From Gemmatimonadaceae bacterium (GTDB lineage Bacteria > Gemmatimonadota > Gemmatimonadetes > Gemmatimonadales > Gemmatimonadaceae), in the NCBI GenBank assembly GCA_020852815.1, contig JADZAN010000002.1, positions 1 to 64,000 of the forward strand: a DNA stretch of 64,000 nucleotides. The letters are read 5' to 3'. Under the pieces are notes generated by a model. That model had not been told where the DNA came from, did not search any database, and was given only the letters and a program-made list of their open reading frames with translations. The position numbers and the translations under genes were made by a program. Below, piece by piece: positions 1 to 64,000 of this stretch. Each line of letters opens with the position of its first letter. Position 1 is the stretch's first letter.

Positions 1-7
1 CCGCTCG

Positions 8-220
8 GCGCGCGGTGCACGGACAAATGGATCCCAGCTTTCGCTGGGAAGGTGGGCGTGGGCGCCCGGCAAAGCGTGCGCGCATCGCGACCTCCCCACC
101 ACCCCACCACCCCTCCACCTCAACCGCGCGCCTTCGCGCCCCCGCGCCACCACGACCGCCGGGCGCGCCGTGCACTGACACATGGGTCCCGGCTTTCACT
201 GGGAAGGTGGGTGGGGGCGC
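8..220. repeat. Two direct copies of a REP-type hairpin element
   Basis: Two roughly 58-bp segments, about 8-63 and 163-220, are clearly alike. Each begins with a GCGCG..GTGCAC block and contains the hairpin core CCCAGCTTTCGCTGGG (32-47) or its diverged form (188-203), followed by AAGGTGGG. The first core has a perfect 6-bp stem with a TTTC loop. A third copy lies inverted at 11587-11640. In frame the core reads as the peptide DPSFRWEG, a pattern familiar from dispersed repeats that are often mis-called as small proteins. The rest of 1-380 is C-rich intergenic sequence with no credible gene. Confidence 0.7.
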
Positions 221-380
221 GGGGAGTCGCGCGCAGCACGCAACCACCTCGCCGCGCCTCCTTCGCGTCTTCGCGTGACCAATGTCTCTCGTCCCCCCAC
301 ACGCCCCCCCCACCCATAGCCCCACCCCCTCCCCGACCACACTTTCCCCCCATCCCCCACCTCCCACCGCCCGCGCCCGC

Positions 381-2867
381 ATGCCCCGCCGCCTAACGAC
401 CGCCACCACCATCGCCACCGGCCTCGCCGCCGCCCTCGCACTCCTCCCCGCCCGCGCGGCCGCCCAGTGGACGAACCGCTACCCCAAGAACGCCGGCTAC
501 GGACACCACGTCTACCTCGAGGGCTACGAACTCCCGGTCCTCACGGCGGGCCCGTTCGATGCCACGCAGTCGGCCGCGGGTGAGCTCGTCGTTGCGGCTC
601 GCGGCTGGCTGTGGCGCCTCGAACCCAACACCGGGATTGCCCGCCGCCTGACGAGTGGCGCCGGGGTCGACTCGCGCCCGGCATGGTCACCCGACGGTCG
701 GTCGCTCGCCTTCGTGCGCGACGACTCGCGCACGCTCGCCGTCGTCGTCCGCGACGTCGCGTCGGGTCGTGAGTCGGAGGTCGACCGCGGGATGGCGATG
801 GACCCGGTGTTCACCCCGGACGGCGCTGCGCTCATCTATGCCAACGTTGCGCCCGGCGGAGACCTCGACCTCTGGCGATGGGACTTCGCGACGTCGACGC
901 GGACGCGCCTGACGAGCGAACCGGGGATCGAGTTGCGCCCGCAACTCACCCCGGACGGCAGGTCGCTCATCTACATGTCCAAGACGCGCGGCGGGGGCGA
1001 CCAGGTGCGGCTCCGCACCCTGGCCGACGGGAAGGAGACGGTCCTCCTCCAGGGGAACATCGTCTCGCAAACGCGTCCTGCGCTCTCGAGCGATGGCAAG
1101 CTCCTCGCCTTCACCTGGCCCTCGAGCACGGGGTGGGAGTTGCGGCTGATGTCGGTCGAGCGCCCCGGGCCATCGATCGCCCTCGTCGCACGCCCCGGCG
1201 GTCGTCCCCTCGTCCCGTCGTTCAGCAGCGGCTCCGACTGGGTGTACTTCTCGGAGAGCGACGCGACGCAGCGCCCGCACCTCTATCGCGTCCCGACGGT
1301 CGGCGGCGCGGCGCGCGAGGTCGCCGTGCGCGCGTGGGAGTCCGGCGTGCCGATGGGACGTCTCGTCATCGAGACGCGCTGCCCCGCCTGCGCGCCGCCC
1401 ACCTTCCGCGGCGCCGATGGCAGCGCGCGCTCCGCCGCCCGGCTCTCCGTCACCGACGCCGGCGGCCACCCGCTCATCCCCAACGAGGGAATGCCGCGCT
1501 TCGATGGGCAGGTCGGGCGCATCTTCTTCTACTCGTCAGGCACCATCACGCTCGACGTCCCCGCAGGTGCGGTCACGGTCCGCGCGGTGCGCGGGCTCGC
1601 CACGCCGGAGGCCAGCACCACGGTGACGGTGCCCGCGGGCGAGACGGCGACTGCCACCCTCGACCTGCACCCCCTGTGGGAGGCGCAGCGCGCCGGTTGG
1701 TACTCGGCCGACCATCACTTCCACCTCAACTATGGCGGGCAGTTCGCCCTCGCACCGGCCGACCTCCTCCCGCTCATGCAGGGCGAGGACCTCGACGTCG
1801 CCACGCCGATGCTCGCCAATCTCCACAATCGCTTCGAGGACCAGCCGCTCTTCGACTGGCGGTCGTTAGGCGACGGCCCGCTCGTCGCATGGGCGCAGGA
1901 AGTGCGCTCGCACTTCCTTGGCCACATCGGGCTCCTGGGGACCAATACGCTCTTCTGGCCGTGGGTCTGGGGGCCAGGATACGAGACGTATGGGCGCGAC
2001 GACCGCCTAAACGCCGAGCCCATCACCTTCGCCCGCGCGCAGGGCGGTGCCGGCTACTACGTCCACCCCGTGAGCGGGACGCGCACGCCGTTCAGCGCCG
2101 CGGGGATGAACGCCCTCCCCGTTGCCCTCATCGCAGACGGCGTCCACGGCAACATCGACCTCATGGAGATCATCTGCCTCTGGAGCAACTCGGTGGGGAC
2201 CGCCGAGTTGTGGTACCGACTCCTCAATGCCGGCTTCCCGGTCGCTCCCAGCGGCGGCACCGACGTGATGGCCGACTTCCATCGCACCATGGCCATCGGC
2301 GCCGCGCGCGTCTACGTGCGCCCGGACGGTCCCTTCAACTGGCCCAACTACTTCGCCGCCCTCAAGGCCGGGCGCTCCTTCGTCACCAACGGCCCCATGT
2401 TGCAACTGGCGGTGGACGGGATGCAGCCCGGCGAGGTCATCGCCGCCGGTCGCGAACTCCCCTTCACCCTCACCGTCGCCTCGGCGGTGGCCATCGACAG
2501 CGTGGCGATCGTCGTGAACGGGAAGACAGTGTGGAGCGGGGCACGCCCCGACGCCTCAGGGAAGGCGAGCTACAGCGGGAAGCTCCGCCTCCCGGCCGGT
2601 GGCTGGGTCGCGGCGCGCGTCACGGGACCCGCGACCACCGCCTGGCCGGCGATGGGCGAGTACACCTTTGCCCACACGGCACCGATCTGGATCGGGAAGA
2701 AGGGGAGCACCGATCCCGTGGCCCGCAAGGCGGCGGCCGCCGAGCTGCTGGCCGCGTTAGGCGTGAACGAGAAGCGACTCGACGCCGGCTACGCGGGGAG
2801 CGAGATCCCGCGCCTCAAGGCGTACTTCGCCGAGGCGCGGGACATCCTGCAGAAACTCTCCCGGTGA
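381..2867 (+). CDS. Secreted TolB-like beta-propeller / CehA-McbA-type metallohydrolase
   Basis: Predicted exported protein of 828 residues. The ATG at 381 starts a good Sec signal peptide (MPRRLTT... to ALLPARAAAQ); an upstream in-frame ATG at 282 would only add a low-complexity Pro/Ser/His stretch, so I reject it. Residues about 60-350 hold PD40/TolB-type propeller repeats (for example SRPAWSPDGRSLAF and DPVFTPDG). The C-terminal half carries WYSADHHFHLNYGG, matching the metal-binding WYSGDLHVH start of the CehA/McbA branch of PHP-like hydrolases, followed by a conserved SGGTDVMADFH segment. Family members hydrolyse diverse esters or phosphoesters; the substrate here is unknown. It converges on the tyrosine phenol-lyase gene and ends inside a small hairpin. 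Confidence 0.8.
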   Translation: MPRRLTTATTIATGLAAALALLPARAAAQWTNRYPKNAGYGHHVYLEGYELPVLTAGPFDATQSAAGELVVAARGWLWRLEPNTGIARRLTSGAGVDSRPAWSPDGRSLAFVRDDSRTLAVVVRDVASGRESEVDRGMAMDPVFTPDGAALIYANVAPGGDLDLWRWDFATSTRTRLTSEPGIELRPQLTPDGRSLIYMSKTRGGGDQVRLRTLADGKETVLLQGNIVSQTRPALSSDGKLLAFTWPSSTGWELRLMSVERPGPSIALVARPGGRPLVPSFSSGSDWVYFSESDATQRPHLYRVPTVGGAAREVAVRAWESGVPMGRLVIETRCPACAPPTFRGADGSARSAARLSVTDAGGHPLIPNEGMPRFDGQVGRIFFYSSGTITLDVPAGAVTVRAVRGLATPEASTTVTVPAGETATATLDLHPLWEAQRAGWYSADHHFHLNYGGQFALAPADLLPLMQGEDLDVATPMLANLHNRFEDQPLFDWRSLGDGPLVAWAQEVRSHFLGHIGLLGTNTLFWPWVWGPGYETYGRDDRLNAEPITFARAQGGAGYYVHPVSGTRTPFSAAGMNALPVALIADGVHGNIDLMEIICLWSNSVGTAELWYRLLNAGFPVAPSGGTDVMADFHRTMAIGAARVYVRPDGPFNWPNYFAALKAGRSFVTNGPMLQLAVDGMQPGEVIAAGRELPFTLTVASAVAIDSVAIVVNGKTVWSGARPDASGKASYSGKLRLPAGGWVAARVTGPATTAWPAMGEYTFAHTAPIWIGKKGSTDPVARKAAAAELLAALGVNEKRLDAGYAGSEIPRLKAYFAEARDILQKLSR

Positions 2868-2879
2868 CGTGACCGGGAG
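2858..2879. terminator. Hairpin between convergent genes, overlapping a stop codon
   Basis: Perfect 8-bp inverted repeat CTCCCGGT / ACCGGGAG with a 6-nt loop. The stop codon of the metallohydrolase gene (2865-2867) lies at the top of the stem. There is no T-tract. It sits in the 27-bp gap between two convergent genes, so a bidirectional terminator role is plausible. Confidence 0.45.
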
Positions 2880-2894
2880 GCAACGGTGCGTGGG

Positions 2895-4337
<1,443 letters not shown>

Positions 4338-4458
4338 CTAACGCGCCCGCGGCCAAGGAAGATCGGCAAACACACCCGAGCATCTGTCGGAAAATGCCCC
4401 ACGCGGTGTCCGCACACCGGTCAAGCTGGTCAGACCAACCGGCGCCTCCGCGCCACGC

Positions 4459-5433
4459 TCAGCGCGGGCGCAGCACCAGGTAGAGCCCCAGCGCCGCGAT
4501 GAGAGCCACGACGCCAATCACCAGCCACCGCCTGCCCAGCCCGGCGGGTGCCGCGTCCCCCTCTCCCGCGGGGGCGGCGCTGCGCCGCGCCTCGTTGAGA
4601 GCGTCGACGAACGCCGAGGCGGTCGCGAAGCGCTCCTCGGGCTCCTTGGCCAGTGCCCGCGCCAGCACGTGCTCCACCGCCGGCGCAATGTCGGCGCGCT
4701 CTGCGCACAGCGACGGCATCGGTTCGGTGAAGTGCGCCGCCACCACCGCGCGCGTCGTCTTTCCCGTGAACGGCGGCCGCCCGGCGAGCATCTCGAACAG
4801 CACGCACCCTAACGCGTAGATGTCGGTGCGCCCGTCCACCGGGCCGGCGGCGGCCTGCTCCGGCGACATGTACGTGACCGTCCCCACGGCGATCCCGGCG
4901 CGCGTGAGCGAGTTCCCCTTTGCGCTCGTCACCAGCTTGGCGATGCCGAAGTCGGCCACGACGGCCGTCCCCATCGAGAGGAGGATGTTCTCCGGCTTTA
5001 TGTCGCGATGCACGATGTTGCGCTTGTGCGCGTAGTCCAGCGCCACCGCCACGTCGTGCGCGATGCGCAGCGCATCGTCGAGAGGGAGCTGTCTCTCGCG
5101 CGTCATGCGGTCGCGCAGCGATTCGCCCTCCACCGCCGGCATCACGTAATACAGCAGCTCCTCCGCCTCGCCGGAGTCGAGGAGCGGGACGATGTGCGGA
5201 TGGTTGAGCGTGGCCACGAAGGCAATCTCGCGAATGAAGCGCTCGTGCCCCATCGCCTCGGCCACCTCGGGGCGAAAGACCTTCACCGCCACCGGACGCT
5301 GGTACTTGAGGTCCGTGGCGAGGTAGACTGTCGCCGTCCCGCCCGCGGCCATCTCGCGCTCGACGCGGTAGCGGCTCCCTAACGCCTGGTTGAAGCGCGT
5401 GATGCGGGCGGCGGATCGTTCTTCATCGTGCAT
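4459..5433 (-). CDS. Membrane-anchored Hanks-type Ser/Thr protein kinase
   Basis: Cytoplasmic protein kinase of 324 residues with a C-terminal anchor. The catalytic elements are all present: glycine loop AAGGTATVY (29-37), Lys51 in VAVKVF, HRDIKPEN (142-149), DFG (161-163) and YMSPEQA in the activation segment. A single hydrophobic helix near 304-322 (WLVIGVVALIAALGLYLVL) ends the protein, with no extracellular sensor domain. I chose the ATG at 5433 because it overlaps the upstream stop as TGATG, a typical coupling junction; an ATG at 5454 would overlap further. The upstream partner is a LiaF-like protein, suggesting the pair signals together, perhaps in envelope stress. The target is unknown. 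Confidence 0.85.
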   Translation of the reverse strand: MHDEERSAARITRFNQALGSRYRVEREMAAGGTATVYLATDLKYQRPVAVKVFRPEVAEAMGHERFIREIAFVATLNHPHIVPLLDSGEAEELLYYVMPAVEGESLRDRMTRERQLPLDDALRIAHDVAVALDYAHKRNIVHRDIKPENILLSMGTAVVADFGIAKLVTSAKGNSLTRAGIAVGTVTYMSPEQAAAGPVDGRTDIYALGCVLFEMLAGRPPFTGKTTRAVVAAHFTEPMPSLCAERADIAPAVEHVLARALAKEPEERFATASAFVDALNEARRSAAPAGEGDAAPAGLGRRWLVIGVVALIAALGLYLVLRPR

Positions 5434-6047
5434 CAGCCGTCTCCATCCGACCATCCGCGTGGCTTCATCTCCGTCCCCACACCGCCCATGATTGCCAGCC
5501 CCGACACGCGCACCACGGGCGAGTTGTCGCTGGCGACGCCGGGCGAGTCATCGAATCCGCCCATGATCGCGATCCCGTTCGTCTCGAGCCGCACGCCGGG
5601 GGGGACGCGAATCTGCACGCCTCCCATGATTGCCACCACCTTGATCTCCGTTACCGGCGACGTGAGCACGGCGTCGCGCAGGTCCAACTCGGCGCCGCCC
5701 ATCAGCGTCCAGATCGTCATGCGCTCGGGGACGAACCAACGTCCCTTTCGCGAGAAGCCGCCCATGATCGCCAGCATCGTCCCGCCGCCCACCTTGCGCC
5801 CGGCGTCGGCGGCCAGCACCGGCGAGCGGTTGGGATCGAGCGTGGGGAGGTCGGTGGTGAGCGCCGAGAGTACGTACCATTGCGTGGCGCCTAACGCGGC
5901 CTGCACCCGGAACTCGTACTCCTCCACGGTGAGGTGGTCGAGGGCGAAGTGATCGCCCAGCAGCGTCACCACCTGCTCGCGCTCGCGCTCACCCACGCGT
6001 GCGGGGATCGAACGCGGATCGACCGGATGTGGTGATCGGGACTCCAT
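5433..6047 (-). CDS. DUF1707-like / LiaF-like C-terminal domain protein
   Basis: Protein of 204 residues without obvious membrane segments. Residues about 12-65 resemble the DUF1707/SHOCT-like helical module (EREREQVVTLLGDHFALDHL then LTVEEYEFRVQAALGA). The second half has the repeating beta-helix pattern of the LiaF/YvqF C-terminal domain, with AIMGGFSRKG, LMGGAELDLRDA, AIMGGVQIRVP and AIMGGFDD spaced about 20 residues apart. LiaF-type proteins act in cell-envelope stress sensing in Firmicutes; the role here is inferred. It is translationally coupled (TGATG) to the Ser/Thr kinase that follows, which suggests a shared function. Confidence 0.75.
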   Translation of the reverse strand: MESRSPHPVDPRSIPARVGEREREQVVTLLGDHFALDHLTVEEYEFRVQAALGATQWYVLSALTTDLPTLDPNRSPVLAADAGRKVGGGTMLAIMGGFSRKGRWFVPERMTIWTLMGGAELDLRDAVLTSPVTEIKVVAIMGGVQIRVPPGVRLETNGIAIMGGFDDSPGVASDNSPVVRVSGLAIMGGVGTEMKPRGWSDGDG

Positions 6048-6226
6048 GCTGGCTCTCTTGCTCGAGATGTGCTCGTGCCCACTGCCTAGCTAAACCAGAA
6101 GCGAGACACGGAGGCTCACGGAGGTTTCACGGAGGCGCACGGAGGTTCCAAGGAGGTTCTCGGGAGGTTCACACTCCGATCGCGAACGTTGAACGTTCCG
6201 CGTAAACCTCCGTGTCTCCTCCGTGG

Positions 6227-6440
6227 ACCTCCGTGTCGTGCTTTTCGAAACGCCAAGCCTGCAACCTCCGCGGACCTCCGTGTCGTGCTTTTCGAAACGC
6301 CAAACCTGCAACCTCCGCGGCCCTCCGTGTCGTGCTTTTCGAAACCTCGAACCTGCAACCTCCGCGGCCCTCCGTGTCGAGCTTTTCGAAACCTCGAACC
6401 TGCAACCTCGGTGTCGTGCCTTTCAGAACCTCGAACTCGC
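6227..6440. repeat. 47-bp tandem repeat array
   Basis: Four near-perfect units begin at about 6227, 6274, 6321 and 6368, each 47 bp, and a truncated fifth follows from about 6405. Each unit contains CCTCCGTGTCGTGCTTTTCG, then a short A/C-rich part, then CAACCTCCGCGG. Immediately upstream (6100-6180, plus strand) is a looser run of CACGGAGG-type words. The array fills the 402-bp gap between the LiaF-like gene and the end of the MFS gene. No gene is credible here. The units are directly adjacent without spacers, so it is not a CRISPR. Confidence 0.85.
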
Positions 6441-6449
6441 GACTCCGCC

Positions 6450-7814
6450 CTACGCCTCCGCGCCCGCCCTCGGTTTCGCGAACTGGTCCAGCCCCAATCC
6501 CAGGAAGATCGTGACGAAGACGGCGATCGCCGACGTGTAGAAGGGGATCCCCACCCCCAGCCGGTCGAAGGCGAAGCCGGCCCACAGCGGGACCACGATG
6601 CGCGCCACGCCGCCAAAGGTCTGTTGCAGCCCCATGTACAGCCCGCGCTCCGCCGGCGAGATGACGCGCGAGAGGAGCGCTGTCACGCAGGGAAAGGTGA
6701 ACGCCGTCCCCAGCGGGATGAAGGCGACCGCGATTGCCAGCATCCCCAGGTTGCGGGACAACGGCATCCCCGCGATGCCTAACGCCAGGAGCGTCACGCC
6801 CCAGCGCGACAGCCGCGCCTCGCCCAGCTTGTCCACCGCGCGCCCCAGCAGGAGGACGCGCGCGAACACCGAGATGGCGCCCACGTACATGAAGAAGTAG
6901 CCGATGTGCCCTTCGTCCACCGCGAAGCGCGCCGCCAGGAAGAGCGGGAGCATCGCCGTCACCCCCTGGAACGAGCCCATGGCGATGGCGTAGATCCAGA
7001 TGAGGCGCGATGATGGGTCGCCCGAGTGCGTGATGACACGCCACACCGCCTCGCGCGACGTCTTGCGCTCGGGCCCGGCCGCGTGGTGTTCACGCGACTC
7101 GTGCAGGAAGCGGTTCACGAACCACATGTTGATCACGCAGAGCAGCGCGGCGACGATTCCCGGCGCCGCGCGCCCCAGCATGAAGTGCGCATCGCCGGGC
7201 ACCAGGTCGGTCTTCCCCAGCCCCACGGCGGCCGAGCCCAGCACGGGGCCTAACGCGACCCCGAGGTTCGTGGCCGCCGAGAGCCAGCCCAGCGAGCGGG
7301 CGCGATCGTTGGGCTCCACCGAGTCGGCGACGTAGGCCTGGATCACCCCCACCGTGCCGCCGCCGGCTCCCTGCAGCACGCGCGACAGGAAGAGGACGAA
7401 GAGCGAGGTGGCGAAGCCGAAGACGAGGTAGGCCAGCGCCGACGCGCCTAACGCGATCAACAGCGCGGGGCGACGCCCGTGCCGGTCCGAGAAGCGACCC
7501 CACATCGGCGCCGAGAGGAGCTGGGCGATGGTGAACGAGGTGACCAGGATCGCCTGGATCATCCCGATCCCGAAGTGCACGGGCCCCAGCTGCAACCCGT
7601 CGGTCGCCAGCTCCCGGGCGTAGAACGGGATGATCGGGATGATCATCAGCAGCCCGACCATGTCGATGAAGGCCGTCGCCATCAGGGCGAACAGCTTGGG
7701 CGGGATCTTGCGCACCTCCTGCGCAAGGATGAAGAGGAGGCCGGCCGCGATGACCCCTCCCAGCACCCGCACCACGGGCGACTGCAGCGATTGTGCGAGC
7801 TCGAGTTGGGCCAA
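6450..7814 (-). CDS. Major facilitator superfamily transporter
   Basis: Polytopic inner-membrane exporter or importer of 454 residues. It shows 12 predicted helices plus an unusual extra hydrophobic stretch at the very N-terminus, before the canonical start of the fold (PPKLFALMATAFIDMVG). The MFS loop 2-3 signature GRFSDRHGRRPALL is present and resembles the drug:H+ antiporter branch. The start is a TTG only 3 nt after the preceding permease stop, so it is probably translated from the same transcript; a start further in cannot be excluded. Being the last gene of a nucleoside-type ABC operon, it may handle a related compound, but the substrate is unknown. Confidence 0.8.
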   Translation of the reverse strand: MAQLELAQSLQSPVVRVLGGVIAAGLLFILAQEVRKIPPKLFALMATAFIDMVGLLMIIPIIPFYARELATDGLQLGPVHFGIGMIQAILVTSFTIAQLLSAPMWGRFSDRHGRRPALLIALGASALAYLVFGFATSLFVLFLSRVLQGAGGGTVGVIQAYVADSVEPNDRARSLGWLSAATNLGVALGPVLGSAAVGLGKTDLVPGDAHFMLGRAAPGIVAALLCVINMWFVNRFLHESREHHAAGPERKTSREAVWRVITHSGDPSSRLIWIYAIAMGSFQGVTAMLPLFLAARFAVDEGHIGYFFMYVGAISVFARVLLLGRAVDKLGEARLSRWGVTLLALGIAGMPLSRNLGMLAIAVAFIPLGTAFTFPCVTALLSRVISPAERGLYMGLQQTFGGVARIVVPLWAGFAFDRLGVGIPFYTSAIAVFVTIFLGLGLDQFAKPRAGAEA

Positions 7815-7817
7815 GCG

Positions 7818-8714
7818 CTACTCGCTCACCTTGCCTAACGCCGACGGCGGTGTTGCCCGCCCCACCACGCCGGCGACCGCGATGATGGTGAGGACGTAGG
7901 GAATCATCTCCACGAACTGCGACGGGATCAGCTGGAGCCCTTGCAACTGGATCTGCAACGTCTCCGCCGCCGCAAAGAGGAGACAGGCCACCGCCACGCG
8001 CGCCGGCTCCCACTTCCCGAAGATAACCGCCGCGAGGGCGATGAAGCCGCGCCCGGCCGTCATGCTATCGGTGAATTGATGCTGCTCGAGCGCGAGATAC
8101 GTCCCCCCAAGCCCAGCCAGCGCCCCCGCGCCAAGCACCGCGATCCACCGCACACGGTTCACCCCCACCCCCAGCGACGCCGCCGCTTCCGGCTTCTCCC
8201 CAACCGCCCGGAGACGCAGCCCGAACGGAGTCCGATAGAGAACCCACCAGACCAGGACGAGGGAGAGCATCCCCACCGGCACCAGCGGATTCGCGAGCGA
8301 AGCGAGCACTCCCGTCCCCCGTCCCCCGTCTCCCGTCCCCACAAAGTCGAATCCGTTGACGCGAGGCGAATTGGACGACGAATCGAAGGCCAGTCTCAGG
8401 AAGAAGCGCGTCACTCCCACCGCCAGCAGGTTGATCGCGATGCCAACCACGACCTGGTCGGCGCGGTAGCGAATGCAGGCGATCGCATGCAGCAGCGCCG
8501 CCAGCACGCCGCCGGCGATCCCGCACAGGATCCCGATCCATGGCGAGGCGCTGTAGTGCGTCCCCAGCACCGCGGTGAACGCCCCCGTGAGCATCCACCC
8601 CTCGAGCGTGAGCGCGATGACCCCCGAGCGCTCGGAGAGGACGCCCCCGGATGCTGCGAAGAGGTAGGGGATGGCGATGCGCAGCGTCTGCACCAGGAAG
8701 GCGAAGAGGATCAT
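7818..8714 (-). CDS. ABC transporter permease, BMP/nucleoside family (second permease)
   Basis: Inner-membrane permease of 298 residues in the branched-chain/ribose-type permease family, matching the smaller subunit of BmpA-dependent nucleoside transporters. Key segments are SERSGVIALTLEGWMLTGAF near residue 28, a family signature for this subunit, and RAVGEKPEAAASLGVGVNRVRW in the cytoplasmic loop. A Gly/Asp/Arg-rich insertion (GTGDGGRGTG, coded by 8308-8341) interrupts a loop and comes from a GGGGAC-type repeat. The gene overlaps the upstream permease by 4 bp (ATGA), so the two subunits are translationally coupled. Confidence 0.85.
   Translation of the reverse strand: MILFAFLVQTLRIAIPYLFAASGGVLSERSGVIALTLEGWMLTGAFTAVLGTHYSASPWIGILCGIAGGVLAALLHAIACIRYRADQVVVGIAINLLAVGVTRFFLRLAFDSSSNSPRVNGFDFVGTGDGGRGTGVLASLANPLVPVGMLSLVLVWWVLYRTPFGLRLRAVGEKPEAAASLGVGVNRVRWIAVLGAGALAGLGGTYLALEQHQFTDSMTAGRGFIALAAVIFGKWEPARVAVACLLFAAAETLQIQLQGLQLIPSQFVEMIPYVLTIIAVAGVVGRATPPSALGKVSE
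8308..8341 (-). repeat. G-quadruplex-like GGGGAC tract inside a permease gene
   Basis: On the coding (minus) strand this reads as runs of three to five G separated by AC or AGAC, for example GGGAGACGGGGGACGGGGG. The same short tract recurs at 9747-9778 and 9871-9908 in the two neighbouring genes. It codes for a Gly/Asp/Arg stretch that looks out of place in the permease. Confidence 0.8.
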
Positions 8715-9823
8715 CGGCCGCCTCCCCGCGCATTCCGGATCAACCGCTGCACCTCGGGGACCGACGTTGCCACCGCGATGATCACCACCGCCGTGAGGAC
8801 GTCGACCATCTGCTTGGGGACGACCGCGTTCACCGCCAGCCCGCCCTGCGACAGCGTGGCGAAGAGGAGCGCGGCAATCACCACCCCCACCGGATGGTTG
8901 CGCCCGACGAGCGCCACGGCGATCCCAAGGAAACCGGCGCCGGCGGCGAACCCTTCTTCATAGTACTGCTTGTAGCCCAGGACGTAGTTCGTCCCCCCCA
9001 GCCCGGCCAGCGCCCCGCCTAACAACATGGCGCGCAGCCAGACGTTCCCCACCTTCACGCCGCCGTACTCGGCGGCATCGGGCTGGAGCCCCACCGCGCG
9101 CAGGTCGTAGCCCCCTCGCGTGCGGAAGAGGTACCACCACGCATAGGCGGCGGCCGCCAGCGCGACGAGGAGGGTCAGGTTGGCCGCCGAGCCGGCAAAC
9201 GAGGGAATGATCGACGAGAGTCGCGACACCGAGCCGGCACGGATCTCCGGCGTGTGCAACGACTCCGCCACGTTGAGCTTGGTGGCGATGAGCCAGTTGA
9301 GGAGGGCCAGCGTGATGAAGTTCACCATGATCGTGACGATGACCTCGCTCGCCCCGAAGCGCGACTTGAGCACGCCCGGCACGCTCGCCACCGTCGCCCC
9401 GCCTAACGCCGCGGCCCCCAGGCAGAGCGGGATGGCGATGACCGCCGGCGCCCCCGCCGGCAGCAGCAACCCGGCCACCGCCGCGCAGAACCCGCCCATT
9501 GCCAGCTGCCCCTCGGCGCCGATGTTGAACAGCCCCGCGCGCAGCGCCACCGCCACCGCGAGCCCCGTGAAGGTCAGCGTCGTCGCCTTGTAGATCACCT
9601 GCCCCAGCCCGTATGCGTTCCCCCACGTCCCCTCGATGAGGAGGGCGAAGACGTCGGCCGGCGACTGCCCGAAGCTGAGAATCAGGATATCGCCCACCAC
9701 GGCCGCGATGAGCAGCGCCGTGAGCGGTGGCAGCAGCGCGGAGAGCAGACGGGAGACGGGGGACGGGGGACGGGAGATGCTGTCGGCGCCCGGGCCGGGG
9801 ATGGCGTCGTTGATGAGGCTCAT
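8711..9823 (-). CDS. ABC transporter permease, BMP/nucleoside family (first permease)
   Basis: Larger membrane subunit of 370 residues. The core fold begins around residue 30 and includes GNAYGLGQVIYKATTLTFTG and FNIGAEGQLAMGGFCAA, signatures of the first permease of BmpA-type nucleoside importers. RAVGLQPDAAEYGGVKVGN forms the cytoplasmic coupling loop. The N-terminal 25 residues are low-complexity (SRPPSPVSRLLSALL), coded by a C-rich copy of the operon's GGGGAC repeat in reversed orientation. It overlaps the ATPase gene upstream by 4 bp and the second permease downstream by 4 bp, a tight co-translated block. Confidence 0.85.
   Translation of the reverse strand: MSLINDAIPGPGADSISRPPSPVSRLLSALLPPLTALLIAAVVGDILILSFGQSPADVFALLIEGTWGNAYGLGQVIYKATTLTFTGLAVAVALRAGLFNIGAEGQLAMGGFCAAVAGLLLPAGAPAVIAIPLCLGAAALGGATVASVPGVLKSRFGASEVIVTIMVNFITLALLNWLIATKLNVAESLHTPEIRAGSVSRLSSIIPSFAGSAANLTLLVALAAAAYAWWYLFRTRGGYDLRAVGLQPDAAEYGGVKVGNVWLRAMLLGGALAGLGGTNYVLGYKQYYEEGFAAGAGFLGIAVALVGRNHPVGVVIAALLFATLSQGGLAVNAVVPKQMVDVLTAVVIIAVATSVPEVQRLIRNARGGGR
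9747..9778 (+). repeat. Inverted copy of the GGGGAC tract, N-terminal end of permease gene
   Basis: Here the G-rich strand is the plus (template) strand: GGGAGACGGGGGACGGGGG within 9749-9775. Its orientation is opposite to the copies at 8308-8341 and 9871-9908, so the repeat is a mobile or recombining sequence rather than a coding constraint. Confidence 0.75.
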
Positions 9824-11502
9824 CGCACATCCTCATCGTTAGGCCGTTGCCCTTCCGGCGCCGCAGGCGCCACTCCCGTCTCCCGTCCCCCGTCCCCCGT
9901 CCCCCCCGTAGCGCCGGTCATGTATTCCCCCACCAGCTCCCGCGTCGCTTCATCCCTCGCCAGCGTCGCCACGATCCGCCCCTCGTACATCACCGCCACC
10001 CTGTCCGCCAGCGACAACACCTCGACGAGGTCGGCGGAGATGAGGAGGACGCCCTTTCCGGCGTTGCGTGCGGCCCGCAGTTGCTCGTGAATGAACTCGA
10101 TCGCCCCCACGTCCACGCCGCGCGTGGGCTGCGAGGCCAGCAACACCGTGTACTCTCGACCGCGCATCTCACGGGCGATGACGATCTTCTGCTGGTTGCC
10201 GCCCGAAAGCGAACGAGCCGGCAACTCGGCGTTTGGCGGCCGGATGTCAAACTCGCGAATGCGGGCCAACGCGTTCGAGTGCACCTGCTCCCCGCGCAGC
10301 ACCCCGCCGCTCCCCGCGAAGTGATGCTGCAGCCCGAGGATGAGGTTGTCGCCGATCGAGTAGTCGAGGACCAGCCCCCGCCGGTGCCGGTCTTCGGGGA
10401 TGTGTGACAGCCCAAGCTCCGCGCGCGCGCGCACGGAAAGCTCGGTGACAGGCTTCCCCGCCATCGAGATCGTCCCCGAGGCAGGAGAGCGCAACCCCGC
10501 GATTGCCTCGATCAGCTCCGTCTGCCCATTCCCCTCGACCCCCGCGATCCCGAAGATCTCCCCCGGCAGCACGTCGAAGGAGAGATCATCCACCTCGTTA
10601 GGCTTCCGCGACGACGCCACGGTGAGCCGAGAGACGGACAGTACCGGCGTCGGCCGTGAACGCGAAGGCGCAGCCGAGCCCCCCCCGACTCCCCGCCCCC
10701 CCAGGGTCGTCCCCTCGTCTTCTCGTCTTCTCGTCCTCTCGTCTTCTCGCACAGAGGCGAGTCGCACATCCCGCCCCACCATCATCTTCGCGATCCCCGC
10801 CGGAGTCGTCGCCGACGTTTGCACCTCGCCCACCGTTGCCCCCGCGCGCATGACCGTGATCGAGGAGGACGCCTCCATCACCTCATCGAGCTTGTGCGTG
10901 ATGAGCACGACCGTGCCCCCCTCCGCCGTCAGCTTGCGCAGCACGCGCCACAGCTCCGTGACTTCAGGAGGTGAGAGCACCGCGGTCGGCTCATCGAGGA
11001 TGAGGATCTTCGCCCCGCGATAGAGCACCTTGAGAATCTCCACGCGTTGCAGCTCGCCGACGCTCAGATCCGACACCAGGCGCGACGGATCCACGCGCAG
11101 CCCGGTGCGCTCGCACAGCTCCCGCACCGCGCGCTCCGCGCCGGCACGATCAAGCTGCATGCCTTTAGTCAGCTCCTGCCCCAGCACCAGGTTCTCGGCC
11201 ACCGTGAGCGTCGGGACCAGCATGAAGTGCTGGTGCACCATCCCCACGCCAGCCGCAATCGCCTCACGCGTCGACCACCCGGTGACATCCTTCCCGTTCA
11301 CCTCCACGCGCCCGCCGTCCGGCGGATACATCCCGGCGAGAATGCGCATCAACGTCGACTTCCCGGCGCCGTTCTCCCCAACCAAGGCGTGAATCTCCCC
11401 GCGCTGCACCGTGAGCGTCGCGTCGCGGTTGGCGCGCACCTCGCCGAAGCGCTTGGCGACGCCGATGGCGCGAAGGGCGACGGGTGAGCTAGCGGCTGTC
11501 AT
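9820..11502 (-). CDS. ABC transporter ATPase with two nucleotide-binding domains (nucleoside family)
   Basis: Cytoplasmic ATPase of 560 residues with two ABC domains, as in simple-sugar/nucleoside importers. Domain 1 has Walker A GENGAGKST near residue 40, Q-loop region GVGMVHQHF, signature LSVGELQRVEI and Walker B ILILDEPTA. Domain 2 has the degenerate Walker A GVEGNGQTEL, signature LSGGNQQK and Walker B-like VLLASQPTRGVD, as usual for this family. The inter-domain linker holds an Arg/Glu-rich insert coded by an 8-bp CGTCTTCT-type repeat (10710-10750). The C-terminus ends in a GDGGRETG tail coded by another GGGGAC tract. Both insertions lie outside the folds. Confidence 0.88.
   Translation of the reverse strand: MTAASSPVALRAIGVAKRFGEVRANRDATLTVQRGEIHALVGENGAGKSTLMRILAGMYPPDGGRVEVNGKDVTGWSTREAIAAGVGMVHQHFMLVPTLTVAENLVLGQELTKGMQLDRAGAERAVRELCERTGLRVDPSRLVSDLSVGELQRVEILKVLYRGAKILILDEPTAVLSPPEVTELWRVLRKLTAEGGTVVLITHKLDEVMEASSSITVMRAGATVGEVQTSATTPAGIAKMMVGRDVRLASVREDERTRRREDEGTTLGGRGVGGGSAAPSRSRPTPVLSVSRLTVASSRKPNEVDDLSFDVLPGEIFGIAGVEGNGQTELIEAIAGLRSPASGTISMAGKPVTELSVRARAELGLSHIPEDRHRRGLVLDYSIGDNLILGLQHHFAGSGGVLRGEQVHSNALARIREFDIRPPNAELPARSLSGGNQQKIVIAREMRGREYTVLLASQPTRGVDVGAIEFIHEQLRAARNAGKGVLLISADLVEVLSLADRVAVMYEGRIVATLARDEATRELVGEYMTGATGGTGDGGRETGVAPAAPEGQRPNDEDVR
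9871..9908 (-). repeat. Third GGGGAC tract, in the C-terminal tail of the ATPase gene
   Basis: On the minus strand this gives five G-runs of at least three separated by AC or AGAC. It adds a Gly/Asp/Arg tail to the ATPase. Together with the two other tracts, all three core genes of the transporter carry one copy. Confidence 0.8.
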
Positions 11503-11586
11503 CGTGTGCTGTTCCGGCGGGGGCGAAGGGCGGTCTCACGCGAAGGGGCGAAGGCGCGTGGGCCACGCCAGCCCCCCCGCCCACCA

Positions 11587-11640
11587 ACCCAGCCCCCCCG
11601 CCCACCTTCCCAGCGAAAGCTGGGATCCATCTTCACTCGG
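11587..11640 (-). repeat. REP-type hairpin element, third copy
   Basis: On the minus strand it carries ATGGATCCCAGCTTTCGCTG and continues as GGAAGGTGGG, identical through the hairpin to the copy at 28-57. It lies in the gap between the ABC ATPase gene and the substrate-binding protein gene and is followed by C-rich/G-rich imperfect repeats of CCCCCCCGCCCACC. Confidence 0.75.
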
Positions 11641-11731
11641 CACTCCCGCACCCTCACCACATCGCGCCGATCTCGCCGCGCGCGCGGGCGCGCTCGATCG
11701 GCAGTCGCAAGGGAGGGCGGTGCGTGGTTCG

Positions 11732-11795
11732 GCATGAGGGCGGGAAAGGTCGTGGGGGGCGTGGAAGGGGGGAAGGGGGGAAGGGGGGAAGGGGA
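11732..11795. repeat. Duplicated G-rich leader segment with G-quadruplex potential
   Basis: Positions 11732-11758 match 13182-13208 at all but one base (GCATGAGGGCGGGAAAGGT then YGTGGGGGG). It continues into four runs of GGGGGG(AA) at 11753-11794, a textbook intramolecular quadruplex pattern on the plus strand. Read on the minus strand, the segment is a C-rich leader ending in CTCATG, the same arrangement as at the substrate-binding protein start. Here the ATG opens only a frame running through the REP element, which I do not consider a gene. Confidence 0.7.
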
Positions 11796-11900
11796 GAGCG
11801 AGGAACGTCGACGCCGAGCACACCGTCCGCCTGCGGAGGTCCGGCATTCCCTCCGCTCGTGTGCGCGTGTCGTTCTCGCGTACGCACTACGAAGCGTGCC

Positions 11901-12119
11901 ATGACCAGACCCACCTGCACCTCGCGGCGCTCCTCACGCAAGGTCGCGCACACCTTGCGGCTCTCGCCCGAAACACTCATCGCCGCCAAGCGGATACTCG
12001 GCACCCGTACCGCCACCGAGACCATCGAGGCCGCCCTCGCTCCACTCGTCCTCCCCAAGGCGCAACTCGATGGAAACCGCGCCCTACCTGCCACGATCGT
12101 CACCTCACCCGACGCGTGA
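11901..12119 (+). CDS. Small antitoxin-like (ribbon-helix-helix type) protein, orphan
   Basis: Small protein of 72 residues. The central part, LRLSPETLIAAKRILGTRT then ATETIEAAL, has the pattern of VapB/DUF2191-type antitoxins, in which a short strand is followed by two helices. The start is the ATG at 11901; a longer frame upstream is Gly/Arg-rich repeat sequence. There is no toxin gene alongside: only 28 bp separate it from the oppositely oriented end of the substrate-binding protein gene. It may be an orphan remnant of a toxin-antitoxin locus. It sits inside an otherwise minus-strand transporter operon, splitting the binding-protein gene from the ATPase gene. Confidence 0.45.
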   Translation: MTRPTCTSRRSSRKVAHTLRLSPETLIAAKRILGTRTATETIEAALAPLVLPKAQLDGNRALPATIVTSPDA

Positions 12120-12147
12120 GCGCCCCGACCCGCACCCTCCCCATCCC

Positions 12148-13185
12148 CTACTTCGTCGACGGCACGCTGATCCTCCCCCCAATGATCTCCTGCCGCAACG
12201 CCTCCACCCGCGCATGCACCGAATCAGGGATCAGCCCCCGGTTGTGCGCATCATAGATGTAGTCCACCCCCTTCTCGCGCAGCCCCAACTGGAAGATCCC
12301 GCCCTTGAAGGTGCCGTCCTTCACCCGCTCGATCGTGTCGAAGACCGCGGCGTCGACTCCTTTCACCATCGACGTGAGGATGAAACCCGGAGCCTCGCTG
12401 TACTGATCGGCGTCGACCCCGATGGCCAGCTTCCCGCGCCGCCTAACGGCTTCGAACACACCGAGCCCGGTGGAGCCCGAGGCGTGGAAGATCACGTTCA
12501 CTCCCGATTGGATCTGCGAGAGCGCCAGCTCCTGCCCGCGCGACGGGTTGCGGAACGCCTCCGGTGTGACGCCGGCGTACTGGGCGATCACTTCGCAGTC
12601 CGGGCAGACCGCCTTCACCCCCGCCTTGTATCCCATCTCGAACTTGTGGATGAGCGGGAAGTCCATCCCGCCCACGAAGCCCACCTTCTTCGACCCGCCC
12701 GCCAGCGCCGCCAGCGCGCCCACCAGGAACGACCCTTCCTCCTCGCGGAACTTGAGCGCCGCCAGGTTGGCCGGCGGCTGAACGGCTTTCCCCGACGCGT
12801 CCATCGTCACCGCGTAGTCGACCCCGGCGAAGTTCGTCTTCGGATACTCCTTGGCGAGCTGCGTGAGGTCGTCGGAGAAGATGAAGCCGACGCCGATCAC
12901 CAGGTCCATCCCCTCGGCGGCGAGGAGCCGGAGCCCCGCCTCGCGGTCCGAGCCCTCGCCCGGTTCAATGAAGCGGACGCGCGCCCCCAGCTCCTTGAGC
13001 GCTCGTTCCGCGCCGAGGTATGCGCCGTCGTTGAACGACTTGTCGCCGCGCCCGCCGAGGTCGAAGACGATCCCCACGTCGAGCCCTTCGCCCGATGGCC
13101 GCTCCTCGGCGCCTGATGGGCGGACGAAGAGGAGGGCGATATGAACGACGAGGAGCGTGCCGAGGACGTAGGTGAGCTTGCGCAT
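12148..13185 (-). CDS. BMP-family ABC transporter substrate-binding protein (nucleoside type)
   Basis: Periplasmic binding protein of 345 residues. The ATG at 13185 gives a hydrophobic N-terminal signal (MRKLTYVLGTLLVVHIALLF); upstream in-frame codons are Pro/Ala-rich leader. Family signatures are GRGDKSFNDGAYLGAERALK, GVGFIFSDDL, NFAGVDYAV, the strongly conserved EEEGSFLVGALAAL, GFVGGMDFPLI and HASGSTGLGVFEAV, all as in BmpA/Med-type nucleoside receptors. A typical lipobox cysteine is not obvious, so it may stay anchored by its N-terminal helix. It should feed the ATPase and permeases downstream, although a 645-bp gap with an opposite-strand small gene lies between them. Confidence 0.87.
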   Translation of the reverse strand: MRKLTYVLGTLLVVHIALLFVRPSGAEERPSGEGLDVGIVFDLGGRGDKSFNDGAYLGAERALKELGARVRFIEPGEGSDREAGLRLLAAEGMDLVIGVGFIFSDDLTQLAKEYPKTNFAGVDYAVTMDASGKAVQPPANLAALKFREEEGSFLVGALAALAGGSKKVGFVGGMDFPLIHKFEMGYKAGVKAVCPDCEVIAQYAGVTPEAFRNPSRGQELALSQIQSGVNVIFHASGSTGLGVFEAVRRRGKLAIGVDADQYSEAPGFILTSMVKGVDAAVFDTIERVKDGTFKGGIFQLGLREKGVDYIYDAHNRGLIPDSVHARVEALRQEIIGGRISVPSTK

Positions 13186-13241
13186 GAGGGCGGGAAAGGT
13201 TGTGGGGGGGAGGGTGGGGGGGAAGGGGGCGGGGGCGGGGG
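13182..13241. promoter_or_regulatory. C-rich leader of the BMP gene / G-quadruplex motif
   Basis: Second copy of the segment described at 11732. It covers the start codon of the binding-protein gene (13183-13185) and the 56 nt upstream. On the mRNA strand it is almost entirely pyrimidine and C-rich, so there is no Shine-Dalgarno sequence. The opposite strand carries GGGGGGG AGGG T GGGGGGG AA GGGGG C GGGGG-type runs. Confidence 0.55.
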
Positions 13242-13535
13242 CGAGTGCCGGGTGCACGCGTCAGCTCGCGCTCATCGAGCAGTTCGACCGAGCGGGAGAT
13301 TTAGTTCTCGGAACGCGGTCCGCTCTGATTCGCTCGACCGACGCCTCGCCTATGCTTCTCGCCGACGCGGACGACCCCGGCCGTGGGCATGGCGTTGCGA
13401 TTCGAGGCGAAATTCTACCACGCGCCGCAGCCAGCGGGCTGCCGCTGAAGCCGTACCGCGGAGCACTCGTCATGACGACAACGCTCCGACGCGCCGGACT
13501 TGCGGTCGCGACTGAGCGGAAGCCAATCCGTTGGT

Positions 13536-13640
13536 GCCGCCGAGGCGCTGGCGATCCTGCTCGAGGCGCGCGCCGATCTCACGATCGCGGCCAAGGAGGT
13601 CACGCCCATGGAGACGGCGCGCAAGCGCAACGATGCGGAT
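13536..13640 (+). pseudogene. Ankyrin-repeat remnant
   Basis: One frame reads AAEALAILLEARADLTIAAK then EVTPMETARKRND, which matches the second half of one ankyrin repeat and the start of another (consensus ..LLEAGADLTIADKEGVTPLETARKRGH) with a one-residue loss. Flanking sequence in the same frame does not continue the repeats. The rest of the 580-bp stretch 13186-13765 holds no credible gene. Confidence 0.4.
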
Positions 13641-13765
13641 TCTCTCGCTCCTCCACCTGTCCCCCGCTCCGCGCACGCCGTAGCTTGGCCCGCCTTCCCA
13701 CCGCAAAGGCCCGCTCGCCCCGCAAGACCATCTGAACGTCGTTCCCCCTCTCACGACACCAAACG

Positions 13766-14461
13766 ATGAGCAGCGACTACAACGCCGGCTACGACGCGGG
13801 CGCGCGCGGCAACATGTTCAGCGCCCCCGCGACCGCTGAAGGGACGGCCGGTTTCATGGCGGGGCAGGCCGCCGCCAGGAGCAAGTACGAGGGGAGCCTG
13901 GAATGGATCCTGGCCCCGCTCGTGCTCTGGCCGTTCGTCCTCATCTTCTACCCGGTGGGCGGCGTGGCGACGCTCCTGACGGCGATGGTAGCCGAGAAGG
14001 TGGCCCTCGCCGTGGGGCTCGGCGGGAGTCCGCTGCTGCGCTGGGCGCTGATCCTCCTCCCCACAATCGTTGTCTGCTGGACGGTGGTGCGACGGGAGCA
14101 GTTCTGGGGGATGAATCGCACCTACTACCTGGCGCGGCACGTGGTGCGACTGCTCCTGCTGGCGATGCTGATGAACGGCGGCGCCACGAACGCCTGGCGC
14201 ACCGCGCGCGACCTTCCGTCGTTAGGGTGGGAGGCGACGATCGCCTGGCCGCCGCAATGGATGGCAGTCGCGCTCTGCCTGGTGTTCTGGCAGCTCTTCT
14301 TCATGCGCGCCCACCAGTTCCGGCTCTACTGGGACAAGAAGCTCAAGATGTGGTTCTTCCGCCCCAAGGACTTCTCGCCGCTCTACTTCAGGTGGAATCG
14401 CTCGGAGAAGCCCGTCGAACGTCAGGCGCCGATCGCGATGCCGAAGCGGTGGGGGGAGTGA
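13766..14461 (+). CDS. Hypothetical inner-membrane protein
   Basis: Unrecognised protein of 231 residues. The N-terminal 40 residues are polar and Gly/Ala-rich (DYNAGYDAGARGNMF). Four hydrophobic segments follow, near 46-75, 88-106, 122-138 and 168-188. The C-terminal tail is basic and aromatic (FRLYWDKKLKMWFFRPKDF then SPLYFRWNR) and probably cytoplasmic. No catalytic motif is visible. A Leu-Gly pair at 14219 is coded by the TTAGGG context common in this window. It stands alone between a degenerate region and a convergent small gene. Confidence 0.65.
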   Translation: MSSDYNAGYDAGARGNMFSAPATAEGTAGFMAGQAAARSKYEGSLEWILAPLVLWPFVLIFYPVGGVATLLTAMVAEKVALAVGLGGSPLLRWALILLPTIVVCWTVVRREQFWGMNRTYYLARHVVRLLLLAMLMNGGATNAWRTARDLPSLGWEATIAWPPQWMAVALCLVFWQLFFMRAHQFRLYWDKKLKMWFFRPKDFSPLYFRWNRSEKPVERQAPIAMPKRWGE

Positions 14462-14489
14462 CGGACCCATCGCCCGCCACGGTCCCGCG

Positions 14490-14762
14490 TCAACGCAAGT
14501 AGCGCCGGGCGACCTGCTCCAGCCGGTCCTGGTTTGTCTTCACCGCTTCGGCGAGCACCTCTTCCACATAGGGGCGCAGCGTCGGTTCTCCCCAGTGGTA
14601 ACCCGTCGCCCGCTCCGCCAGCTGCGTCTCGTTGACGCATGCCGCCTCGAGCAGTGCGCGCGCGGCCGCGCGATCGAACTCCGGATCGTCGCGCGGCGGC
14701 AAGGCGTAGTTGCGCCGGGGCATCTCCCCTTCGGCGTCGTCGCGTAGGAATGCACGTGACAT
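14490..14762 (-). CDS. Small conserved-looking hypothetical protein
   Basis: Acidic, helical protein of 90 residues, beginning MSRAFLRDD and containing LPPRDDPEFDRAAARALLEA, TGYHWGEP and a C-terminal RLEQVARRYLR. The MSRAF(L/V) start resembles the N-termini of some GreA/GreB-type proteins, but the rest of that fold is absent, so I give no function. The start is well supported: AGGAGGG lies 5 nt upstream of the ATG at 14762. It converges on the membrane protein gene with 28 bp between stops. Confidence 0.65.
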   Translation of the reverse strand: MSRAFLRDDAEGEMPRRNYALPPRDDPEFDRAAARALLEAACVNETQLAERATGYHWGEPTLRPYVEEVLAEAVKTNQDRLEQVARRYLR

Positions 14763-14882
14763 CGAGACCCTCCTCTCCGTCGTCTCACGTGGATCATGCA
14801 GCCGGCGCCCCGGGGCGCGCGCGATCGCGGGTGTCCTGCAATTATACCACCCCGCACCTCAACGCTACCCGCCAACAGCACC

Positions 14883-15006
14883 CCACCTCTGCCGTGTTCC
14901 ACTCTGCGAAACCCTGCGCTTTCTGCTGTGAAAGAACTCGCGGCGCCGCCGACAGTCGTGCGGGAAGATCTTCCACCGCGAAGAACGCAGAGTCTCGCAG
15001 AGGTGG
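14883..15006. repeat. Imperfect long inverted repeat, GAACGCAGAGTCTC family
   Basis: The arms are about 14883-14934 and 14971-15006. The right arm contains AAGAACGCAGAGTCTCGCAG, and its complement is found with small gaps in the left arm (CCACCTCTG ... CTCTGCG ... CTGTGAAA). The same core occurs at 26667-26780. Such elements resemble non-autonomous palindromic repeats. The surrounding 14763-15247 holds no intact gene. Confidence 0.65.
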
Positions 15007-15085
15007 TGACGGCGTGTTGGTGCGGCGGTAGATTCGCTCGCCCTCCCCGGCCGCCGTCCTCCCCGCGTCGAGCACGCGAGCAGTA

Positions 15086-15226
15086 TGGCTTTCGAAGACG
15101 CTCGCCAGGAATGGGGCCTTCCGCGGCAACCGCATCGACGTGACCTTCGAGCGAGACGGCGGGGCGATCGAGCGGATCGTACGGCAGGTGGGGCGGCAGA
15201 AGCTCATGGCGAAGCGGCGGAGGTGA
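15086..15226 (+). pseudogene. C-terminal tail remnant, possibly of a serine hydrolase/peptidase
   Basis: A 46-codon frame without a start (reading TLARNGAFRGNRIDVTFERD then GGAIERIVRQVGRQ and LMAKRRR, stop) resembles the terminal beta-hairpin domain found at the ends of CubicO-type or DUF3471-bearing hydrolases. No upstream catalytic part is present, so it is at best a remnant. Confidence 0.3.
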
Positions 15227-15247
15227 TGCGGAATCGCAGCGCTGCAC

Positions 15248-15652
15248 ATGAGGGAGGTGATCTTCTTGCGACGATTCAGCGGTGCGCGTGCCCACGCCCG
15301 TGGCGCGTCGTCGGTCGTGCTGGCCTTCATCTTCGCGGCGTGTCACACCCCCGAAGGCGTGCCTACTCCTGCCACGCTCGCCTTTCGCCTCGACGCCCCG
15401 TTCTGCAGCAGCCGCCTCCCCGCCGAGTTCTTCATCGATGGGCGATCGGTCGGCGTCGACACGTTCCGCATTCATCTTCCCCCGGAGCACACCGAGTCGG
15501 CGCGCTTCTCCGTGACGCCGGGGGCGCATCTCATCGGCGCACGAGTGACGATCGGCGCCAGCACGGTTGTCTGGCCCGATGCGGGCGATACGGTCGTGAC
15601 CTTTCGCGCCGACACCATCTACACGCGCGTGCTGCCGTTCTACTGTTCCTGA
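15248..15652 (+). CDS. Small putative lipoprotein, function unknown
   Basis: Predicted 134-residue exported protein. A hydrophobic segment SSVVLAFIFAAC ends in a lipobox-like cysteine near residue 32, after an Arg-rich start; a GTG a few codons in is an alternative start. The mature part, about 100 residues, looks beta-rich (AEFFIDGRSVGVDTFRIHLP, then VTPGAHLIGARVTIGAST) and could be a small Ig-like or PEGA-like domain. Three cysteines besides the lipobox are present. It is not recognised as any named family and stands alone. Confidence 0.55.
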   Translation: MREVIFLRRFSGARAHARGASSVVLAFIFAACHTPEGVPTPATLAFRLDAPFCSSRLPAEFFIDGRSVGVDTFRIHLPPEHTESARFSVTPGAHLIGARVTIGASTVVWPDAGDTVVTFRADTIYTRVLPFYCS

Positions 15653-15670
15653 TTGACGTGCCGACGACGT

Positions 15671-16122
15671 CTACCCGGAGCGCAGTGCCACGTTAGGGTC
15701 CACGCGCGACGCGCGCAGCGCCGGCACCAGCGTCGCCAGGAACGCTGCGGCGAGCAGCACCGCGATCACGATACCTTACATGCGCGGGTCGCGCGCCGGT
15801 TGGTCGAAGAGGAGCGGTTGCACCTGGGCGCCAGCCGCAAGCGCGATGGCCGCGCCCAGCGCCACGCCGATTGCGGTGAGCACCATGCCCTGGCGCACGA
15901 TGAGGCGCAACAGGTCCTGTGCCTGCGCGCCGGGTGCCACCAGCACGCCCAGCTCGTGCATGCGCTGCGCGACGTCGTAGCCAATCACCCGGTGCAGCCC
16001 GATCGCGGCGACGAGCAGGGCAAGAATCCCGAAGGGCGCGGTGTTGGCGCCGATGCCGAGGGCGAGCGTGGCGACCGGAGGGCGTATGCGACGTCCTGCC
16101 GCAGCGTGTCGAGGAGGGCCAT
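15671..16122 (-). pseudogene. Collapsed ADOP/MacB-type permease
   Basis: Starts with MALLDTLRQDVAYALRS (ATG at 16122), the standard opening of an ADOP permease. After a frameshift come ATLALGIGANTA and then, directly, GILALLVAAIGLHRVIGYD and VAQRMHELGVLVAPGAQ, which belong some 600 or more residues further on in intact members. A second disruption near 15776 (in-frame stop) precedes the terminal IVIAVLLAAAFLATLVPAL then RASRVDPNVALRSG. So the gene has lost its middle and is frameshifted at least twice. A complete relative is at 22019-24475. Confidence 0.7.
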
Positions 16123-16150
16123 GGGGGGCGGGGAAATCGGGGGGGAGATC

Positions 16151-16193
16151 GGGGTCAGAGTCACCGAGAATTTGGTTCGGTGACTCTGACCCC
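16151..16193. repeat. Perfect 17-bp palindromic hairpin
   Basis: GGGGTCAGAGTCACCGA (16151-16167) and its exact complement (16177-16193) flank a 9-nt loop. The GGGGTCAGAGTC word is, from memory, common at ends of REP-associated or small palindromic elements in other bacteria. It lies just upstream of the collapsed permease, possibly the trace of an insertion or a strong terminator. Confidence 0.8.
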
Positions 16194-16303
16194 AATCGAA
16201 CGAAATCTGCGAGCGTACCAAAATCGCGCATCTGGTGCACCGGCGTCGCGGGCGCTCTATTCACATCGCACATCATCCGCATCCTCAAGGAGATGAACGA
16301 CTT

Positions 16304-16789
16304 ATGAACTGTGCCTTCCGTCGGTGGACTACGCGTGGGGCGCTCGGGCTCGCAGGTGCGCTGCTGTCGGTCGCCTGCAGCCCGGCTCCGCAACAGGAGC
16401 GCGTCGGGAGCGATCCCACGCACGATCCGCGCACCGCCGTCCCACTCCCCGCCCACGGCCAGGAGGCAGTACTCGGCGAGATGCGGCAGCTACTGGGCGC
16501 GATTGGTGGTGCGATGTCGGCGGCGGCGCGCGCGGATACGCTCGCCTTGATCGCCGCGCTGGCGCCGGCCGGTAGCGCCGCGGCGGCCGACCACGAACTC
16601 GAGGAGCTCCTCCCTGCCGAATGGAAGGAACTGGCCGAGCGCACCCACGGCGGCTTTGATAGCCTGACGGTCGCGGTGCGGCGCGCGCCCAACGCACAGG
16701 CGGTGAAGGACACGGTCCTGGTGGGAATTGCCCGTATCAGCGCATCGTGCACCGCCTGTCACGAGAAGTTCCGCGTCTGGGTGCGCTAG
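16304..16789 (+). CDS. Lipoprotein with C-terminal c-type heme motif (cytochrome c' / class II-like)
   Basis: Exported lipoprotein of 161 residues. The ATG at 16304 begins a signal ending in the lipobox LLSVAC; an ATG at 16235 adds unrelated codons. The mature part is mostly helical and ends with ASCTACHEKFRVWVR, where CTACH is a heme c attachment site placed at the extreme C-terminus, as in class II cytochromes c (c', c556). A small monoheme electron carrier or gas-binding cytochrome of the periplasm is the likely role. It is followed by a DUF1801 gene on the same strand, with no obvious functional link. Confidence 0.75.
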   Translation: MNCAFRRWTTRGALGLAGALLSVACSPAPQQERVGSDPTHDPRTAVPLPAHGQEAVLGEMRQLLGAIGGAMSAAARADTLALIAALAPAGSAAAADHELEELLPAEWKELAERTHGGFDSLTVAVRRAPNAQAVKDTVLVGIARISASCTACHEKFRVWVR

Positions 16790-16873
16790 CACCCCACACG
16801 ACGACGTCTAACGATTGGCAGCAACACCGCACCTGCCCGCGCCAGCGGGCAGGTGCGCAACGGGAGCGACGAC

Positions 16874-17248
16874 ATGAAGGCGAGCACCTCTCCGCCAGCT
16901 ACAATCGACGCATACATCGCCGCATCGCCACCCGCGGTCCAGCCTATCCTGGAACGGATCCGGCGCACGGTGCGCAAGGCAGCTCCCCTCGCCGAGGAAC
17001 GCATCAGCTATCGGATGCCAGCCTTCTTCCTCGACGGGGTGGTGATCTACTTCGCCGCGTTCAAGAAGCACATCGGGATCTTTCCCCCGGTGCGCGACGC
17101 GGCGCTCCTTCCCCAGTTGTCGAAGTACGCCGGTCCCAAGGGCAACCTGCAGTTCCCGCTCTCGGAGCCAATCCCCTACACCCTCATCACGAAGATCGTG
17201 AAGGCGCGCTTGCGGGCGAATCGTGACCGCAAGGCGGCGCGCTCGTAG
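16874..17248 (+). CDS. DUF1801 (YdhG/YjbR-like fold) protein
   Basis: Small cytoplasmic protein of 124 residues in the DUF1801 family. Signatures are TIDAYIAASPPAVQPILERI, the conserved ISYRMPAFFLDGVVIYFAAF, KHIGIFPP and GNLQFPLSEPIPY. Related proteins are annotated as iron chaperone-like, but no function is firmly established. The ATG at 16874 is preferred over 16853 because the family starts near ATIDAYI. It ends at a long hairpin that separates it from a convergent esterase gene. Confidence 0.8.
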   Translation: MKASTSPPATIDAYIAASPPAVQPILERIRRTVRKAAPLAEERISYRMPAFFLDGVVIYFAAFKKHIGIFPPVRDAALLPQLSKYAGPKGNLQFPLSEPIPYTLITKIVKARLRANRDRKAARS

Positions 17249-17321
17249 TGGTTTCGGAACCGGTAGCCGCTTCGCCGGCGCATTGCGCCCGTAACGGCGC
17301 GGCCGCCGGTTCTGAAACCAC
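17248..17321. terminator. Long hairpin between convergent genes
   Basis: The 16-bp arms GTGGTTTCGGAACCGG (17248-17263) and CCGGTTCTGAAACCAC (17306-17321) pair with one G-T. The 42-nt interior is itself GC-rich and self-complementary (GCCG, GCGC words). The left arm begins at the last base of the DUF1801 stop codon. This could be a bidirectional terminator or a palindromic repeat element. Confidence 0.6.
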
Positions 17322-17395
17322 GTGCAGGAAGGGGCAGCGCGGTCATTAGACTCTGCCTCCATGCGTTGCAGCCGCCGGTGGAGCGCGGCGGCGCG

Positions 17396-18310
17396 CTACT
17401 TCGCGTACAGCGTGCGCAGTCCCCGCACCACCGACGCCGCCATCACGTCGGAATGCCCCATCCCCGGGTGGAACTCGATGGTGAGCTTGAGCCCGGGGTA
17501 GTTGCGGCCGCCAAGCGTCCCCGCCAGGTGCGACATCCCGCTCACGATCTCGCCGATTCCTTCCAGCTGCGGATCGGTAGCCTCCAGCACGCCCGCCGCG
17601 AGGTAGATGCCCACGGGGAGATCCTTGTGCGTCGCGGCGTACGCCGCCTCCTGCCGGAAGATCTCCCCGCGCCCGTAGGACATGGCTGGGCTGGAGATGA
17701 TGTAGCGCGTGAACGGCGAGTTGGGCTGGAAGACGGCCCACGACGTGAAGAAGCCCCCCGCCGAAAGGCCGAAGAGCCCGAGCTGCGTGGTGTCGATGGG
17801 GAACTTCGCGGCGAGCAGCGGGAGCATCTCGGTCGCGATCGCGGTGAGGAACTTCGCCGAACCGCCGGTGCATCGCCCCTCCGGGCTCTGCAGCGTCTTG
17901 CAGAACCCGGAGACGAGTTCGCCAAAGGCGTCCTTCCGGTCCCAGCCGGGAGGCGAGAACTCGTAGATGCGCCGCCGCGAGTGCTCGGCTTCACCCTCGG
18001 TCAATGCCGTACCGACGCTAATCACGAACAGCGGCTTGATGACCCCGGAGAGTGAAGCGGCCGCTGCGAAGACGTTGCCGAAGGTAAAGTCACCATCGGT
18101 CACGATGAGCGCGGGGTAGCGCTTGCCATCCCCCGGCTTGTAGTCCGCCGGCATTCCGACGTTGAGGGAGAAGCGCACCCCCATCGACGGCGACTGGAAG
18201 GTGAACGACTCGACGCCGGCGTTCGGCACCGGCCGGGCCACCAGTTGCGCGCTGGCCGGCACGGCGGCGAGGGTGAGGAGCGCGGCGGCCACAAGTGGAC
18301 GAGCGATCAT
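17396..18310 (-). CDS. Secreted alpha/beta-hydrolase, esterase D / enterochelin esterase-like
   Basis: Exported esterase of 304 residues. A Sec signal ends at PASAQ. The fold shows RYPALIVTDGDFTFGNVF near residue 63, the nucleophile elbow GLSAGGF (Ser near 198) and a C-terminal HPGMGHSDV carrying the likely catalytic histidine. This layout matches the esterase-D/IroE/Fes group (COG2819), whose members cleave siderophore or other esters. The actual substrate is not evident. A TonB-type receptor lies 1 kb further on (19267-21705), so siderophore processing is conceivable but unproven. Confidence 0.75.
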   Translation of the reverse strand: MIARPLVAAALLTLAAVPASAQLVARPVPNAGVESFTFQSPSMGVRFSLNVGMPADYKPGDGKRYPALIVTDGDFTFGNVFAAAASLSGVIKPLFVISVGTALTEGEAEHSRRRIYEFSPPGWDRKDAFGELVSGFCKTLQSPEGRCTGGSAKFLTAIATEMLPLLAAKFPIDTTQLGLFGLSAGGFFTSWAVFQPNSPFTRYIISSPAMSYGRGEIFRQEAAYAATHKDLPVGIYLAAGVLEATDPQLEGIGEIVSGMSHLAGTLGGRNYPGLKLTIEFHPGMGHSDVMAASVVRGLRTLYAK

Positions 18311-18546
18311 GGACGAGCCTCGGGAAGGGATGAGCGCGCGGGTCGGCCGAGCCCAGCGCTTGGTTCACGGGTATCATACGAGAATGCGACGACGCGGTAA
18401 GGGCAGCGGCCGCGAGTTGCCCGAGACTTCACGCCCCCGTGCACTCCACTGGCGCTTTGCCCCGAGCGGCGATGACTTTCGGCTCCTCTCGCGGCTCAAC
18501 GCACGGTCTACTCCCGATCCCCAATCCACTCGACAGGAGAACCGAC

Positions 18547-19032
18547 ATGTCAGACCCCGCCCGCACGACGATCTGTCTCTGGTACGACAGCGGCGCCGAG
18601 GAAGCGGCGCGCTTCTATGCGTCCATCTTCCCCGATACGGCGGTGAAGGCGGTGCATCGCGCGCCGGGTGACTACCCGACGGGGAAGGAGGGGGACGTTC
18701 TTACCGTCGAGTTCACGGTGATGGGCATCCCCTGCCTCGGACTCAACGGCGGCCCGCAGTTCAAGCACAGCGAAGCCTTCTCGTTCCAGGTCGCGACCGC
18801 TGACCAGGCGGAGACCGATCGCCTGTGGGACGCGATTGTCGGTAACGGCGGCCAGGAGAGCATGTGCGGATGGTGCAAGGACAAGTGGGGCATCTCGTGG
18901 CAGATCACGCCGCTCGCCCTAACGAGAGCCATGGCCGGTCCCGACCGCGCTGCGGCAAAGCGCGTCTTCCAGGCAATGCTGACGATGAAGAAGATCGACG
19001 TCGCGACGATCGAAGCAGCGCGACGGGGGTGA
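18547..19032 (+). CDS. PhnB-like VOC-family protein
   Basis: Cytoplasmic protein of 161 residues in the PhnB/3-dmu-9_3-mt branch of the VOC superfamily. Visible elements are TICLWYDSGAEEAARFYASI, the strand LTVEFTVMGIPCLGLNGGP, FSFQVATADQAETDRLWDAI and GWCKDKWGISWQITP. AGGAG sits 6 nt before the ATG at 18547, which fixes the start; the longer upstream frame is not needed. These proteins bind metal or small molecules in many contexts; the specific role is unknown. Confidence 0.85.
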   Translation: MSDPARTTICLWYDSGAEEAARFYASIFPDTAVKAVHRAPGDYPTGKEGDVLTVEFTVMGIPCLGLNGGPQFKHSEAFSFQVATADQAETDRLWDAIVGNGGQESMCGWCKDKWGISWQITPLALTRAMAGPDRAAAKRVFQAMLTMKKIDVATIEAARRG

Positions 19033-19266
19033 CGGAGGAAACGATGCACGATGCGCCTGGCGGGTGCGCCCAGCGGATGGTCGCGCGCTACCCAGGTGCG
19101 GAGGCCCATGTGAACGCGGCATGAAGCGCGGACGAGCGTACCCGTTCACGGGCAGTCACTTCCTGTGCACAAAGAGACGGCGAAGCAGCGCCGCGACCGC
19201 GCGCGCATGCCGCTAACTTGAGCGTGCGCCGTCGCCCGTATCGTCCGCTCCTCGCTTTCGTGTGCC

Positions 19267-21705
19267 GTGACTCCTCGCTCGCTCCTCGCGCGCCTCGCGC
19301 CGCTCCTCCTGCTCGCGCTGCTGTCGACTGCCACCGTCGGGTCGGCCCAGGTGTCGTCCACCGGCGTCACCCTCTCCGGCCGCATCATCGACGGTGATTC
19401 CAAGGCGGCGCTCCCCTACCTCTCGCTCCAACTCCTCGCGGAGAAGGACAGCGCTTTCGTGGCCGGACGGCTTACGGATGACGCCGGGGGCTTCTCATTC
19501 TCCGGACTGAAGAAGGGGAGCTTCGTCCTCGTGGCGCGGCGCATCGGCTACCGTCCCATTCGCCAGCGCGTCCTGGTGGGTGAGCTCTCCCCCTTCCTCG
19601 ACCTCGGCACGCTGTCAATGGTTAGGGAAGCGCAGGCGCTGGCCGGCGTGGTGGTGACGGGGAGCGCCGACGCGGTCGCCGAGGCGATGGACCGAAAGAC
19701 GTTCACCGTCAGCGACAACGTTACCCAGTCGGGCGGATCCGTCCTGCAGGCCATGTCCACCGTGCCCGGGGTGACCGTGGGGCAGGACGGGAAACTGCTG
19801 CTGCGGGGGAGCGACAAGGTCGTCGTCCTCATCGACGGGAAGCAGACCGCACTCACCGGCTTCGGCTCGCAGGCGGGGCTCGACAACCTCCCCGCCTCGG
19901 CGCTGGAGCGCATCGAGGTCATCAACAACCCGTCGGCGAAGTACGACGCCAACGCGAGCGCCGGGATCATCAATCTGGTCTTCCGCAAGGAGGAGCAGGT
20001 GGGATGGAACGGAAAGGTCGGGGTGATGGGCGGGGCGGGAGCGCTGTGGGAGAAGAAGGCGAACCTCCCCACCATCCGTCCGCAGTACCGCGGGACGGCC
20101 AAGTTCAACCCGTCGGTCGCGCTCAATCATCGCAACGGTGCGACCAACGTCTTCCTGCAGGGCGACTGGCTCTACTCGCCGACGCTCAACAAGAACGAGT
20201 TTGCCACGCGCACCTACGATGACGGGACGGTCATCACGCAGCAGGTCAAGCGCAACCGTCGCACCGACTACGCCACGCTCAACGCCGGTGTCGACCATGC
20301 GTTCGATGGGCGCAACACGTTGCACGTGGCGGGGCTGTTCAACCGGGAGAAGATCCTCGATTACGGCGACAATCCGTATTTCGAGGGGACGCTGCAGAAC
20401 CGCGTGCGTCTGTGGCAGTTCCTGGAGGATGAGGTGAAGTACACCGCCTTCGCGACCGCGTCGTTCATCCACAAGTTCCCGCAGGCCGGGCACACGCTCA
20501 CGGTCACCAGCAACTACTCCTTCCATCGCGAGGACGAGAAGTACTACTTCACCAACACGCTCCCGACCTTCGTGGGGAACGACGCCTTCAAGCTCATCTC
20601 CGACGAGCACGTCGTGGACCTCAACGCCGACTACGTGAAGCCGCTTCGGCAGGGGCGTGTGGAGGCGGGCTTCAAGGGACGCTACCGCTCGATCCCGGTG
20701 AACATGCGCTTCTTCCCGGGACTCAACTCGCCCATCGACACCGGCGCCGGCGGCTGGGCCAACTATCGAGAGACGATTCCCGCGCTCTACGCGAACTACG
20801 TGTTCGAGAGCCAGCGTATCGAGCTGGAAGGCGGCGTACGCGTCGAGGGGGTGAACGTCAACTACGACGTCAACCCGAACCACAACACCTACAAGAGCGA
20901 CGGCTATCGCTACTTCCAGCCCTTTCCCAACGTGCGCGCGGCCTGGAAGTTCGACGACGCCAACAAGCTCTCGCTCTTCATCAATCGTCGCGTCGATCGC
21001 CCCAATGAGGTCGACATCCGCATCTTTCCCAAGTATGACGAGCCCGAGCTGATCAAGGTGGGGAATCCCGCGTTGCAGCCGCAATATGCCACGTCGGCGG
21101 AGTTGGGGTACAAGACGAGCTGGTCGCTGGGGAGCTTCTACGTCGCCGCCTATCATCGCATCGTCGACGGCACCATCACGCGCATCGCCACGCAGGCGCC
21201 GGGAAACACGCTGCTCTACAACGTCTTCCAGAACGCGGGACGCAGCTGGAGCACCGGGAGCGAGGTGGTGTGGCAACAGACGCTCGCGGCCAGGCTCCTC
21301 CTCAATGCCAACGCCAACATCTACCGCCGCACCGTCGACGCCTTCTCGGTGGTGAATCGCTATCCCGTCCCGGTCACCTACTCCGCACCGCGCGAGCAGC
21401 TCACGTCGGGCAACGTGAAGCTTGGCGCCACCGTCACCTTGCCGGGCGACTGGCAGCTGCAACTCGCCAACACGTACCTCGCGCCCGACCTTTTCCCGCA
21501 AGGAAGGCTTGGCAGTCGTTACGCGCTGGACGCGGGGGCCAGGAAACTCGTGCAGCGCGGTCGCGGCGAGCTGGTGATCAACGCCACGGACCTCCTCAAC
21601 ACCAACCAGGCAGAGCGCACGCTGCGCGGGACGAACTTCCGCCTCGTCAGCACCGACTACCTGGAGACGCAGGTCGTGCGCGTGGGGTATAGCTGGAAGT
21701 TCTAG
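19267..21705 (+). CDS. TonB-dependent outer-membrane receptor family protein (OMP_b-brl-type)
   Basis: Outer-membrane beta-barrel of 812 residues starting with GTG. Residues 1-27 form a Sec signal (…VGSAQ). About 35-110 is a carboxypeptidase-regulatory-like Ig domain (GVTLSGRIIDGDSKAALPYL). A plug-type domain follows (SGGSVLQAMSTVPGVTVGQD, KVVVLIDGKQT, ASALERIEVINNPSAKYDA). The rest, from about 230, is barrel, ending in an aromatic Phe (VRVGYSWKF), as outer-membrane proteins require. No TonB box is evident by eye. Such proteins import siderophores, oligosaccharides or peptides; the ligand is not indicated by neighbours. Confidence 0.88.
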   Translation: MTPRSLLARLAPLLLLALLSTATVGSAQVSSTGVTLSGRIIDGDSKAALPYLSLQLLAEKDSAFVAGRLTDDAGGFSFSGLKKGSFVLVARRIGYRPIRQRVLVGELSPFLDLGTLSMVREAQALAGVVVTGSADAVAEAMDRKTFTVSDNVTQSGGSVLQAMSTVPGVTVGQDGKLLLRGSDKVVVLIDGKQTALTGFGSQAGLDNLPASALERIEVINNPSAKYDANASAGIINLVFRKEEQVGWNGKVGVMGGAGALWEKKANLPTIRPQYRGTAKFNPSVALNHRNGATNVFLQGDWLYSPTLNKNEFATRTYDDGTVITQQVKRNRRTDYATLNAGVDHAFDGRNTLHVAGLFNREKILDYGDNPYFEGTLQNRVRLWQFLEDEVKYTAFATASFIHKFPQAGHTLTVTSNYSFHREDEKYYFTNTLPTFVGNDAFKLISDEHVVDLNADYVKPLRQGRVEAGFKGRYRSIPVNMRFFPGLNSPIDTGAGGWANYRETIPALYANYVFESQRIELEGGVRVEGVNVNYDVNPNHNTYKSDGYRYFQPFPNVRAAWKFDDANKLSLFINRRVDRPNEVDIRIFPKYDEPELIKVGNPALQPQYATSAELGYKTSWSLGSFYVAAYHRIVDGTITRIATQAPGNTLLYNVFQNAGRSWSTGSEVVWQQTLAARLLLNANANIYRRTVDAFSVVNRYPVPVTYSAPREQLTSGNVKLGATVTLPGDWQLQLANTYLAPDLFPQGRLGSRYALDAGARKLVQRGRGELVINATDLLNTNQAERTLRGTNFRLVSTDYLETQVVRVGYSWKF

Positions 21706-22018
21706 CACGTGCGTAGGGGATGGACTCGGGCAACCGGCGCGCCTCACCGCGCGTGGTTGACAATGCGCGCGTTGCGACGTCGCTTCCGGTGACCGACGGT
21801 CGAACTGACATCGTCAGAGGCATCTGTGCATGCGCGCGCGTTCTCCCCTTTCCGACGGGCCGCCACTGCCGCCGACAGCGCGCTTGCTGGACGGCGTGGG
21901 AAGCGCCCGGGCCGACTACGAGTCAGGATGGCGAACGCCTGCGCCGCCAGCTGCACGCGATACGAGCCGTCGCTATCACGGCTATCAGCAGGACGCGCCG
22001 GCGCTGCGGCGCGTTGCC
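21706..22018. other. Intergenic region between convergent genes
   Basis: 313 bp with no credible gene. Short frames on both strands are Arg/Pro/Ala-rich and unsupported. A weak hairpin, AGCCGT / ACGGCT with a 7-nt loop (near 21968-21987), is the only structure I see. Confidence 0.5.
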
Positions 22019-24475
22019 TTACTCTCCGCGCAACTCGCTCGCGGGGTCCGCTGCGCTCGCCCGGAACGCCGGCACCGCCACCGCCACGAGGCAAACCCCC
22101 AGCAGCACCGTCACCGACGCGGCGAGCGAGAACGGATCGTTGGCGGTGACGCCGTACAGCAGCGACGCCAGCATCTGCCCGGCGCCCAGCACCATCGCCA
22201 CCCCCACCACCAAGCCGACTGCCGCCACGCGCCCCCCTTCTCCCATCACCAGCTGCAACAGCCGGTTCGGCGTGGCGCCCAATGCGGCGCGGATCCCGAA
22301 CTCCTTGCGACGCGCGGAAACGCTCGAGGCCACCACGACGTACAATCCGGCCACCGCCAGGAGCACGACGGCAAGCGCGTAGCCGCCCAGCACCGCGGCG
22401 AGCAAGCGCGGACGCGCCAGCGGCTCGGCCAGGCGATCCTGCATCGTCCCGTGGGGGTGCACGGCCAGCCCCGGCGCGAGCGACGACACCACCTGGCGCA
22501 CCTGCGCGTCAAGTGCGGTTGGCCTCATGCGCGTACGAATGGCGAGGAACGGCGCCCCGCCATCGAACTGTCGCACCGGGAGATAGAAGGTTGCCCTGGG
22601 CTCGAGGAACTCGCGGAAGCGCGCGTCACGCACGATCCCGATCACCATGACCAGGCGCCCGCCCCACAGCCTAACGCGACGCCCCACCGCGTCCTCGCCC
22701 GGAAAGAGGATGCTCGCCGCCTTCTCGCTCAGCACCATGACCGCGGGCGCGTGGTCGCGATCGCTCGCCGAGAGCCAGCGCCCGCGCAGTAACGTTCCGC
22801 CCGTCACGCGGAGATACGCTTCGTTGGTGATCTCCATGTTGAGGTACGGGCGGCGCGCGGAGTCGTCCGCGGCGGCCCCCTCGGCTTCGAGACGCGCATC
22901 CCAGCCGGCAGCGCCGGCGTAGGCCTCGTGCACCACCGGGGCGACACCATCCACTCCTGGAAGGGCGGCAATGCGGGAGAGGATCTCCTCCTGCAGCGAC
23001 AACCAGTGCTCGCCGCGCGCCTCGGGCGTGTCAGGCGCAACGCCGGCATCCCAACCGGCCGAGGGGATCAGCTCGACGAAAGACAAACGCTCGGGAGCGG
23101 TCACGCCGAGGTCGAGCGAGGTGAGGTTGACCAGCGAGCGTCCCAGCAGCGTGGACGTGCTGAGGAGGACGAGTGCCAGCGCGACCTGCGCGCCGACGAG
23201 GATGCGTCGCGTGCGCACGTCGCCGGTGCGCCCACCGGCCCCAGCATGCGCCGCGCCGAGCACCGATGCGGGCGGAAAGCGCGTGGCGGAGAGCGCGGGA
23301 GCGACGCCGATAGCCAGCGTGGCGAGCGTGGTCACGGCGGCGAGCGCCACCCACGTTCGCCAGTCCACGCCGACCTCGGCGACGCGCGGCAACTCGGCGG
23401 GGGCGAGGAGCGCGAAGGCGCGCACGCTCGCTGCGGCGACGAGGGCGCCCACGGCGCCACCGGCCAGCGCGAGCAGCGCGTGCTGCTGCAGGAGCGCGCG
23501 CACGAGGGTGCCGCGCGTGGCGCCGAGCGCTGTGCGCAACGCCAGCTCGCGCCGGCGCGCGCCCGCGCGGACGAGGAGGAGCCCGGCAACGTTGCCGCAG
23601 GTGGCGACGAGGAGGACGAGCGCAGCCGCGCCTAACGCGCGAAAGGGCACCCGCACGTCGCCGGTGACCAGTTCCGGGACAGGGCGTGAGGTGGCGCGCG
23701 CCCCTGCGTACTGTCGCGCCCCGGCGGCCGCCAGCGTGGCGTAGTAGTCGGTTAGCACCTGCCGCACGCGTGCCGCGTTGCTCCCTGGCGCAATGCGGGC
23801 CACGACGTCCACCGCCCACGGGCTCTTGTCCAGCGAGCCGTCGACCGCAGCGGTGGGAACGAAGGCGGTCCACCCTTCCACTCCTCGCGGGAGGTCGAGC
23901 CCTGGCGGCATCACGCCGACGATCGTGTACGCTGCGCCGAAGATGACCGACCTGAGTGTGCGTCCGATGATGTCGGGGTCGCAACCGAAGTGGCGCTGCC
24001 AGGCGGCGTGGCTGAGCACGATGACGCGCGGTGCGCCGACGACGTCGTCGTCCGGGCGCAGCGCGCGCCCCAGCGCCGGTGGTGTGCCCAGCACGTCGAA
24101 GTAGCGACCGCCGGCGAGTGTCATGCGCAGCCGCAACGGGGCGCCGCCGCCGTCAGGAGCAACAAACGGCCACGGATACGCACCGTTGTAGTCGCCAGCC
24201 GCAATGTCGGCCACGCCGCGCATCCGGTCGGTGAGCCCGTGCACGTCGCCGGGCCGCAGCGGGAGGTGCGGAAAGCTCCTGGCGCGGTCCACCCCCCAGA
24301 GCACGAGGACGCGGTCGGCGTCGCGCAGTGGCAGCCCGGCAAAGGCGACGGTGCGCGCGACCGCGGCGGTCGCCGTGGCGAGCCCGATCCCCAGCCCCAG
24401 GGTGAGAATGACCGCGGCGACAACGCCGGGTGTGCGCCGCAGCGAGCGCACGGCGTGGCGCAGGTTGGTGGTCAT
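22019..24475 (-). CDS. ADOP-family ABC transporter permease (MacB/FtsX type)
   Basis: Large inner-membrane permease of 818 residues. It opens with TTNLRHAVRSLRRTPG, then a helix LTLGLGIGLATATAAV and a periplasmic MacB-type domain (LRLRMTLAGGRYFDVLGTPP, VIVLSHAAWQRHFGCDP). Two FtsX modules follow: around 280-400 (LVATCGNVAGLLLVRAGARR, RRRELALRTALGATRGTL) and around 690-810 (AGLYVVVASSVSARRKEFGI, IRAALGATPNRLL). This duplicated layout defines the ADOP orphan permeases, which lack a neighbouring ATPase, as here. Their role is unknown, though antimicrobial or lipoprotein export is suspected for the MacB family. It shares its orientation with the PQQ dehydrogenase gene upstream. Confidence 0.85.
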   Translation of the reverse strand: MTTNLRHAVRSLRRTPGVVAAVILTLGLGIGLATATAAVARTVAFAGLPLRDADRVLVLWGVDRARSFPHLPLRPGDVHGLTDRMRGVADIAAGDYNGAYPWPFVAPDGGGAPLRLRMTLAGGRYFDVLGTPPALGRALRPDDDVVGAPRVIVLSHAAWQRHFGCDPDIIGRTLRSVIFGAAYTIVGVMPPGLDLPRGVEGWTAFVPTAAVDGSLDKSPWAVDVVARIAPGSNAARVRQVLTDYYATLAAAGARQYAGARATSRPVPELVTGDVRVPFRALGAAALVLLVATCGNVAGLLLVRAGARRRELALRTALGATRGTLVRALLQQHALLALAGGAVGALVAAASVRAFALLAPAELPRVAEVGVDWRTWVALAAVTTLATLAIGVAPALSATRFPPASVLGAAHAGAGGRTGDVRTRRILVGAQVALALVLLSTSTLLGRSLVNLTSLDLGVTAPERLSFVELIPSAGWDAGVAPDTPEARGEHWLSLQEEILSRIAALPGVDGVAPVVHEAYAGAAGWDARLEAEGAAADDSARRPYLNMEITNEAYLRVTGGTLLRGRWLSASDRDHAPAVMVLSEKAASILFPGEDAVGRRVRLWGGRLVMVIGIVRDARFREFLEPRATFYLPVRQFDGGAPFLAIRTRMRPTALDAQVRQVVSSLAPGLAVHPHGTMQDRLAEPLARPRLLAAVLGGYALAVVLLAVAGLYVVVASSVSARRKEFGIRAALGATPNRLLQLVMGEGGRVAAVGLVVGVAMVLGAGQMLASLLYGVTANDPFSLAASVTVLLGVCLVAVAVPAFRASAADPASELRGE

Positions 24476-24514
24476 TGGCGGCCGGCGTGCGGCGTCATCG
24501 GCAAAGACTCCAAC

Positions 24515-26581
24515 TCAGGGCAGCGCAAACGCGACGTACGATCCCCCGCTCGGCGCCCCGTTCTTCCCCCCGCCGCAGGCAATTACGATGTACTGCTTCC
24601 CGTTCACCATGTAGGTCGAAGGCGTCGTGTTTCCCGCGGCCGGGAGCGCCCCTTCCCAGAGAAGCTTCCCGTTCGATTTGTCGAACGCACGGATCTTGTT
24701 GTCGTAAGTGGTGGCGGCGATGATGAGGAGCCCGTTCTCGGTGACGATGGCGCCGCCGTAGTTGTCGCTTCCGGTGTTCGTGAGCCCTTGTTCGGCGAGC
24801 TTGGGGTACTCGCCGAAGGGGATGGACCACTTGGTCTCGCCAGAGTTGAGGTCGATCGCGGAGAGCGTCCCCCATGGCGGCTCGATGGCGGGGTACCCTT
24901 CGTGGTCGAGGAAGATGTCGAAGGTGGTATTGCGGTACTTGAGGAAGGTGGGGAGGTCGCGCGGCATCAGCGTGGGCGCCTTGCCGCTGATGAGGTACTC
25001 GGTCAGTTGCGCGATGCCGCTGTCGCCTAACGCCGTGGCGAAGGCCGGCATGCGACCGGTGCCGGCACGGATGGCGTTGGAGACCTGCTCGCGCGTGAGG
25101 CGCTTGGCGACGCCGGTGAGCGTCGGCCCAATGGGGGTGCTCCTGGCCCCGTGACACTCGGCGCAGTAGGCGCCAAAGAGCGAGTTGGTCTCGCGCGGGA
25201 CGATCTTGAGGATCCATCCCATCTCATTGGCGTTGACGTAGAGCATTCCCGTCTTTGGGTCAAACGCCGGGCCGCCATACTCGCCGCCGCCGTCGACACC
25301 GGGGAAGATGATGATCCCCTTTGTGTTGGGCGGCGTCCACGGGTCGGGGGTGGGATTCTCCCTGAAGAGCTTGAGGGCCGCCGCGTGCGCTTCCGGTGTG
25401 CGCCTGGTGAGCATCGCCTCCGTCAGCTGCTGCCGGGCGAACGGCTTGGGGAGGGTGGGGAAGCGCTGCGAATCGGCGGTTGCCTCGCCATCGAGGATGG
25501 CGGGCGGCATCTTGCGCCACTCGCTGGGGAAGAGCTCGGCGCCGGTGTCGCGATCGAGGAGCCAGACGTGCCCGGTCTTGGTGATCTGGGCGACGGCGTC
25601 GACCGGGCGTCCGTTGCGGCGGACGGTGACGAGCGTGGGCGCCGCCGGAAAGTCGCGGTCCCACAGGTCGTGCCTGAGCCCCTGGAAGTGCCATTTGCGC
25701 GCCCCGGTGCTGGCGTCGAGCGCTACGATGGAGTTGGCGAAGAGGTTGTCGCCGAGCCGGTTGGCGCCGTAGAAGTCAAACGACGCGGAGCCGGTGGCGA
25801 AGAAGACCATTCCGCGTTGCTGGTCCACGGTGACGCCACTCCAGGCGTTGGCGCCGCCGGCGACCTTCCACGCCTCGGGCGACCAGGTCTCGTAGCCGGC
25901 CTCACCGGGGTGCGGGATGGTGTGGAACGACCAGCGGATCTTCCCGCTCTTCACGTCATAGGCGCGGATGTCGCCCGGCGCCGAAGGGAGCGCCTCGGGG
26001 ACGGCGGTCCCGATGATGAGCATGTCCTTGTAGACGGCGCCTGGAGTGCTGGCGCTCACCGAGAGCCCCTCGACGGGGCGGCCGAGCCCCTCGCGCAGGT
26101 CGACCCATCCGCTGTCATTCCCCCAGCCGGCGGCCTTCTGTCCCGTCGCGGCGTCGAGCGAGAAGAGCCGATAGCGATAGTTGAAGTAGACGCGCCCGTC
26201 GTGCACCACGACGCCGCGATAGCGGATGCGCGGCCCGGTGAACTTTCCGTTGGTAGGGTCGAACGACCAGAGTTCCTTCCCCGTGGCGGCGTCGAGCGCG
26301 AAGGCGCGCTGCGTTGGCGACATCGCGTACAGCACGCCGCCCACGATGATGGGATTGGATTGCATCTCCGACCCCTCGAAGGCGTCCTTCGTGTCGTACG
26401 TCCACGCGACGCGGAGCTGCGCAACGTTGGCCGGGGAGATCTGCGCCAACGTGGTGTAGTGGGTCTTGGCGTCGCTCCCCTGGTAGACGGGCCAATCGAC
26501 GTTCCGCGGGGCGCTGGTACAGGCGAGCGCGAGAACGAGGGCGCTGGCGGCCCAGGGCGAGAGCGGGAGGCGAAGCGGCAT
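24515..26581 (-). CDS. PQQ-dependent dehydrogenase with inserted cytochrome c domain (lipoprotein)
   Basis: Periplasmic quinoprotein dehydrogenase of 688 residues. The ATG at 26581 gives a signal with lipobox ALAC (Cys21); a longer frame upstream runs through a palindromic repeat. Propeller blades carry the tryptophan-docking pattern (GKELWSFDPTNGKF, KIRWSFHTIP, GARKWHFQGLRHDLWDRDFP). HDLWD at 304-308 resembles the glucose-dehydrogenase active-site segment. A cytochrome c domain with CAECH (473-477) and a likely Met511 ligand is inserted between blades, giving built-in electron transfer. There is no adjacent-cysteine pair of the methanol dehydrogenase type. Substrate is uncertain; an aldose or polyol is plausible given the divergent gluconate genes. 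Confidence 0.82.
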   Translation of the reverse strand: MPLRLPLSPWAASALVLALACTSAPRNVDWPVYQGSDAKTHYTTLAQISPANVAQLRVAWTYDTKDAFEGSEMQSNPIIVGGVLYAMSPTQRAFALDAATGKELWSFDPTNGKFTGPRIRYRGVVVHDGRVYFNYRYRLFSLDAATGQKAAGWGNDSGWVDLREGLGRPVEGLSVSASTPGAVYKDMLIIGTAVPEALPSAPGDIRAYDVKSGKIRWSFHTIPHPGEAGYETWSPEAWKVAGGANAWSGVTVDQQRGMVFFATGSASFDFYGANRLGDNLFANSIVALDASTGARKWHFQGLRHDLWDRDFPAAPTLVTVRRNGRPVDAVAQITKTGHVWLLDRDTGAELFPSEWRKMPPAILDGEATADSQRFPTLPKPFARQQLTEAMLTRRTPEAHAAALKLFRENPTPDPWTPPNTKGIIIFPGVDGGGEYGGPAFDPKTGMLYVNANEMGWILKIVPRETNSLFGAYCAECHGARSTPIGPTLTGVAKRLTREQVSNAIRAGTGRMPAFATALGDSGIAQLTEYLISGKAPTLMPRDLPTFLKYRNTTFDIFLDHEGYPAIEPPWGTLSAIDLNSGETKWSIPFGEYPKLAEQGLTNTGSDNYGGAIVTENGLLIIAATTYDNKIRAFDKSNGKLLWEGALPAAGNTTPSTYMVNGKQYIVIACGGGKNGAPSGGSYVAFALP

Positions 26582-26666
26582 GCGGCCAATGGGCGGAGGG
26601 GTGTGCCCAATGCTGGCATTCGGTGCGCCGTCGCTCAAGGGGCGCGGCGCGTACCAAGGTCTGGTC

Positions 26667-26780
26667 TTTTCACCACAGAGAACGCAGAGTCTCACGGAGG
26701 AATTCGGGAATCGTGGGCAGGTGCTGCGCGCGAGCCCTCCACTCGTCCTCCGTGCAACCCCGTGTTCCCTGTGGTGAAGG
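26667..26780. repeat. Imperfect long inverted repeat in a divergent promoter region
   Basis: The arms, about 26667-26701 and 26746-26780, are each about 34 bp and pair at most positions; they begin TTCACCACAG and end CACGGAGGA. The core GAACGCAGAGTCTC is shared with the element at 14883-15006. It occupies the gap between the PQQ dehydrogenase and gntK starts and may influence both promoters. Confidence 0.7.
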
Positions 26781-26793
26781 AACTGCGTAGTCG

Positions 26794-27399
26794 ATGTTGC
26801 AGCTGCCGCCAACAACTCCGCGCCCGCGCGTGCCACGCCTCTCGTCCGTGAACCCCGATCGGCCACCTCTAACGCCCGTGCTCCTCGTCCTGATGGGCGT
26901 TGCCGGCGCCGGCAAGAGCACGGTCGGCGCTGCACTCGCCAGCGCGTTGGGCGTCGAGTTCGTCGAGGGAGACGACTTGCACCCGGCGGAGAATCGCGCG
27001 CGCATGTCCGCGGGAATCCCGCTCACCGATGCGGACCGCGCCGGTTGGCTGCGGACGCTCGCCGAGCAGCTCGCCCAGGCGCACAGGGAGGGGCGTGGGC
27101 TCGTGGTCGCCTGCTCGGCGCTCAAGCGCGCCTATCGCGACGTGCTGCGCGCGGGTGCGCCGGTGCGCTTTGTCTTCCTCGACGGCGACCGCTGGCTCAT
27201 CGCCGAGCGACTCGAGCGGCGCCGCGGGCACTTCATGCCGCCCGCGCTCCTCGATTCCCAGTTCGCGACCCTCGAGGCACCCGCGCCTGACGAGGCGGCG
27301 TGGCGCTTCGATGTCTCGACTCCGCCTGACGAGATCGCCCTCGAAGTGGTGGCGCGTCTCGTGAAGGCGGCGGCCAACGCACGTGGCGACGCCCGATGA
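26794..27399 (+). CDS. gntK: Gluconokinase
   Basis: Cytoplasmic kinase that phosphorylates D-gluconate to 6-phosphogluconate. The core has Walker A MGVAGAGKST near residue 34, FVEGDDLHPAENRARMSAG with the substrate-binding segment, PLTDADRAGWL, VVACSALKRAYRDVLR, and GHFMPPALLDSQFATLE, all standard for GntK-type enzymes of about 170 residues. The 201-residue frame has about 27 extra Pro/Arg-rich N-terminal residues; a GTG at 26848 or 26878 may be the true start. It overlaps the gluconate permease gene by 4 bp (ATGA), so the two are co-translated. Confidence 0.88.
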   Translation: MLQLPPTTPRPRVPRLSSVNPDRPPLTPVLLVLMGVAGAGKSTVGAALASALGVEFVEGDDLHPAENRARMSAGIPLTDADRAGWLRTLAEQLAQAHREGRGLVVACSALKRAYRDVLRAGAPVRFVFLDGDRWLIAERLERRRGHFMPPALLDSQFATLEAPAPDEAAWRFDVSTPPDEIALEVVARLVKAAANARGDAR

Positions 27400-28736
27400 C
27401 CGCTGACACGCGTCTGCTCCTCTACGCGCTGGGGGCCGTTGTGGCCCTCATCGTCTTCATCGCCCGCTTCAAGCTGCACCCGGTCGTCGTCCTCGTCCTC
27501 GTCTCGCTGGGGATGGGGATCGCCGCGGGGATGCCGCTCCCGGCGGTCCTCAAGTCCTTCCAGGACGGCGTGGGCGGCGTGCTCGGATTCATTGCCACCG
27601 TCGTTGCACTGGGGACGATGCTGGGAAAGATGATGGCGGAGAGTGGTGGCGCGACGCGCATCGCCATGACGCTCATCGCGCGACTCGGCGAGCATCGGCT
27701 GCACTGGGCGATGATGTGCGTTGCGTTCATCGTCGGGATCCCCGTCTTCTTCCAGGTAGGCTTTGTCCTCCTCATCCCGCTCGTCTTCACCATGGCGACG
27801 CGCACCGGGATGCCGCTCCTCAAGATCGCGCTCCCGCTGGTGGCGGCGCTCTCGGTGGTGCACGGGCTGGTCCCACCGCACCCGGCGGCCATGCTGGCGG
27901 TGGACACATTCCACGCCGATCTCGGTCGCACGATCCTGCTCGCCCTTGTCGTCGGGTTGCCCACCGCGGCAATGGCCGGTCCGATCTTCGGAACGTGGGT
28001 CGCCCCGCGTATCAGAATCAACCCGGACAACAAGCTGGCCATGCAGCTGGCGGGCCGAGTGCACGGGACGATGCCGGGCTTCGCGATCACCGTCTTCACG
28101 GTGCTGGTCCCGGTGTTCCTGATGCTGGTGGCGAGCGCGGCGGCGGTGACGCGTCCGCCGGGCGATCACTGGCGCGCGCTCGCCGAGTTTCTCGGTCACC
28201 CGATCGTCGCCCTGCTCCTCGCCCTGCTTTTTTCCTTTTGGTCGCTGGGACGCGCAACACGCTTCACGCGCGAGCAGCTGTCGGCCTTCACCAACGAGTG
28301 CCTGGCGCCCACGGCGACAATCATCCTCGTCATTGGCGCCGGCGGTGGCTTCAATCGCGTGTTGAGCGACAGCGGGGTGGGGAAGGCGATCGCCGCGGTT
28401 GCCATCGGCACGCAGGCGTCGCCGCTCGTCCTCGCCTGGTGCATTGCGGCGTTGATCCGCATCGCGACAGGGTCGGCGACGGTAGCGATGACGACCGCCG
28501 CGGGAATCGTCGCGCCCATCGCGGCCACGATCCCGGGGACGAGTCCTGAACTACTGGTGCTGGCGACGGGTTCCGGATCGCTCATGCTGTCGCACGTGAA
28601 TGACTCGGGCTTCTGGTTGGTGAAGGAGTTCCTGAACCTGACGGTTGCCCAGACGCTACGCACCTGGACCGTGGCCGAGTCGATTGTCGGCGTGGTGGGG
28701 CTCGCGCTGACGATGCTGCTGAGCCTCATCGTGTGA
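27396..28736 (+). CDS. GntP-family gluconate:H+ symporter
   Basis: Inner-membrane permease of 446 residues, the family's usual size, with 12 or more hydrophobic helices. Recognisable segments are KLHPVVVLVLVSLGMGIAAG, FQDGVGGVLGFIATVVALGT, MLGKMMAESGGATRIAMTLI, VHGLVPPHPAAMLAV, IRIATGSATVAMTTAAGIV and LSHVNDSGFWLVKEF, all close to GntT/GntP/IdnT-type proteins. It should take up gluconate or a related sugar acid for the gluconokinase encoded just upstream. It ends 66 bp before the convergent zwf gene. Confidence 0.88.
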   Translation: MTADTRLLLYALGAVVALIVFIARFKLHPVVVLVLVSLGMGIAAGMPLPAVLKSFQDGVGGVLGFIATVVALGTMLGKMMAESGGATRIAMTLIARLGEHRLHWAMMCVAFIVGIPVFFQVGFVLLIPLVFTMATRTGMPLLKIALPLVAALSVVHGLVPPHPAAMLAVDTFHADLGRTILLALVVGLPTAAMAGPIFGTWVAPRIRINPDNKLAMQLAGRVHGTMPGFAITVFTVLVPVFLMLVASAAAVTRPPGDHWRALAEFLGHPIVALLLALLFSFWSLGRATRFTREQLSAFTNECLAPTATIILVIGAGGGFNRVLSDSGVGKAIAAVAIGTQASPLVLAWCIAALIRIATGSATVAMTTAAGIVAPIAATIPGTSPELLVLATGSGSLMLSHVNDSGFWLVKEFLNLTVAQTLRTWTVAESIVGVVGLALTMLLSLIV

Positions 28737-28785
28737 GACGACGAAACGACCTGCAGTGCGTGACGCGTCGGCGAACGCTCGCGGC

Positions 28786-28801
28786 GCCGCATCCGTGCGG
28801 C
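28786..28801. terminator. Short hairpin between gluconate permease and zwf
   Basis: GCCGCA / TGCGGC with a TCCG loop, placed between convergent genes. There is no T-tract, so the support is mainly positional. Confidence 0.35.
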
Positions 28802-28802
28802 T

Positions 28803-30179
28803 TCACGTCGGGTCGTTCCACCCTCCCACGTCGATCGTCAGCTGCTGCGCGCGCGCCGGGCCCCAACTCCCGGGTTGATACGGCTCCGGTTCGCGCCCTG
28901 TACTCACCAGCGGGTCCACGATTCCCCACGCCGCCTCCACGGCATCCTGGCGCGCGAAGAGCGTAGCGTCTCCGTGCATGGCGTCGCCGATGAGGCGTTC
29001 GTACGCGTCCATCTCGTCGGCGCGTTTCTCGCGCACGAGGCTCAGCTCGACCGGCTCTCCTTCCATTGCCTCGCCGGGACGCTTGGCGCTCACGCCAATG
29101 CCAATGCCGACGGTAGGGCCAAGGCGGAGGCGCACGGTGTTTCCCATGACCGGTGCCGCCTCATGGAAGACGACGCTCGGCGGTGCCTTGAACTCCACGA
29201 GCACTTCCGTCACCGACCGTGCCAGGCACTTGCCGGCGCGCACGAAGATCGGGACGCCGGCCCAGCGCCACGAGTCGACGCGCAGCTGGATGGCGGCGTA
29301 TGTAGGCACGCGCGAATCCGGCGCGACGCCGGGCTCGGTGCGATAGCCGTCGAACTGTCCCAGCACCAGGTGCTCGGGGTCCAGCGGCGGAATGGAGCGC
29401 AGCACCTTGGCCTGCTCGTCGCGAATCGCTTCCGCGTAGGCCGATGTGGGCGGCTCCATGGTCAGGAAGCCAACGACCTGCAGCAGGTGGTTCTGGATCA
29501 CGTCGCGAATGACGCCGGTTTCCTCGTAGAACTTCCCGCGTCCCGCCACGCCGAACGACTCGGCCAGGGTGATCTGGATGTTCTCGACGTAATGCCGGTT
29601 CCACACCGGCTCCAGGAAGGCGTTGGAGAAGCGGAAGTAAAGGATGTTCTGCACCGCCTCCTTCCCCAGGTAGTGATCGATGCGGAAGACGGCCGACTCG
29701 TCGAAGCGCGCGTGCAGCGTGGCATTGAGGGCGCGCGCCGAGGCGAGGTCGCGGCCGAACGGCTTCTCGACCACCACGCGGGCGCCCTGCGCGCACCCGG
29801 CCTCGCCGAGCCCCTCGATGACGTTGGCGAAGAGCGACGGCGGGATGGCGAGATAGTGCAGGGGGCGCGCCGCCGAGCCTAACGCGGCGCGGAGCTGCTG
29901 GTAGGTGGCGGCGTTGGTGTAGCTGCCGCGCACGTACTGCAGTCGCTGGACGAGCGTGGCGAAGGCGCGGTCGTCGACACCGCCGCCGAACTCGGTGATG
30001 CTGGCCCGCGCCCGTTCGCGGAGCTGCTGCAGCGTCCAGTCCGACGAGGCGACGCCGATGACCGGGACATCGAGCGCCCCGCGCCTGGCCATGGCGTGCA
30101 GTGCGGGGAAGATCTTCTTGTAGGCGAGGTCGCCGGTGACGCCAAAGAAGACCAGCGCGTCGGAGAGCACCCCGTTCAT
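28803..30179 (-). CDS. zwf: Glucose-6-phosphate 1-dehydrogenase
   Basis: First enzyme of the oxidative pentose phosphate pathway, 458 residues. It oxidises glucose-6-phosphate to 6-phosphogluconolactone. The N-terminal nucleotide fold shows [37 protein letters not shown] holds the EKP motif, and the active site [15 protein letters not shown] is intact. [14 protein letters not shown] and [16 protein letters not shown] are further family blocks. The GDLA segment is the usual GxxGDLxxKK dinucleotide loop. Its start overlaps the gnd stop by 4 bp, so gnd and zwf form a coupled pair on the minus strand. Confidence 0.95.
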
Positions 30180-31204
30180 GGCGCCTGCTTCTCCAGGTGC
30201 CCGCCGAAGGCGAGGCGCATCGCCGACAGCAGGCGGTTGGCGAAGTCATCCTCGCCGCGCGAGGCGAAGCGGGAAAAGAGCGCGCTGGCAATGACCGGCG
30301 CCGGCACGGCGAGGTCGTTGGCCGCGGCGAGCGTCCAGCGCCCTTCGCCCGAATCGGAGACGCGCCCGGCGAAGTTCGCGAGCTGGCCGTCAGATGCAAG
30401 CGCCTGCGCCGTGAGGTCGAGCAGCCACGACGAGACCACGCTCCCGCGCCGCCACAGCTCGGCGATTTCCCCCAGGTCGAAGTCGTACTGATAGTGCTCG
30501 GGATGGCGGAGCGGCGTCGTCTCGGCGTCGTGCTCCTGCCCCGAGCGTCCGCGCCCCGCGTGCTGCAGCACGTTGAACCCCTCGGCGAAGGCGGCCATCA
30601 TCCCGTACTCGATCGCGTTATGCACCATCTTCACGAAGTGGCCGGCGCCGTGCGGGCCGCAGTGCAGGTAGCCGAGCTGGGCGGTGCGCGCGTCGGTGGT
30701 GGAGCGTCCGGGGGTGGGTGGTGCGGCCGCTGCACCGGGGGCCAGGGTGACGAGGAGCGGGGCCAGGTGCCTAACGACATCTCCCTCGCCGCCCACCATG
30801 AGACAGTAGCCGCGCTCGCGCCCCCACACTCCGCCGCTCACCCCGGCGTCCACGTAGTGCACCCCGCGCGCGGCCAGGCGCGGCGCGCGCGCGATGTCGT
30901 CCTGGAAGTTCGAGTTCCCCCCATCGACGACGATGTCGCCCGGCGACAAGAGCGGGAGCAATGCGTCGAGCGTGGCATCGACGACGCCTGCCGGTACCAT
31001 GATCCAGATGGCGCGCGGCATCGGGAGCGAAGCGACCAGGGCGTCGAGCGAACGTGCGCCGACTGCCCCGTCGCGCTCGAGCGCGGCGATGGCCGCCTCT
31101 GCGCGGTCGTGTGCCACGCAGCGATGTCCCCCCGCCAGCAGCCGTCGCACCATGTTGGCCCCCATGCGCCCCAGGCCGATCATCCCGATATCCATGTCGC
31201 GCAC
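30176..31204 (-). CDS. gnd: 6-phosphogluconate dehydrogenase (decarboxylating), short form
   Basis: Converts 6-phosphogluconate to ribulose-5-phosphate. At 342 residues it belongs to the short class rather than the ~470-residue form. The dinucleotide loop [16 protein letters not shown] starts at residue 7. Catalytic blocks are [33 protein letters not shown], and [20 protein letters not shown] containing the catalytic lysine. An Ala/Pro/Thr-rich insertion of about 20 residues (near 157-176) lies just before the catalytic helix and is atypical. ATGs at 31204 and 31195 are both possible starts. The divergent neighbour is pgl, so all three oxidative-branch enzymes are together. Confidence 0.9.
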
Positions 31205-31303
31205 TCATCCTGAAAGAGAGTCGGCGGTGCTCACGCTCTCGGTGGCCTCGCCGGTAGTTTTCAGCGCCCAATATGTCATCGGACAGCGGGAGGGGGGAAA
31301 GTC

Positions 31304-32020
31304 ATGATGTTACAACGTCGCGGGATCGTGGTCGGCGAGGTTGAGCAGCTACGCCAGCGGCTGCGTGCCCTCGTGAGGCAGGCGGGCGAAGGCGCCGCGG
31401 CCGAGGGGCGACGATGGTCGATGGCAATCCCCGGGGGCTCCGTCGTCACGCAGCTCCTCTCGGCGATGCGCCCAGACGACGCGCCATGGAATGGCTGCGA
31501 CCTGTTCTGGGTCGATGAGCGCGCCGTTCCATGGGCTGCTCCCGACTCCAACTATGCCCTCGCGCGCGCGCAGTGGCTCGATGCGCTCGCCCATACCGCG
31601 ATGCGATTGCACCCGATCCCCGTCGACGCGCCCACGCTCCAGGCGTGCGCGGCCGCCTACGAGGGGACGCTGGCGTCGGTGCTGGGCGCGCAAGCGATAC
31701 TCGACCTGGTGATCGTGGGAGTGGGAGAAGACGGGCACGTGGCCTCGCTCTTTCCGGGAGACGAGGGAGCGCTTGCATCGCCGCGCCTCGCGATCCCGGT
31801 GCCATGCGCGCCCAAGCCGCCGCCGCGTCGCATCTCGCTCACGCTGCGCACACTGACGGGGGCGCGGCGGGTGGTGGTGGCCGCCTTTGGCGCGAGCAAG
31901 GCTCTGGCGATGCGCGCCGCACTGCACGAGGGGAAGTGGGAGCTTCCGATCACCAGGCTCCTGCGAGACGCCGCGCGCGTGGATGTTCTCCTGGACCGGG
32001 CGGCGGCTGGCGAGGATTGA
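31304..32020 (+). CDS. pgl: 6-phosphogluconolactonase (DevB type)
   Basis: Hydrolyses 6-phosphogluconolactone to 6-phosphogluconate, 238 residues as in DevB/Pgl proteins. Family segments are MAIPGGSVVTQLLSAM near residue 45, CDLFWVDERAVPWAAPDSNY, MRLHPIPVD, and the central LDLVIVGVGEDGHVASLFPG with the catalytic-region histidine. RISLTLRTLTGARRVVVAAF closes the fold. It is divergent from gnd across a 99-bp intergenic region that presumably holds both promoters. I see no clear operator there. Confidence 0.92.
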   Translation: MMLQRRGIVVGEVEQLRQRLRALVRQAGEGAAAEGRRWSMAIPGGSVVTQLLSAMRPDDAPWNGCDLFWVDERAVPWAAPDSNYALARAQWLDALAHTAMRLHPIPVDAPTLQACAAAYEGTLASVLGAQAILDLVIVGVGEDGHVASLFPGDEGALASPRLAIPVPCAPKPPPRRISLTLRTLTGARRVVVAAFGASKALAMRAALHEGKWELPITRLLRDAARVDVLLDRAAAGED

Positions 32021-32212
32021 TCGCAAGGCGGGCGTTGCCCACCCGCGCTCCATCGGTACTTCGTCCGTGTCCCGTGCCGCGTTAGGCATGCAGGGCAGTC
32101 TGCGGCGCGCAATCGCGGAAAGTCGGGGCGTTGCGGTCGCGCTGGCGGCAAGGCGCTGGCGCGCGCGCGTTTCGCGAGGCAACGTGGAGTCATCCCTTCC
32201 CACATCGACTTC

Positions 32213-34114
32213 ATGCACGCCATCCGCATCTCGGCCACGCGCGCCATCGTCGCTACCGCCTTTGCCCGTGTGGTGCGCTCGCAGCTGCGGCGCGCGCTGG
32301 CAGCGCTCGCCCTCATGCAGCTCTTCTTCGTTCCGCGCGCGGTGCTCGCGCAGCAACAGGCTGCCGAGGCACCGGCATCGGGGGGCCGCTTCCAGACGCG
32401 CCCCGCCGTGACGGGGCTCAATGGCGTCGTCGCGGCGGGGCATCCCGTGGCGTCGGGGGCGGGGCTTCGCATCCTGATGCAGGGGGGAAACGCCTTCGAC
32501 GCGGCGGTTGCGGTGGGCGCGGCGGCGGCGATGGGCGAGCCCGAGATGAACGGGATTGGCGGCAACGGCTTCATGACGATCTTCCACAAGGCGAGCGGGA
32601 AGGTCTGGTCGCTGTCGATGACTGGTGCCGCGCCCCGGGCGCTCGCGCCTGGCGACATGACGCCGGCGACGCTCAACGCGGGGATGAAGGCGGGGATCGT
32701 TCCCGGGAACCTGGGAGGATACCTGGCGCTGCTGCAGCGCTTCGGATCCAAGTCGTTAGGCGAGGTGCTGGCGCCGGCCATCGAGCTCGCCGAGCAGGGG
32801 TATCCGCTCGATCGCCTCACCGCGCAGTCGATCGATCGCGGGAAGGGGAACCTGTCGCGCTACCCGACCACCTCGGCGCTCTTCCTGCCTGGTGGCGCCC
32901 CGATCAAGGCGGGGGAGTTGTATCGTAACCCCGACTACGCGGCCACGCTGCGCAAGCTGGTGGAGGCAGAGCGGAAGGCACGAGGGCGCGGCGCGTCTCG
33001 GAGTGCGTCGATCCAGGCGGCGTTCGACCGCTTCTACAAGGGCGACATTGCGCAGGAGATCGACCGCTTCTTTCGCGAGAACGGCGGGATCCTCACCGCG
33101 GCTGACCTTGCCGCGTACACGCCGGAGTGGACGGCACCGTTGCACACGACGTATCGCGGCTTCGACGTGTACTCCAACCCCTCGACGTCGCGCGGTGGCT
33201 TCGAGGTGCTGATGCAGGCCAACCTCGTGGAAGGGTTCGACCTGTCGAAGGGGGGCGCCGAGTCGTGGCATGCGCAGATCGAGGCCATCAAGGTCGCGAA
33301 GGCCGACATCTACCGGTACGTCGCCGACCCGTCGTTCCATCGGGTGCCCGCTGACGGGATGCTGTCCAAGGACTACGCCGCGGCGCGCCGCGCCCTCATC
33401 GATCCGGCGCGCTCGGGCGGCTATCCTGCCGCCGGCGTGCCGCCGGGGGCACCGTCGGGCGCAACGCCTGGCGCCGCACTGCCGGGCGCGGGCGGGCCGG
33501 TCTTCGACGAACGCTATGATGGCGAGTTGCACACCACGTCGTTCTCCGTGGTGGACAAGGCGGGGAACGCGGTGGGCGTGACGCCGACGTTAGGCGGGCT
33601 GTTCGGCAACAACGTGGTGGTGGGGCGGACCGGGCTCCTCCTCAACAACGGGATGCGCATCGGCTCGACGTCGCCGTATCCCACCGACGTGAACTACGTG
33701 GCGGCGGGAAAGATCCCGATCCTCAACAATGCGCCCGTCGTGGTCCTCAAGGATGGCGCGCTGCGCTTCGTCTTCGGGACGCCGGGTGGCGAGACGATTG
33801 GGCAGACCGAGTTCCAGGTCCTCGTGCGCCTGGTCGACGAGCGGCTCCCGGTACAGGAGGCCATCGAGGCGCCGCGCTTCGTCCTCGACGCAGACCCTAA
33901 CTTCTACAAGCCGGGCGCGGCCGTCGAAGTGCGCATCGAGGGGCGGGCCAACGCCGACGAGATCGCCGCGCTGCGGGCCAGGGGGCACAAGGTCACCGTC
34001 CTCCCGGGGTGGGGGAGCCTTGGACACATGCAGGTCATCGCCGTCGACCCACGCACGGGTCGCCTCATTGCCGGTGCCGACCCGCGTCGCACGGGGTACG
34101 CGATGGGGTTCTGA
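32213..34114 (+). CDS. Gamma-glutamyltransferase family protein
   Basis: Exported N-terminal nucleophile hydrolase of 633 residues, made as a precursor that self-cleaves into two subunits. A signal sequence ends near VLAQQQ. The large subunit has GMNG-like blocks (VTGLNGVVAAGHPVASGAGL, GGNAFDAAVAVGAAAAMGEP, MNGIGGNGFMTIF). The cleavage and catalytic site is the first Thr of HTTSFSVVDKAGNAVGVTPT (Thr441). A Pro/Gly/Ala-rich insert of about 20 residues precedes that site. Such enzymes break down glutathione or cleave gamma-glutamyl or related amides in the periplasm. Specificity, including cephalosporin-acylase-like activity, cannot be told from sequence. Confidence 0.88.
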   Translation: MHAIRISATRAIVATAFARVVRSQLRRALAALALMQLFFVPRAVLAQQQAAEAPASGGRFQTRPAVTGLNGVVAAGHPVASGAGLRILMQGGNAFDAAVAVGAAAAMGEPEMNGIGGNGFMTIFHKASGKVWSLSMTGAAPRALAPGDMTPATLNAGMKAGIVPGNLGGYLALLQRFGSKSLGEVLAPAIELAEQGYPLDRLTAQSIDRGKGNLSRYPTTSALFLPGGAPIKAGELYRNPDYAATLRKLVEAERKARGRGASRSASIQAAFDRFYKGDIAQEIDRFFRENGGILTAADLAAYTPEWTAPLHTTYRGFDVYSNPSTSRGGFEVLMQANLVEGFDLSKGGAESWHAQIEAIKVAKADIYRYVADPSFHRVPADGMLSKDYAAARRALIDPARSGGYPAAGVPPGAPSGATPGAALPGAGGPVFDERYDGELHTTSFSVVDKAGNAVGVTPTLGGLFGNNVVVGRTGLLLNNGMRIGSTSPYPTDVNYVAAGKIPILNNAPVVVLKDGALRFVFGTPGGETIGQTEFQVLVRLVDERLPVQEAIEAPRFVLDADPNFYKPGAAVEVRIEGRANADEIAALRARGHKVTVLPGWGSLGHMQVIAVDPRTGRLIAGADPRRTGYAMGF

Positions 34115-34186
34115 GTGCGCGAGGCGGGCACTCGTTGCAACGCTCTGTCCTGAAGAGCTTTTCACACGGAGAGGAACCGATACGCA

Positions 34187-34215
34187 GAGGTCCACCCCGA
34201 ATCGGGGTGGACCTC
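34187..34215. terminator. Strong hairpin between convergent genes
   Basis: A 13-bp perfect stem, GAGGTCCACCCCG / CGGGGTGGACCTC, with a 3-nt AAT loop. It lies between the convergent gamma-glutamyltransferase and beta-helix lipoprotein genes and probably terminates both transcripts. Confidence 0.7.
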
Positions 34216-34245
34216 CGCGACGTGCACCTGGCCTTGCGCCCGCGC

Positions 34246-35724
34246 CTAACGGTAGATGAAGGCGCCGAGTTCGGTGGGGTGGACGCTGCGCGTGAATCGG
34301 TCGGCGTCCTGGTTCAGCGGATCGCCGCCGATGGCGCGACGGATGGCCGGGCTCGTCGATCGCAGGTGGAAGTCGTTCGAGCCGGGGAAGACGAAGAGCG
34401 GATCGACCTTGATGGGACGCGAGCCAAGCTTCTCGGGTGCCCATGTCGACTTCCCCACCGGGTAGACGACGTTGTTGTCGATTACCGCGTTCGTCGCGCT
34501 GGCGGCGCTCTCCATCACCGTCGTCGCATTCTGGTACGAGATGTTGTCGTGAATCCGCGAGTTACGGATGTTCGTGGTCTCGACGCGGATCCCGGTCCCG
34601 TAGTCGCCACACCCCCACAGCTTGCAGTACGGCGGCTTGTTGGCGGTATAACCGTTGTAGCTCGTCGTGTTGCCGTAGATCGCGATGTTCTCGCGCAACC
34701 CGTTCTTGCCGTAGCCGCTGATCTCGATCCCGTCGTAGCCGTTGCGGTACACCAGGTTGTCATGGACGCGCACGTTGCGCACGGTCCCGCCCTCCTCGGA
34801 GGCGATGGTGATTCCCGCTGCGGTGTTCCAGACGCGATTGCCCGCGACCTCGACATCCTCCAGCGTCTTGTCCCACGCATCGATGTAGATGCCCAGCTGC
34901 ACCAGGTTCCACACCTTGTTGTAGCGCACGTAGCCGTGCTTCGACGCCTCCTTCACGTCGATCCCCTCGCCGCCGCCGGGCTGCACCGACGAACCGGTCT
35001 GCCGCGCATCGTGCACCAGGTTCTCCGCGACGTCGAAGGTGTCGACGCTCACGATCGAGATCCCCTCCTGGCAGGTGATGCCGCGACCGTACGCTCCCAG
35101 GTAGCAGAAGTTGGAGAAGTCGTTGTTGTAGACCTTGATGTTGTAGCTGCTGAGCGCGTACAGCGCCGAGGCGCCTGACGTGGTGCTCGTGACTCCCTGC
35201 ACCGTGACGCGGTTGGCCGACTGGATCATGACGCCGAAGAAGCCCGAGTTCTGCAGCGTGAGCCCGGTGACGACCACGTTGGTGGAGTTCTTCACATTGA
35301 CGAGCCCACTCCACAGGAGCGACTTCCCGGTCGGGTCCCTGAGAATCGCCGCGCCGTTGCCACGCAGGACGAAGGGCGCGGCCGGCGTCCCGAACTTCTT
35401 CTGGATCAGGACGCCGGTGGTGAGCGCGTACGTTCCAGCCTGCACCACGACGGTGTCGCTGGCGGCCGCTCTGTTCACCCCCTTCTGCACGGTGCGGAAC
35501 GGAAGCGTGGCCGTCCCCGGATTGGCGTCGCTCCCGTTAGGGGCGACATACCAACTACGCGGTGCAGCCGGCGCAACCGCGAGGCTGGCGTCGAGCGATT
35601 CGCTGATCGCCGGATCGATTCCCGGGTCGGTGGGCGAGGACGTGTCGCACGCGACGAGCGCGGCGAGGGTGACGACGCCAAGGGCGGTGGCGAGCGGGCG
35701 CAACCTGGTCATGTCGAGGCGCAT
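34246..35724 (-). CDS. Right-handed parallel beta-helix lipoprotein
   Basis: Exported protein of 492 residues. The ATG at 35724 (or 35712) starts a lipoprotein signal, LGVVTLAALVAC. After a Ser/Thr/Pro linker comes SWYVAPNGSDANPGTATLPF, the typical opening of pectate-lyase-like beta-helix proteins (DUF1565 group), then some ten coils with Asn-rich turns (NSTNVVVTGLTLQNSGFFGV, YNIKVYNNDF, NVRVHDNLVYRNGYDGIEIS). Such proteins are often polysaccharide lyases or surface glycan-binding proteins. I see no specific catalytic Arg/Lys arrangement, so activity is unassigned. Confidence 0.82.
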   Translation of the reverse strand: MRLDMTRLRPLATALGVVTLAALVACDTSSPTDPGIDPAISESLDASLAVAPAAPRSWYVAPNGSDANPGTATLPFRTVQKGVNRAAASDTVVVQAGTYALTTGVLIQKKFGTPAAPFVLRGNGAAILRDPTGKSLLWSGLVNVKNSTNVVVTGLTLQNSGFFGVMIQSANRVTVQGVTSTTSGASALYALSSYNIKVYNNDFSNFCYLGAYGRGITCQEGISIVSVDTFDVAENLVHDARQTGSSVQPGGGEGIDVKEASKHGYVRYNKVWNLVQLGIYIDAWDKTLEDVEVAGNRVWNTAAGITIASEEGGTVRNVRVHDNLVYRNGYDGIEISGYGKNGLRENIAIYGNTTSYNGYTANKPPYCKLWGCGDYGTGIRVETTNIRNSRIHDNISYQNATTVMESAASATNAVIDNNVVYPVGKSTWAPEKLGSRPIKVDPLFVFPGSNDFHLRSTSPAIRRAIGGDPLNQDADRFTRSVHPTELGAFIYR

Positions 35725-36068
35725 GCTGAGTGTTGAGCGGCAGGAGGCTGAGTACTCTCTGCCTATGACGGCGAGTCGCTGGCTCGCGAAACACCCGCAT
35801 CGCATCCCTGGCCCGTCCATCCCGCGAGCGGTCGCGCTCGGCAATCTGAAGCGGCTGCGTTCGCCATTCTGTGACCGGTGACCATCGCCCGTGTCGCTCA
35901 CATCACGTCGACCTCCCGTCGATGCACGCGACGCTTGGACTGTCGGCGCGACCACGGCGAGAGAGCACCCAAAGCGAGCGCGTGGGAGGCGGCGAGCGGG
36001 ACATTTTGACCGACCTTGACCAGCGGGTTATTGTCTCCGCGCCCCTCCTCGCCTTTCCCTCACCGGCC
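35725..36068. other. Divergent intergenic region
   Basis: 344 bp between the divergent beta-helix lipoprotein and DUF1569-like genes. I see no gene, strong hairpin or repeat; promoters for both sides presumably lie here. Confidence 0.4.
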
Positions 36069-36521
36069 ATGCTGAACCTTCAAGACGCCGCGCAGGTCGC
36101 CGAGATCACCACGCGAATTCGTGCGCTACGCCCGGACTCCCCCCGGCAGTGGGGAAAGATGACGGCACCTCAGATGGTGGCGCACTGTTCCATCGCGCTG
36201 GAGGCCGCACTCGGCGAACGGCATGTGCCGCGCCTCTTCGTGGGGCGCTTGCTCGGGGGATTCGTGAAGAAGGCCGTGCTGGGCAAGGACGGCCCGTTCG
36301 CGAAGAACGCTCCCACCGCCCCGTCGTACGTCGTGGCCGACGAGCGGGACCTGGAGCGCGAGCGCTCGCGCCTGCTCGCGCTCGTCGACCGCTTTGCATC
36401 TGGCGGCTCAGGTGCGTGCACGAAGGAACCGCACGCCTTCTTCGGGACGCTCACGCCTGACGAGTGGGCGGTGCTGATGTACAAGCACCTGGATCATCAC
36501 CTGCGACAGTTTGGCGTGTAG
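36069..36521 (+). CDS. DUF1569 / DinB-superfamily protein
   Basis: Small helical-bundle protein of 150 residues. It has the DUF1569 pattern RPDSPRQWGKMTAPQMVAHC near residue 19, the conserved HC metal-ligand-like pair, and EPHAFFGTLTPDEWAVLMYK then HLDHHLRQFGV at the end, whose histidines match the DinB-type metal site. The ATG at 36069 is chosen because the family begins here. The relatives' functions are mostly unknown; thiol transferase or metal-dependent hydrolase roles are known for some DinB proteins. A VOC gene follows 23 bp downstream, probably co-transcribed. Confidence 0.8.
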   Translation: MLNLQDAAQVAEITTRIRALRPDSPRQWGKMTAPQMVAHCSIALEAALGERHVPRLFVGRLLGGFVKKAVLGKDGPFAKNAPTAPSYVVADERDLERERSRLLALVDRFASGGSGACTKEPHAFFGTLTPDEWAVLMYKHLDHHLRQFGV

Positions 36522-36544
36522 GCGCCATCTCACGGAGCGGACTC

Positions 36545-36931
36545 ATGCAACGCGTAACCGGCATTGGCGGCATCTTCTTCAAGGCGAAGGACCCCGTGGC
36601 CCTCCGCGCCTGGTACCAGCAACATCTCGGGATCGACGTGCAAGCGTGGGGTGGGACGGCCTTTCGCTGGGTGGATGCGAATGGCAACGCCTGCAACGGG
36701 TCCACGGTGTGGTCCATCATGCCGGACGCGTCGAAGTACTATGCGCCGAGCACCGCGCCCTTCATGGTCAACTACCGCGTGGCCGACCTGCACGCGCTGC
36801 TCGCGGCGCTGCGCGCGGAAGGGTGTGCCGTGGACGAGAAGGTCGACGAATCGGACTTCGGGAAGTTCGGCTGGGTGATGGACCCCGAGGGGAACCGCGT
36901 GGAGCTGTGGGAACCGCCGGCAGGGGATTGA
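36545..36931 (+). CDS. VOC-family (glyoxalase/dioxygenase-fold) protein
   Basis: Cytoplasmic protein of 128 residues with the paired beta-alpha-beta-beta-beta units of the VOC superfamily. Segments are TGIGGIFFKAKDPVALRAWY, QQHLGIDVQAWGG, VNYRVADLHALLAALRAEG, and the ending FGWVMDPEGNRVELWEPP with the typical metal-ligand glutamate. It probably acts on a small molecule, with no further clue. The start at 36545 follows CGGAG about 8 nt upstream. It is likely in one transcript with the DUF1569-like gene. Confidence 0.85.
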   Translation: MQRVTGIGGIFFKAKDPVALRAWYQQHLGIDVQAWGGTAFRWVDANGNACNGSTVWSIMPDASKYYAPSTAPFMVNYRVADLHALLAALRAEGCAVDEKVDESDFGKFGWVMDPEGNRVELWEPPAGD

Positions 36932-36963
36932 GCGCGCGCCGGCGACCAGTCGCCAAACGACGC

Positions 36964-38064
36964 CTACGGCTTCGCCACCACCAGTCCAGCGACCCACTGC
37001 TTGAGCCGGCTCCCCTCCGGCTCGAGCGCCGCCGCCGCCTCGAGGTATGCCATCGGGTCGGTGCCTAACGGGAGGGCGAGCTTCTTCCCACGGTGGAGCG
37101 CGAACAGCTCGCCCCCTTCCGCCAGCAGCACGGCCTGGCTGGAGCCGTAGGCCGCCGAGAGCCCCACGTCGATGAGCAGCACCTTCCCGCCAAAGCGCGG
37201 CATGATGGCCCCCTGCGTCGTGGAGTGACCAATGACGATGTGCCGCACGCCGAACTTGCGCAGTACGCTGTCCACGTGCGCGGCCAGGAGCGTCTCGTCG
37301 CCCGTGGCGAGTCCGCGATACCAGAGCGGCCCCTCCTCGTCCTCCGCCATGTTCCCGGGGGGCGGCGTGCCGTTCCCCGAGAGCGCGGTGCGCACCCCGT
37401 TGTTGAGGGCGGCGATGGTGGAGTCGACGTACTTGGGCGACACGCCGCCGTGGAGGAAGAGCATGTCGCCCACCTTCACCACCGCGTCGTTCTCCCGGAT
37501 CCACGTGGCATAGCGGCCGTTCCCCTCGAACGCCAGTCGCTGCTCCACCCACCCTAACGGGTGCTGCGCGAACCACTCCTCGCGGTACGCCGTGTCATCG
37601 CGCCGAGCGGAGTCGGAGAGGAGGCGCCAAGCGCGCTCCTGCAGCTTTGGCGAGTTGGAGTTGCGGAAGGCCTCGTACTCGCCGGGATGGACGTAGCGCA
37701 GGTCGCCCAGGACGTTCATCGCCTCGTGGTTCCCCACCAGCGGAAGGACGCGCCCACCCGCCTTCCGCGCCTCGGCGGTAAGCGTCATCAGCAGCTCCAT
37801 CACCTTGCGCGAATCGGGGCCGCGGTCGGGGACGTCGCCCGTCTGCACCAGAGTGGTCGAGCCGCCGATCCAGTGCGCCTTGCCGTCGATCACACCGGCC
37901 TGCCGCAGCACGGTGAGGAACTGCCCGTAGTCGCCGTGCACGTCGCCCACCGCCACGAGTCGCGGCGCGGCAGGAAAGACGTCCTGCGTACGGCCTGCAC
38001 GCGGAAGCGCGCATCCGAGCGTGGCGGCGACGAGGGCGAGAAGGGGACGAAGCAGTCGGGGCAT
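36964..38064 (-). CDS. Exported metallophosphoesterase
   Basis: Calcineurin-like phosphoesterase of 366 residues with an N-terminal export signal (start ATG 38064; MPRLLRPLLALVAATLGCAL). The five metal-site motifs are visible: VAVGDVHGDY, QTGDVPDRGPDS, VLPLVGNHEAMN, FLHGGV and VIGHSTTQGAIM. This order is that of Shewanella-type periplasmic PPP-like phosphatases. Substrate is unknown; protein phosphatase or nucleotide phosphatase are options. It converges on the VOC gene with 32 bp between stops. Confidence 0.85.
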   Translation of the reverse strand: MPRLLRPLLALVAATLGCALPRAGRTQDVFPAAPRLVAVGDVHGDYGQFLTVLRQAGVIDGKAHWIGGSTTLVQTGDVPDRGPDSRKVMELLMTLTAEARKAGGRVLPLVGNHEAMNVLGDLRYVHPGEYEAFRNSNSPKLQERAWRLLSDSARRDDTAYREEWFAQHPLGWVEQRLAFEGNGRYATWIRENDAVVKVGDMLFLHGGVSPKYVDSTIAALNNGVRTALSGNGTPPPGNMAEDEEGPLWYRGLATGDETLLAAHVDSVLRKFGVRHIVIGHSTTQGAIMPRFGGKVLLIDVGLSAAYGSSQAVLLAEGGELFALHRGKKLALPLGTDPMAYLEAAAALEPEGSRLKQWVAGLVVAKP

Positions 38065-38277
38065 GCGCGCGTGACGTCGAGAGGTCCGGGAGATTCTACC
38101 CCGCGTACGATCCCGCGGTAGCAGGGAGCTGGGCCGCGCGCGCGACGCTGACTGGCCACGCCTTGCTCCCGTGGCGAGATTCGCCAAGGTCCGGACCACT
38201 CGAGTACGGACGCTCCTCTCCCGAGCGGTGCTGAGTACCTGCTCCGCTTGCACCGCCATCTGTATGGAAGGCTGACC

Positions 38278-39063
38278 ATGACGCACCCCACGCTCGAGCC
38301 GCTCGTTGTCCAGTCACGGGATGCGCGCGGCGTCGTGACGCTGATGATGAACCGCCCGTCGCAGTTCAACGCGTTGAGCGAGGCGATGCTCGACGCCTTG
38401 CAGCAGGCGCTGGACGCCGTGGCCACCGACGAGACGGCGCGCGTGGTGGTGATCAAGGGGGCGGGGAAGGCCTTCTGCGCCGGTCACGACCTCAAGGAGA
38501 TGCGCGCCGCCCCCTCGCAGGGCTACTACGAGTCGCTCTTTGCGCAATGTGGGCGGATGATGCTCTCCATCCAGAAGCTCCCCGTCCCGGTCATTGCGCA
38601 GGTGCACGGGATTGCCACCGCGGCGGGGTGCCAGCTCGTGGCGATGTGCGATCTGGCGGTGGCGACTGCCGACGCGCGCTTTGCCGTGAGCGGGGTGAAC
38701 CTGGGGCTGTTCTGCTCCACGCCGAGCGTGGCGCTGTCGCGCAACGTGGGGCGCAAGGCCGCCTTCGAGATGCTCGTCACCGGCGCCTTCATCAGTGCGG
38801 AGCAGGCGTTGCAGCGCGGGCTGGTGAACCGCGTGGTGGCCGGCGATGCGCTGGAGATGGAAGTCGAATCGCTCGTTGCCTCGATCGTCGCCAAGCCGCG
38901 CGTGGCGGTGTCGATGGGGAAGGCGCTCTTCTATCGCCAGTTGGAGGAAGGGATCGAGCGCGCGTATGCCGACGCCGAACAAACGATGGCGTGCAACATG
39001 ATGGACGACAGCGCGTTGGAAGGGGTACAGGCCTTTATCGAGAAACGCCCGCCAAAATGGTAG
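38278..39063 (+). CDS. Enoyl-CoA hydratase/isomerase family protein
   Basis: Crotonase-fold enzyme of 261 residues. It has the oxyanion-hole segments KAFCAGHDLKEM near residue 60 and HGIATAAGCQLVAMCDLAVA near 108, plus NLGLFCSTPSVALSRNVGRK. The pattern GHDLKEM with the FCSTP segment resembles the ECHDC3-like subgroup. The glutamates of classical enoyl-CoA hydratase are not clearly both present, so the reaction may differ (isomerase or hydrolase). The ATG at 38278 is used; an upstream ATG at 38248 adds ten unlike residues. It is a single gene, divergent from the metallophosphoesterase. Confidence 0.85.
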   Translation: MTHPTLEPLVVQSRDARGVVTLMMNRPSQFNALSEAMLDALQQALDAVATDETARVVVIKGAGKAFCAGHDLKEMRAAPSQGYYESLFAQCGRMMLSIQKLPVPVIAQVHGIATAAGCQLVAMCDLAVATADARFAVSGVNLGLFCSTPSVALSRNVGRKAAFEMLVTGAFISAEQALQRGLVNRVVAGDALEMEVESLVASIVAKPRVAVSMGKALFYRQLEEGIERAYADAEQTMACNMMDDSALEGVQAFIEKRPPKW

Positions 39064-39088
39064 GACGCCGCACGCTGCGCCATGCGAG

Positions 39089-39122
39089 GAGGCCCGGCCG
39101 CCAGCTGCAGCGACCGGGCCTC
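39089..39122. terminator. Hairpin between convergent genes
   Basis: GAGGCCCGG / CCGGGCCTC, 9 bp with a 16-nt loop, between the enoyl-CoA hydratase-like gene and the Ig-repeat lipoprotein gene. Confidence 0.55.
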
Positions 39123-39142
39123 GCTTCACGTTCACCCCGAAG

Positions 39143-41677
39143 TTACGGCGTGAACGTTCCCTGCCGCTGGCCGATGCGGTAGAGCGCGCCGTCGACCAAA
39201 CCACCGTTTGCCGAGATCCACCCGGTCATGGCCACGTTCCAGTTCACCAGGTTGCCGGCAATCGGCCCCCAGGCGTTGTTCCACCCCCCGACGCCGGTGA
39301 AGTCGGGGATCGACAGGTCGAGCGACGTCCCGGCGCCGGCGTACGCGGACGACACGGTGATGGTGACCGAACGGCGCGAGGCGGTCGCGGTCTGCGTGAA
39401 GGTGGCCGACCAGAAGTCCTGGTAGTCGGCGAGCCGCGCGAACTGCGCGCGGAGCCGCGCGTACGGCGCGTTGGAGATGCTGCTGATGGTTGGTGCGCCG
39501 ATCGCCGAGCCCAGCGTGACGGTGGGGTTGCTGGGGTCGCGGAAGACCGCCGTGACCGAGCGGATCTGCGTGGCGAGCGAGCCGGCAATGGTCGCGGCGT
39601 TGACGGTGAGGGCCTGGACGTCGAGCGGCTGCGTCTTGTTGGAGGGGACGGTCTTGATGTCGAGCACGGAGCCGGTGGTGAGCGTGCTGCTGCCCAGCGA
39701 TCCGAACGACGTCGTGTTCGTGATGAAGGTGTTGGACGCTGCCACCGTCTCCCCCGCCACGATCCCGTTCACCGTCAGTTGCGTGGTCGCCGGGTCGAAG
39801 GCTTCGCTCGCGTTGAAGTCGACCGTGCCCACGGAGCTGAAGTTGGGCGGGTTGATCCCGCGGCGGACATAGATCTTCGTGACGGTGAGCGGATTGCTCA
39901 GGTTGGCCGCGTTGAACGCCGAGCGCGTGGCCACGAGGTCGCGCAGGCCGTCGGGGACGCCGCTGATGGTGAAGTTGGGGTTTCCCTGCGTGGGCGAGAC
40001 TTGCGACATCGCCGACCCCACTCCCACGGTGGCAAAGTCGTTGGCCGACGTGAAGCCGGTCACCGTTCCGTTCACCGTCTTGAGGATGCTCCCCGGGGCC
40101 GGGCAGGTCGCGGTCCCCTGCGACGCCAGTTCGGCGCGGCTCCCGTAGGTGACGTTGAGCGTGTAGTTGTCCGGGTTGTTCTGCATGACCACCGCAACGG
40201 CGCCGCGCGTCCCGATGTCGAAGGCGTAGCGGTTCCCGGCGCTGAGCGCTACCTGCGTCCACGGCGACGTGGAGCCACCGTCCTGGTAGGCGAACCAGAC
40301 CGGGAAGCCGGTCGCGGTGCAGAAGGTCCAGACGACGTTACCGCCTGACGAGGCGTTGGTGATGGTGACGGGAATGGTCACCTGCGTGGTGGCGATCCCG
40401 TTGCCGCTGGCGGTGACGGTGATGGGATACGTCCCCGTCGCGGCGCTGGCGCCGGCGGCGATGCCTAACGTAGCGCTGTTCCCGGTGGTCTGCGTGGTGG
40501 TCATGGTGAGCGTCACGGCGGCCGGGGCGCCGCTGGCCGCGAGGTTCACCGTCCCCGTGAAGTTGGTGCGGGCGATGTTGATCACGGTCGTCGTCCCGCT
40601 CCCCGGGGCAATCGAGAGCGCCGCAGGGCTCGCGCTCAGCGCCACGCTCGCGCCGCTGGCCGCCGGTGTGATGGTGAGCGCGACGGTGACAGTCCCCGGT
40701 GTGGCCTGGAAGCCGGCGCCCTGCAGCACGACGTTGTACGTCCCCGGTACCGCGGCCGCCGAGGCGACGAAGGTCACGGCGACCGAGTTGCCGCTGACGG
40801 GGCCTCCAGGATTGTTGGTGGCGGTGACCCCCGCCGGGAGCCCGGATTGCACCGCGACGACCACCGTCCCGCCAAAGTTGATGCGGGTAATGGCGAGCGT
40901 CGTCGTTGCCCCGGTTCCACCCGCCTGCACCGAGAGCGCCGGCGGCGTCGCCGTCAGGGCGATGGAGGGCGCAGCCGCCGCGGTCACGGTGAGCGTGTAC
41001 GTCGCGGTCACGGCGGTGACGCCGGTCCCGCTCGCCGTCACGATGAGGGGGTACGTTCCCGGCGCGGTGGAGGCGGCGACCGCCACGGCGATGGCATGGC
41101 TGTCTCCGTTGCTGCTGACGGCCGGCGTGACGCCGGTCGGCGCCCCGGTCACGGCCACCGTCACCGCGCCCGCGAAGTTGGTGCGCGCCACGGTGGCGGT
41201 AAGCGAGACGTTCCCTCCCGCGGCCACGCTCCCCGTCGCGGCGCTGAGCGTCATGGCGATGGCCGGCTTCGCCGTCACCGTCACCGAGACCGTCCCCGTC
41301 TGGTCGGTCATCCCGCTCGCCTGCCCTCGCACGACAAACGAGTAATTGCCGGCGACGACTGCCGCCGTGGCGCTCACCGCGAGCGTCACCGAGGTGGCTC
41401 CGGCGGCAACGGGGTTGGGGGTAAAGCTCGCCGAGAGCCCGCTGGGGACGTTCTCGGCGCTCAGCGTCACGGCGCCGGTGAAGGAGCCGCTGCGCGCGAT
41501 CGTTGCCGTGACCGAACCGCTGGCGCCCTGCTCCACGGAGAGCGTGGACGAGGAGAGCGTGAGGGTGAAGCCGCCCTGCGTGACAGGGGGGTTGGGTGAC
41601 GTGCCGTCGCCGCCGCCGCAAGCGGCGATGAGGGCAAGGGACGCGAGCAGCGAAGCGAACGATCGATGGCGAAGCAC
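39143..41677 (-). CDS. Lipoprotein with tandem Ig-like repeats
   Basis: Surface-type lipoprotein of 844 residues. The start is a GTG at 41677, fixed by a strong AGGAGGT 4 nt upstream; an upstream ATG at 41740 is not needed. The signal ends in LALIAAC. About five repeats of 90 residues follow, each with a strand pair like FTLTLSSSTLSVEQGASGSV then ARSGSFTGAVTLSAENVPSG and a GTYPITVTASGNG-type closing strand. The final 370 residues differ, with a six-stranded DUF-like pattern and no catalytic motif. It could be an adhesin or cell-surface scaffold. Repeats of this kind recombine readily, so length may vary between strains. Confidence 0.8.
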   Translation of the reverse strand: MLRHRSFASLLASLALIAACGGGDGTSPNPPVTQGGFTLTLSSSTLSVEQGASGSVTATIARSGSFTGAVTLSAENVPSGLSASFTPNPVAAGATSVTLAVSATAAVVAGNYSFVVRGQASGMTDQTGTVSVTVTAKPAIAMTLSAATGSVAAGGNVSLTATVARTNFAGAVTVAVTGAPTGVTPAVSSNGDSHAIAVAVAASTAPGTYPLIVTASGTGVTAVTATYTLTVTAAAAPSIALTATPPALSVQAGGTGATTTLAITRINFGGTVVVAVQSGLPAGVTATNNPGGPVSGNSVAVTFVASAAAVPGTYNVVLQGAGFQATPGTVTVALTITPAASGASVALSASPAALSIAPGSGTTTVINIARTNFTGTVNLAASGAPAAVTLTMTTTQTTGNSATLGIAAGASAATGTYPITVTASGNGIATTQVTIPVTITNASSGGNVVWTFCTATGFPVWFAYQDGGSTSPWTQVALSAGNRYAFDIGTRGAVAVVMQNNPDNYTLNVTYGSRAELASQGTATCPAPGSILKTVNGTVTGFTSANDFATVGVGSAMSQVSPTQGNPNFTISGVPDGLRDLVATRSAFNAANLSNPLTVTKIYVRRGINPPNFSSVGTVDFNASEAFDPATTQLTVNGIVAGETVAASNTFITNTTSFGSLGSSTLTTGSVLDIKTVPSNKTQPLDVQALTVNAATIAGSLATQIRSVTAVFRDPSNPTVTLGSAIGAPTISSISNAPYARLRAQFARLADYQDFWSATFTQTATASRRSVTITVSSAYAGAGTSLDLSIPDFTGVGGWNNAWGPIAGNLVNWNVAMTGWISANGGLVDGALYRIGQRQGTFTP

Positions 41678-41765
41678 GGGACCTCCTGCGTTCGGTGGGG
41701 GTGGCCCGCCATTACCGGACAGGGCCGTCGCTGCCCGCATTGCGCAGAAGTGCGTCGCGAACGCG

Positions 41766-41799
41766 CACGCGGGCCCGACCAGGTCGTCGGGCCCGCGTG
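41766..41799. terminator. Strong intrinsic-type hairpin after the toxin gene
   Basis: The arms ACGCGGGCCCGAC and GTCGGGCCCGCGT (13 bp, extended by one C-G pair) flank a CAGGTC loop. It lies 50 nt downstream of the PIN-toxin stop codon and upstream of the Ig-repeat lipoprotein start. No U-tract follows. Confidence 0.65.
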
Positions 41800-41848
41800 T
41801 GGATGGCGCGCTACTCCGTCGTTGCGGCCTCCGTGACCGCCCGCGCGC

Positions 41849-42259
41849 TCACGGCATGCAGGTGAACCCCGCGTGCGCAAAGTGCGCGTCGAGCGTGAGG
41901 ACGTGCGTGAGCTTGCGCGCGCGCATCACTTCGAAGCTCACCGCGTCGGTAAGGCTCACGCGCTGGTCGGCAAAGCGCCGCAGCCAGCGATCGATCGCCG
42001 TGCGCTCGAGGCGTGCGTCGACGTACACGACCTGGTGCGACGGGTCCTGTTCCAGTGAGTCGAGGAATCGCAGCGCCTCCCCCACGCCGCGCGCGCGCGA
42101 GATGAGGATCTGCATCTCGGCGACGACGAGGTTGGTCGTGATGAGCGGTACCTCGCGCTCCATCCACCCCCGGTAAGCGGCGAGGGCGCCTGCATGATGG
42201 CTCTCACGCGGGCTCAGCGCGGCGAACCACCCTGCCGTGTCGAGGAAGGCTCCCTTCAC
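41849..42259 (-). CDS. PIN-domain toxin (VapC-like)
   Basis: Likely ribonuclease toxin of 136 residues. The acidic PIN-domain residues are all visible: Asp7 in MKGAFLDTAGW, Glu48 in NLVVAEMQ, Asp105 in SLTDAVSFEVM, and Asp124 in LTLDAHF. Length and motif spacing match the VapC family. It overlaps the antitoxin gene by 4 bp (ATGA), so toxin is made only after antitoxin translation. The usual targets are tRNA or rRNA; the target here is unknown. A strong terminator-like hairpin follows. Confidence 0.9.
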   Translation of the reverse strand: MKGAFLDTAGWFAALSPRESHHAGALAAYRGWMEREVPLITTNLVVAEMQILISRARGVGEALRFLDSLEQDPSHQVVYVDARLERTAIDRWLRRFADQRVSLTDAVSFEVMRARKLTHVLTLDAHFAHAGFTCMP

Positions 42260-42624
42260 CGCTGCCTGGTGCCGCGCTCTGCCACGCGAAGGACCTTTCC
42301 GCGCGCTGCCGTCGCCGGCGTGTCCGGCGTGGCCGGCGCTGGCTCAGACGGGCGATAGCTCTCGGCCAGGATGGTGTCGTGGTCGGCGGCCATCGCGGCT
42401 GGCCAGGTGGCGGTATCGGAGGCAGCGCTCTCGGCGACGAAGCGGTACATGGGGCTGTGTCCTCCCACCTGCGCGGCGAGGCTTCGCAGCCCCCGGCGCA
42501 GGACTTCGGCCTTGGGGAGTGCGAGTTGGTCGGAGAGGCGCGCCAGGAGGGCGCTGTCGGCGCTCTCGAGGTACACCTGCACCGGTTCGCGCACGGCGCG
42601 CGAGGAAGTTGCATGCTTTGACAT
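42256..42624 (-). CDS. RHH-type antitoxin partner of the PIN toxin
   Basis: Protein of 122 residues. The N-terminal part REPVQVYLESADSALLARLS then DQLALPKAEVLRRGLRSLA has the strand-helix-helix pattern of ribbon-helix-helix antitoxins, which bind DNA as dimers. The rest is Ala/Pro-rich and probably wraps the toxin. It precedes the toxin with a 4-bp overlap, the normal antitoxin-first order. The upstream region carries repeated TGCATGTACGC words that could be its operator. Confidence 0.8.
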   Translation of the reverse strand: MSKHATSSRAVREPVQVYLESADSALLARLSDQLALPKAEVLRRGLRSLAAQVGGHSPMYRFVAESAASDTATWPAAMAADHDTILAESYRPSEPAPATPDTPATAARGKVLRVAERGTRQR

Positions 42625-42669
42625 GCATGTACGCTAACAGCCATTGTGCATGTACGCAATAGCATGCAC
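42611..42669 (-). promoter_or_regulatory. Candidate autoregulatory operator of the toxin-antitoxin operon
   Basis: Two exact direct copies of TGCATGTACGC begin at 42624 and 42647, 23 bp apart. The 10-bp palindrome ACATGCATGT (42621-42630) overlaps the antitoxin start codon, and GCATGC palindromes lie at 42611-42616 and 42662-42667. The low GC of this stretch stands out from its surroundings. Spacing of about two helical turns would suit cooperative RHH binding. Confidence 0.5.
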
Positions 42670-42713
42670 AGCACCGCGGGGCGGCTGTGCCCGCGCCCCC
42701 GCGCCAGGCGACC

Positions 42714-44237
42714 CTAACCGGCCAGCACTGGCAACCGCCGGATCTTCTCCTCCCACTCCCTGGGGCCGGTCTCGTGCACGTTGTTCCCGGCGGCATCGAC
42801 GGCGACCGTCACCGGCATCTCGCGCACGTCGAACTCGTAGATCGCTTCCATGCCCAGGTCGGCAAACGCGACGACACGCGCGGAGCGGATGGCCTTGGAG
42901 ACGAGATATGCGGCGCCGCCAACCGCCATCAAGTACGCCGCCTTGTGCTTGCGAATCGCCTCGAGTCCCGTCGGGCCGCGCTCCGACTTGCCGATCATCG
43001 CGATCAGCCCGGTCCGGGCGAGCATCATCTCGGTGAACTTGTCCATGCGCGTCGCCGTCGTGGGTCCGGCGGGGCCCACGGCCTCGTCGCGCACCGGGTC
43101 CACCGGGCCCACGTAGTAAATCACGCGGTTGGTGAAGTCGACCCCCTCGGGGAGCGATTCGCCCTTGGCAAAGAGGTCGGCGATGCGCTTGTGCGCGGCG
43201 TCGCGCCCGGTGAGGAGCTTGCCGTTGAGCAAGAGGCGATCGCCCGCCTTCCACGTCGCCACCACCTCGGGCGTCAGCGTGTCCAGGTCAACGCGCGTGG
43301 CATTGGCGTCGGGCTTCCAGGTGACGTCGGGCCAATCCGACAGCTGCGGGATGGGGAGATGGGCAACGCCGGAGCCGTCGAGCGTGAAGTGCGCGTGACG
43401 CGTGGCGGCGCAGTTGGGGATCATCGCGATCGGCTTGGACGCGGCGTGCGTGGGATAGTCCCAGATCTTCACGTCCAGCACGGTCGACAGCCCGCCCAGC
43501 CCCTGCGCCCCGATGCCTAACGCGTTGATCCTGTCGCACAGCTCGATGCGCAGCTCCTCGATCCTGTTCTGCGGGCCGCGCGCCTTGAGCTGCGCCATGT
43601 CGATGTGATCCATCAGCGACTCCTTGGCCAGCACCATCGCCTTCTCGGCCGAGCCGCCGATCCCGATCCCCAGCATCCCCGGGGGGCACCAGCCGGCCCC
43701 CATCGTGGGGACCGTCTTGAGGACCCAGTCGACGATCGAGTCGCTGGGGTTGAGCATCGCGAACTTCGTCTTGTTCTCCGACCCGCCCCCCTTGGCGGCG
43801 AGCTTCACCTCGACCGTGTTGCCGGGGACGAGCTCGTAGTGCACCACGGCCGGCGTATTGTCGCGCGTGTTCTTCCGTGTGAAGGCCGGGTCGGCGACGA
43901 TCGAGGCGCGCAGGACGTTGGTCGGTTCGAGGTAGGCGCGGCGCACCCCTTCGTTCACCATCTCCTGCACCGACATCGTCGCGTCCCAGCGCACGTCCAT
44001 CCCCACCTTGAGGAAGACGACGACGATCCCCGTGTCCTGGCAGATGGGGCGGTGCCCCTCGGCGCACATGCGCGAGTTGGTGAGGATCTGCGCGATGGCA
44101 TCCTTGGCGGCGGGGGACTGTTCCTTCTCGTAGGCCACGGCCAGCGCCTGGATGTAGTCCAGCGGGTGGTAGTAGGAGATGTGCTGGAGCGCGTCGGCGA
44201 TGGACTGGATGAAGTCGGCTTGTTTGATGGTCGTCAT
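42714..44237 (-). CDS. Class I fumarate hydratase (fused alpha/beta, iron-sulfur type)
   Basis: TCA-cycle enzyme of 507 residues interconverting fumarate and L-malate. It is a single-chain class I enzyme with an oxygen-sensitive [4Fe-4S] cluster. The alpha part carries RPICQDTGIVVVFLKVG, GGGSENKTKFAMLNPSDS, GAGWCPPGMLGIGIGGSAE and AATRHAHFTLDGSG; the cluster cysteines are in CQDTG, GWCPPG and the NCAATRH segment. The beta part has GKLLTGRDAAHKRI, YYVGPVDPVRDEAVGPAGPT and MIGKSERGPTGLEAIRKHKA. The ATG at 44237 is chosen; a longer frame upstream runs over the divergent promoter region. Confidence 0.92.
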   Translation of the reverse strand: MTTIKQADFIQSIADALQHISYYHPLDYIQALAVAYEKEQSPAAKDAIAQILTNSRMCAEGHRPICQDTGIVVVFLKVGMDVRWDATMSVQEMVNEGVRRAYLEPTNVLRASIVADPAFTRKNTRDNTPAVVHYELVPGNTVEVKLAAKGGGSENKTKFAMLNPSDSIVDWVLKTVPTMGAGWCPPGMLGIGIGGSAEKAMVLAKESLMDHIDMAQLKARGPQNRIEELRIELCDRINALGIGAQGLGGLSTVLDVKIWDYPTHAASKPIAMIPNCAATRHAHFTLDGSGVAHLPIPQLSDWPDVTWKPDANATRVDLDTLTPEVVATWKAGDRLLLNGKLLTGRDAAHKRIADLFAKGESLPEGVDFTNRVIYYVGPVDPVRDEAVGPAGPTTATRMDKFTEMMLARTGLIAMIGKSERGPTGLEAIRKHKAAYLMAVGGAAYLVSKAIRSARVVAFADLGMEAIYEFDVREMPVTVAVDAAGNNVHETGPREWEEKIRRLPVLAG

Positions 44238-44571
44238 GGCGCGGAAGTTATGTCGGGAGGGGCGGGGGCGCAGGCAGTGGAATACCGGCGCATGCCGGCC
44301 GGCGGAAGCTCGCCGAGGCTTGGCAGACCCGGCAACAGAGCCGAGGCCTGGGTCTCTTGCCCCCTGCCTCGGATCGACGCTACGGTAGGTCGTCCTGCGA
44401 ATGTCGGCACGACCGGGAACGACAGGCAGCACGCGGTATGCGGTTCCGATGGTGATGATGCTGCTCGTCGTGGGACCTGACTCGTGCGGGCGAGTTGCAT
44501 CTGGCGACTCGCCCGCGCGTCGCGGAGGTCTTGCGACACCGCCAACCCACCCAAAACGCCGGAGCACCCGT
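44238..44571. other. Divergent intergenic region with a small hairpin
   Basis: 334 bp between fumarase and a beta-propeller protein gene. GCGGGCGAGT / ACTCGCCCGC (44486-44516) forms a 10-bp stem with an 11-nt loop 55 nt upstream of the propeller gene's start. No gene is credible. Confidence 0.5.
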
Positions 44572-45747
44572 GTGACGAGTCACGTCCGCACTCACCTGCT
44601 CGCCCGCCTGACCATCGTGCTGGTGCTCGCGTCGACGGGTGCACACGCACAATCCGTCTGGCACCTCTCTGCGCCAGTGCTCGCGATCGGCGAAACCGAC
44701 GGCAGCGGGTTCGGGAGTGTCGCCGGTGCGGTTCTTGGTGCCAACGGCGGCGTTATCGCCGCTGACGGGCAGGCACTCGAGCTGCAGTTCTATGACCGCT
44801 CGGGGCGACTCACGGCACGATCGGGGAGGCGCGGCGAGGGGCCGGGCGAGTTTCGGTCGATACGGGCGCTGCTGAGGTGCGGAGGAGACTCAGCCTTCGT
44901 CTACGACCCCGTGGCCCTGAGGATCTCGATCTTTGCTCCTGACGGTCGATACGTTCGAGCGATCGACCTGCGGAGTACGGGGATCAGCATGCCGCCATAC
45001 GATGCCTACTGCAATGGCGGCGGCACGCTCGTATTTGTCAACCGTTCACCGTCGCCGCCCGCAGCCATTGGCCCGCGACGCCCAGTGGTGGAACTGACCG
45101 CGCTCAGCACGTCGGGCGAAGGCCTGAAGTCGTTGGGAAGCTTCCCGGCCAGCGAGCGATATTTCACCGGACGGGAGGACATGCCTCGACCGCTGGGTGC
45201 TCTCACCCTGGTAGCGGCAGGACCATCGTCGATTCATGTCAGCTGGGGTCGGGGTGAAGCGAGAGGGAGTCGAGTCGAGATTCGTAGGGTGCGGGTGGAT
45301 GGAACGCCAACGCGCTCTGCAACGGTCGAGATTCCCCGCACCAGGGTGACCAACCGTCAAGTGCAGGCGTACATCGAAGCTCGGGCGGAGGCCCAGCGCA
45401 ACAAGTCGGACGGCGCGCGAGTACGCGCGTTGCTGGAAGCGCTGCGCTTTCCGGATGAGTTCCCACCGCTCGGCCGCATGCTCGTCGGCTCGGGAGGGGA
45501 GTTGTGGTTGTCGGAGTACCAACTCCCCGCCGCTGACTCCGTTCGCTGGCACGTGATCGCGCCGGACGGGGCGCCGCGCGCCAGCATGATGCTGCCAGCG
45601 TCGTTCGACGTCCTTGACGTGGGAGAGGGATCGCTGCTTGGCACCTGGCGCGACGAATTGGGCGTGACGACTCTCCGCGTACATCGGTTTGGCGCTCGCG
45701 ATCGAGCTCCGGCGGCGCGACCCGCTCGGAAGCCTCGAGACCTATAG
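44572..45747 (+). CDS. Secreted 6-bladed beta-propeller protein
   Basis: Exported protein of 391 residues starting at the GTG at 44572, with signal LLARLTIVLVLASTGAHAQ. The mature part has the NHL-like repeat pattern of secreted 6-bladed propellers: ALELQFYDRSGRLTARSGRR, GEGPGEFRSIRALLRCGGDS, YDPVALRISIFAPDGRYVRA and LWLSEYQLPAADSVRWHVIA. These proteins are common in Bacteroidota/Gemmatimonadota-type genomes and generally bind ligands or partners; no enzymatic residue is evident. An upstream in-frame ATG at 44401 would add an unlikely N-terminus. Confidence 0.72.
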   Translation: MTSHVRTHLLARLTIVLVLASTGAHAQSVWHLSAPVLAIGETDGSGFGSVAGAVLGANGGVIAADGQALELQFYDRSGRLTARSGRRGEGPGEFRSIRALLRCGGDSAFVYDPVALRISIFAPDGRYVRAIDLRSTGISMPPYDAYCNGGGTLVFVNRSPSPPAAIGPRRPVVELTALSTSGEGLKSLGSFPASERYFTGREDMPRPLGALTLVAAGPSSIHVSWGRGEARGSRVEIRRVRVDGTPTRSATVEIPRTRVTNRQVQAYIEARAEAQRNKSDGARVRALLEALRFPDEFPPLGRMLVGSGGELWLSEYQLPAADSVRWHVIAPDGAPRASMMLPASFDVLDVGEGSLLGTWRDELGVTTLRVHRFGARDRAPAARPARKPRDL

Positions 45748-45962
45748 CCCTTCGGTCGCCGACGCCGAGCGCCGAAGCCGCGGCCATCGGAAAACGCGTT
45801 CACCACCCGTGCTTGGTTGCGTCGCCGCGTTTCGTCTGCCGCCACGCGAGATGGTACGAATGACCCAATCCAACGCCGACGCCTGGTCGTAGTCTCCTCG
45901 CACGGCGCCGCTACGCGCGCGCCGCCATGCGTGATGAGACTACCCAAACGAAGGTGAGCGTT

Positions 45963-46871
45963 ATGGCACAGCGAGCGATTTGGCGAGCAACGCTGCGGTG
46001 GGGCGGACGGATAGCGGGCGCGGTGGTGGTGCTCGCGCTCCTGGGCACCGCATCCGCATACGGCGTTTCCAATCGGCGCGGACACCGCACGTACGACGTC
46101 CCCGAGCACGCCCTCACCGTTGTGGCCGACTCGCAGGCGATCGAGCGCGGCCGGCACCTCGCCACCATTCGCGGCTGCAACGAATGTCACGCCGCCGACA
46201 TGGGTGGCAAGGTGATGATCGACGACAAGGCCATGGGGCGACTGGTGACGGCCAACCTCACCAACGCTCGCAGCGCGGGAATCCTCAGCGACCGCGACTG
46301 GGAGCGCGCCGTGCGCCACGGGATCCGCGCCGACTCCACGCCGCTCAACTTCATGCCGTCGCACGAATTCACCGCCTTCTCGGACGAGGACCTGGCGGCA
46401 ATTGTCGCATGGACGCGATCGCTCCCGTCGGTCACGCGTCTCTTCCCACCGACCCGCATCGGACCGCTGGGGCGCGCGCTGCACGCGGCCGGCGCGCTGG
46501 TGCTCTATCCCGCCGAGCGAATAGATCACGGGGCTCCTCACCCGGTGCGCGTGGTGCCGACGCCGGATGTGTCGTACGGGAAGTACATGGCGGCCGGGTG
46601 CATGGGGTGTCACGGGGAGAACTACGCCGGGGGGAAGATTGCCGGTGCGCCCCCCGACTGGCCGGCCGCGGGCAACCTCACCCCCACCGGGCTGGCGTCG
46701 TACTCGGAGGCGACGTTCAGGGCGGCGTTGCGCACTGGCAAGCGCCCCGACGGGACAACGCTCCGGCCGCCGATGGACGTGCGCATCACTGGCGAGCTGA
46801 CCGATGTGGAGGTCAAGGCGCTGTGGGCCTTCTTCCAATCGCTCCCGCCGCGCGAGACGGGGGCGCGTTAG
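45963..46871 (+). CDS. Membrane-anchored diheme cytochrome c
   Basis: Periplasmic electron carrier of 302 residues with an N-terminal anchor helix (GAVVVLALLGTASAY). Two heme c sites are present, CNECH near residue 75 and CMGCH near 216, each followed by a helical cytochrome domain. Methionines in FMPSHEF and PPMDVRI are candidate sixth ligands. The layout resembles cytochrome subunits of periplasmic dehydrogenases. An ATG at 45927 is an alternative start, but AAGGTGAGC lies just before the ATG at 45963. The PQQ dehydrogenase is 19 kb away, so it is not an obvious partner. Confidence 0.85.
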   Translation: MAQRAIWRATLRWGGRIAGAVVVLALLGTASAYGVSNRRGHRTYDVPEHALTVVADSQAIERGRHLATIRGCNECHAADMGGKVMIDDKAMGRLVTANLTNARSAGILSDRDWERAVRHGIRADSTPLNFMPSHEFTAFSDEDLAAIVAWTRSLPSVTRLFPPTRIGPLGRALHAAGALVLYPAERIDHGAPHPVRVVPTPDVSYGKYMAAGCMGCHGENYAGGKIAGAPPDWPAAGNLTPTGLASYSEATFRAALRTGKRPDGTTLRPPMDVRITGELTDVEVKALWAFFQSLPPRETGAR

Positions 46872-46963
46872 GCGGCGACGCGCACGCGTCGCGGGGAACG
46901 GGGCGGGAACGCGGCGGCGCACCGGGCGGTAGATTGAGTGAGCCTATCGCCCGCGCCATCGTC

Positions 46964-47269
46964 ATGCAGCTTCGCATCATCCGCGTCGACAGTCGCAACC
47001 CGCTCGTCGGGATCCTCCTCCTGGTCGTCATCCTGGCGCTGCTCGCCTTCGTGCTGACGGCGGGGATGGCGCTGCTGGCTGGTGGAGCGGTGCTGGGGAC
47101 CGTGGGATACATCGCGCGCAGGCTCCTGGGCGGGAAGCGGCTGGGCGCCACCGGTAGTGAGCGCGAGCGACTGGGCGTCGCGGGGGATGAAGTCTTCGCG
47201 CCCGGGCAACCGCTCGCGGCGCGACGTCCCGTGGACGTGCGGAGCCTTCCCGAGGCGGAGCGAGACTAG
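46964..47269 (+). CDS. Small membrane protein, function unknown
   Basis: Protein of 101 residues. After a short basic start (MQLRIIRVDSRNPLVG) comes one long hydrophobic hairpin (ILLLVVILALLAFVLTAGMA then LLAGGAVLGTVGYIARRLLG), and the last 40 residues are polar and acidic/basic mixed. No family is recognised. It is 92 bp after the cytochrome gene and could be co-transcribed with it. Confidence 0.6.
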   Translation: MQLRIIRVDSRNPLVGILLLVVILALLAFVLTAGMALLAGGAVLGTVGYIARRLLGGKRLGATGSERERLGVAGDEVFAPGQPLAARRPVDVRSLPEAERD

Positions 47270-47338
47270 GCGCGCCCGCGCGCCCGCCCGCCCGCTGGCT
47301 CGCGCTCAGCGGCACCTCCTCGCCGCCGAGTCCAGTTC

Positions 47339-48112
47339 GTGGCCCACCTGCGTTTCATCGATAATAGATTTCGCCTCGATCGTCCCGCAGAACAGGCTGC
47401 ACCAGAACCCCAGCGTCGCGTGTCCCTCCAGGATCTGTACGCCCACTACGCCCAGGTTCTGCGCCCCATCCTGCGCATTGCCCCGGTTTTCGGCGGTGTG
47501 GCGATGCTGGCGTGGCGCGTTCGCGAGACGCGTGTCCCCGTCTCCGCCAAGGCGATCGTGATCCCGCCGCTGGCAATGAGTTCCGGCTTCGTGATCTTCG
47601 CGATGCCGATGGCGCGCGTCCCCTGGACATGGGCACTCGGCGCCTTCCTGCTGGGGTGTTTCGTCCTGTCGTATCCGCTCACGCGTTCCACGCGCCTCGA
47701 GCCGCGCGACGGGGTGATCTACATGCAGCGCTCGCGCGCGTTCCTGGCGATCCTGCTGGCGCTGCTCGCGGTGCGTCTCCTGTTGCACGACTACATTGGG
47801 CACCTCATCTCGCCGTTGCAGACGGCGTCGCTCTTCTTCCTTCTCGCGTTTGGGATGATTGCGCGGTGGCGCTGGGTGATGTATGGGCAGTTCCGTGCGT
47901 TGACGGAGACGCAGGTCGTGGCGCCGCGCCGCGACGATGGCGCGGGCGTGCGCCGCGGGGCGATGGCGATGCGGGCGATGACGATCCTCACGATATTGGG
48001 GATCCTGGTGGCGTTGCTGATTCCGGTAATCGCCAGCCGCCGCGCGCGCGCGACGCCGCAGGCGCCGGCAGGGCCGGCAGGGCCGTCGGCGTCCGTGTCG
48101 CGCGACGCCTGA
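47339..48112 (+). CDS. CcdC-like (DUF1453) membrane protein
   Basis: Inner-membrane protein of up to 257 residues. The core ILRIAPVFGGVAMLAWRVRE, VPVSAKAIVIPPLAMSSGFV, DGVIYMQRSRAFLAILLALL and SLFFLLAFGMIARWRWVMY follows the CcdC/DUF1453 pattern. CcdC is encoded beside cytochrome c maturation genes in Bacillus, but its exact role is unsettled. There are five predicted helices plus an extra C-terminal one. The start is uncertain: a GTG at 47339 or another at 47420. It is close to a cytochrome c gene, which fits a cytochrome-related job, but also precedes the peptidase/ATP-grasp pair by only 67 bp. Confidence 0.65.
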   Translation: MAHLRFIDNRFRLDRPAEQAAPEPQRRVSLQDLYAHYAQVLRPILRIAPVFGGVAMLAWRVRETRVPVSAKAIVIPPLAMSSGFVIFAMPMARVPWTWALGAFLLGCFVLSYPLTRSTRLEPRDGVIYMQRSRAFLAILLALLAVRLLLHDYIGHLISPLQTASLFFLLAFGMIARWRWVMYGQFRALTETQVVAPRRDDGAGVRRGAMAMRAMTILTILGILVALLIPVIASRRARATPQAPAGPAGPSASVSRDA

Positions 48113-48179
48113 CGCGGCGAGCGCGCGATCGACAGTTTACGTCCCCTCACGCACGATCGACCCGACCGAGACTCGCGCC

Positions 48180-49316
48180 TTGCCGCCCGTCGCTCGCCAA
48201 CGTTCGCGCTCCCCGCGCCCTGCGCGCTCCCCGCGCTCTGCGCCCCCTGCGCCCGCCCCGCGCGTCGCGCGCGGCAAGAGCATCGCCACCGCCAGCCGCA
48301 ACGGCGCCGATCCCTGGGCCTCGCTCGCGCGCGACGAGCTCCTGGAGATGCGCATTCGCGATCTCGGCGTGCGCCTGGAGGGGACGTGGATCGAGGAGTG
48401 CATCGAGGCACTGTACGAGGAACTGGCCGAGCGCGGGCTGTCGCTGCGCCCGCACTGCTGGCTGTCGAGCGAGTGGTTCTCGCCGGAGGGGGTGACGGGG
48501 ATCGGCATCCCGTTCTACCTGGCGCATCCGCGGCTGATGCGTCTCGAGCGCACGATGATGCTGGAGGTGGAGGGGGGGACGCGCCCCGAGTGCATGCGCA
48601 TCCTTCGCCACGAGACTGGGCACGCGCTGCAGCACGCCTTCGACCTGCATCGCCGCAAGCGGTGGCGCGAGCTATTCGGGCCGTCGACGACTCCCTATCC
48701 CGAGTCCTACCGCCCCAATCCCGCCAGCCGCAAGTATGTGCAGCACCTGCGCCTGTACTACGCGCAGTCGCACCCCGACGAGGACTTCGCCGAGACGTTC
48801 GCTGTGTGGATGGGGCCGCGCTCGGCGTGGCAGCGGAGGTACCAGGGGTGGGGGGCACTGCAGAAGCTGCACTACGTGGACGAGCTGATGGAGGAGCTGC
48901 GCGGCGGGCGGCCGCGCCGACGCGCGCGCGAGGTGGTCGAGCCGCTGTCCAGTCTGACGATGACGCTGCGCGAGTATTACGAGGGAAAGCGTGCGCAATA
49001 CACGGTGAGCTATCCCACCACGTATGATCGCGAGTTGCTCAAGGTCTTCTCCAACGATCCCAAGCATGCCCGGCGCGAGCTGGCTTCGCACTTCATCCAG
49101 CGGCACCGTGTCGAGATACGTCGCACCGTGGCGCGCTGGACGGGGGAATACGAGTTCACGCTCGACCAGTTGCTGCGCGACATGATCGGGCGTTGCCGCG
49201 AACTCAAGCTGCGGGTGACCGGGCAACAGCGGCCGGTCCTGCTCGACTTTGCCGGGATGCTGGCGGTGCGCACGGTGCACTTCCTGTATTCGCGGCGCGT
49301 CTCGATCGCGATGTGA
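48180..49316 (+). CDS. Putative zinc metallopeptidase (Peptidase_Mx-like)
   Basis: Protein of up to 378 residues with a gluzincin-style zinc site: HETGH (144-148) in MRILRHETGHALQHAFDLHR, then SHPDEDFAETFAVWMGPRSA about 60 residues on, giving a plausible third ligand. The N-terminal domain includes LSSEWFSPEGVTGIGIPFYL. The C-terminal 110 residues are helical and may bind the substrate or partner. There is no signal peptide, so it is cytoplasmic. The start is uncertain: a TTG at 48180 or an ATG at 48348; the first 35 residues are Arg/Pro/Ala-rich. Only 7 bp separate it from an ATP-grasp gene, implying joint function, perhaps making and cutting an amide bond. Confidence 0.7.
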   Translation: MPPVARQRSRSPRPARSPRSAPPAPAPRVARGKSIATASRNGADPWASLARDELLEMRIRDLGVRLEGTWIEECIEALYEELAERGLSLRPHCWLSSEWFSPEGVTGIGIPFYLAHPRLMRLERTMMLEVEGGTRPECMRILRHETGHALQHAFDLHRRKRWRELFGPSTTPYPESYRPNPASRKYVQHLRLYYAQSHPDEDFAETFAVWMGPRSAWQRRYQGWGALQKLHYVDELMEELRGGRPRRRAREVVEPLSSLTMTLREYYEGKRAQYTVSYPTTYDRELLKVFSNDPKHARRELASHFIQRHRVEIRRTVARWTGEYEFTLDQLLRDMIGRCRELKLRVTGQQRPVLLDFAGMLAVRTVHFLYSRRVSIAM

Positions 49317-49323
49317 GAATGCC

Positions 49324-50352
49324 ATGAGCCGGACAACACGTCGCAAGCTGCGCATCCTGGTGCTGGTCCAGCCAACGCTGATTCCGCCGGAATCGGACGC
49401 CGGGTTGAGCGAGCGCGAACGCTATGAGATCAAGACCGAGTACGACGTCACCAGCACGCTGCGCCGCCATGGGCATGATGTGCGCGTGCTGGGCGTGCGC
49501 GACGAGCTTCTCCCCATCCGCCAGGCCGTGGAGGAGTGGAAGCCGCACGTTGTCTTCAATCTCCTGGAAGACTTCTTCGGGCTGCGCGAGTTCGATCATC
49601 ACGTGGTGAGCTACCTCGAACTGCTGCGCGTTCCATACACCGGGTGCAACCCGCGCGGCCTCGTGCTCGCGCGCGACAAGGCGCTGAGCAAGAAGATCCT
49701 GGCCTACCACCGCATCCCGGTCCCGCACTTCGACGTGGTGCGGCGCGGGCGCACGGCCCGCCGGTCGCGCCATCTCAAGTTCCCGCTCATCGTGAAGTCG
49801 CTCACCGAGGAAGGGTCGGTGGGAATCGCCCAGGCGTCGGTGGTGGAGAACGACGAGGACCTGAGGGCGCGCGTGGAGTTCATCCATCGCACGACGGAGA
49901 GCGACGCCATTGTCGAGGAGTTCATCGATGGGCGCGAGATCTACATGGGGATAGTCGGCAACCACCGCCTGGAGGTCTTTCCCCCGTGGGAGCTGACCTT
50001 CGAGAACGTGGCGCCGGGAACGCGTCGCATTGCCACCTCGCACTACAAGCACGACCCCAATGCGCAGGAGAAGCGCGGCATCAACCAGGGGCCGGCGCAG
50101 CTGACGGAGGCGGTGCGCAATCGCCTCGTGTCCGCGGCGCGTCGCATCTACAAGCTCCTCTCGCTCGACGGCTACGCGCGCCTGGACTTCCGCCTGCGCG
50201 AGGATGGAACGCCGTTCTTCCTCGAGGCGAACCCCAATCCCGAGATCGCCGAGAGCGAGGAGTTCGCCTCGTCGGCGCTAGAGGCGGGGTATGCCTATCC
50301 CGACCTGGTGCAGCGCATCGTGACGCTCGGCGTTCGGCGCGGGTCGCTGTAG
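49324..50352 (+). CDS. ATP-grasp ligase, D-Ala-D-Ala ligase-like
   Basis: Predicted carboxylate-amine ligase of 342 residues. The N-terminal Rossmann-like part has LRRHGHDVRVLGVRDELLPI and VVFNLLEDFFGLREFDHHVV. The central VPYTGCNPRGLVLARDKALS then KKILAYHRIPVPHF and FPLIVKSLTEEGSVGIAQAS are the Ddl-type nucleotide-binding blocks. IVEEFIDGREIYMGIVG and YARLDFRLREDGTPFFLEAN then PNPEIA carry the metal-binding Asp/Glu/Asn set. It lacks the Ddl substrate serine/tyrosine pattern I would expect for peptidoglycan synthesis, so another amide product is likely. It is tightly linked to the metallopeptidase gene. Confidence 0.8.
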   Translation: MSRTTRRKLRILVLVQPTLIPPESDAGLSERERYEIKTEYDVTSTLRRHGHDVRVLGVRDELLPIRQAVEEWKPHVVFNLLEDFFGLREFDHHVVSYLELLRVPYTGCNPRGLVLARDKALSKKILAYHRIPVPHFDVVRRGRTARRSRHLKFPLIVKSLTEEGSVGIAQASVVENDEDLRARVEFIHRTTESDAIVEEFIDGREIYMGIVGNHRLEVFPPWELTFENVAPGTRRIATSHYKHDPNAQEKRGINQGPAQLTEAVRNRLVSAARRIYKLLSLDGYARLDFRLREDGTPFFLEANPNPEIAESEEFASSALEAGYAYPDLVQRIVTLGVRRGSL

Positions 50353-50376
50353 GTCGCCGTAGGTCGCTGTAGGTCG
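50343..50376. repeat. 10-bp tandem repeat across a stop codon
   Basis: Three head-to-tail units of GTCGCYGTAG (50343, 50353, 50363) and a partial fourth. The first contains the stop codon of the ATP-grasp gene, so slippage here could extend or shift the C-terminus. Confidence 0.75.
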
Positions 50377-50551
50377 ATCCAGCCCGCGGCGTTTGGGCGG
50401 CACCTGGCGGCGTGGCGGTGGGCGCTGCAGGCAGTGCTGTGGCGCGCGCCGCGTCGGGCGCGGGACGAGCTGCGGCGCGGTTGCCCCTTCCAGCACCCGC
50501 GGTCGGCGGTGCAATGTGGAGGCGACCGATCCCTCACCCGCCGAGAGTCCG

Positions 50552-52048
50552 ATGCGCACGCCCACGCCCCGTGTCGTTGTCCTGCTGGCAGTCGCGGCCT
50601 GTTCGTCTCCCGCCAGCAAGGCGCCGCCCGAGCCTAACGCGGATGCGGCAGTCGCCCGCGTTACCGCCGGGCTGCGCGCAGCCATCGCGGTCAAGGGCGA
50701 ACCCCCCGCCTCCTTCTCGCTCGCCGAGCGGATGGCACACTACAAGGTGCCGGGCGTCTCGATCGCGGTGGTGGACAGCGGACGCATCGTCTGGGCGCGC
50801 GGCTTCGGCCTCAAGCAAGCGGGGACGAGCGACTCGGTCACCGCAACGACGATCTTCCAGGCAGCATCGATCTCGAAGCCGGTGGCGGCCACGGGGCTGT
50901 TGCGGCTGGTGGAGGAGGGGAAACTCTCGCTCGACGCGCCGGTCAACGACTACCTCAAGAGCTGGAAGCTCCCCGAGAACCGCTTCACCGCCACGGAAAA
51001 GGTCACGCTGCGCCGCATCGTGTCGCACAGCGCTGGGCTCACCGTCCACGGCTTCCCCGGCTACGCCGCCAACGATTCGGTGCCTACGGTGCCGCAGTTG
51101 CTCGACGGTGCCAAGCCGGCCAATACCGCCGCGGTGCGCGTCGACACCTTTCCTGGCGCCATCTCGCGCTACTCCGGCGGCGGCATCACGATCGAGCAGC
51201 TGGCGATGAGCGATGCGACGGGTGAGGCGTTCCCGGCGCTGCTCAAGCGCCTCGTGCTCGATCCGATCGGGATGTCGAACAGCGGCTACGATCAACCGCT
51301 GGCGGCGCCGCGCACGGCGCAGGCTGCGGCGGGGCATGGCCCGGACGGGACGATGATCGAGGGGCGCTGGCACACGTATCCGGAGTTGGCCGCTGCCGGT
51401 CTTTGGACCACACCGACCGACCTCCTCAAGTGGGCCGTGGAGATCGCGGCGGCGCGCGCCGGTACCTCGGCCAAGGTGCTCTCGCAGAAGATGGCGACCG
51501 AGATGCTCACGGCGCAGAAGGGGGCGTTTGGCCTGGGCCCCGCGCTGGCCGGCAAGGAGCGCGGCTTCAACTTCGGGCATGGCGGCGCCAACGAGGGCTA
51601 CCGCGCGCAGGTGACCTACTTCCCGGAGTTAGGGCGCGGTGCCGCGGTGATGACCAACAGCGACAACGGCTCGGCGCTGGCCCAGGAAATCCTCTTCGCG
51701 ATTGCCGCCGAGTACACGTGGGTCGACTTCGCCCCGCGCGAGATTGCGCCGATCGCGCTCGACTCGGCCGCGCTCGACGCCCTCACCGGGACGTACATGA
51801 TCGACAAGCCGGAGAAGATCACCCTCTCGGTCACGCGCGAGGGGACGAAGCTCTTCGTCGAGGAACCCAGGTATGTGCCGCGCACCGAGGTGCGATTGCT
51901 CGAAGCCCGGAAGGCGATCGCACTGGAATCGGGGATGCAGTTCTCCTTCATCGCCGACGCCAAGGGAAAGATCACCGGAATCGACTTGCCGCCCATGAAG
52001 CTCAAGCGCTCGAGCGCAGCCCCAGCTTCGAGCGCACCGCGGCGGTGA
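50552..52048 (+). CDS. Serine hydrolase lipoprotein, class C beta-lactamase fold
   Basis: Exported lipoprotein of 498 residues. The ATG at 50552 starts a signal ending in AVAAC. The catalytic set of the CubicO/class C family is visible: SISK near residue 109 with the nucleophile serine, YSGGGITIEQL with the active-site tyrosine, and HGGANEGYRA near 350 replacing the KTG triad. A C-terminal lipocalin-like extension (DALTGTYMIDKPEKITLSVT) is typical of esterase/peptidase members. Function could be an esterase or D-aminopeptidase. The 3' end overlaps the convergent ligD gene by 47 bp. Confidence 0.85.
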   Translation: MRTPTPRVVVLLAVAACSSPASKAPPEPNADAAVARVTAGLRAAIAVKGEPPASFSLAERMAHYKVPGVSIAVVDSGRIVWARGFGLKQAGTSDSVTATTIFQAASISKPVAATGLLRLVEEGKLSLDAPVNDYLKSWKLPENRFTATEKVTLRRIVSHSAGLTVHGFPGYAANDSVPTVPQLLDGAKPANTAAVRVDTFPGAISRYSGGGITIEQLAMSDATGEAFPALLKRLVLDPIGMSNSGYDQPLAAPRTAQAAAGHGPDGTMIEGRWHTYPELAAAGLWTTPTDLLKWAVEIAAARAGTSAKVLSQKMATEMLTAQKGAFGLGPALAGKERGFNFGHGGANEGYRAQVTYFPELGRGAAVMTNSDNGSALAQEILFAIAAEYTWVDFAPREIAPIALDSAALDALTGTYMIDKPEKITLSVTREGTKLFVEEPRYVPRTEVRLLEARKAIALESGMQFSFIADAKGKITGIDLPPMKLKRSSAAPASSAPRR

Positions 52049-53858
52049 GCGTGACGGCGCGACGCGCGAACTCTGCCCAGGGATCGTCCTGGCGCAGTCG
52101 CTCGTCGAGGTCGCGCATGGTGAACGCACGCGCGGTGTCGAGGGTCTCGAGTTCATCCCAGGCGACCGGCGTTGCCACCGGCGCCTCGGGCTGGGCGCGC
52201 GGAGAGTACGGGGCAATGGCGGTGGCGCCGCGCTGGTTGCGCAGGTAGTCCACGAAGATGCGCCCCTCGCGGCGCGCCTTGGACAAGTTGGCGACGAAGC
52301 GCTTGGGATCGAGTGCGGCAACCTGCGTGGCAAATGCCGTGGCGAAGTCCTTCAATTCATCCCAGCCGTGACGTCGCCTGAGGTTGAGGACGACGTGAAT
52401 CCCCTTCCCCCCGGTGAGCATGGCAAAGCTGGGGAGGTTGGCGCTGTCGAGGAGCGACTTGATGTCGAGCGCCGCTCGTCGTACATGGGCAAAGGGGAGT
52501 CCCTCGTCCGGGTCGAGGTCGAAGACCAGGCGATCGGGGCGCTCGGGGGCGTCGATGCGCGCCCCCGACAGGTGGAGCTCCACGACCGATAGCTGCGCGC
52601 AGGCCTCCAGTGCGCGCGCGTTAGGCAGGGCAAGGTAATCCTCGGTGGAGCCGTTTCGCGCGGTGACCGGAACGACGGCGATCTCCGATGGGATCCCCTC
52701 GGTGGGGTGCCGCTGGAAGAAGGTCACCTTGCCCACGCCATCGGGAGCGCGCACGATGCTGACGGCGCGTCGAAAGGCGTGGGGCCCCATGCGGCCGGCC
52801 ACGCGCGCGAAATACTCCGCCAGCTCGCCCTTGGTGATGCCAGCGACGGGGAAGAGGACGCGCTCGGGATGCGTGAGTCGCACCGCCGAACGATTGGTGC
52901 TGCCTTTGGTTGGCACTTCGCTCCTCACCTCCCGTGCAGGCTTGTCTTCACGCAAGCCGAGAAAGACGCCGTGCCTCGCGAAGCCATCGCGGGTGAACTC
53001 GGTGAAGCGTACCTGGGCGACGAGCGTCGGGCTGACCCAGCGCGCGCGCCGTGCGACATCGCGCGGAACATCGAGCGGCGGCGTGGCTCGCGCAAGGGCG
53101 GAAAGTCGTCGCTGCAACGAAACGAGCGTCGGTTCGTCGAAGCCGCTGCCAACATTCCCTCTGTAGGTAAGCCTCCCGTCGACCCGATCGGCCAGCAGGA
53201 GCGAGGCAAAGGGGCGATGGCGCTCCGACGGAAGCCAGCCGACGATCACGAACTCCTGCACGTTGACCAGCTTGGCCTTCTGCCAGCTCGCCGTTCGCCC
53301 GCTAAGGTACGGCGCGTCTCGCTGCTTCGACACGACGCCCTCGAGCCCGCGCTCGGCGAACGCTGCCAGGACGGTCGCGCCCTCTCCGGCAAAGACAGGC
53401 GAAATGTGGAGCGGCGCCGCTCCGTGTGCGAGCACCGCCTCCAGGGCGCCGCGGCGCTCGGCGAGCGGTTTCGCCCGCAGGTCATCGTTCCCGAGGGCCA
53501 GCAGGTCGAAGATGAAGTACGAGACATCGTTCGCGCCCGCCTTCAGCGACTGTTGAAGCGCCGAGAAGTCGGTGCGGCCGTCAGGCGTCGCGACCGCTAC
53601 CTCACCATCGAGGAGCACGTCGGCCAGGTCGAGCGCCGCCAGCGAGCGCGCGATGCCGGGAAAGGTGTGCGTCCAGTCGAGTCCGGCGCGCGTGTAGAGC
53701 CGGACGGCTTCACCCGACACCGACGCCTGCAGCCGATAGCCGTCGTACTTGATCTCGTGATACCAATCGTCGCCAGCGGGAGGGCGCTCGACGCGCGTGG
53801 CGAGGGCCGGCGGCACGAAGGGCCACCGCGTCGCGCGCACAGCTCGAGGTGCAGGCAT
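52002..53858 (-). CDS. ligD: DNA ligase D (ligase plus polymerase domains, no phosphoesterase)
   Basis: Bacterial NHEJ ligase of 618 residues. The ligase domain comes first, with the AMP-accepting lysine in HEIKYDGYR (Lys37), DVLLDGEVAV, FDLLALG, EGVVSKQRDAPY and WQKAKLV. From about residue 320 comes the primase-polymerase domain (LTHPERVLFPVAGITKGELA, LVFDLDPDEGLPF with the catalytic aspartates, GGKGIHVVLNLR). This ligase-polymerase order matches Bacillus-type LigD. The N-terminal 3'-phosphoesterase domain of Pseudomonas LigD is missing. The ATG at 53858 lies in the loop of a perfect 16-bp inverted repeat. It works with Ku, encoded about 1.1 kb upstream. Confidence 0.9.
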   Translation of the reverse strand: MPAPRAVRATRWPFVPPALATRVERPPAGDDWYHEIKYDGYRLQASVSGEAVRLYTRAGLDWTHTFPGIARSLAALDLADVLLDGEVAVATPDGRTDFSALQQSLKAGANDVSYFIFDLLALGNDDLRAKPLAERRGALEAVLAHGAAPLHISPVFAGEGATVLAAFAERGLEGVVSKQRDAPYLSGRTASWQKAKLVNVQEFVIVGWLPSERHRPFASLLLADRVDGRLTYRGNVGSGFDEPTLVSLQRRLSALARATPPLDVPRDVARRARWVSPTLVAQVRFTEFTRDGFARHGVFLGLREDKPAREVRSEVPTKGSTNRSAVRLTHPERVLFPVAGITKGELAEYFARVAGRMGPHAFRRAVSIVRAPDGVGKVTFFQRHPTEGIPSEIAVVPVTARNGSTEDYLALPNARALEACAQLSVVELHLSGARIDAPERPDRLVFDLDPDEGLPFAHVRRAALDIKSLLDSANLPSFAMLTGGKGIHVVLNLRRRHGWDELKDFATAFATQVAALDPKRFVANLSKARREGRIFVDYLRNQRGATAIAPYSPRAQPEAPVATPVAWDELETLDTARAFTMRDLDERLRQDDPWAEFARRAVTLTAAVRSKLGLRSSA

Positions 53859-53881
53859 TGCCCGGGCACCTCGAGCTGTGC
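53837..53881 (-). promoter_or_regulatory. 16-bp perfect inverted repeat enclosing the ligD start codon
   Basis: GCACAGCTCGAGGTGC (53837-53852) and its exact complement (53866-53881) flank a 13-nt loop containing the ligD ATG (53856-53858). The arm on the coding side specifies residues 3-7 of LigD. The hairpin sits 19 nt after the DUF892 gene's stop, so it could act as an attenuator, an operator, or an RNA structure hiding the start. Confidence 0.6.
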
Positions 53882-53899
53882 AGCTGGCGGGCGCGCGGA

Positions 53900-54529
53900 T
53901 CAGCGCTTCCGGCCGCCCTTGTTCGTGTGGCCATTGCGGCCGGAGGTGCGCGACGCCGTCGGTTGCGTCTCGGCCTCGTCCTCGGCCATCAGGTCGCCCT
54001 CGGCGGCATCCGCTTCCTCGTCCTCTTCCATGTCGCCATCGCGCTCGGCCAGCGCGTTGATGCCACCTTCGGCCAGCGACGTCAGGCGTTGGTCGGCTTC
54101 CTTCTCCTCCTCGAGCGTGGCTTCGAGCAGGGCGGCGATTTCCTCGTGCCCCATGCTCCGTGCGTACTCGCACACCGTGCCGTAGCCGGCAATCTCGTAG
54201 TGCTCCACACGCTGGGCGTTGGCGATGATGCCGGCGTCGAGCACGTCCTCGTCCACGTCCTCCTCGAACAGGTCCTTGCTCTCCTCGATGAGTCCCTCCA
54301 TTCCCTTGCACCTGGGGCCGCGGCTGCTCTCGCCCAGCAGCTCGAAGCACTGCTCGAGGCGCGTGACCTGCTCCTCGGTCTGGTCGAGATGCTTGCGAAT
54401 CGCGTCCTGGAGATCGCGGGAGGTGGCGTTCTTGGCCATCCTGGGGAGCGCCTGCACGAGCTGGCGCTCGGCGCTGTAAAGATCCTTGAGTTGGTGCACC
54501 ATGAGGTCGTGCAGGGTGGCGAGCTGCAT
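53900..54529 (-). CDS. DUF892 (YciF-type) ferritin-like protein
   Basis: Helical-bundle protein of 209 residues of the YciE/YciF family. It begins MQLATLHDLMVHQLKDLYSA then ERQLVQALPRMAK and contains LRKHLDQTEEQVTRLEQCFE, GIIANAQRVEHYEIAGYGTV and ALLEATLEEEKEADQRLT, carrying the Glu/His ligand pattern for a di-iron centre. Family members are stress-induced. The C-terminal 55 residues are acidic and then Lys/Arg/Gly-rich (NGHTNKGGRKR), not part of the fold. The ATG at 54529 is clear. It is probably co-expressed with ligD and ku in a DNA-damage or oxidative-stress module. Confidence 0.85.
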   Translation of the reverse strand: MQLATLHDLMVHQLKDLYSAERQLVQALPRMAKNATSRDLQDAIRKHLDQTEEQVTRLEQCFELLGESSRGPRCKGMEGLIEESKDLFEEDVDEDVLDAGIIANAQRVEHYEIAGYGTVCEYARSMGHEEIAALLEATLEEEKEADQRLTSLAEGGINALAERDGDMEEDEEADAAEGDLMAEDEAETQPTASRTSGRNGHTNKGGRKR

Positions 54530-54575
54530 GGGTCGTGTCTCCGTTGGGAACGTGGGGGCGAACGGTGACGGATCG

Positions 54576-54758
54576 TCAGTCGGTCGCGGGCTGGTCGCGA
54601 TCGTCGTCGCGGTCGAGGTCGTCGTCCTGCGGGTTTCCCGCGGCGCGGTAATCATCCTCGTCGTCGCGATCGGGGGCGGGGCGCGAATCGGGGATATCGC
54701 GGTCGCGGTCGCGACGCGGCGCATCGCGCGGTTGGTCCGGGTCGTAGGGATTGGTCAT
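54576..54758 (-). CDS. Asp/Arg-rich small disordered protein
   Basis: Protein of 60 residues, about half Asp and Arg, beginning MTNPYDPDQPRD and with repeats such as RDRDRD and DLDRDDDRD. It has no fold or cysteine. A good AGGAG 6 nt upstream of the ATG at 54758 supports translation. Such highly charged hydrophilic proteins are common among stress-protective or hydrophilin-like products, which would fit the neighbours, but this is inference only. Confidence 0.55.
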   Translation of the reverse strand: MTNPYDPDQPRDAPRRDRDRDIPDSRPAPDRDDEDDYRAAGNPQDDDLDRDDDRDQPATD

Positions 54759-54902
54759 GCGATACTCCTGTGAGGGCGACGATCCGGCCGGCAGGCACCG
54801 GCGCGGCGGACAAACTTGAGAAAGTCGGCGTGCGGGAACATCGCCCGCGCGGATGATCTTTGCGCCAGCCGGCTGGGCGACGCTCGGTGGTGCCCGGCAT
54901 GC

Positions 54903-54962
54903 GTCACGTCACGCGTCACGTCACGCGACACGTCACGCGTCGCGTCACGCGTCACGTCACGC
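54903..54962. repeat. 12-bp tandem array, five units of GTCACGTCACGC
   Basis: Units start at 54903, 54915, 54927, 54939 and 54951; three are identical and two differ by one base each. CGTCAC occurs eight times in about 60 bp. The array begins 5 nt after the ku stop codon (minus strand). It may be a protein-binding array or a slippage-derived extension. Confidence 0.8.
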
Positions 54963-54967
54963 GACGC

Positions 54968-55819
54968 TCAGGCAGACTTGCGCGATCGCGACGACTTGCG
55001 CGCCGTCGCCTGGCGTCGTCCGGTTCGTCGTGCCGCGCGCGGGGGCGCGTCGCGCTCGAGGCTTGCCTTGAGCGCCTGCACCAGGTCGAGCACCTTGCCG
55101 CCCCCTGCCTGCGGCGCCTCGGCTTCGGTGATGTCCTCGCCCTCCACCTTGCGCTGCATTGCCTCGGCCACGCGTTCGCGCACGCTGTCCTTGTACTTGG
55201 ACGGGTCGAAGCGATCGGTGGCGCCCTGGTCGATCAGCTTCTTGGCCAGCGTGAGTTCGCTCGCCTTGACGTCGCTATCGCCCACCGGGATCTCATCGGG
55301 GGAGCGCAGCTCGTTGGCGTAGTGCAGTTGTTCCATGACGAGAACGCCGTCGCGCGGGCGGAGCAGCACCAGGTACTGTCGCCCGCGCGCCGCGTACTGC
55401 CCCAGCGCGGCGCGCCCGGTGTCCTGCAGCGCCTTGGCAAGGAGTCGGTAGGGGCGCTCGCCTCCCTTGCCCGGTCCCAGGAAGTAGACCTTCTCCAGGT
55501 ACTCGCGGTCCACATCCGAGAGCATGACAAACTCCGTGATGTCGATGCTCCCCGTTGCCTTCTCGTCCAGCGCCTTGAGTTCCTCCGGGGTGAAGATGAC
55601 GTACTCGTCCTTCCGCACCTCGTATCCTTTCACGAGCTGGTTGCGGGGAATCACCTCGTCGGTCGTCGGGTCGATGTACTGCTGCTTGACGCGCTGGCCG
55701 CTCTTCTTCGAGATGAGGTGGAAGTGCACCTCGTCGCGAGTGTCAGCGGCCGAGTAGAGTTCGACCGGGACGGCGACCAACCCAAAGGAGATCGTGGCCG
55801 AGGCGATGGAGCGCGGCAT
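54968..55819 (-). CDS. ku: Ku DNA-end-binding protein
   Basis: Homodimeric Ku of 283 residues that binds broken DNA ends and recruits LigD. The Ku core begins MPRSIASATISFGLVAVPVE then LYSAADTRDEVHFHLI and includes GQRVKQQYIDPTTDEVIPR, YEVRKDEYVIFTPEELKAL, SIDITEFVMLSDVDREYLEK and YFLGPGKGGERPYRLLAKAL. The last 20 residues are strongly basic (ARRTGRRQATARKSSRSRKS), like the extended tails that promote DNA binding in some bacterial Ku proteins. It follows a tiny ESFPASDPP-type gene by 4 bp, so the two are likely co-transcribed. Confidence 0.93.
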   Translation of the reverse strand: MPRSIASATISFGLVAVPVELYSAADTRDEVHFHLISKKSGQRVKQQYIDPTTDEVIPRNQLVKGYEVRKDEYVIFTPEELKALDEKATGSIDITEFVMLSDVDREYLEKVYFLGPGKGGERPYRLLAKALQDTGRAALGQYAARGRQYLVLLRPRDGVLVMEQLHYANELRSPDEIPVGDSDVKASELTLAKKLIDQGATDRFDPSKYKDSVRERVAEAMQRKVEGEDITEAEAPQAGGGKVLDLVQALKASLERDAPPRAARRTGRRQATARKSSRSRKSA

Positions 55820-55823
55820 CGCG

Positions 55824-56027
55824 TCACCTCGTGGGCTTGCGTGACGGCTGTCCGGCGTGCGTTGGCGTGAAGGACGGAGGGTCGGATGCCGGGAACGACT
55901 CGGCGCTCGCCTCCTCGACCGGATCGTCCGAGTCGGGTGGTGGTGGTTCCACCTCCCGCTCGGCTTCGCTCCGCTCCTCCTCCTCGTCCGGACGACGGAG
56001 CTTCTTGCTGCGCTTGTGTAGGGGCAT
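55824..56027 (-). CDS. Small acidic ESFPASDPP-motif protein
   Basis: Protein of 67 residues. It starts MPLHKRSKKLRRPDEEEERS and contains DDPVEEASAESFPASDPPSF, a signature seen in many short stress-associated bacterial proteins of unknown function. The ATG at 56027 is chosen because the upstream extension is Arg/Gly-rich and unlike the family. It lies directly before ku in the same orientation with a 4-bp gap, consistent with a shared transcript. A DNA-repair accessory role is only a guess from position. Confidence 0.75.
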   Translation of the reverse strand: MPLHKRSKKLRRPDEEEERSEAEREVEPPPPDSDDPVEEASAESFPASDPPSFTPTHAGQPSRKPTR

Positions 56028-56211
56028 GGCGTGTCCTCTCGTGGCAGGTGCCTTGGGGCAAGCTGCGATCGGCCAGGCGCTCCGGCCATTTCCCGCGGGA
56101 GCGATGTGCGCGCCCTCCCATCGGGCGGGGTGCCCGTACGCCCGAAGTGACGCGCCCCGCATTGGCCGAGCGGGCGACGCGACGCATGGCCCCGTCGTGG
56201 CTGGCCCGCGA

Positions 56212-59200
56212 TCAGGTGGGGCCGGGCGTCGTCGCGGAGTTGGGCAGCGACGCGAGGAGGGTCGACAGCTCGGCCGGATCGACCGGCTTCACGAGGTGTC
56301 GGTCGAAGCCCGCCTGCTCGGAGCGTTCTCGCGCATCGAGCTGCCCCCATCCCGTGAGTGCGACGATCAGCGTGTTGCGCGCCCAGGCTGAGGAGCGGAT
56401 GCGCGCGCAGGCATCGAAGCCGTTGAGGTGGGGCATCCCGATGTCGAGGAGGATGGCGTCGGGATGCATCGACTCAGCGGCCGACACCGCCTGCAAGCCG
56501 TCGCTGACGATGCGCACGGCGTGGCCGTCCAGCCGCAACAGCTCGGCGAGGCTGGCAGCCGCGTCGGCGTTGTCGTCGGCTATGAGGACGCGGCATGGCG
56601 TCCGCGCGACCCGGCCGTTGTCTGTACGCTCGGGCGCTGGCGCGTCGACCTGGGCCCTAAGCACCGGAAGCCGCACCAAGAACTCGCTGCCGCGGCCAAT
56701 GCCGTCGCTGCGTGCCTCCACGCTCCCCCCGTGCATCTCGACGAGACGCTTGACCAGGGTGAGGCCGACGCCGAGTCCTCCCTGCGAGCGCTCGAGTGAC
56801 CGATCGGCCTGCATGAAGAGGTCGAAGACGTCGGGGAGGAGGTCGTTGGCAATCCCGACCCCCTCGTCGCGAATGCGCACGACAACGGTGTCGCCTTCCT
56901 CCTGCACCGAGACGTGGATGGTGCGACCGGGCTCACTGTACTTCGCCGCGTTGTTGAGCAGGTTGGCGAAGACCTGCGACAGCCGGGTCACGTCGGCGTG
57001 CAGGTGGATTGCATGTGATGGAAGGGTGACGTCGAGCGTGTGCTCGCCGCCATCGATGTGCGGGCGGCTGGTCTCGATTGCCTGCAGCAGCACATCGGAG
57101 AGGGCAATGGTCTCGCAACGGAGTTCCAGCTTGCCACCGGTAATGCGGCTCACGTCGAGTAGGTCGTCGACCAGGCGCACCAACTGCGCGAACTGTCGCT
57201 CGACGATGGAGCGTGCCTTGACCACGGCCTCGCTGCCGTGTGGTTGCACCCGACGGATGATCTCCAGCGCGTTGCGGATGGGGGCCAGCGGGTTGCGCAG
57301 CTCGTGTGCCAGCGTGGCCAGGAACTCGTCCTTGCGCCGGTGCGCGAGCGAGAGGTCGGCGGCGAGCGCGCGCAGGTCGCGCTCCATCACCTTGCGGTCC
57401 TCGAGATCTATCGCCGAGCCGATCCATCCCAGTGACCGCTGCTCGGAGTCCAGGCGTGGCGAGGCGGAGTGCAGCGTCCAGCGCCAACTCCCGTCTGCCT
57501 GGCGCAACCGCAGCTCGAGTCGAAACGGCGCCGCGTCGCCCGCGGATGGCGCATCGCGCAACGCCGCGAGGGCAGCGCCGAATGCGTCGCGCTCATCCGG
57601 ATGGATGCGCTCGAGCCATCGCGTTCCCAGGTCCTCGCCGGGCATGGCCCCGGTCACCTCCAGCCATTGGCGATTGAGGTACGTACACGCCCCCGAACAG
57701 TCGCTGATCCAGATGATGACCGGGGCGTTGTCGGCCATCGAGCGGAAGCGGACCTCACTCTCGCGCATGGCCTCGACCGAGCGACGGCGATCGGTGACGT
57801 CGAGCGCCACTCCAACGATGCGGAGCTTTTCGTCCATCTCGTCGCGCGATGGCTGCGCATGGACCTCGAGCCATCGTATGGCACCGTCGAGTGGGCGCGT
57901 GAGCCGGAAGAGGATGTGGAAGGAGCGGCGGTTGGCCACCGCGTCGGTGACGGTTGCCCGCACGTGCGCCACGTCGCCGTGATGCACCAGCTCGAGCGCC
58001 TGCTCGAGACTCGTGAGTTGCGCGCCGGGCGCGAGCCCGAGCACCACCGTCGCGTTCTCGGATGTGCTCAGCGACATGTCGGTCGGATTCAGCTCGAACG
58101 CGACCATGCGCGCACCGTCCAGCGCACTCTGCAGCCGACGCTGGCTGCGCCGCAGCTCGGCCTCGGTCGCCCGCCGTTCGCTCACGTCGCGAAAGACGAG
58201 CACGCATCCAATGATCTCGTCGTTCGACGCGCGGATGGGGGCGGCGCTGTCGTCGATCGGTCGCTCCGTGCCGTCCCGGGCAATCAGCACGCTGTGGTTG
58301 GCCAGGCCGACGATACTTCCCTCGCGCAGCGAGCGCCGAGCGGGATTCTCCACGGGGAGCCGCGACTCCTCGTTGATGACCTGGAAGATCGACTCCAGCG
58401 GCTCACCGATCGCGTCGGCTTCGCTCCATCCGGTGAGCCTCTGCGCCTCGGGATTCATCGACCTGACGCTCGCCTCCTCGTCGGTGGTGATGACGCCGTC
58501 GCCGATGCTCGAGAGTGTCGTACGCAATTGCTCGCGCTGAGCAGCGACGCGCAATGCCGTGCTCTGCGTGAGGTCGAGGTGTCGCGCAAGGATCAGGAGG
58601 AAGACGGCGAGCCCGGCCATGGTTGCGAGCCCGGCGAGCGCCGCGGAGAGGGCGGTGAACCGGTTGGAGCGCGCGAGATCGTTGGAGCGATCCTCGAGGA
58701 GCGCACGCTGCATGCGATTCATGACGGTGATCTGCGCGCGGATCGAGTCCATCTTCCACCGCCCGACCTCCGTGCCGACCACCCTCATGGCGGAATCGCG
58801 TCCGGCGGTGCGATATGCATCGAGGCGGAGATCGAGGAGGTCGAGCCGCTGCCGTATCGCCGCGCGCAGTGGAGGCATGAGACCTCGTTGCGTGCGGTTG
58901 TCCGCGAGAAGCGAGTCGAGCCTCGCCAGTTCACGCTCGGTACTGGCGCGCAGGCCGTCGTAGTCCGCGACATACGTGTCGCGGCCGGTGAGCAGGAATC
59001 CGCGAACGGCGGACTCGACCTCGATCGTTGACGACAGCAGTCGCGCCAGCGAACCCAGGACGACTTCGGTGTGCAGCACCAGTCGCGCGTCGGCCTCCTG
59101 CTCTCGCGCGTTGCGAAGTCCGAGTGCGACGTTGACCAGCACCAGGACCACGGCGACGATGGCGCCGATGGTGAGCCGTCGCACCGACGCGCGGGGGAGG

Positions 59201-59253
59201 ACCGCCTGCCACTTCTCGCCCGTAATCGGACGCCTTGGTCGAAAGGCGGGCAC
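56212..59253 (-). CDS. Hybrid sensor histidine kinase/response regulator (CHASE3-PAS)
   Basis: Membrane sensor of 1013 residues. TM1 is near 27-46 and TM2 near 203-225, with a CHASE3-type periplasmic domain between (SAVRGFLLTGRDTYVADYDG). Three PAS domains follow, around 240-357, 370-490 and 500-622. HisKA has the phospho-accepting His650 in LAHELRNPLAPIRNALE. HATPase blocks are NLLNNAAKYS, DEGVG (796-800) and GGLGVGL (825-831). A receiver domain (about 887-1003) carries Asp893/Asp894, phospho-acceptor Asp937 (LLDIGMPHLNGF) and Lys989. No partner regulator gene is adjacent. It lies upstream of the ku group in the same orientation, so it may control that stress set. Confidence 0.92.
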   Translation of the reverse strand: MPAFRPRRPITGEKWQAVLPRASVRRLTIGAIVAVVLVLVNVALGLRNAREQEADARLVLHTEVVLGSLARLLSSTIEVESAVRGFLLTGRDTYVADYDGLRASTERELARLDSLLADNRTQRGLMPPLRAAIRQRLDLLDLRLDAYRTAGRDSAMRVVGTEVGRWKMDSIRAQITVMNRMQRALLEDRSNDLARSNRFTALSAALAGLATMAGLAVFLLILARHLDLTQSTALRVAAQREQLRTTLSSIGDGVITTDEEASVRSMNPEAQRLTGWSEADAIGEPLESIFQVINEESRLPVENPARRSLREGSIVGLANHSVLIARDGTERPIDDSAAPIRASNDEIIGCVLVFRDVSERRATEAELRRSQRRLQSALDGARMVAFELNPTDMSLSTSENATVVLGLAPGAQLTSLEQALELVHHGDVAHVRATVTDAVANRRSFHILFRLTRPLDGAIRWLEVHAQPSRDEMDEKLRIVGVALDVTDRRRSVEAMRESEVRFRSMADNAPVIIWISDCSGACTYLNRQWLEVTGAMPGEDLGTRWLERIHPDERDAFGAALAALRDAPSAGDAAPFRLELRLRQADGSWRWTLHSASPRLDSEQRSLGWIGSAIDLEDRKVMERDLRALAADLSLAHRRKDEFLATLAHELRNPLAPIRNALEIIRRVQPHGSEAVVKARSIVERQFAQLVRLVDDLLDVSRITGGKLELRCETIALSDVLLQAIETSRPHIDGGEHTLDVTLPSHAIHLHADVTRLSQVFANLLNNAAKYSEPGRTIHVSVQEEGDTVVVRIRDEGVGIANDLLPDVFDLFMQADRSLERSQGGLGVGLTLVKRLVEMHGGSVEARSDGIGRGSEFLVRLPVLRAQVDAPAPERTDNGRVARTPCRVLIADDNADAAASLAELLRLDGHAVRIVSDGLQAVSAAESMHPDAILLDIGMPHLNGFDACARIRSSAWARNTLIVALTGWGQLDARERSEQAGFDRHLVKPVDPAELSTLLASLPNSATTPGPT

Positions 59254-59390
59254 GAGTCGCTATCCCGATGGACGGAAGAGGGGTGGATCGGAGACAGGAA
59301 GCAACAGTCCCACCGGCTCGAGCGCCAGAGGGGTGCCGCTTCAGTACATCGATGGGACCGTGGTGTGCGACTCGTAAGGCAGTGTGGCGT

Positions 59391-59621
59391 CTAGCGCGCG
59401 CGTTTGGCGGGTTTGCGTGGCACCTTGGCGCCCTTTTCACGCGCTTCGGACAGGCCAATCGCGATGGCCTGCTTTCGGCTTGTGACCTTTTGTCCGCTCC
59501 CGCTCTTGAGCGTGCCACGTTTTCGACGCCTCATCGCGCTCGCCACGGTCCTGGAGGCGGCCTTTCCGTAGCGGCGCGTGCTGGACGTGGATGCCCGCTT
59601 GCTCTTCTTGCGCGTGGCCAT
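59391..59621 (-). CDS. Small basic DUF6496-like protein
   Basis: Lysine/arginine-rich protein of 76 residues, histone-like in composition. The stretch GKAASRTVASAMRRRKRGTL then KSGSGQKVTSRKQAIAIGLS matches a small family (KxGSGKKVTSRKQAIAIGLSEARKKG) found widely in bacteria, often beside stress genes. GGGAGG stands 4 nt before the ATG at 59621 and supports the start; a longer upstream frame is spurious. It could bind nucleic acid; the function is not established. Confidence 0.78.
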   Translation of the reverse strand: MATRKKSKRASTSSTRRYGKAASRTVASAMRRRKRGTLKSGSGQKVTSRKQAIAIGLSEAREKGAKVPRKPAKRAR

Positions 59622-59933
59622 GCGTCCCTCCCGGTCGGGTTCATGAATGCATGACGTTGGCGGGCGACAGGAGTTCGCGCATCGGCCGTGAGAGATAGAC
59701 CAATCCTGACCATGGCGCCTAGCCTTCGCGTGCGGGGCGGGGACCGGTCGTGAGGGGGCACTCACAACGATCCTGCGGGAGGATGGTGGGAGGTCGTGGA
59801 AGACACCTATGCTGAGTTTGTGCCGACCGCGCGGTGCCCGAGCCTCGTGGTCGACGACTCCAGGCCGGCGCTGGGCGCCGGCGACCCTTTGGGAGATGGC
59901 CTGTCATCCGCACCCCATCAGGAGGACCGAACG
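59622..59933. other. Divergent intergenic region of the stress-protein genes
   Basis: 312 bp between the divergent DUF6496-like and Lmo0937-like genes. I see no gene or strong repeat. Promoters for both sides must lie here, but no confident -35/-10 pair is visible. Confidence 0.4.
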
Positions 59934-60086
59934 ATGTTGATGACCTTTGCGATGATACTGCTGGTGCTCTGGGTACTTGGCCTGGTCTCGTCGTACACGA
60001 TTGGAGGGTTCATTCACGTCCTGCTGATCGTGGCGATCGTCCTGTTCCTCGTGCGCGTGATCCAGGGGCGTCGTCCGGTGCTGTAG
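59934..60086 (+). CDS. Lmo0937-family small membrane protein
   Basis: Protein of 50 residues made almost entirely of two hydrophobic helices: MLMTFAMILLVLWVLGLVSS, then YTIGGFIHVLLIVAIVLFLV and RVIQGRRPVL. The LWxLGLxxxYTxGGxIHxLLVIA pattern defines the Lmo0937/DUF5670 family of tiny membrane proteins. AGGAGG is 7 nt upstream of the ATG at 59934. Role unknown, often stress-linked by context. It starts a run of three small genes. Confidence 0.85.
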   Translation: MLMTFAMILLVLWVLGLVSSYTIGGFIHVLLIVAIVLFLVRVIQGRRPVL

Positions 60087-60143
60087 TGCCTGACGAGTGA
60101 CGGGCTCGGTCCCATGCGTGCTTCCAGACCAAGGAGGGCAGTG

Positions 60144-60476
60144 ATGCTGGATTCCAGCAAGTACGACGTCGACCGTGACGGAGCGGTCGATGACGAATCG
60201 GAGCTGACGCGGCGTGAGCGCCTGGCGAACGGACTCGCGCGCGCGGCCTCACGCCTGCGGGATCGATCCGACCGCATGGATGGGCGCGCCGCCGACCTCG
60301 CTGAGCGTGCGGGCAACGCGCTCGACTCGGCGGAGGACTTGGTGCGCGACTTCGACACGGACGACATCATCGACAGCGTGATGCGCTATGCCCGGCGCAG
60401 GCCGGGAGCGGTGCTCCTCACGGGAGTGGCCGTCGGCTTCCTGGCGGCGCATTCGCTGCGGCGACGCGCGAACTGA
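60144..60476 (+). CDS. Small protein with C-terminal membrane segment (ElaB/YqjD-like)
   Basis: Protein of 110 residues. A charged helical first part (ERLANGLARAASRLRDRSDR, DLAERAGNALDSAEDLVRDF) is followed by a C-terminal hydrophobic helix and basic end (RRPGAVLLTGVAVGFLAAHS then LRRRAN), the architecture of the ElaB/YqjD ribosome-associated membrane proteins. Sequence similarity is too weak to be sure. AAGGAGGGC precedes the ATG at 60144. It is followed 36 bp later by another tiny gene. Confidence 0.7.
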   Translation: MLDSSKYDVDRDGAVDDESELTRRERLANGLARAASRLRDRSDRMDGRAADLAERAGNALDSAEDLVRDFDTDDIIDSVMRYARRRPGAVLLTGVAVGFLAAHSLRRRAN

Positions 60477-60512
60477 GCGCGCTCAGACACACCGAGAAGA
60501 GGAGCCAATCGT

Positions 60513-60680
60513 ATGAAGCGATCGCGCCCGAATGTCGTGGTCACGTTGGAGCGTCGCTCCCGGCGTCTACGCAAGCACTACCGTCGGCATCCTGCCATAT
60601 ACATCGGGGCAGCGATGTTCAGCGGGCTGCTGCTGGAGTTCGCCACGCGCGCGGCGATGGAGCGACTAGGCCGCGCGTAA
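60513..60680 (+). CDS. Tiny membrane-spanning protein
   Basis: A 55-residue frame too small for routine calling. It begins MKRSRPNVVVTLERRSRRLR, then has KHYRRHPAIYIGAAMFSGLL and ends LEFATRAAMERLGRA. A basic N-terminus precedes one short hydrophobic segment, like the partner genes before it. AGAGGAG lies about 8 nt before the ATG. It looks like the third gene of the run at 59934-60680, presumably one operon. Confidence 0.6.
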   Translation: MKRSRPNVVVTLERRSRRLRKHYRRHPAIYIGAAMFSGLLLEFATRAAMERLGRA

Positions 60681-60734
60681 CGAAGCGCACTGCTCGTGCG
60701 CTCGCGTTGCCGCGTTACGGCGCCCCAGCGTGCC

Positions 60735-60923
60735 TCAGTCGGCACGCTCGGGCGTCGTACGCCATTGGCGCCGCGATGCGTCCTGCTCCTCCGGTCCCGC
60801 CGCGGGCCAGCGCGTGAGTGTGGGCACTTCCCACGGTGTGCGAACCGCCGCCTCGTACCATTCCGTGCCGCGGCGCGCACTCCCACCGCCGTCGCGCGGC
60901 GAAAGGGGCTCATCCAATCGCAT
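60735..60923 (-). CDS. Possible small protein (62 residues)
   Basis: The minus-strand frame starts MRLDEPLSPRDGGGSARRGT, continues EWYEAAVRTPWEVPTLTRWP and ends TPERAD. The main support is a strong GGAGGT 4 nt before the ATG at 60923 and a tryptophan-rich, non-shadow composition. No family is recognised. It lies in an otherwise empty 532-bp gap (60681-61212). The remainder of that gap shows no other credible feature. Confidence 0.4.
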   Translation of the reverse strand: MRLDEPLSPRDGGGSARRGTEWYEAAVRTPWEVPTLTRWPAAGPEEQDASRRQWRTTPERAD

Positions 60924-61212
60924 GTGACCTCCGTGGTACTCGCGGCGCGCCATGCGCCGGCAGGGAGAATGTAGGGGCGCACACCGTCGTGGCATCGCCC
61001 GCAGGGAAGGGTGTCGCATCGTCCGCAGGTGGTACGGCTGCGGCATGGTCAGGCCTGCCAGGGCAATCGGCCCGAAGGACGAGAGAGGTATCGGCCTAAC
61101 GGTGGCTGGTTTCGATGCGATGCGCACTTCTATGTTGCATCCCCCTACCGACTCGCTGCGAGCTGCCCCGATCGGGCGGCCTCGGCGACACCGACACCAG
61201 GCGGACAGTCCG

Positions 61213-62346
61213 ATGAACCCAGGCGCTTCTTCCAGGATGCCGACGCAACCCGACCTGATCTGTTTCTCGCACCTTCGCTGGCGGTGGGTCTATCAGCGTC
61301 CGCAACACCTCATGACGCGCGCCGCGCGCGACCGGCGCGTCTTTGTGGTGGAAGAGCCGGTACGGTGCGCTGGCCCGGCCACGATGCAGCGCGAAATGGT
61401 GCACAACGGCGTGACCGTGGTGCGACCCCACATTCCGTTCGAGGCGGGACTCGCCGACCTCGTACACGTCCAGCGTCTCCTCCTCGATGTCTGGTGCAAC
61501 GAGGACGCGGTGGATCCCGGCACCTTGTGGTACTACACGCCGCAGGCGCTTCCATTCTCGTCGCACCTGCGCGCCAAGCTCACCGTGTACGACTGCATGG
61601 ATGAGCTCACCGCCTTTGCCGGGGCACGGCCGGAACTCAAGCTCCTCGAGCGCCAGCTCCTGGCTCGCGCCGACGTGGTCTTCACCGGAGGCTACAGCCT
61701 CTGGGAGGCCAAGCGCTCCCTGCATCACAACGTGCACGCGATGCCCAGCAGCGTCGACGCCGAGCATTTCCGCGCTGCGCGCACGCTCACCAGCGAACCA
61801 GCGGACCAGCGCGACATCCCGCACCCGCGCATCGGCTACTGCGGTGTCATCGACGAACGCCTCGACCTCTCACTGATCGCCGAGATGGCCGAGTCGCGTC
61901 CCGAGTGGCATTTCGTCTTTGTCGGTCCCGTGACCAAGATCTCGGTGCTCTCACTTCCCAAGGGGGCCAACCTCCACTACCTCGGCGCGCGCGACTACTC
62001 GGAGCTGCCGGCGTACCTCGCGGCGTGGGATGTGGCGATGCTCCCGTTCGCGCGCAACGAGGCCACGCGATTCATCAGCCCGACCAAGACGCCCGAGTAC
62101 CTCGCCGCAGGGCGTCACGTGGTCTCCACGCCAATCTGCGACGTGGTGCGCACGTGGGGCGCGCGCGGCATGGTGCGCATCGCCGAGACGCCCGACGCGT
62201 TCGTGGACGCGATCGCACGCGCGCTGCGCGACGCCGACCCCAACCGGCTGGCGCGCGTGGATCGCGAGCTGGCGGACGACACGTGGGATCACACATGGCG
62301 CAGGATGCAGGATGCCATGGCCAACGCAGCGCTGAGGGTCGCGTGA
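61213..62346 (+). CDS. Glycosyltransferase, GT-B (family 1-like)
   Basis: Sugar transferase of 377 residues. The opening PDLICFSHLRWRWVYQRPQH and the C-terminal donor-binding part (PRIGYCGVIDERLDLSLIAE, VFVGPVTKISVLSLPKGANL, LGARDYSELPAYLAAWDVAM then LPFARNEATRFISPTKTPEY) follow the GT-B layout of TuaH-like and related enzymes. The acceptor and sugar are unknown. Starts at 61213 or 61237 are both acceptable; a longer frame is not needed. The stop overlaps the UDP-galactopyranose mutase start (TGATG), and a glycan-cluster role is likely. Confidence 0.85.
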   Translation: MNPGASSRMPTQPDLICFSHLRWRWVYQRPQHLMTRAARDRRVFVVEEPVRCAGPATMQREMVHNGVTVVRPHIPFEAGLADLVHVQRLLLDVWCNEDAVDPGTLWYYTPQALPFSSHLRAKLTVYDCMDELTAFAGARPELKLLERQLLARADVVFTGGYSLWEAKRSLHHNVHAMPSSVDAEHFRAARTLTSEPADQRDIPHPRIGYCGVIDERLDLSLIAEMAESRPEWHFVFVGPVTKISVLSLPKGANLHYLGARDYSELPAYLAAWDVAMLPFARNEATRFISPTKTPEYLAAGRHVVSTPICDVVRTWGARGMVRIAETPDAFVDAIARALRDADPNRLARVDRELADDTWDHTWRRMQDAMANAALRVA

Positions 62347-63479
62347 TGCGTCGCGGGGCGATGTTCGACTACATGATCGTTGGGGCCGGCTTTGCCGGGA
62401 GCGTCGTGGCCGAACGCATGGCGCGCTGCTTCGACAAGCGCGTGCTCGTGGTCGAGAAGCGGCAACACATCGGCGGCAATGCCTTCGATCACTACAACGA
62501 GCACGGCATCCTGGTTCACAAGTACGGACCGCACATCTTCCACACCAACTCGCGCCAGGTCTTCGACTACCTGTCGCAGTTCACCGAGTGGCGTCCGTAC
62601 CAGCATCGGGTGCGCGCCTGCGTCGACGGGCAGCTCGTCCCCATGCCGATCAATCTCGACACGGTCAACCAGTTGTACGGGACAAACTTCACGTCGCAGG
62701 AGCTGGAACAATACTTCGCCTCGGTGGCCGAGGTGGTCCCGCGCGTGCTCACGTCGGAAGACGTAATCGTCTCCAAGGTGGGGCGCGCGCTGTACGAGAA
62801 GTTCTTCCGTCACTACACGCGGAAGCAGTGGGGGCTCGATCCTTCGGAGCTGGATGCCGCGGTCACGGCGCGCGTCCCCGTGCGCACCAACCGCGACGCC
62901 CGGTACTTCACCGACACCTACCAGGTCATGCCGCGGCACGGCTACACGCGGCTGTTCGAGCGCATGCTGGACCATCCCAACATCAGCGTCCTGCTCAACA
63001 CCGACTACCAGGATGTGGAAGGGGTGATGCCCTACAAGGAGATGATCTACACGGGGCCGGTGGACGCGTACTTCGACCACCGGTATGGCCCGCTCCCCTA
63101 CCGGTCGATCGACTTCCGTTTCGAGACGCACGCGGAGCGTCAGGTGCAACCCGTCGCGGTCGTCAACTGGCCCAATGAGCAACCGTGGACGCGCGTTACC
63201 GAGTTCAAGCACCTGACGGGGCAGGTACACGACGCCACGACGCTCGTCTACGAATATCCCACCGACGCCGGCGACCCATGCTACCCGGTGCCGCGTCCGG
63301 ACAACGCCGCGCTGTACGAACGCTATCGTGCGCTCGCCGACGCCACGGCGGGGGTGCACTTCACCGGCCGCCTGGCCACGTATCGCTACTATAATATGGA
63401 CCAGGTGGTGGCCCAGTCGCTGGCGCTGTGCGCACGCATCGGCGGCGTACGCCGAAGCGAGTTGGTGGCGCTCTCATGA
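62346..63479 (+). CDS. glf: UDP-galactopyranose mutase
   Basis: Flavoenzyme of 377 residues that interconverts UDP-galactopyranose and UDP-galactofuranose, the donor for galactofuranose-containing glycans. The FAD fold has MIVGAGFAGSVVAERM and VEKRQHIGGNAFDHYNEHGI. Family blocks are KYGPHIFHTNSRQVFDYLSQ, FTEWRPYQHRVRACVDGQLV, FRHYTRKQWGLDPSELDA, MPRHGYTRLFERML, and the C-terminal RLATYRYYNMDQVVAQSL. It overlaps the glycosyltransferase gene by 1 bp and the next gene by 4 bp. Confidence 0.94.
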   Translation: MRRGAMFDYMIVGAGFAGSVVAERMARCFDKRVLVVEKRQHIGGNAFDHYNEHGILVHKYGPHIFHTNSRQVFDYLSQFTEWRPYQHRVRACVDGQLVPMPINLDTVNQLYGTNFTSQELEQYFASVAEVVPRVLTSEDVIVSKVGRALYEKFFRHYTRKQWGLDPSELDAAVTARVPVRTNRDARYFTDTYQVMPRHGYTRLFERMLDHPNISVLLNTDYQDVEGVMPYKEMIYTGPVDAYFDHRYGPLPYRSIDFRFETHAERQVQPVAVVNWPNEQPWTRVTEFKHLTGQVHDATTLVYEYPTDAGDPCYPVPRPDNAALYERYRALADATAGVHFTGRLATYRYYNMDQVVAQSLALCARIGGVRRSELVALS

Positions 63480-64000
63480 CGCGCCCCGCCCTCTGGGGCG
63501 GCATCGAGTGCACGGTCAATCGCGTGGGCGGGGAGTGGTTCGACCAGGTGCGGCGAAGCGGCCACGATGCGCGCGTGAGCGACATCGATCGCTTCGCCGA
63601 CCTGGGAATCTCGGCCATGCGATACCCGATGCTCTGGGAGCGCATGATGGCCGATTCCTCCCGACCGCGCTGGGAGCGCGTCGAGCCGTTCGTCGAGCGC
63701 CTCCTCCAGCGTGGCGTGGCGCCCATTGCCGGTCTCGTGCACCATGGAAGCGGGCCCGCGTGGGCGCCGATCTCCGACGCCGCCTTCGCCGAGCGACTTG
63801 CCGACTACGCGTCCGCTGCAGCCAAGCGCTTTGGCGCGATTCGCGACTGGACGCCGGTGAACGAGCCGCTGACGACGGCGCGCTTCTGCGGGCTGTACGG
63901 GCACTGGTATCCCCATGGGCGCAACGATGCGACCTTCGTGCGCATCCTGCTCAACGAGTGCCGGGCGATCGTCCTTTCCATGCAGGCCATTCGCGCCGCC
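63476..64000 (+). CDS. GH1-type glycosidase domain protein, truncated by window end
   Basis: The 175 visible codons begin MTRPALWGGIECTVNRVGG and include SAMRYPMLWERMMADSSRPR, APIAGLVHHGSGPAWAPISD and TPVNEPLTTARFCGLYGHWY. The NEP motif and the surrounding layout are those of family 1 glycoside hydrolases, where the glutamate is the acid/base. In several glycan clusters such an N-terminal domain is fused to a dTDP-4-dehydrorhamnose reductase-like domain; whether that holds here lies beyond the window. ATGA overlap with glf shows co-translation. Confidence 0.8.
   Translation, partial: MTRPALWGGIECTVNRVGGEWFDQVRRSGHDARVSDIDRFADLGISAMRYPMLWERMMADSSRPRWERVEPFVERLLQRGVAPIAGLVHHGSGPAWAPISDAAFAERLADYASAAAKRFGAIRDWTPVNEPLTTARFCGLYGHWYPHGRNDATFVRILLNECRAIVLSMQAIRAA

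Follow-up and report, generated by a model that had tools for sequence, protein, structure and literature searches.

A zinc metallopeptidase and a Ddl-like ATP-grasp ligase kept together across bacterial phyla: a candidate two-gene module for making and trimming amides

The window, that is the whole stretch of 64,000 nucleotides of a Gemmatimonadaceae contig analysed here, carries three consecutive genes on the same strand (Table 1). Open reading frames and Pfam matches recover the arrangement described in the first-pass annotation: a CcdC-like gene whose stop codon lies 67 bp ahead of the reading frame of a HETGH zinc peptidase, followed, 7 bp after the peptidase stop, by the reading frame of a Ddl-like ATP-grasp ligase. 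The peptidase starts with a TTG codon at 48180, its first in-frame ATG being found at 48348; this TTG is favoured because a segment common to the homologues of the protein, W..L....LL..R, is located before the ATG, from which the peptidase residues are numbered in what follows. Inspection by eye makes no signal peptide or membrane segment evident in this protein, and a cytoplasmic location would be reasonable. Just past the ligase stop codon, positions 50353-50384 of the window contain short imperfect repeats of 'gtaggtcgctgtaggtcg'.

Table 1. Genes and conserved motifs of the locus, in positions of the window
Feature	Position	Strand	Match or conservation
CcdC-like ORF	47339-48112	+	PF07301/DUF1453, 145.8 bits, cut-off 24.6 (Pfam)
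Zinc metallopeptidase gene, 378 aa from TTG	48180..49316	+	PF15887 Peptidase_Mx, 34.7 bits, cut-off 27
HETGH predicted zinc-binding/catalytic motif (H88, E89, H92)	48609..48623	+	H, E, H invariant in 113/113 pairs
Peptidase YAQSHPDEDFAE with Y138, E145, E149	48759..48794	+	Y138, E145, D146, E149 invariant in 113/113
Ddl-like ATP-grasp ligase gene, 342 aa	49324..50352	+	PF07478 Dala_Dala_lig_C, 105.6 bits, cut-off 24
Ligase K242-H243, position of Ddl Lys-Tyr	50047..50052	+	K 113/113; H 64, W 48, F 1
Ligase R286...D288...E301-x-N303, predicted ATP-grasp catalytic Arg and Mg ligands	50179..50232	+	R, D, N 113/113; E 110, D 3
Ligase E313, acidic, predicted acceptor-pocket position where Ddl has ...SL...	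50260..50262	+	E or D 112/113

The peptidase passes the Pfam gathering cut-off of the Peptidase_Mx family, and it is built of a core of this family extended by a mostly helical C-terminal region. Its AlphaFold model (pLDDT 88.6, pTM 0.72) has its closest solved counterparts in a putative zinc metallopeptidase of Bacteroides (4l7a) and in metalloprotease domains of the M34/PPEP type, all of them weak matches (E 0.14 or higher). The active site is complete: the HExxH zinc motif and the downstream tyrosine and glutamate are present, and H88, E89, H92, Y138, E145, D146 and E149 do not vary in the 113 pairs compared. The third zinc ligand is expected to be E145, seven residues past Y138, a spacing which we take to fit gluzincins of the M34/PPEP type.

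The predicted model of the ligase (pLDDT 90.4, pTM 0.89) finds its best solved folds among Ddl enzymes (E 3e-26, TM 0.75-0.77). Its ATP-grasp catalytic and magnesium residues are conserved (K119, K158, R286, D288, E/D301, N303), and K119, K158, S165, E198, E205, K242, R286, D288 and N303 are invariant in all 113 pairs. The RimK profile PF08443 is also matched (27.2 bits for a cut-off of 21), but PF07478 is matched far more strongly and the nearest folds remain those of Ddl. That the enzyme would make amides may soundly be inferred from this fold taken together with its intact catalytic residues.

The ligase is nevertheless, as judged from its sequence, not a standard Ddl, a finding which would, for the first-pass annotation, have told against the proposed system. 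It misses the NCBIfam cut-offs for Ddl by a wide margin (132.4 against 243 for NF002378, 117 against 245.65 for TIGR01205), while a separate Ddl of the same genome, on contig C9, passes the same models with 303.6 and 281.1 bits. The N-terminal domain of Ddl, PF01820, is matched at 49.1 bits in the genome's own Ddl and finds no match in the window ligase up to E = 10. In the aligned acceptor pocket, TETSLIPQ in the genome's own Ddl corresponds to AESEEFAS in the window ligase: the Ser-Leu of the D-Ala2 pocket is replaced throughout the family, with an acidic residue, E or D, at the position of E313 in 112 of the 113 sequences, and the Lys-Tyr pair of Ddl (KY in the genome's own enzyme) becomes Lys-His or Lys-Trp. 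Because of these two replacements the acceptor is probably not D-Ala, an argument drawn from alignment with Ddl, not from a ligand-bound structure. The acidic pocket suggests, more generally, that the acceptor would not be a free D-amino acid, and that the N-terminus of a peptide, a side-chain amine or some other amine is likelier.

Further Ddl-like enzymes are found in this phylum. In the genome under study, one Ddl-like ATP-grasp carries a SET domain (41.3 bits) fused at its C-terminal end and adjoins a second Ddl-like ligase (L154:6060-7493, contig C2, about 119,060-120,490). Another genome (G048:C44, L152:4819-8598) has two Ddl-like ATP-grasp genes in tandem and, after them, genes for a GNAT acetyltransferase and for a protein of the lysine-2,3-aminomutase family, a set that is possibly a cluster for a beta-amino-acid peptide or an osmolyte; such tandem Ddl-like pairs recur across many Gemmatimonadota. 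Divergent paralogues of the window ligase also occur unpaired (G042:C1:1189964 and G058:C5:31905; loci L148 and L149), and both genomes have the peptidase elsewhere.

We can now consider how the two genes travel. A scan for the peptidase over 85,000 species genomes returned more than 594 matching stretches, of which the best 80 loci were analysed. These already span at least six phyla, being distributed over Gemmatimonadota, Alpha- and Gammaproteobacteria, Myxococcota, Planctomycetota, Acidobacteriota (Pyrinomonadaceae) and Eisenbacteria, and in all 77 of these best 80 with enough contig beyond the peptidase, the ligase lies directly downstream on the same strand. At the sensitivity of a sequence search, a homologue of the peptidase is present in 36 of 60 relatives from the same order, and a ligase homologue adjoins it at every readable locus. 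Peptidase_Mx matches in these 60 genomes number 42, and 41 of them adjoin a ligase, one such ligase being cut by the end of its contig; the sole exception is G058, the ligases of which sit elsewhere in the genome.

The same conclusion is reached from presence and absence. In 121 genomes sampled evenly from the same phylum, 46 have both genes and 72 have neither, two have a ligase of this clade only and one the peptidase only (Fisher p about 9e-30). In the single genome with the peptidase only (G037) the ligase is cut by a contig end, so that no peptidase stands without a ligase in the same genome, while two ligases stand alone (G084 and G070). There is no remnant of a peptidase near these two, and their genera otherwise carry the pair, which makes loss of the peptidase likely. 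The pairing is thus far beyond chance, and the peptidase and the ligase form the conserved system that had been proposed from this one locus; the isolated occurrence of homologues, which the first-pass annotation had held to be fatal to the idea, is restricted, among the 121 genomes, to those two lone ligases.

The commonest spacing between the two genes is a 4-bp overlap, seen in 51 of 75 measured pairs, which suggests translational coupling. Patristic distances in the two families go together (r = 0.93 over 86 loci, the maximum in 999 permutations being 0.20), and the trees of the peptidase and the ligase at 113 loci have 56 of 110 splits in common. Gemmatimonadota also hold versions of the pair that are about 37% identical, as well as pairs in convergent orientation (L055-L058) and pairs in the reversed order, ligase then peptidase (L141-L146, L150, L156, L157), the latter with a highly divergent peptidase that bears N-terminal zinc ribbons. 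That the pairing has been kept despite changes of order and orientation and despite so divergent a peptidase argues strongly that the two share a function. Across phyla the two genes have been passed on, and have moved, as one; their arrangement suits coupled translation and their catalytic residues are complete. We regard the existence of a functional peptidase–ligase module as practically certain.

Nothing else accompanies the module with comparable fidelity. The CcdC-like gene, in which the first-pass annotation saw a possible transporter or anchor, has no homologue at any of 110 related loci, and in both relatives of the same genus its homologue and the pair sit on separate contigs; it was rejected as a component. 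At the loci of the pair, conservation across phyla extends to no third gene. Nor does any short precursor ORF come back from phylum to phylum in the 800-bp flanks of 85 loci, where the sole recurring stretches are the ends of the peptidase and ligase genes, so that the precursor peptide looked for downstream of the ligase has to be abandoned as well. The system first imagined therefore survives in two of its three genes, the peptidase and the ligase, and loses the CcdC-like gene and the precursor. With neither third gene nor precursor conserved, the target would be either encoded elsewhere or a common metabolite.

Several other associations were considered. A role in defence was rejected: none of the three proteins has a match in PADLOC, and the pair was not found on plasmids or in phages. 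In L141-L143 the reversed pair is immediately preceded by the homospermidine biosynthesis gene speY, a class V aminotransferase, a LOG-type protein and an MFS transporter. A link to polyamines was rejected too, as almost all genomes of the order have genes of the speY family, which are elsewhere unlinked to the pair, so that this linkage was judged to be local synteny. Genes for peptidases of the TldD/TldE type are found within about 5 kb of the pair in G025, G007, G016, G035, G004 and G029, in at least three arrangements, and near the pair also at L065 and L073; this proximity looks higher than a rough expectation from gene density, but is confined to Gemmatimonadota, and we take it as no more than a lead.

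What could such a module do? The ATP-grasp ligase would turn a carboxylate into the activated acyl phosphate and join it to an amine, and the gluzincin peptidase, probably in complex with the ligase, would cut or trim the same linkage, the outcome being a cycle of writing and erasing, or of making and trimming, acting upon some peptide or protein of the cell whose gene lies in another part of the genome. Tight coupling, lack of a local substrate gene and broad chromosomal distribution make this the simplest model, and we put forward a self-contained two-gene amide module with a distant target as a serious proposal, to which we would give slightly less than an even chance. We are similarly guarded, with slightly less inclination to believe than to doubt, on the order of events that it implies, in which the peptidase would act on the product of the ligase or on the modified target, as opposed to generating the substrate or turning over a small molecule. 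Ligases alone, but no peptidase alone, are what a peptidase dependent on the ligase product would lead one to expect, and this leans towards a peptidase acting after the ligase, even if the asymmetry comes from two genomes only, both from genera that otherwise have the pair, where secondary loss is possible. A more ambitious version of the proposal, which we advance only tentatively, would be a widespread, hitherto undescribed and reversible post-translational amide modification, with a Ddl-derived ligase writing an amino acid or another group onto a conserved protein or peptide of the cell, from which a gluzincin peptidase dedicated to the task would erase it.

The main rival explanation inverts this order. 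The peptidase would first cut a cellular protein or peptide, and the exposed terminus would then be extended or capped by the ligase; the same gene pairing would arise if the peptidase freed the ligase substrate. That the peptidase gene comes first at most loci, with a 4-bp overlap, would fit such a sequence of events, as would the lack of a precursor encoded near the pair and the fact that the same order has been proposed for two branches of ATP-grasp enzymes (PMC8939145). Yet the ligase gene comes first in the reversed version, and the two genomes that keep a ligase with no peptidase are awkward for a ligase that needs a cut. We consider this route unlikely, while keeping it in mind. We are somewhat more sceptical of a third possibility, that the ligase would make a dipeptide or an amide metabolite which the peptidase would hydrolyse or salvage, in the manner of VanA and the zinc dipeptidase VanX. 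A ligase accompanied by a zinc peptidase is indeed the logic of van clusters, the Ddl fold typically yields small dipeptides, and there is no conserved gene for a protein target near the pair. Against this, the D-Ala acceptor pocket has been replaced, genes for biosynthesis, transport or regulation are not conserved in the vicinity, and the nearest folds of the peptidase, weak as these M34/PPEP-type matches are, belong to endopeptidases, not to dipeptidases. An accessory Ddl making D-Ala-D-Ala for the cell wall, with the peptidase hydrolysing wall precursors, could be argued from the clear Ddl fold and the Dala_Dala_lig_C domain, but the scores far below those of the genome's own Ddl, the absent N-terminal domain, the lost D-Ala2 residues and the absence of conserved cell-wall genes near the pair make it very improbable. 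Finally, a three-gene system anchored or served by the CcdC-like membrane protein has in its favour that, in this one genome, the CcdC-like gene lies 67 bp from the pair and on the same strand, and is refuted by the comparison of neighbourhoods, which leaves it next to no credit.

The proposal of a writer and its eraser deserves attention for what it would bring. A pair of enzymes, each with its active site complete, has stayed together in at least six phyla, in culturable bacteria such as Bradyrhizobium and Neorhodopirellula too, yet its ligase could readily pass for a superfluous D-Ala-D-Ala ligase. Should the two be a writer and an eraser, they would add a new modification of proteins or peptides to what is, in bacteria, a very short list. 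What extra Ddl-like enzymes do becomes a question that can be put directly to the test by knocking out two genes. No description of the pair was found in the literature searched, from which the classic amidoligase survey (doi 10.1039/b917682a) fell outside, nor was any characterised system of the same composition, as the first-pass annotation had supposed.

It remains to place the pair among known systems. With the Ddl/VanA family of D-Ala-D-Ala (D-Lac, D-Ser) ligases, the window ligase shares its fold, its ATP and magnesium residues and Dala_Dala_lig_C, but it falls far below all Ddl and Van model cut-offs, has an acidic residue at the D-Ala2 position and Lys-His or Lys-Trp for Lys-Tyr, and has no match to the Ddl N-terminal domain. 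A cluster of the Van type (VanH-VanA-VanX) would further have a VanH dehydrogenase as neighbour, which is absent here, where no third gene is conserved. The peptidase core resembles, weakly, that of the putative zinc metallopeptidase of Bacteroides caccae (4l7a), from which it differs by its long helical C-terminal extension and its ligase partner. The Anbu operon, of unknown function, also couples an ATP-grasp enzyme genetically to a putative peptidase, but it has four genes, ATP-grasp, alpha-E, transglutaminase-like and Anbu (PMC6376114), and includes an Ntn-hydrolase, while the loci of the pair have no conserved third gene.

Graspetide systems have the gene of a short precursor peptide nearby, unlike the pair. 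Closer to it in genomic terms, and indeed its nearest genomic analogue, are branches 7 and 8 of the graspetide-related ATP-grasps, associated with peptidases at loci where no precursor was found, the peptidases being proposed to supply peptides that are cut, then ligated (PMC8939145). These branches combine graspetide-type ATP-grasps with peptidases from several unrelated families, whereas the pair is a fixed two-gene unit of one Ddl-like ligase family and one peptidase family. The nearest working analogue is to be sought in the reversible C-terminal polyglutamylation of ribosomal protein RpsF, to which RimK adds glutamate and from which RimB removes it (rimABK; PMC11957791). There, too, an ATP-grasp ligase and a protease are encoded together, the protease removes the groups added by the ligase, as it would in the pair, and the history of the genes is not congruent with that of their hosts. 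The components differ: RimB is a retropepsin-like aspartic protease and not an HExxH zinc peptidase, RimK is a RimK-type and not a Ddl-like ligase, and rimABK includes a phosphodiesterase of the RimA type that has no conserved counterpart at the loci of the pair. The best reading would be that of a counterpart to RimK/RimB assembled from unrelated components.
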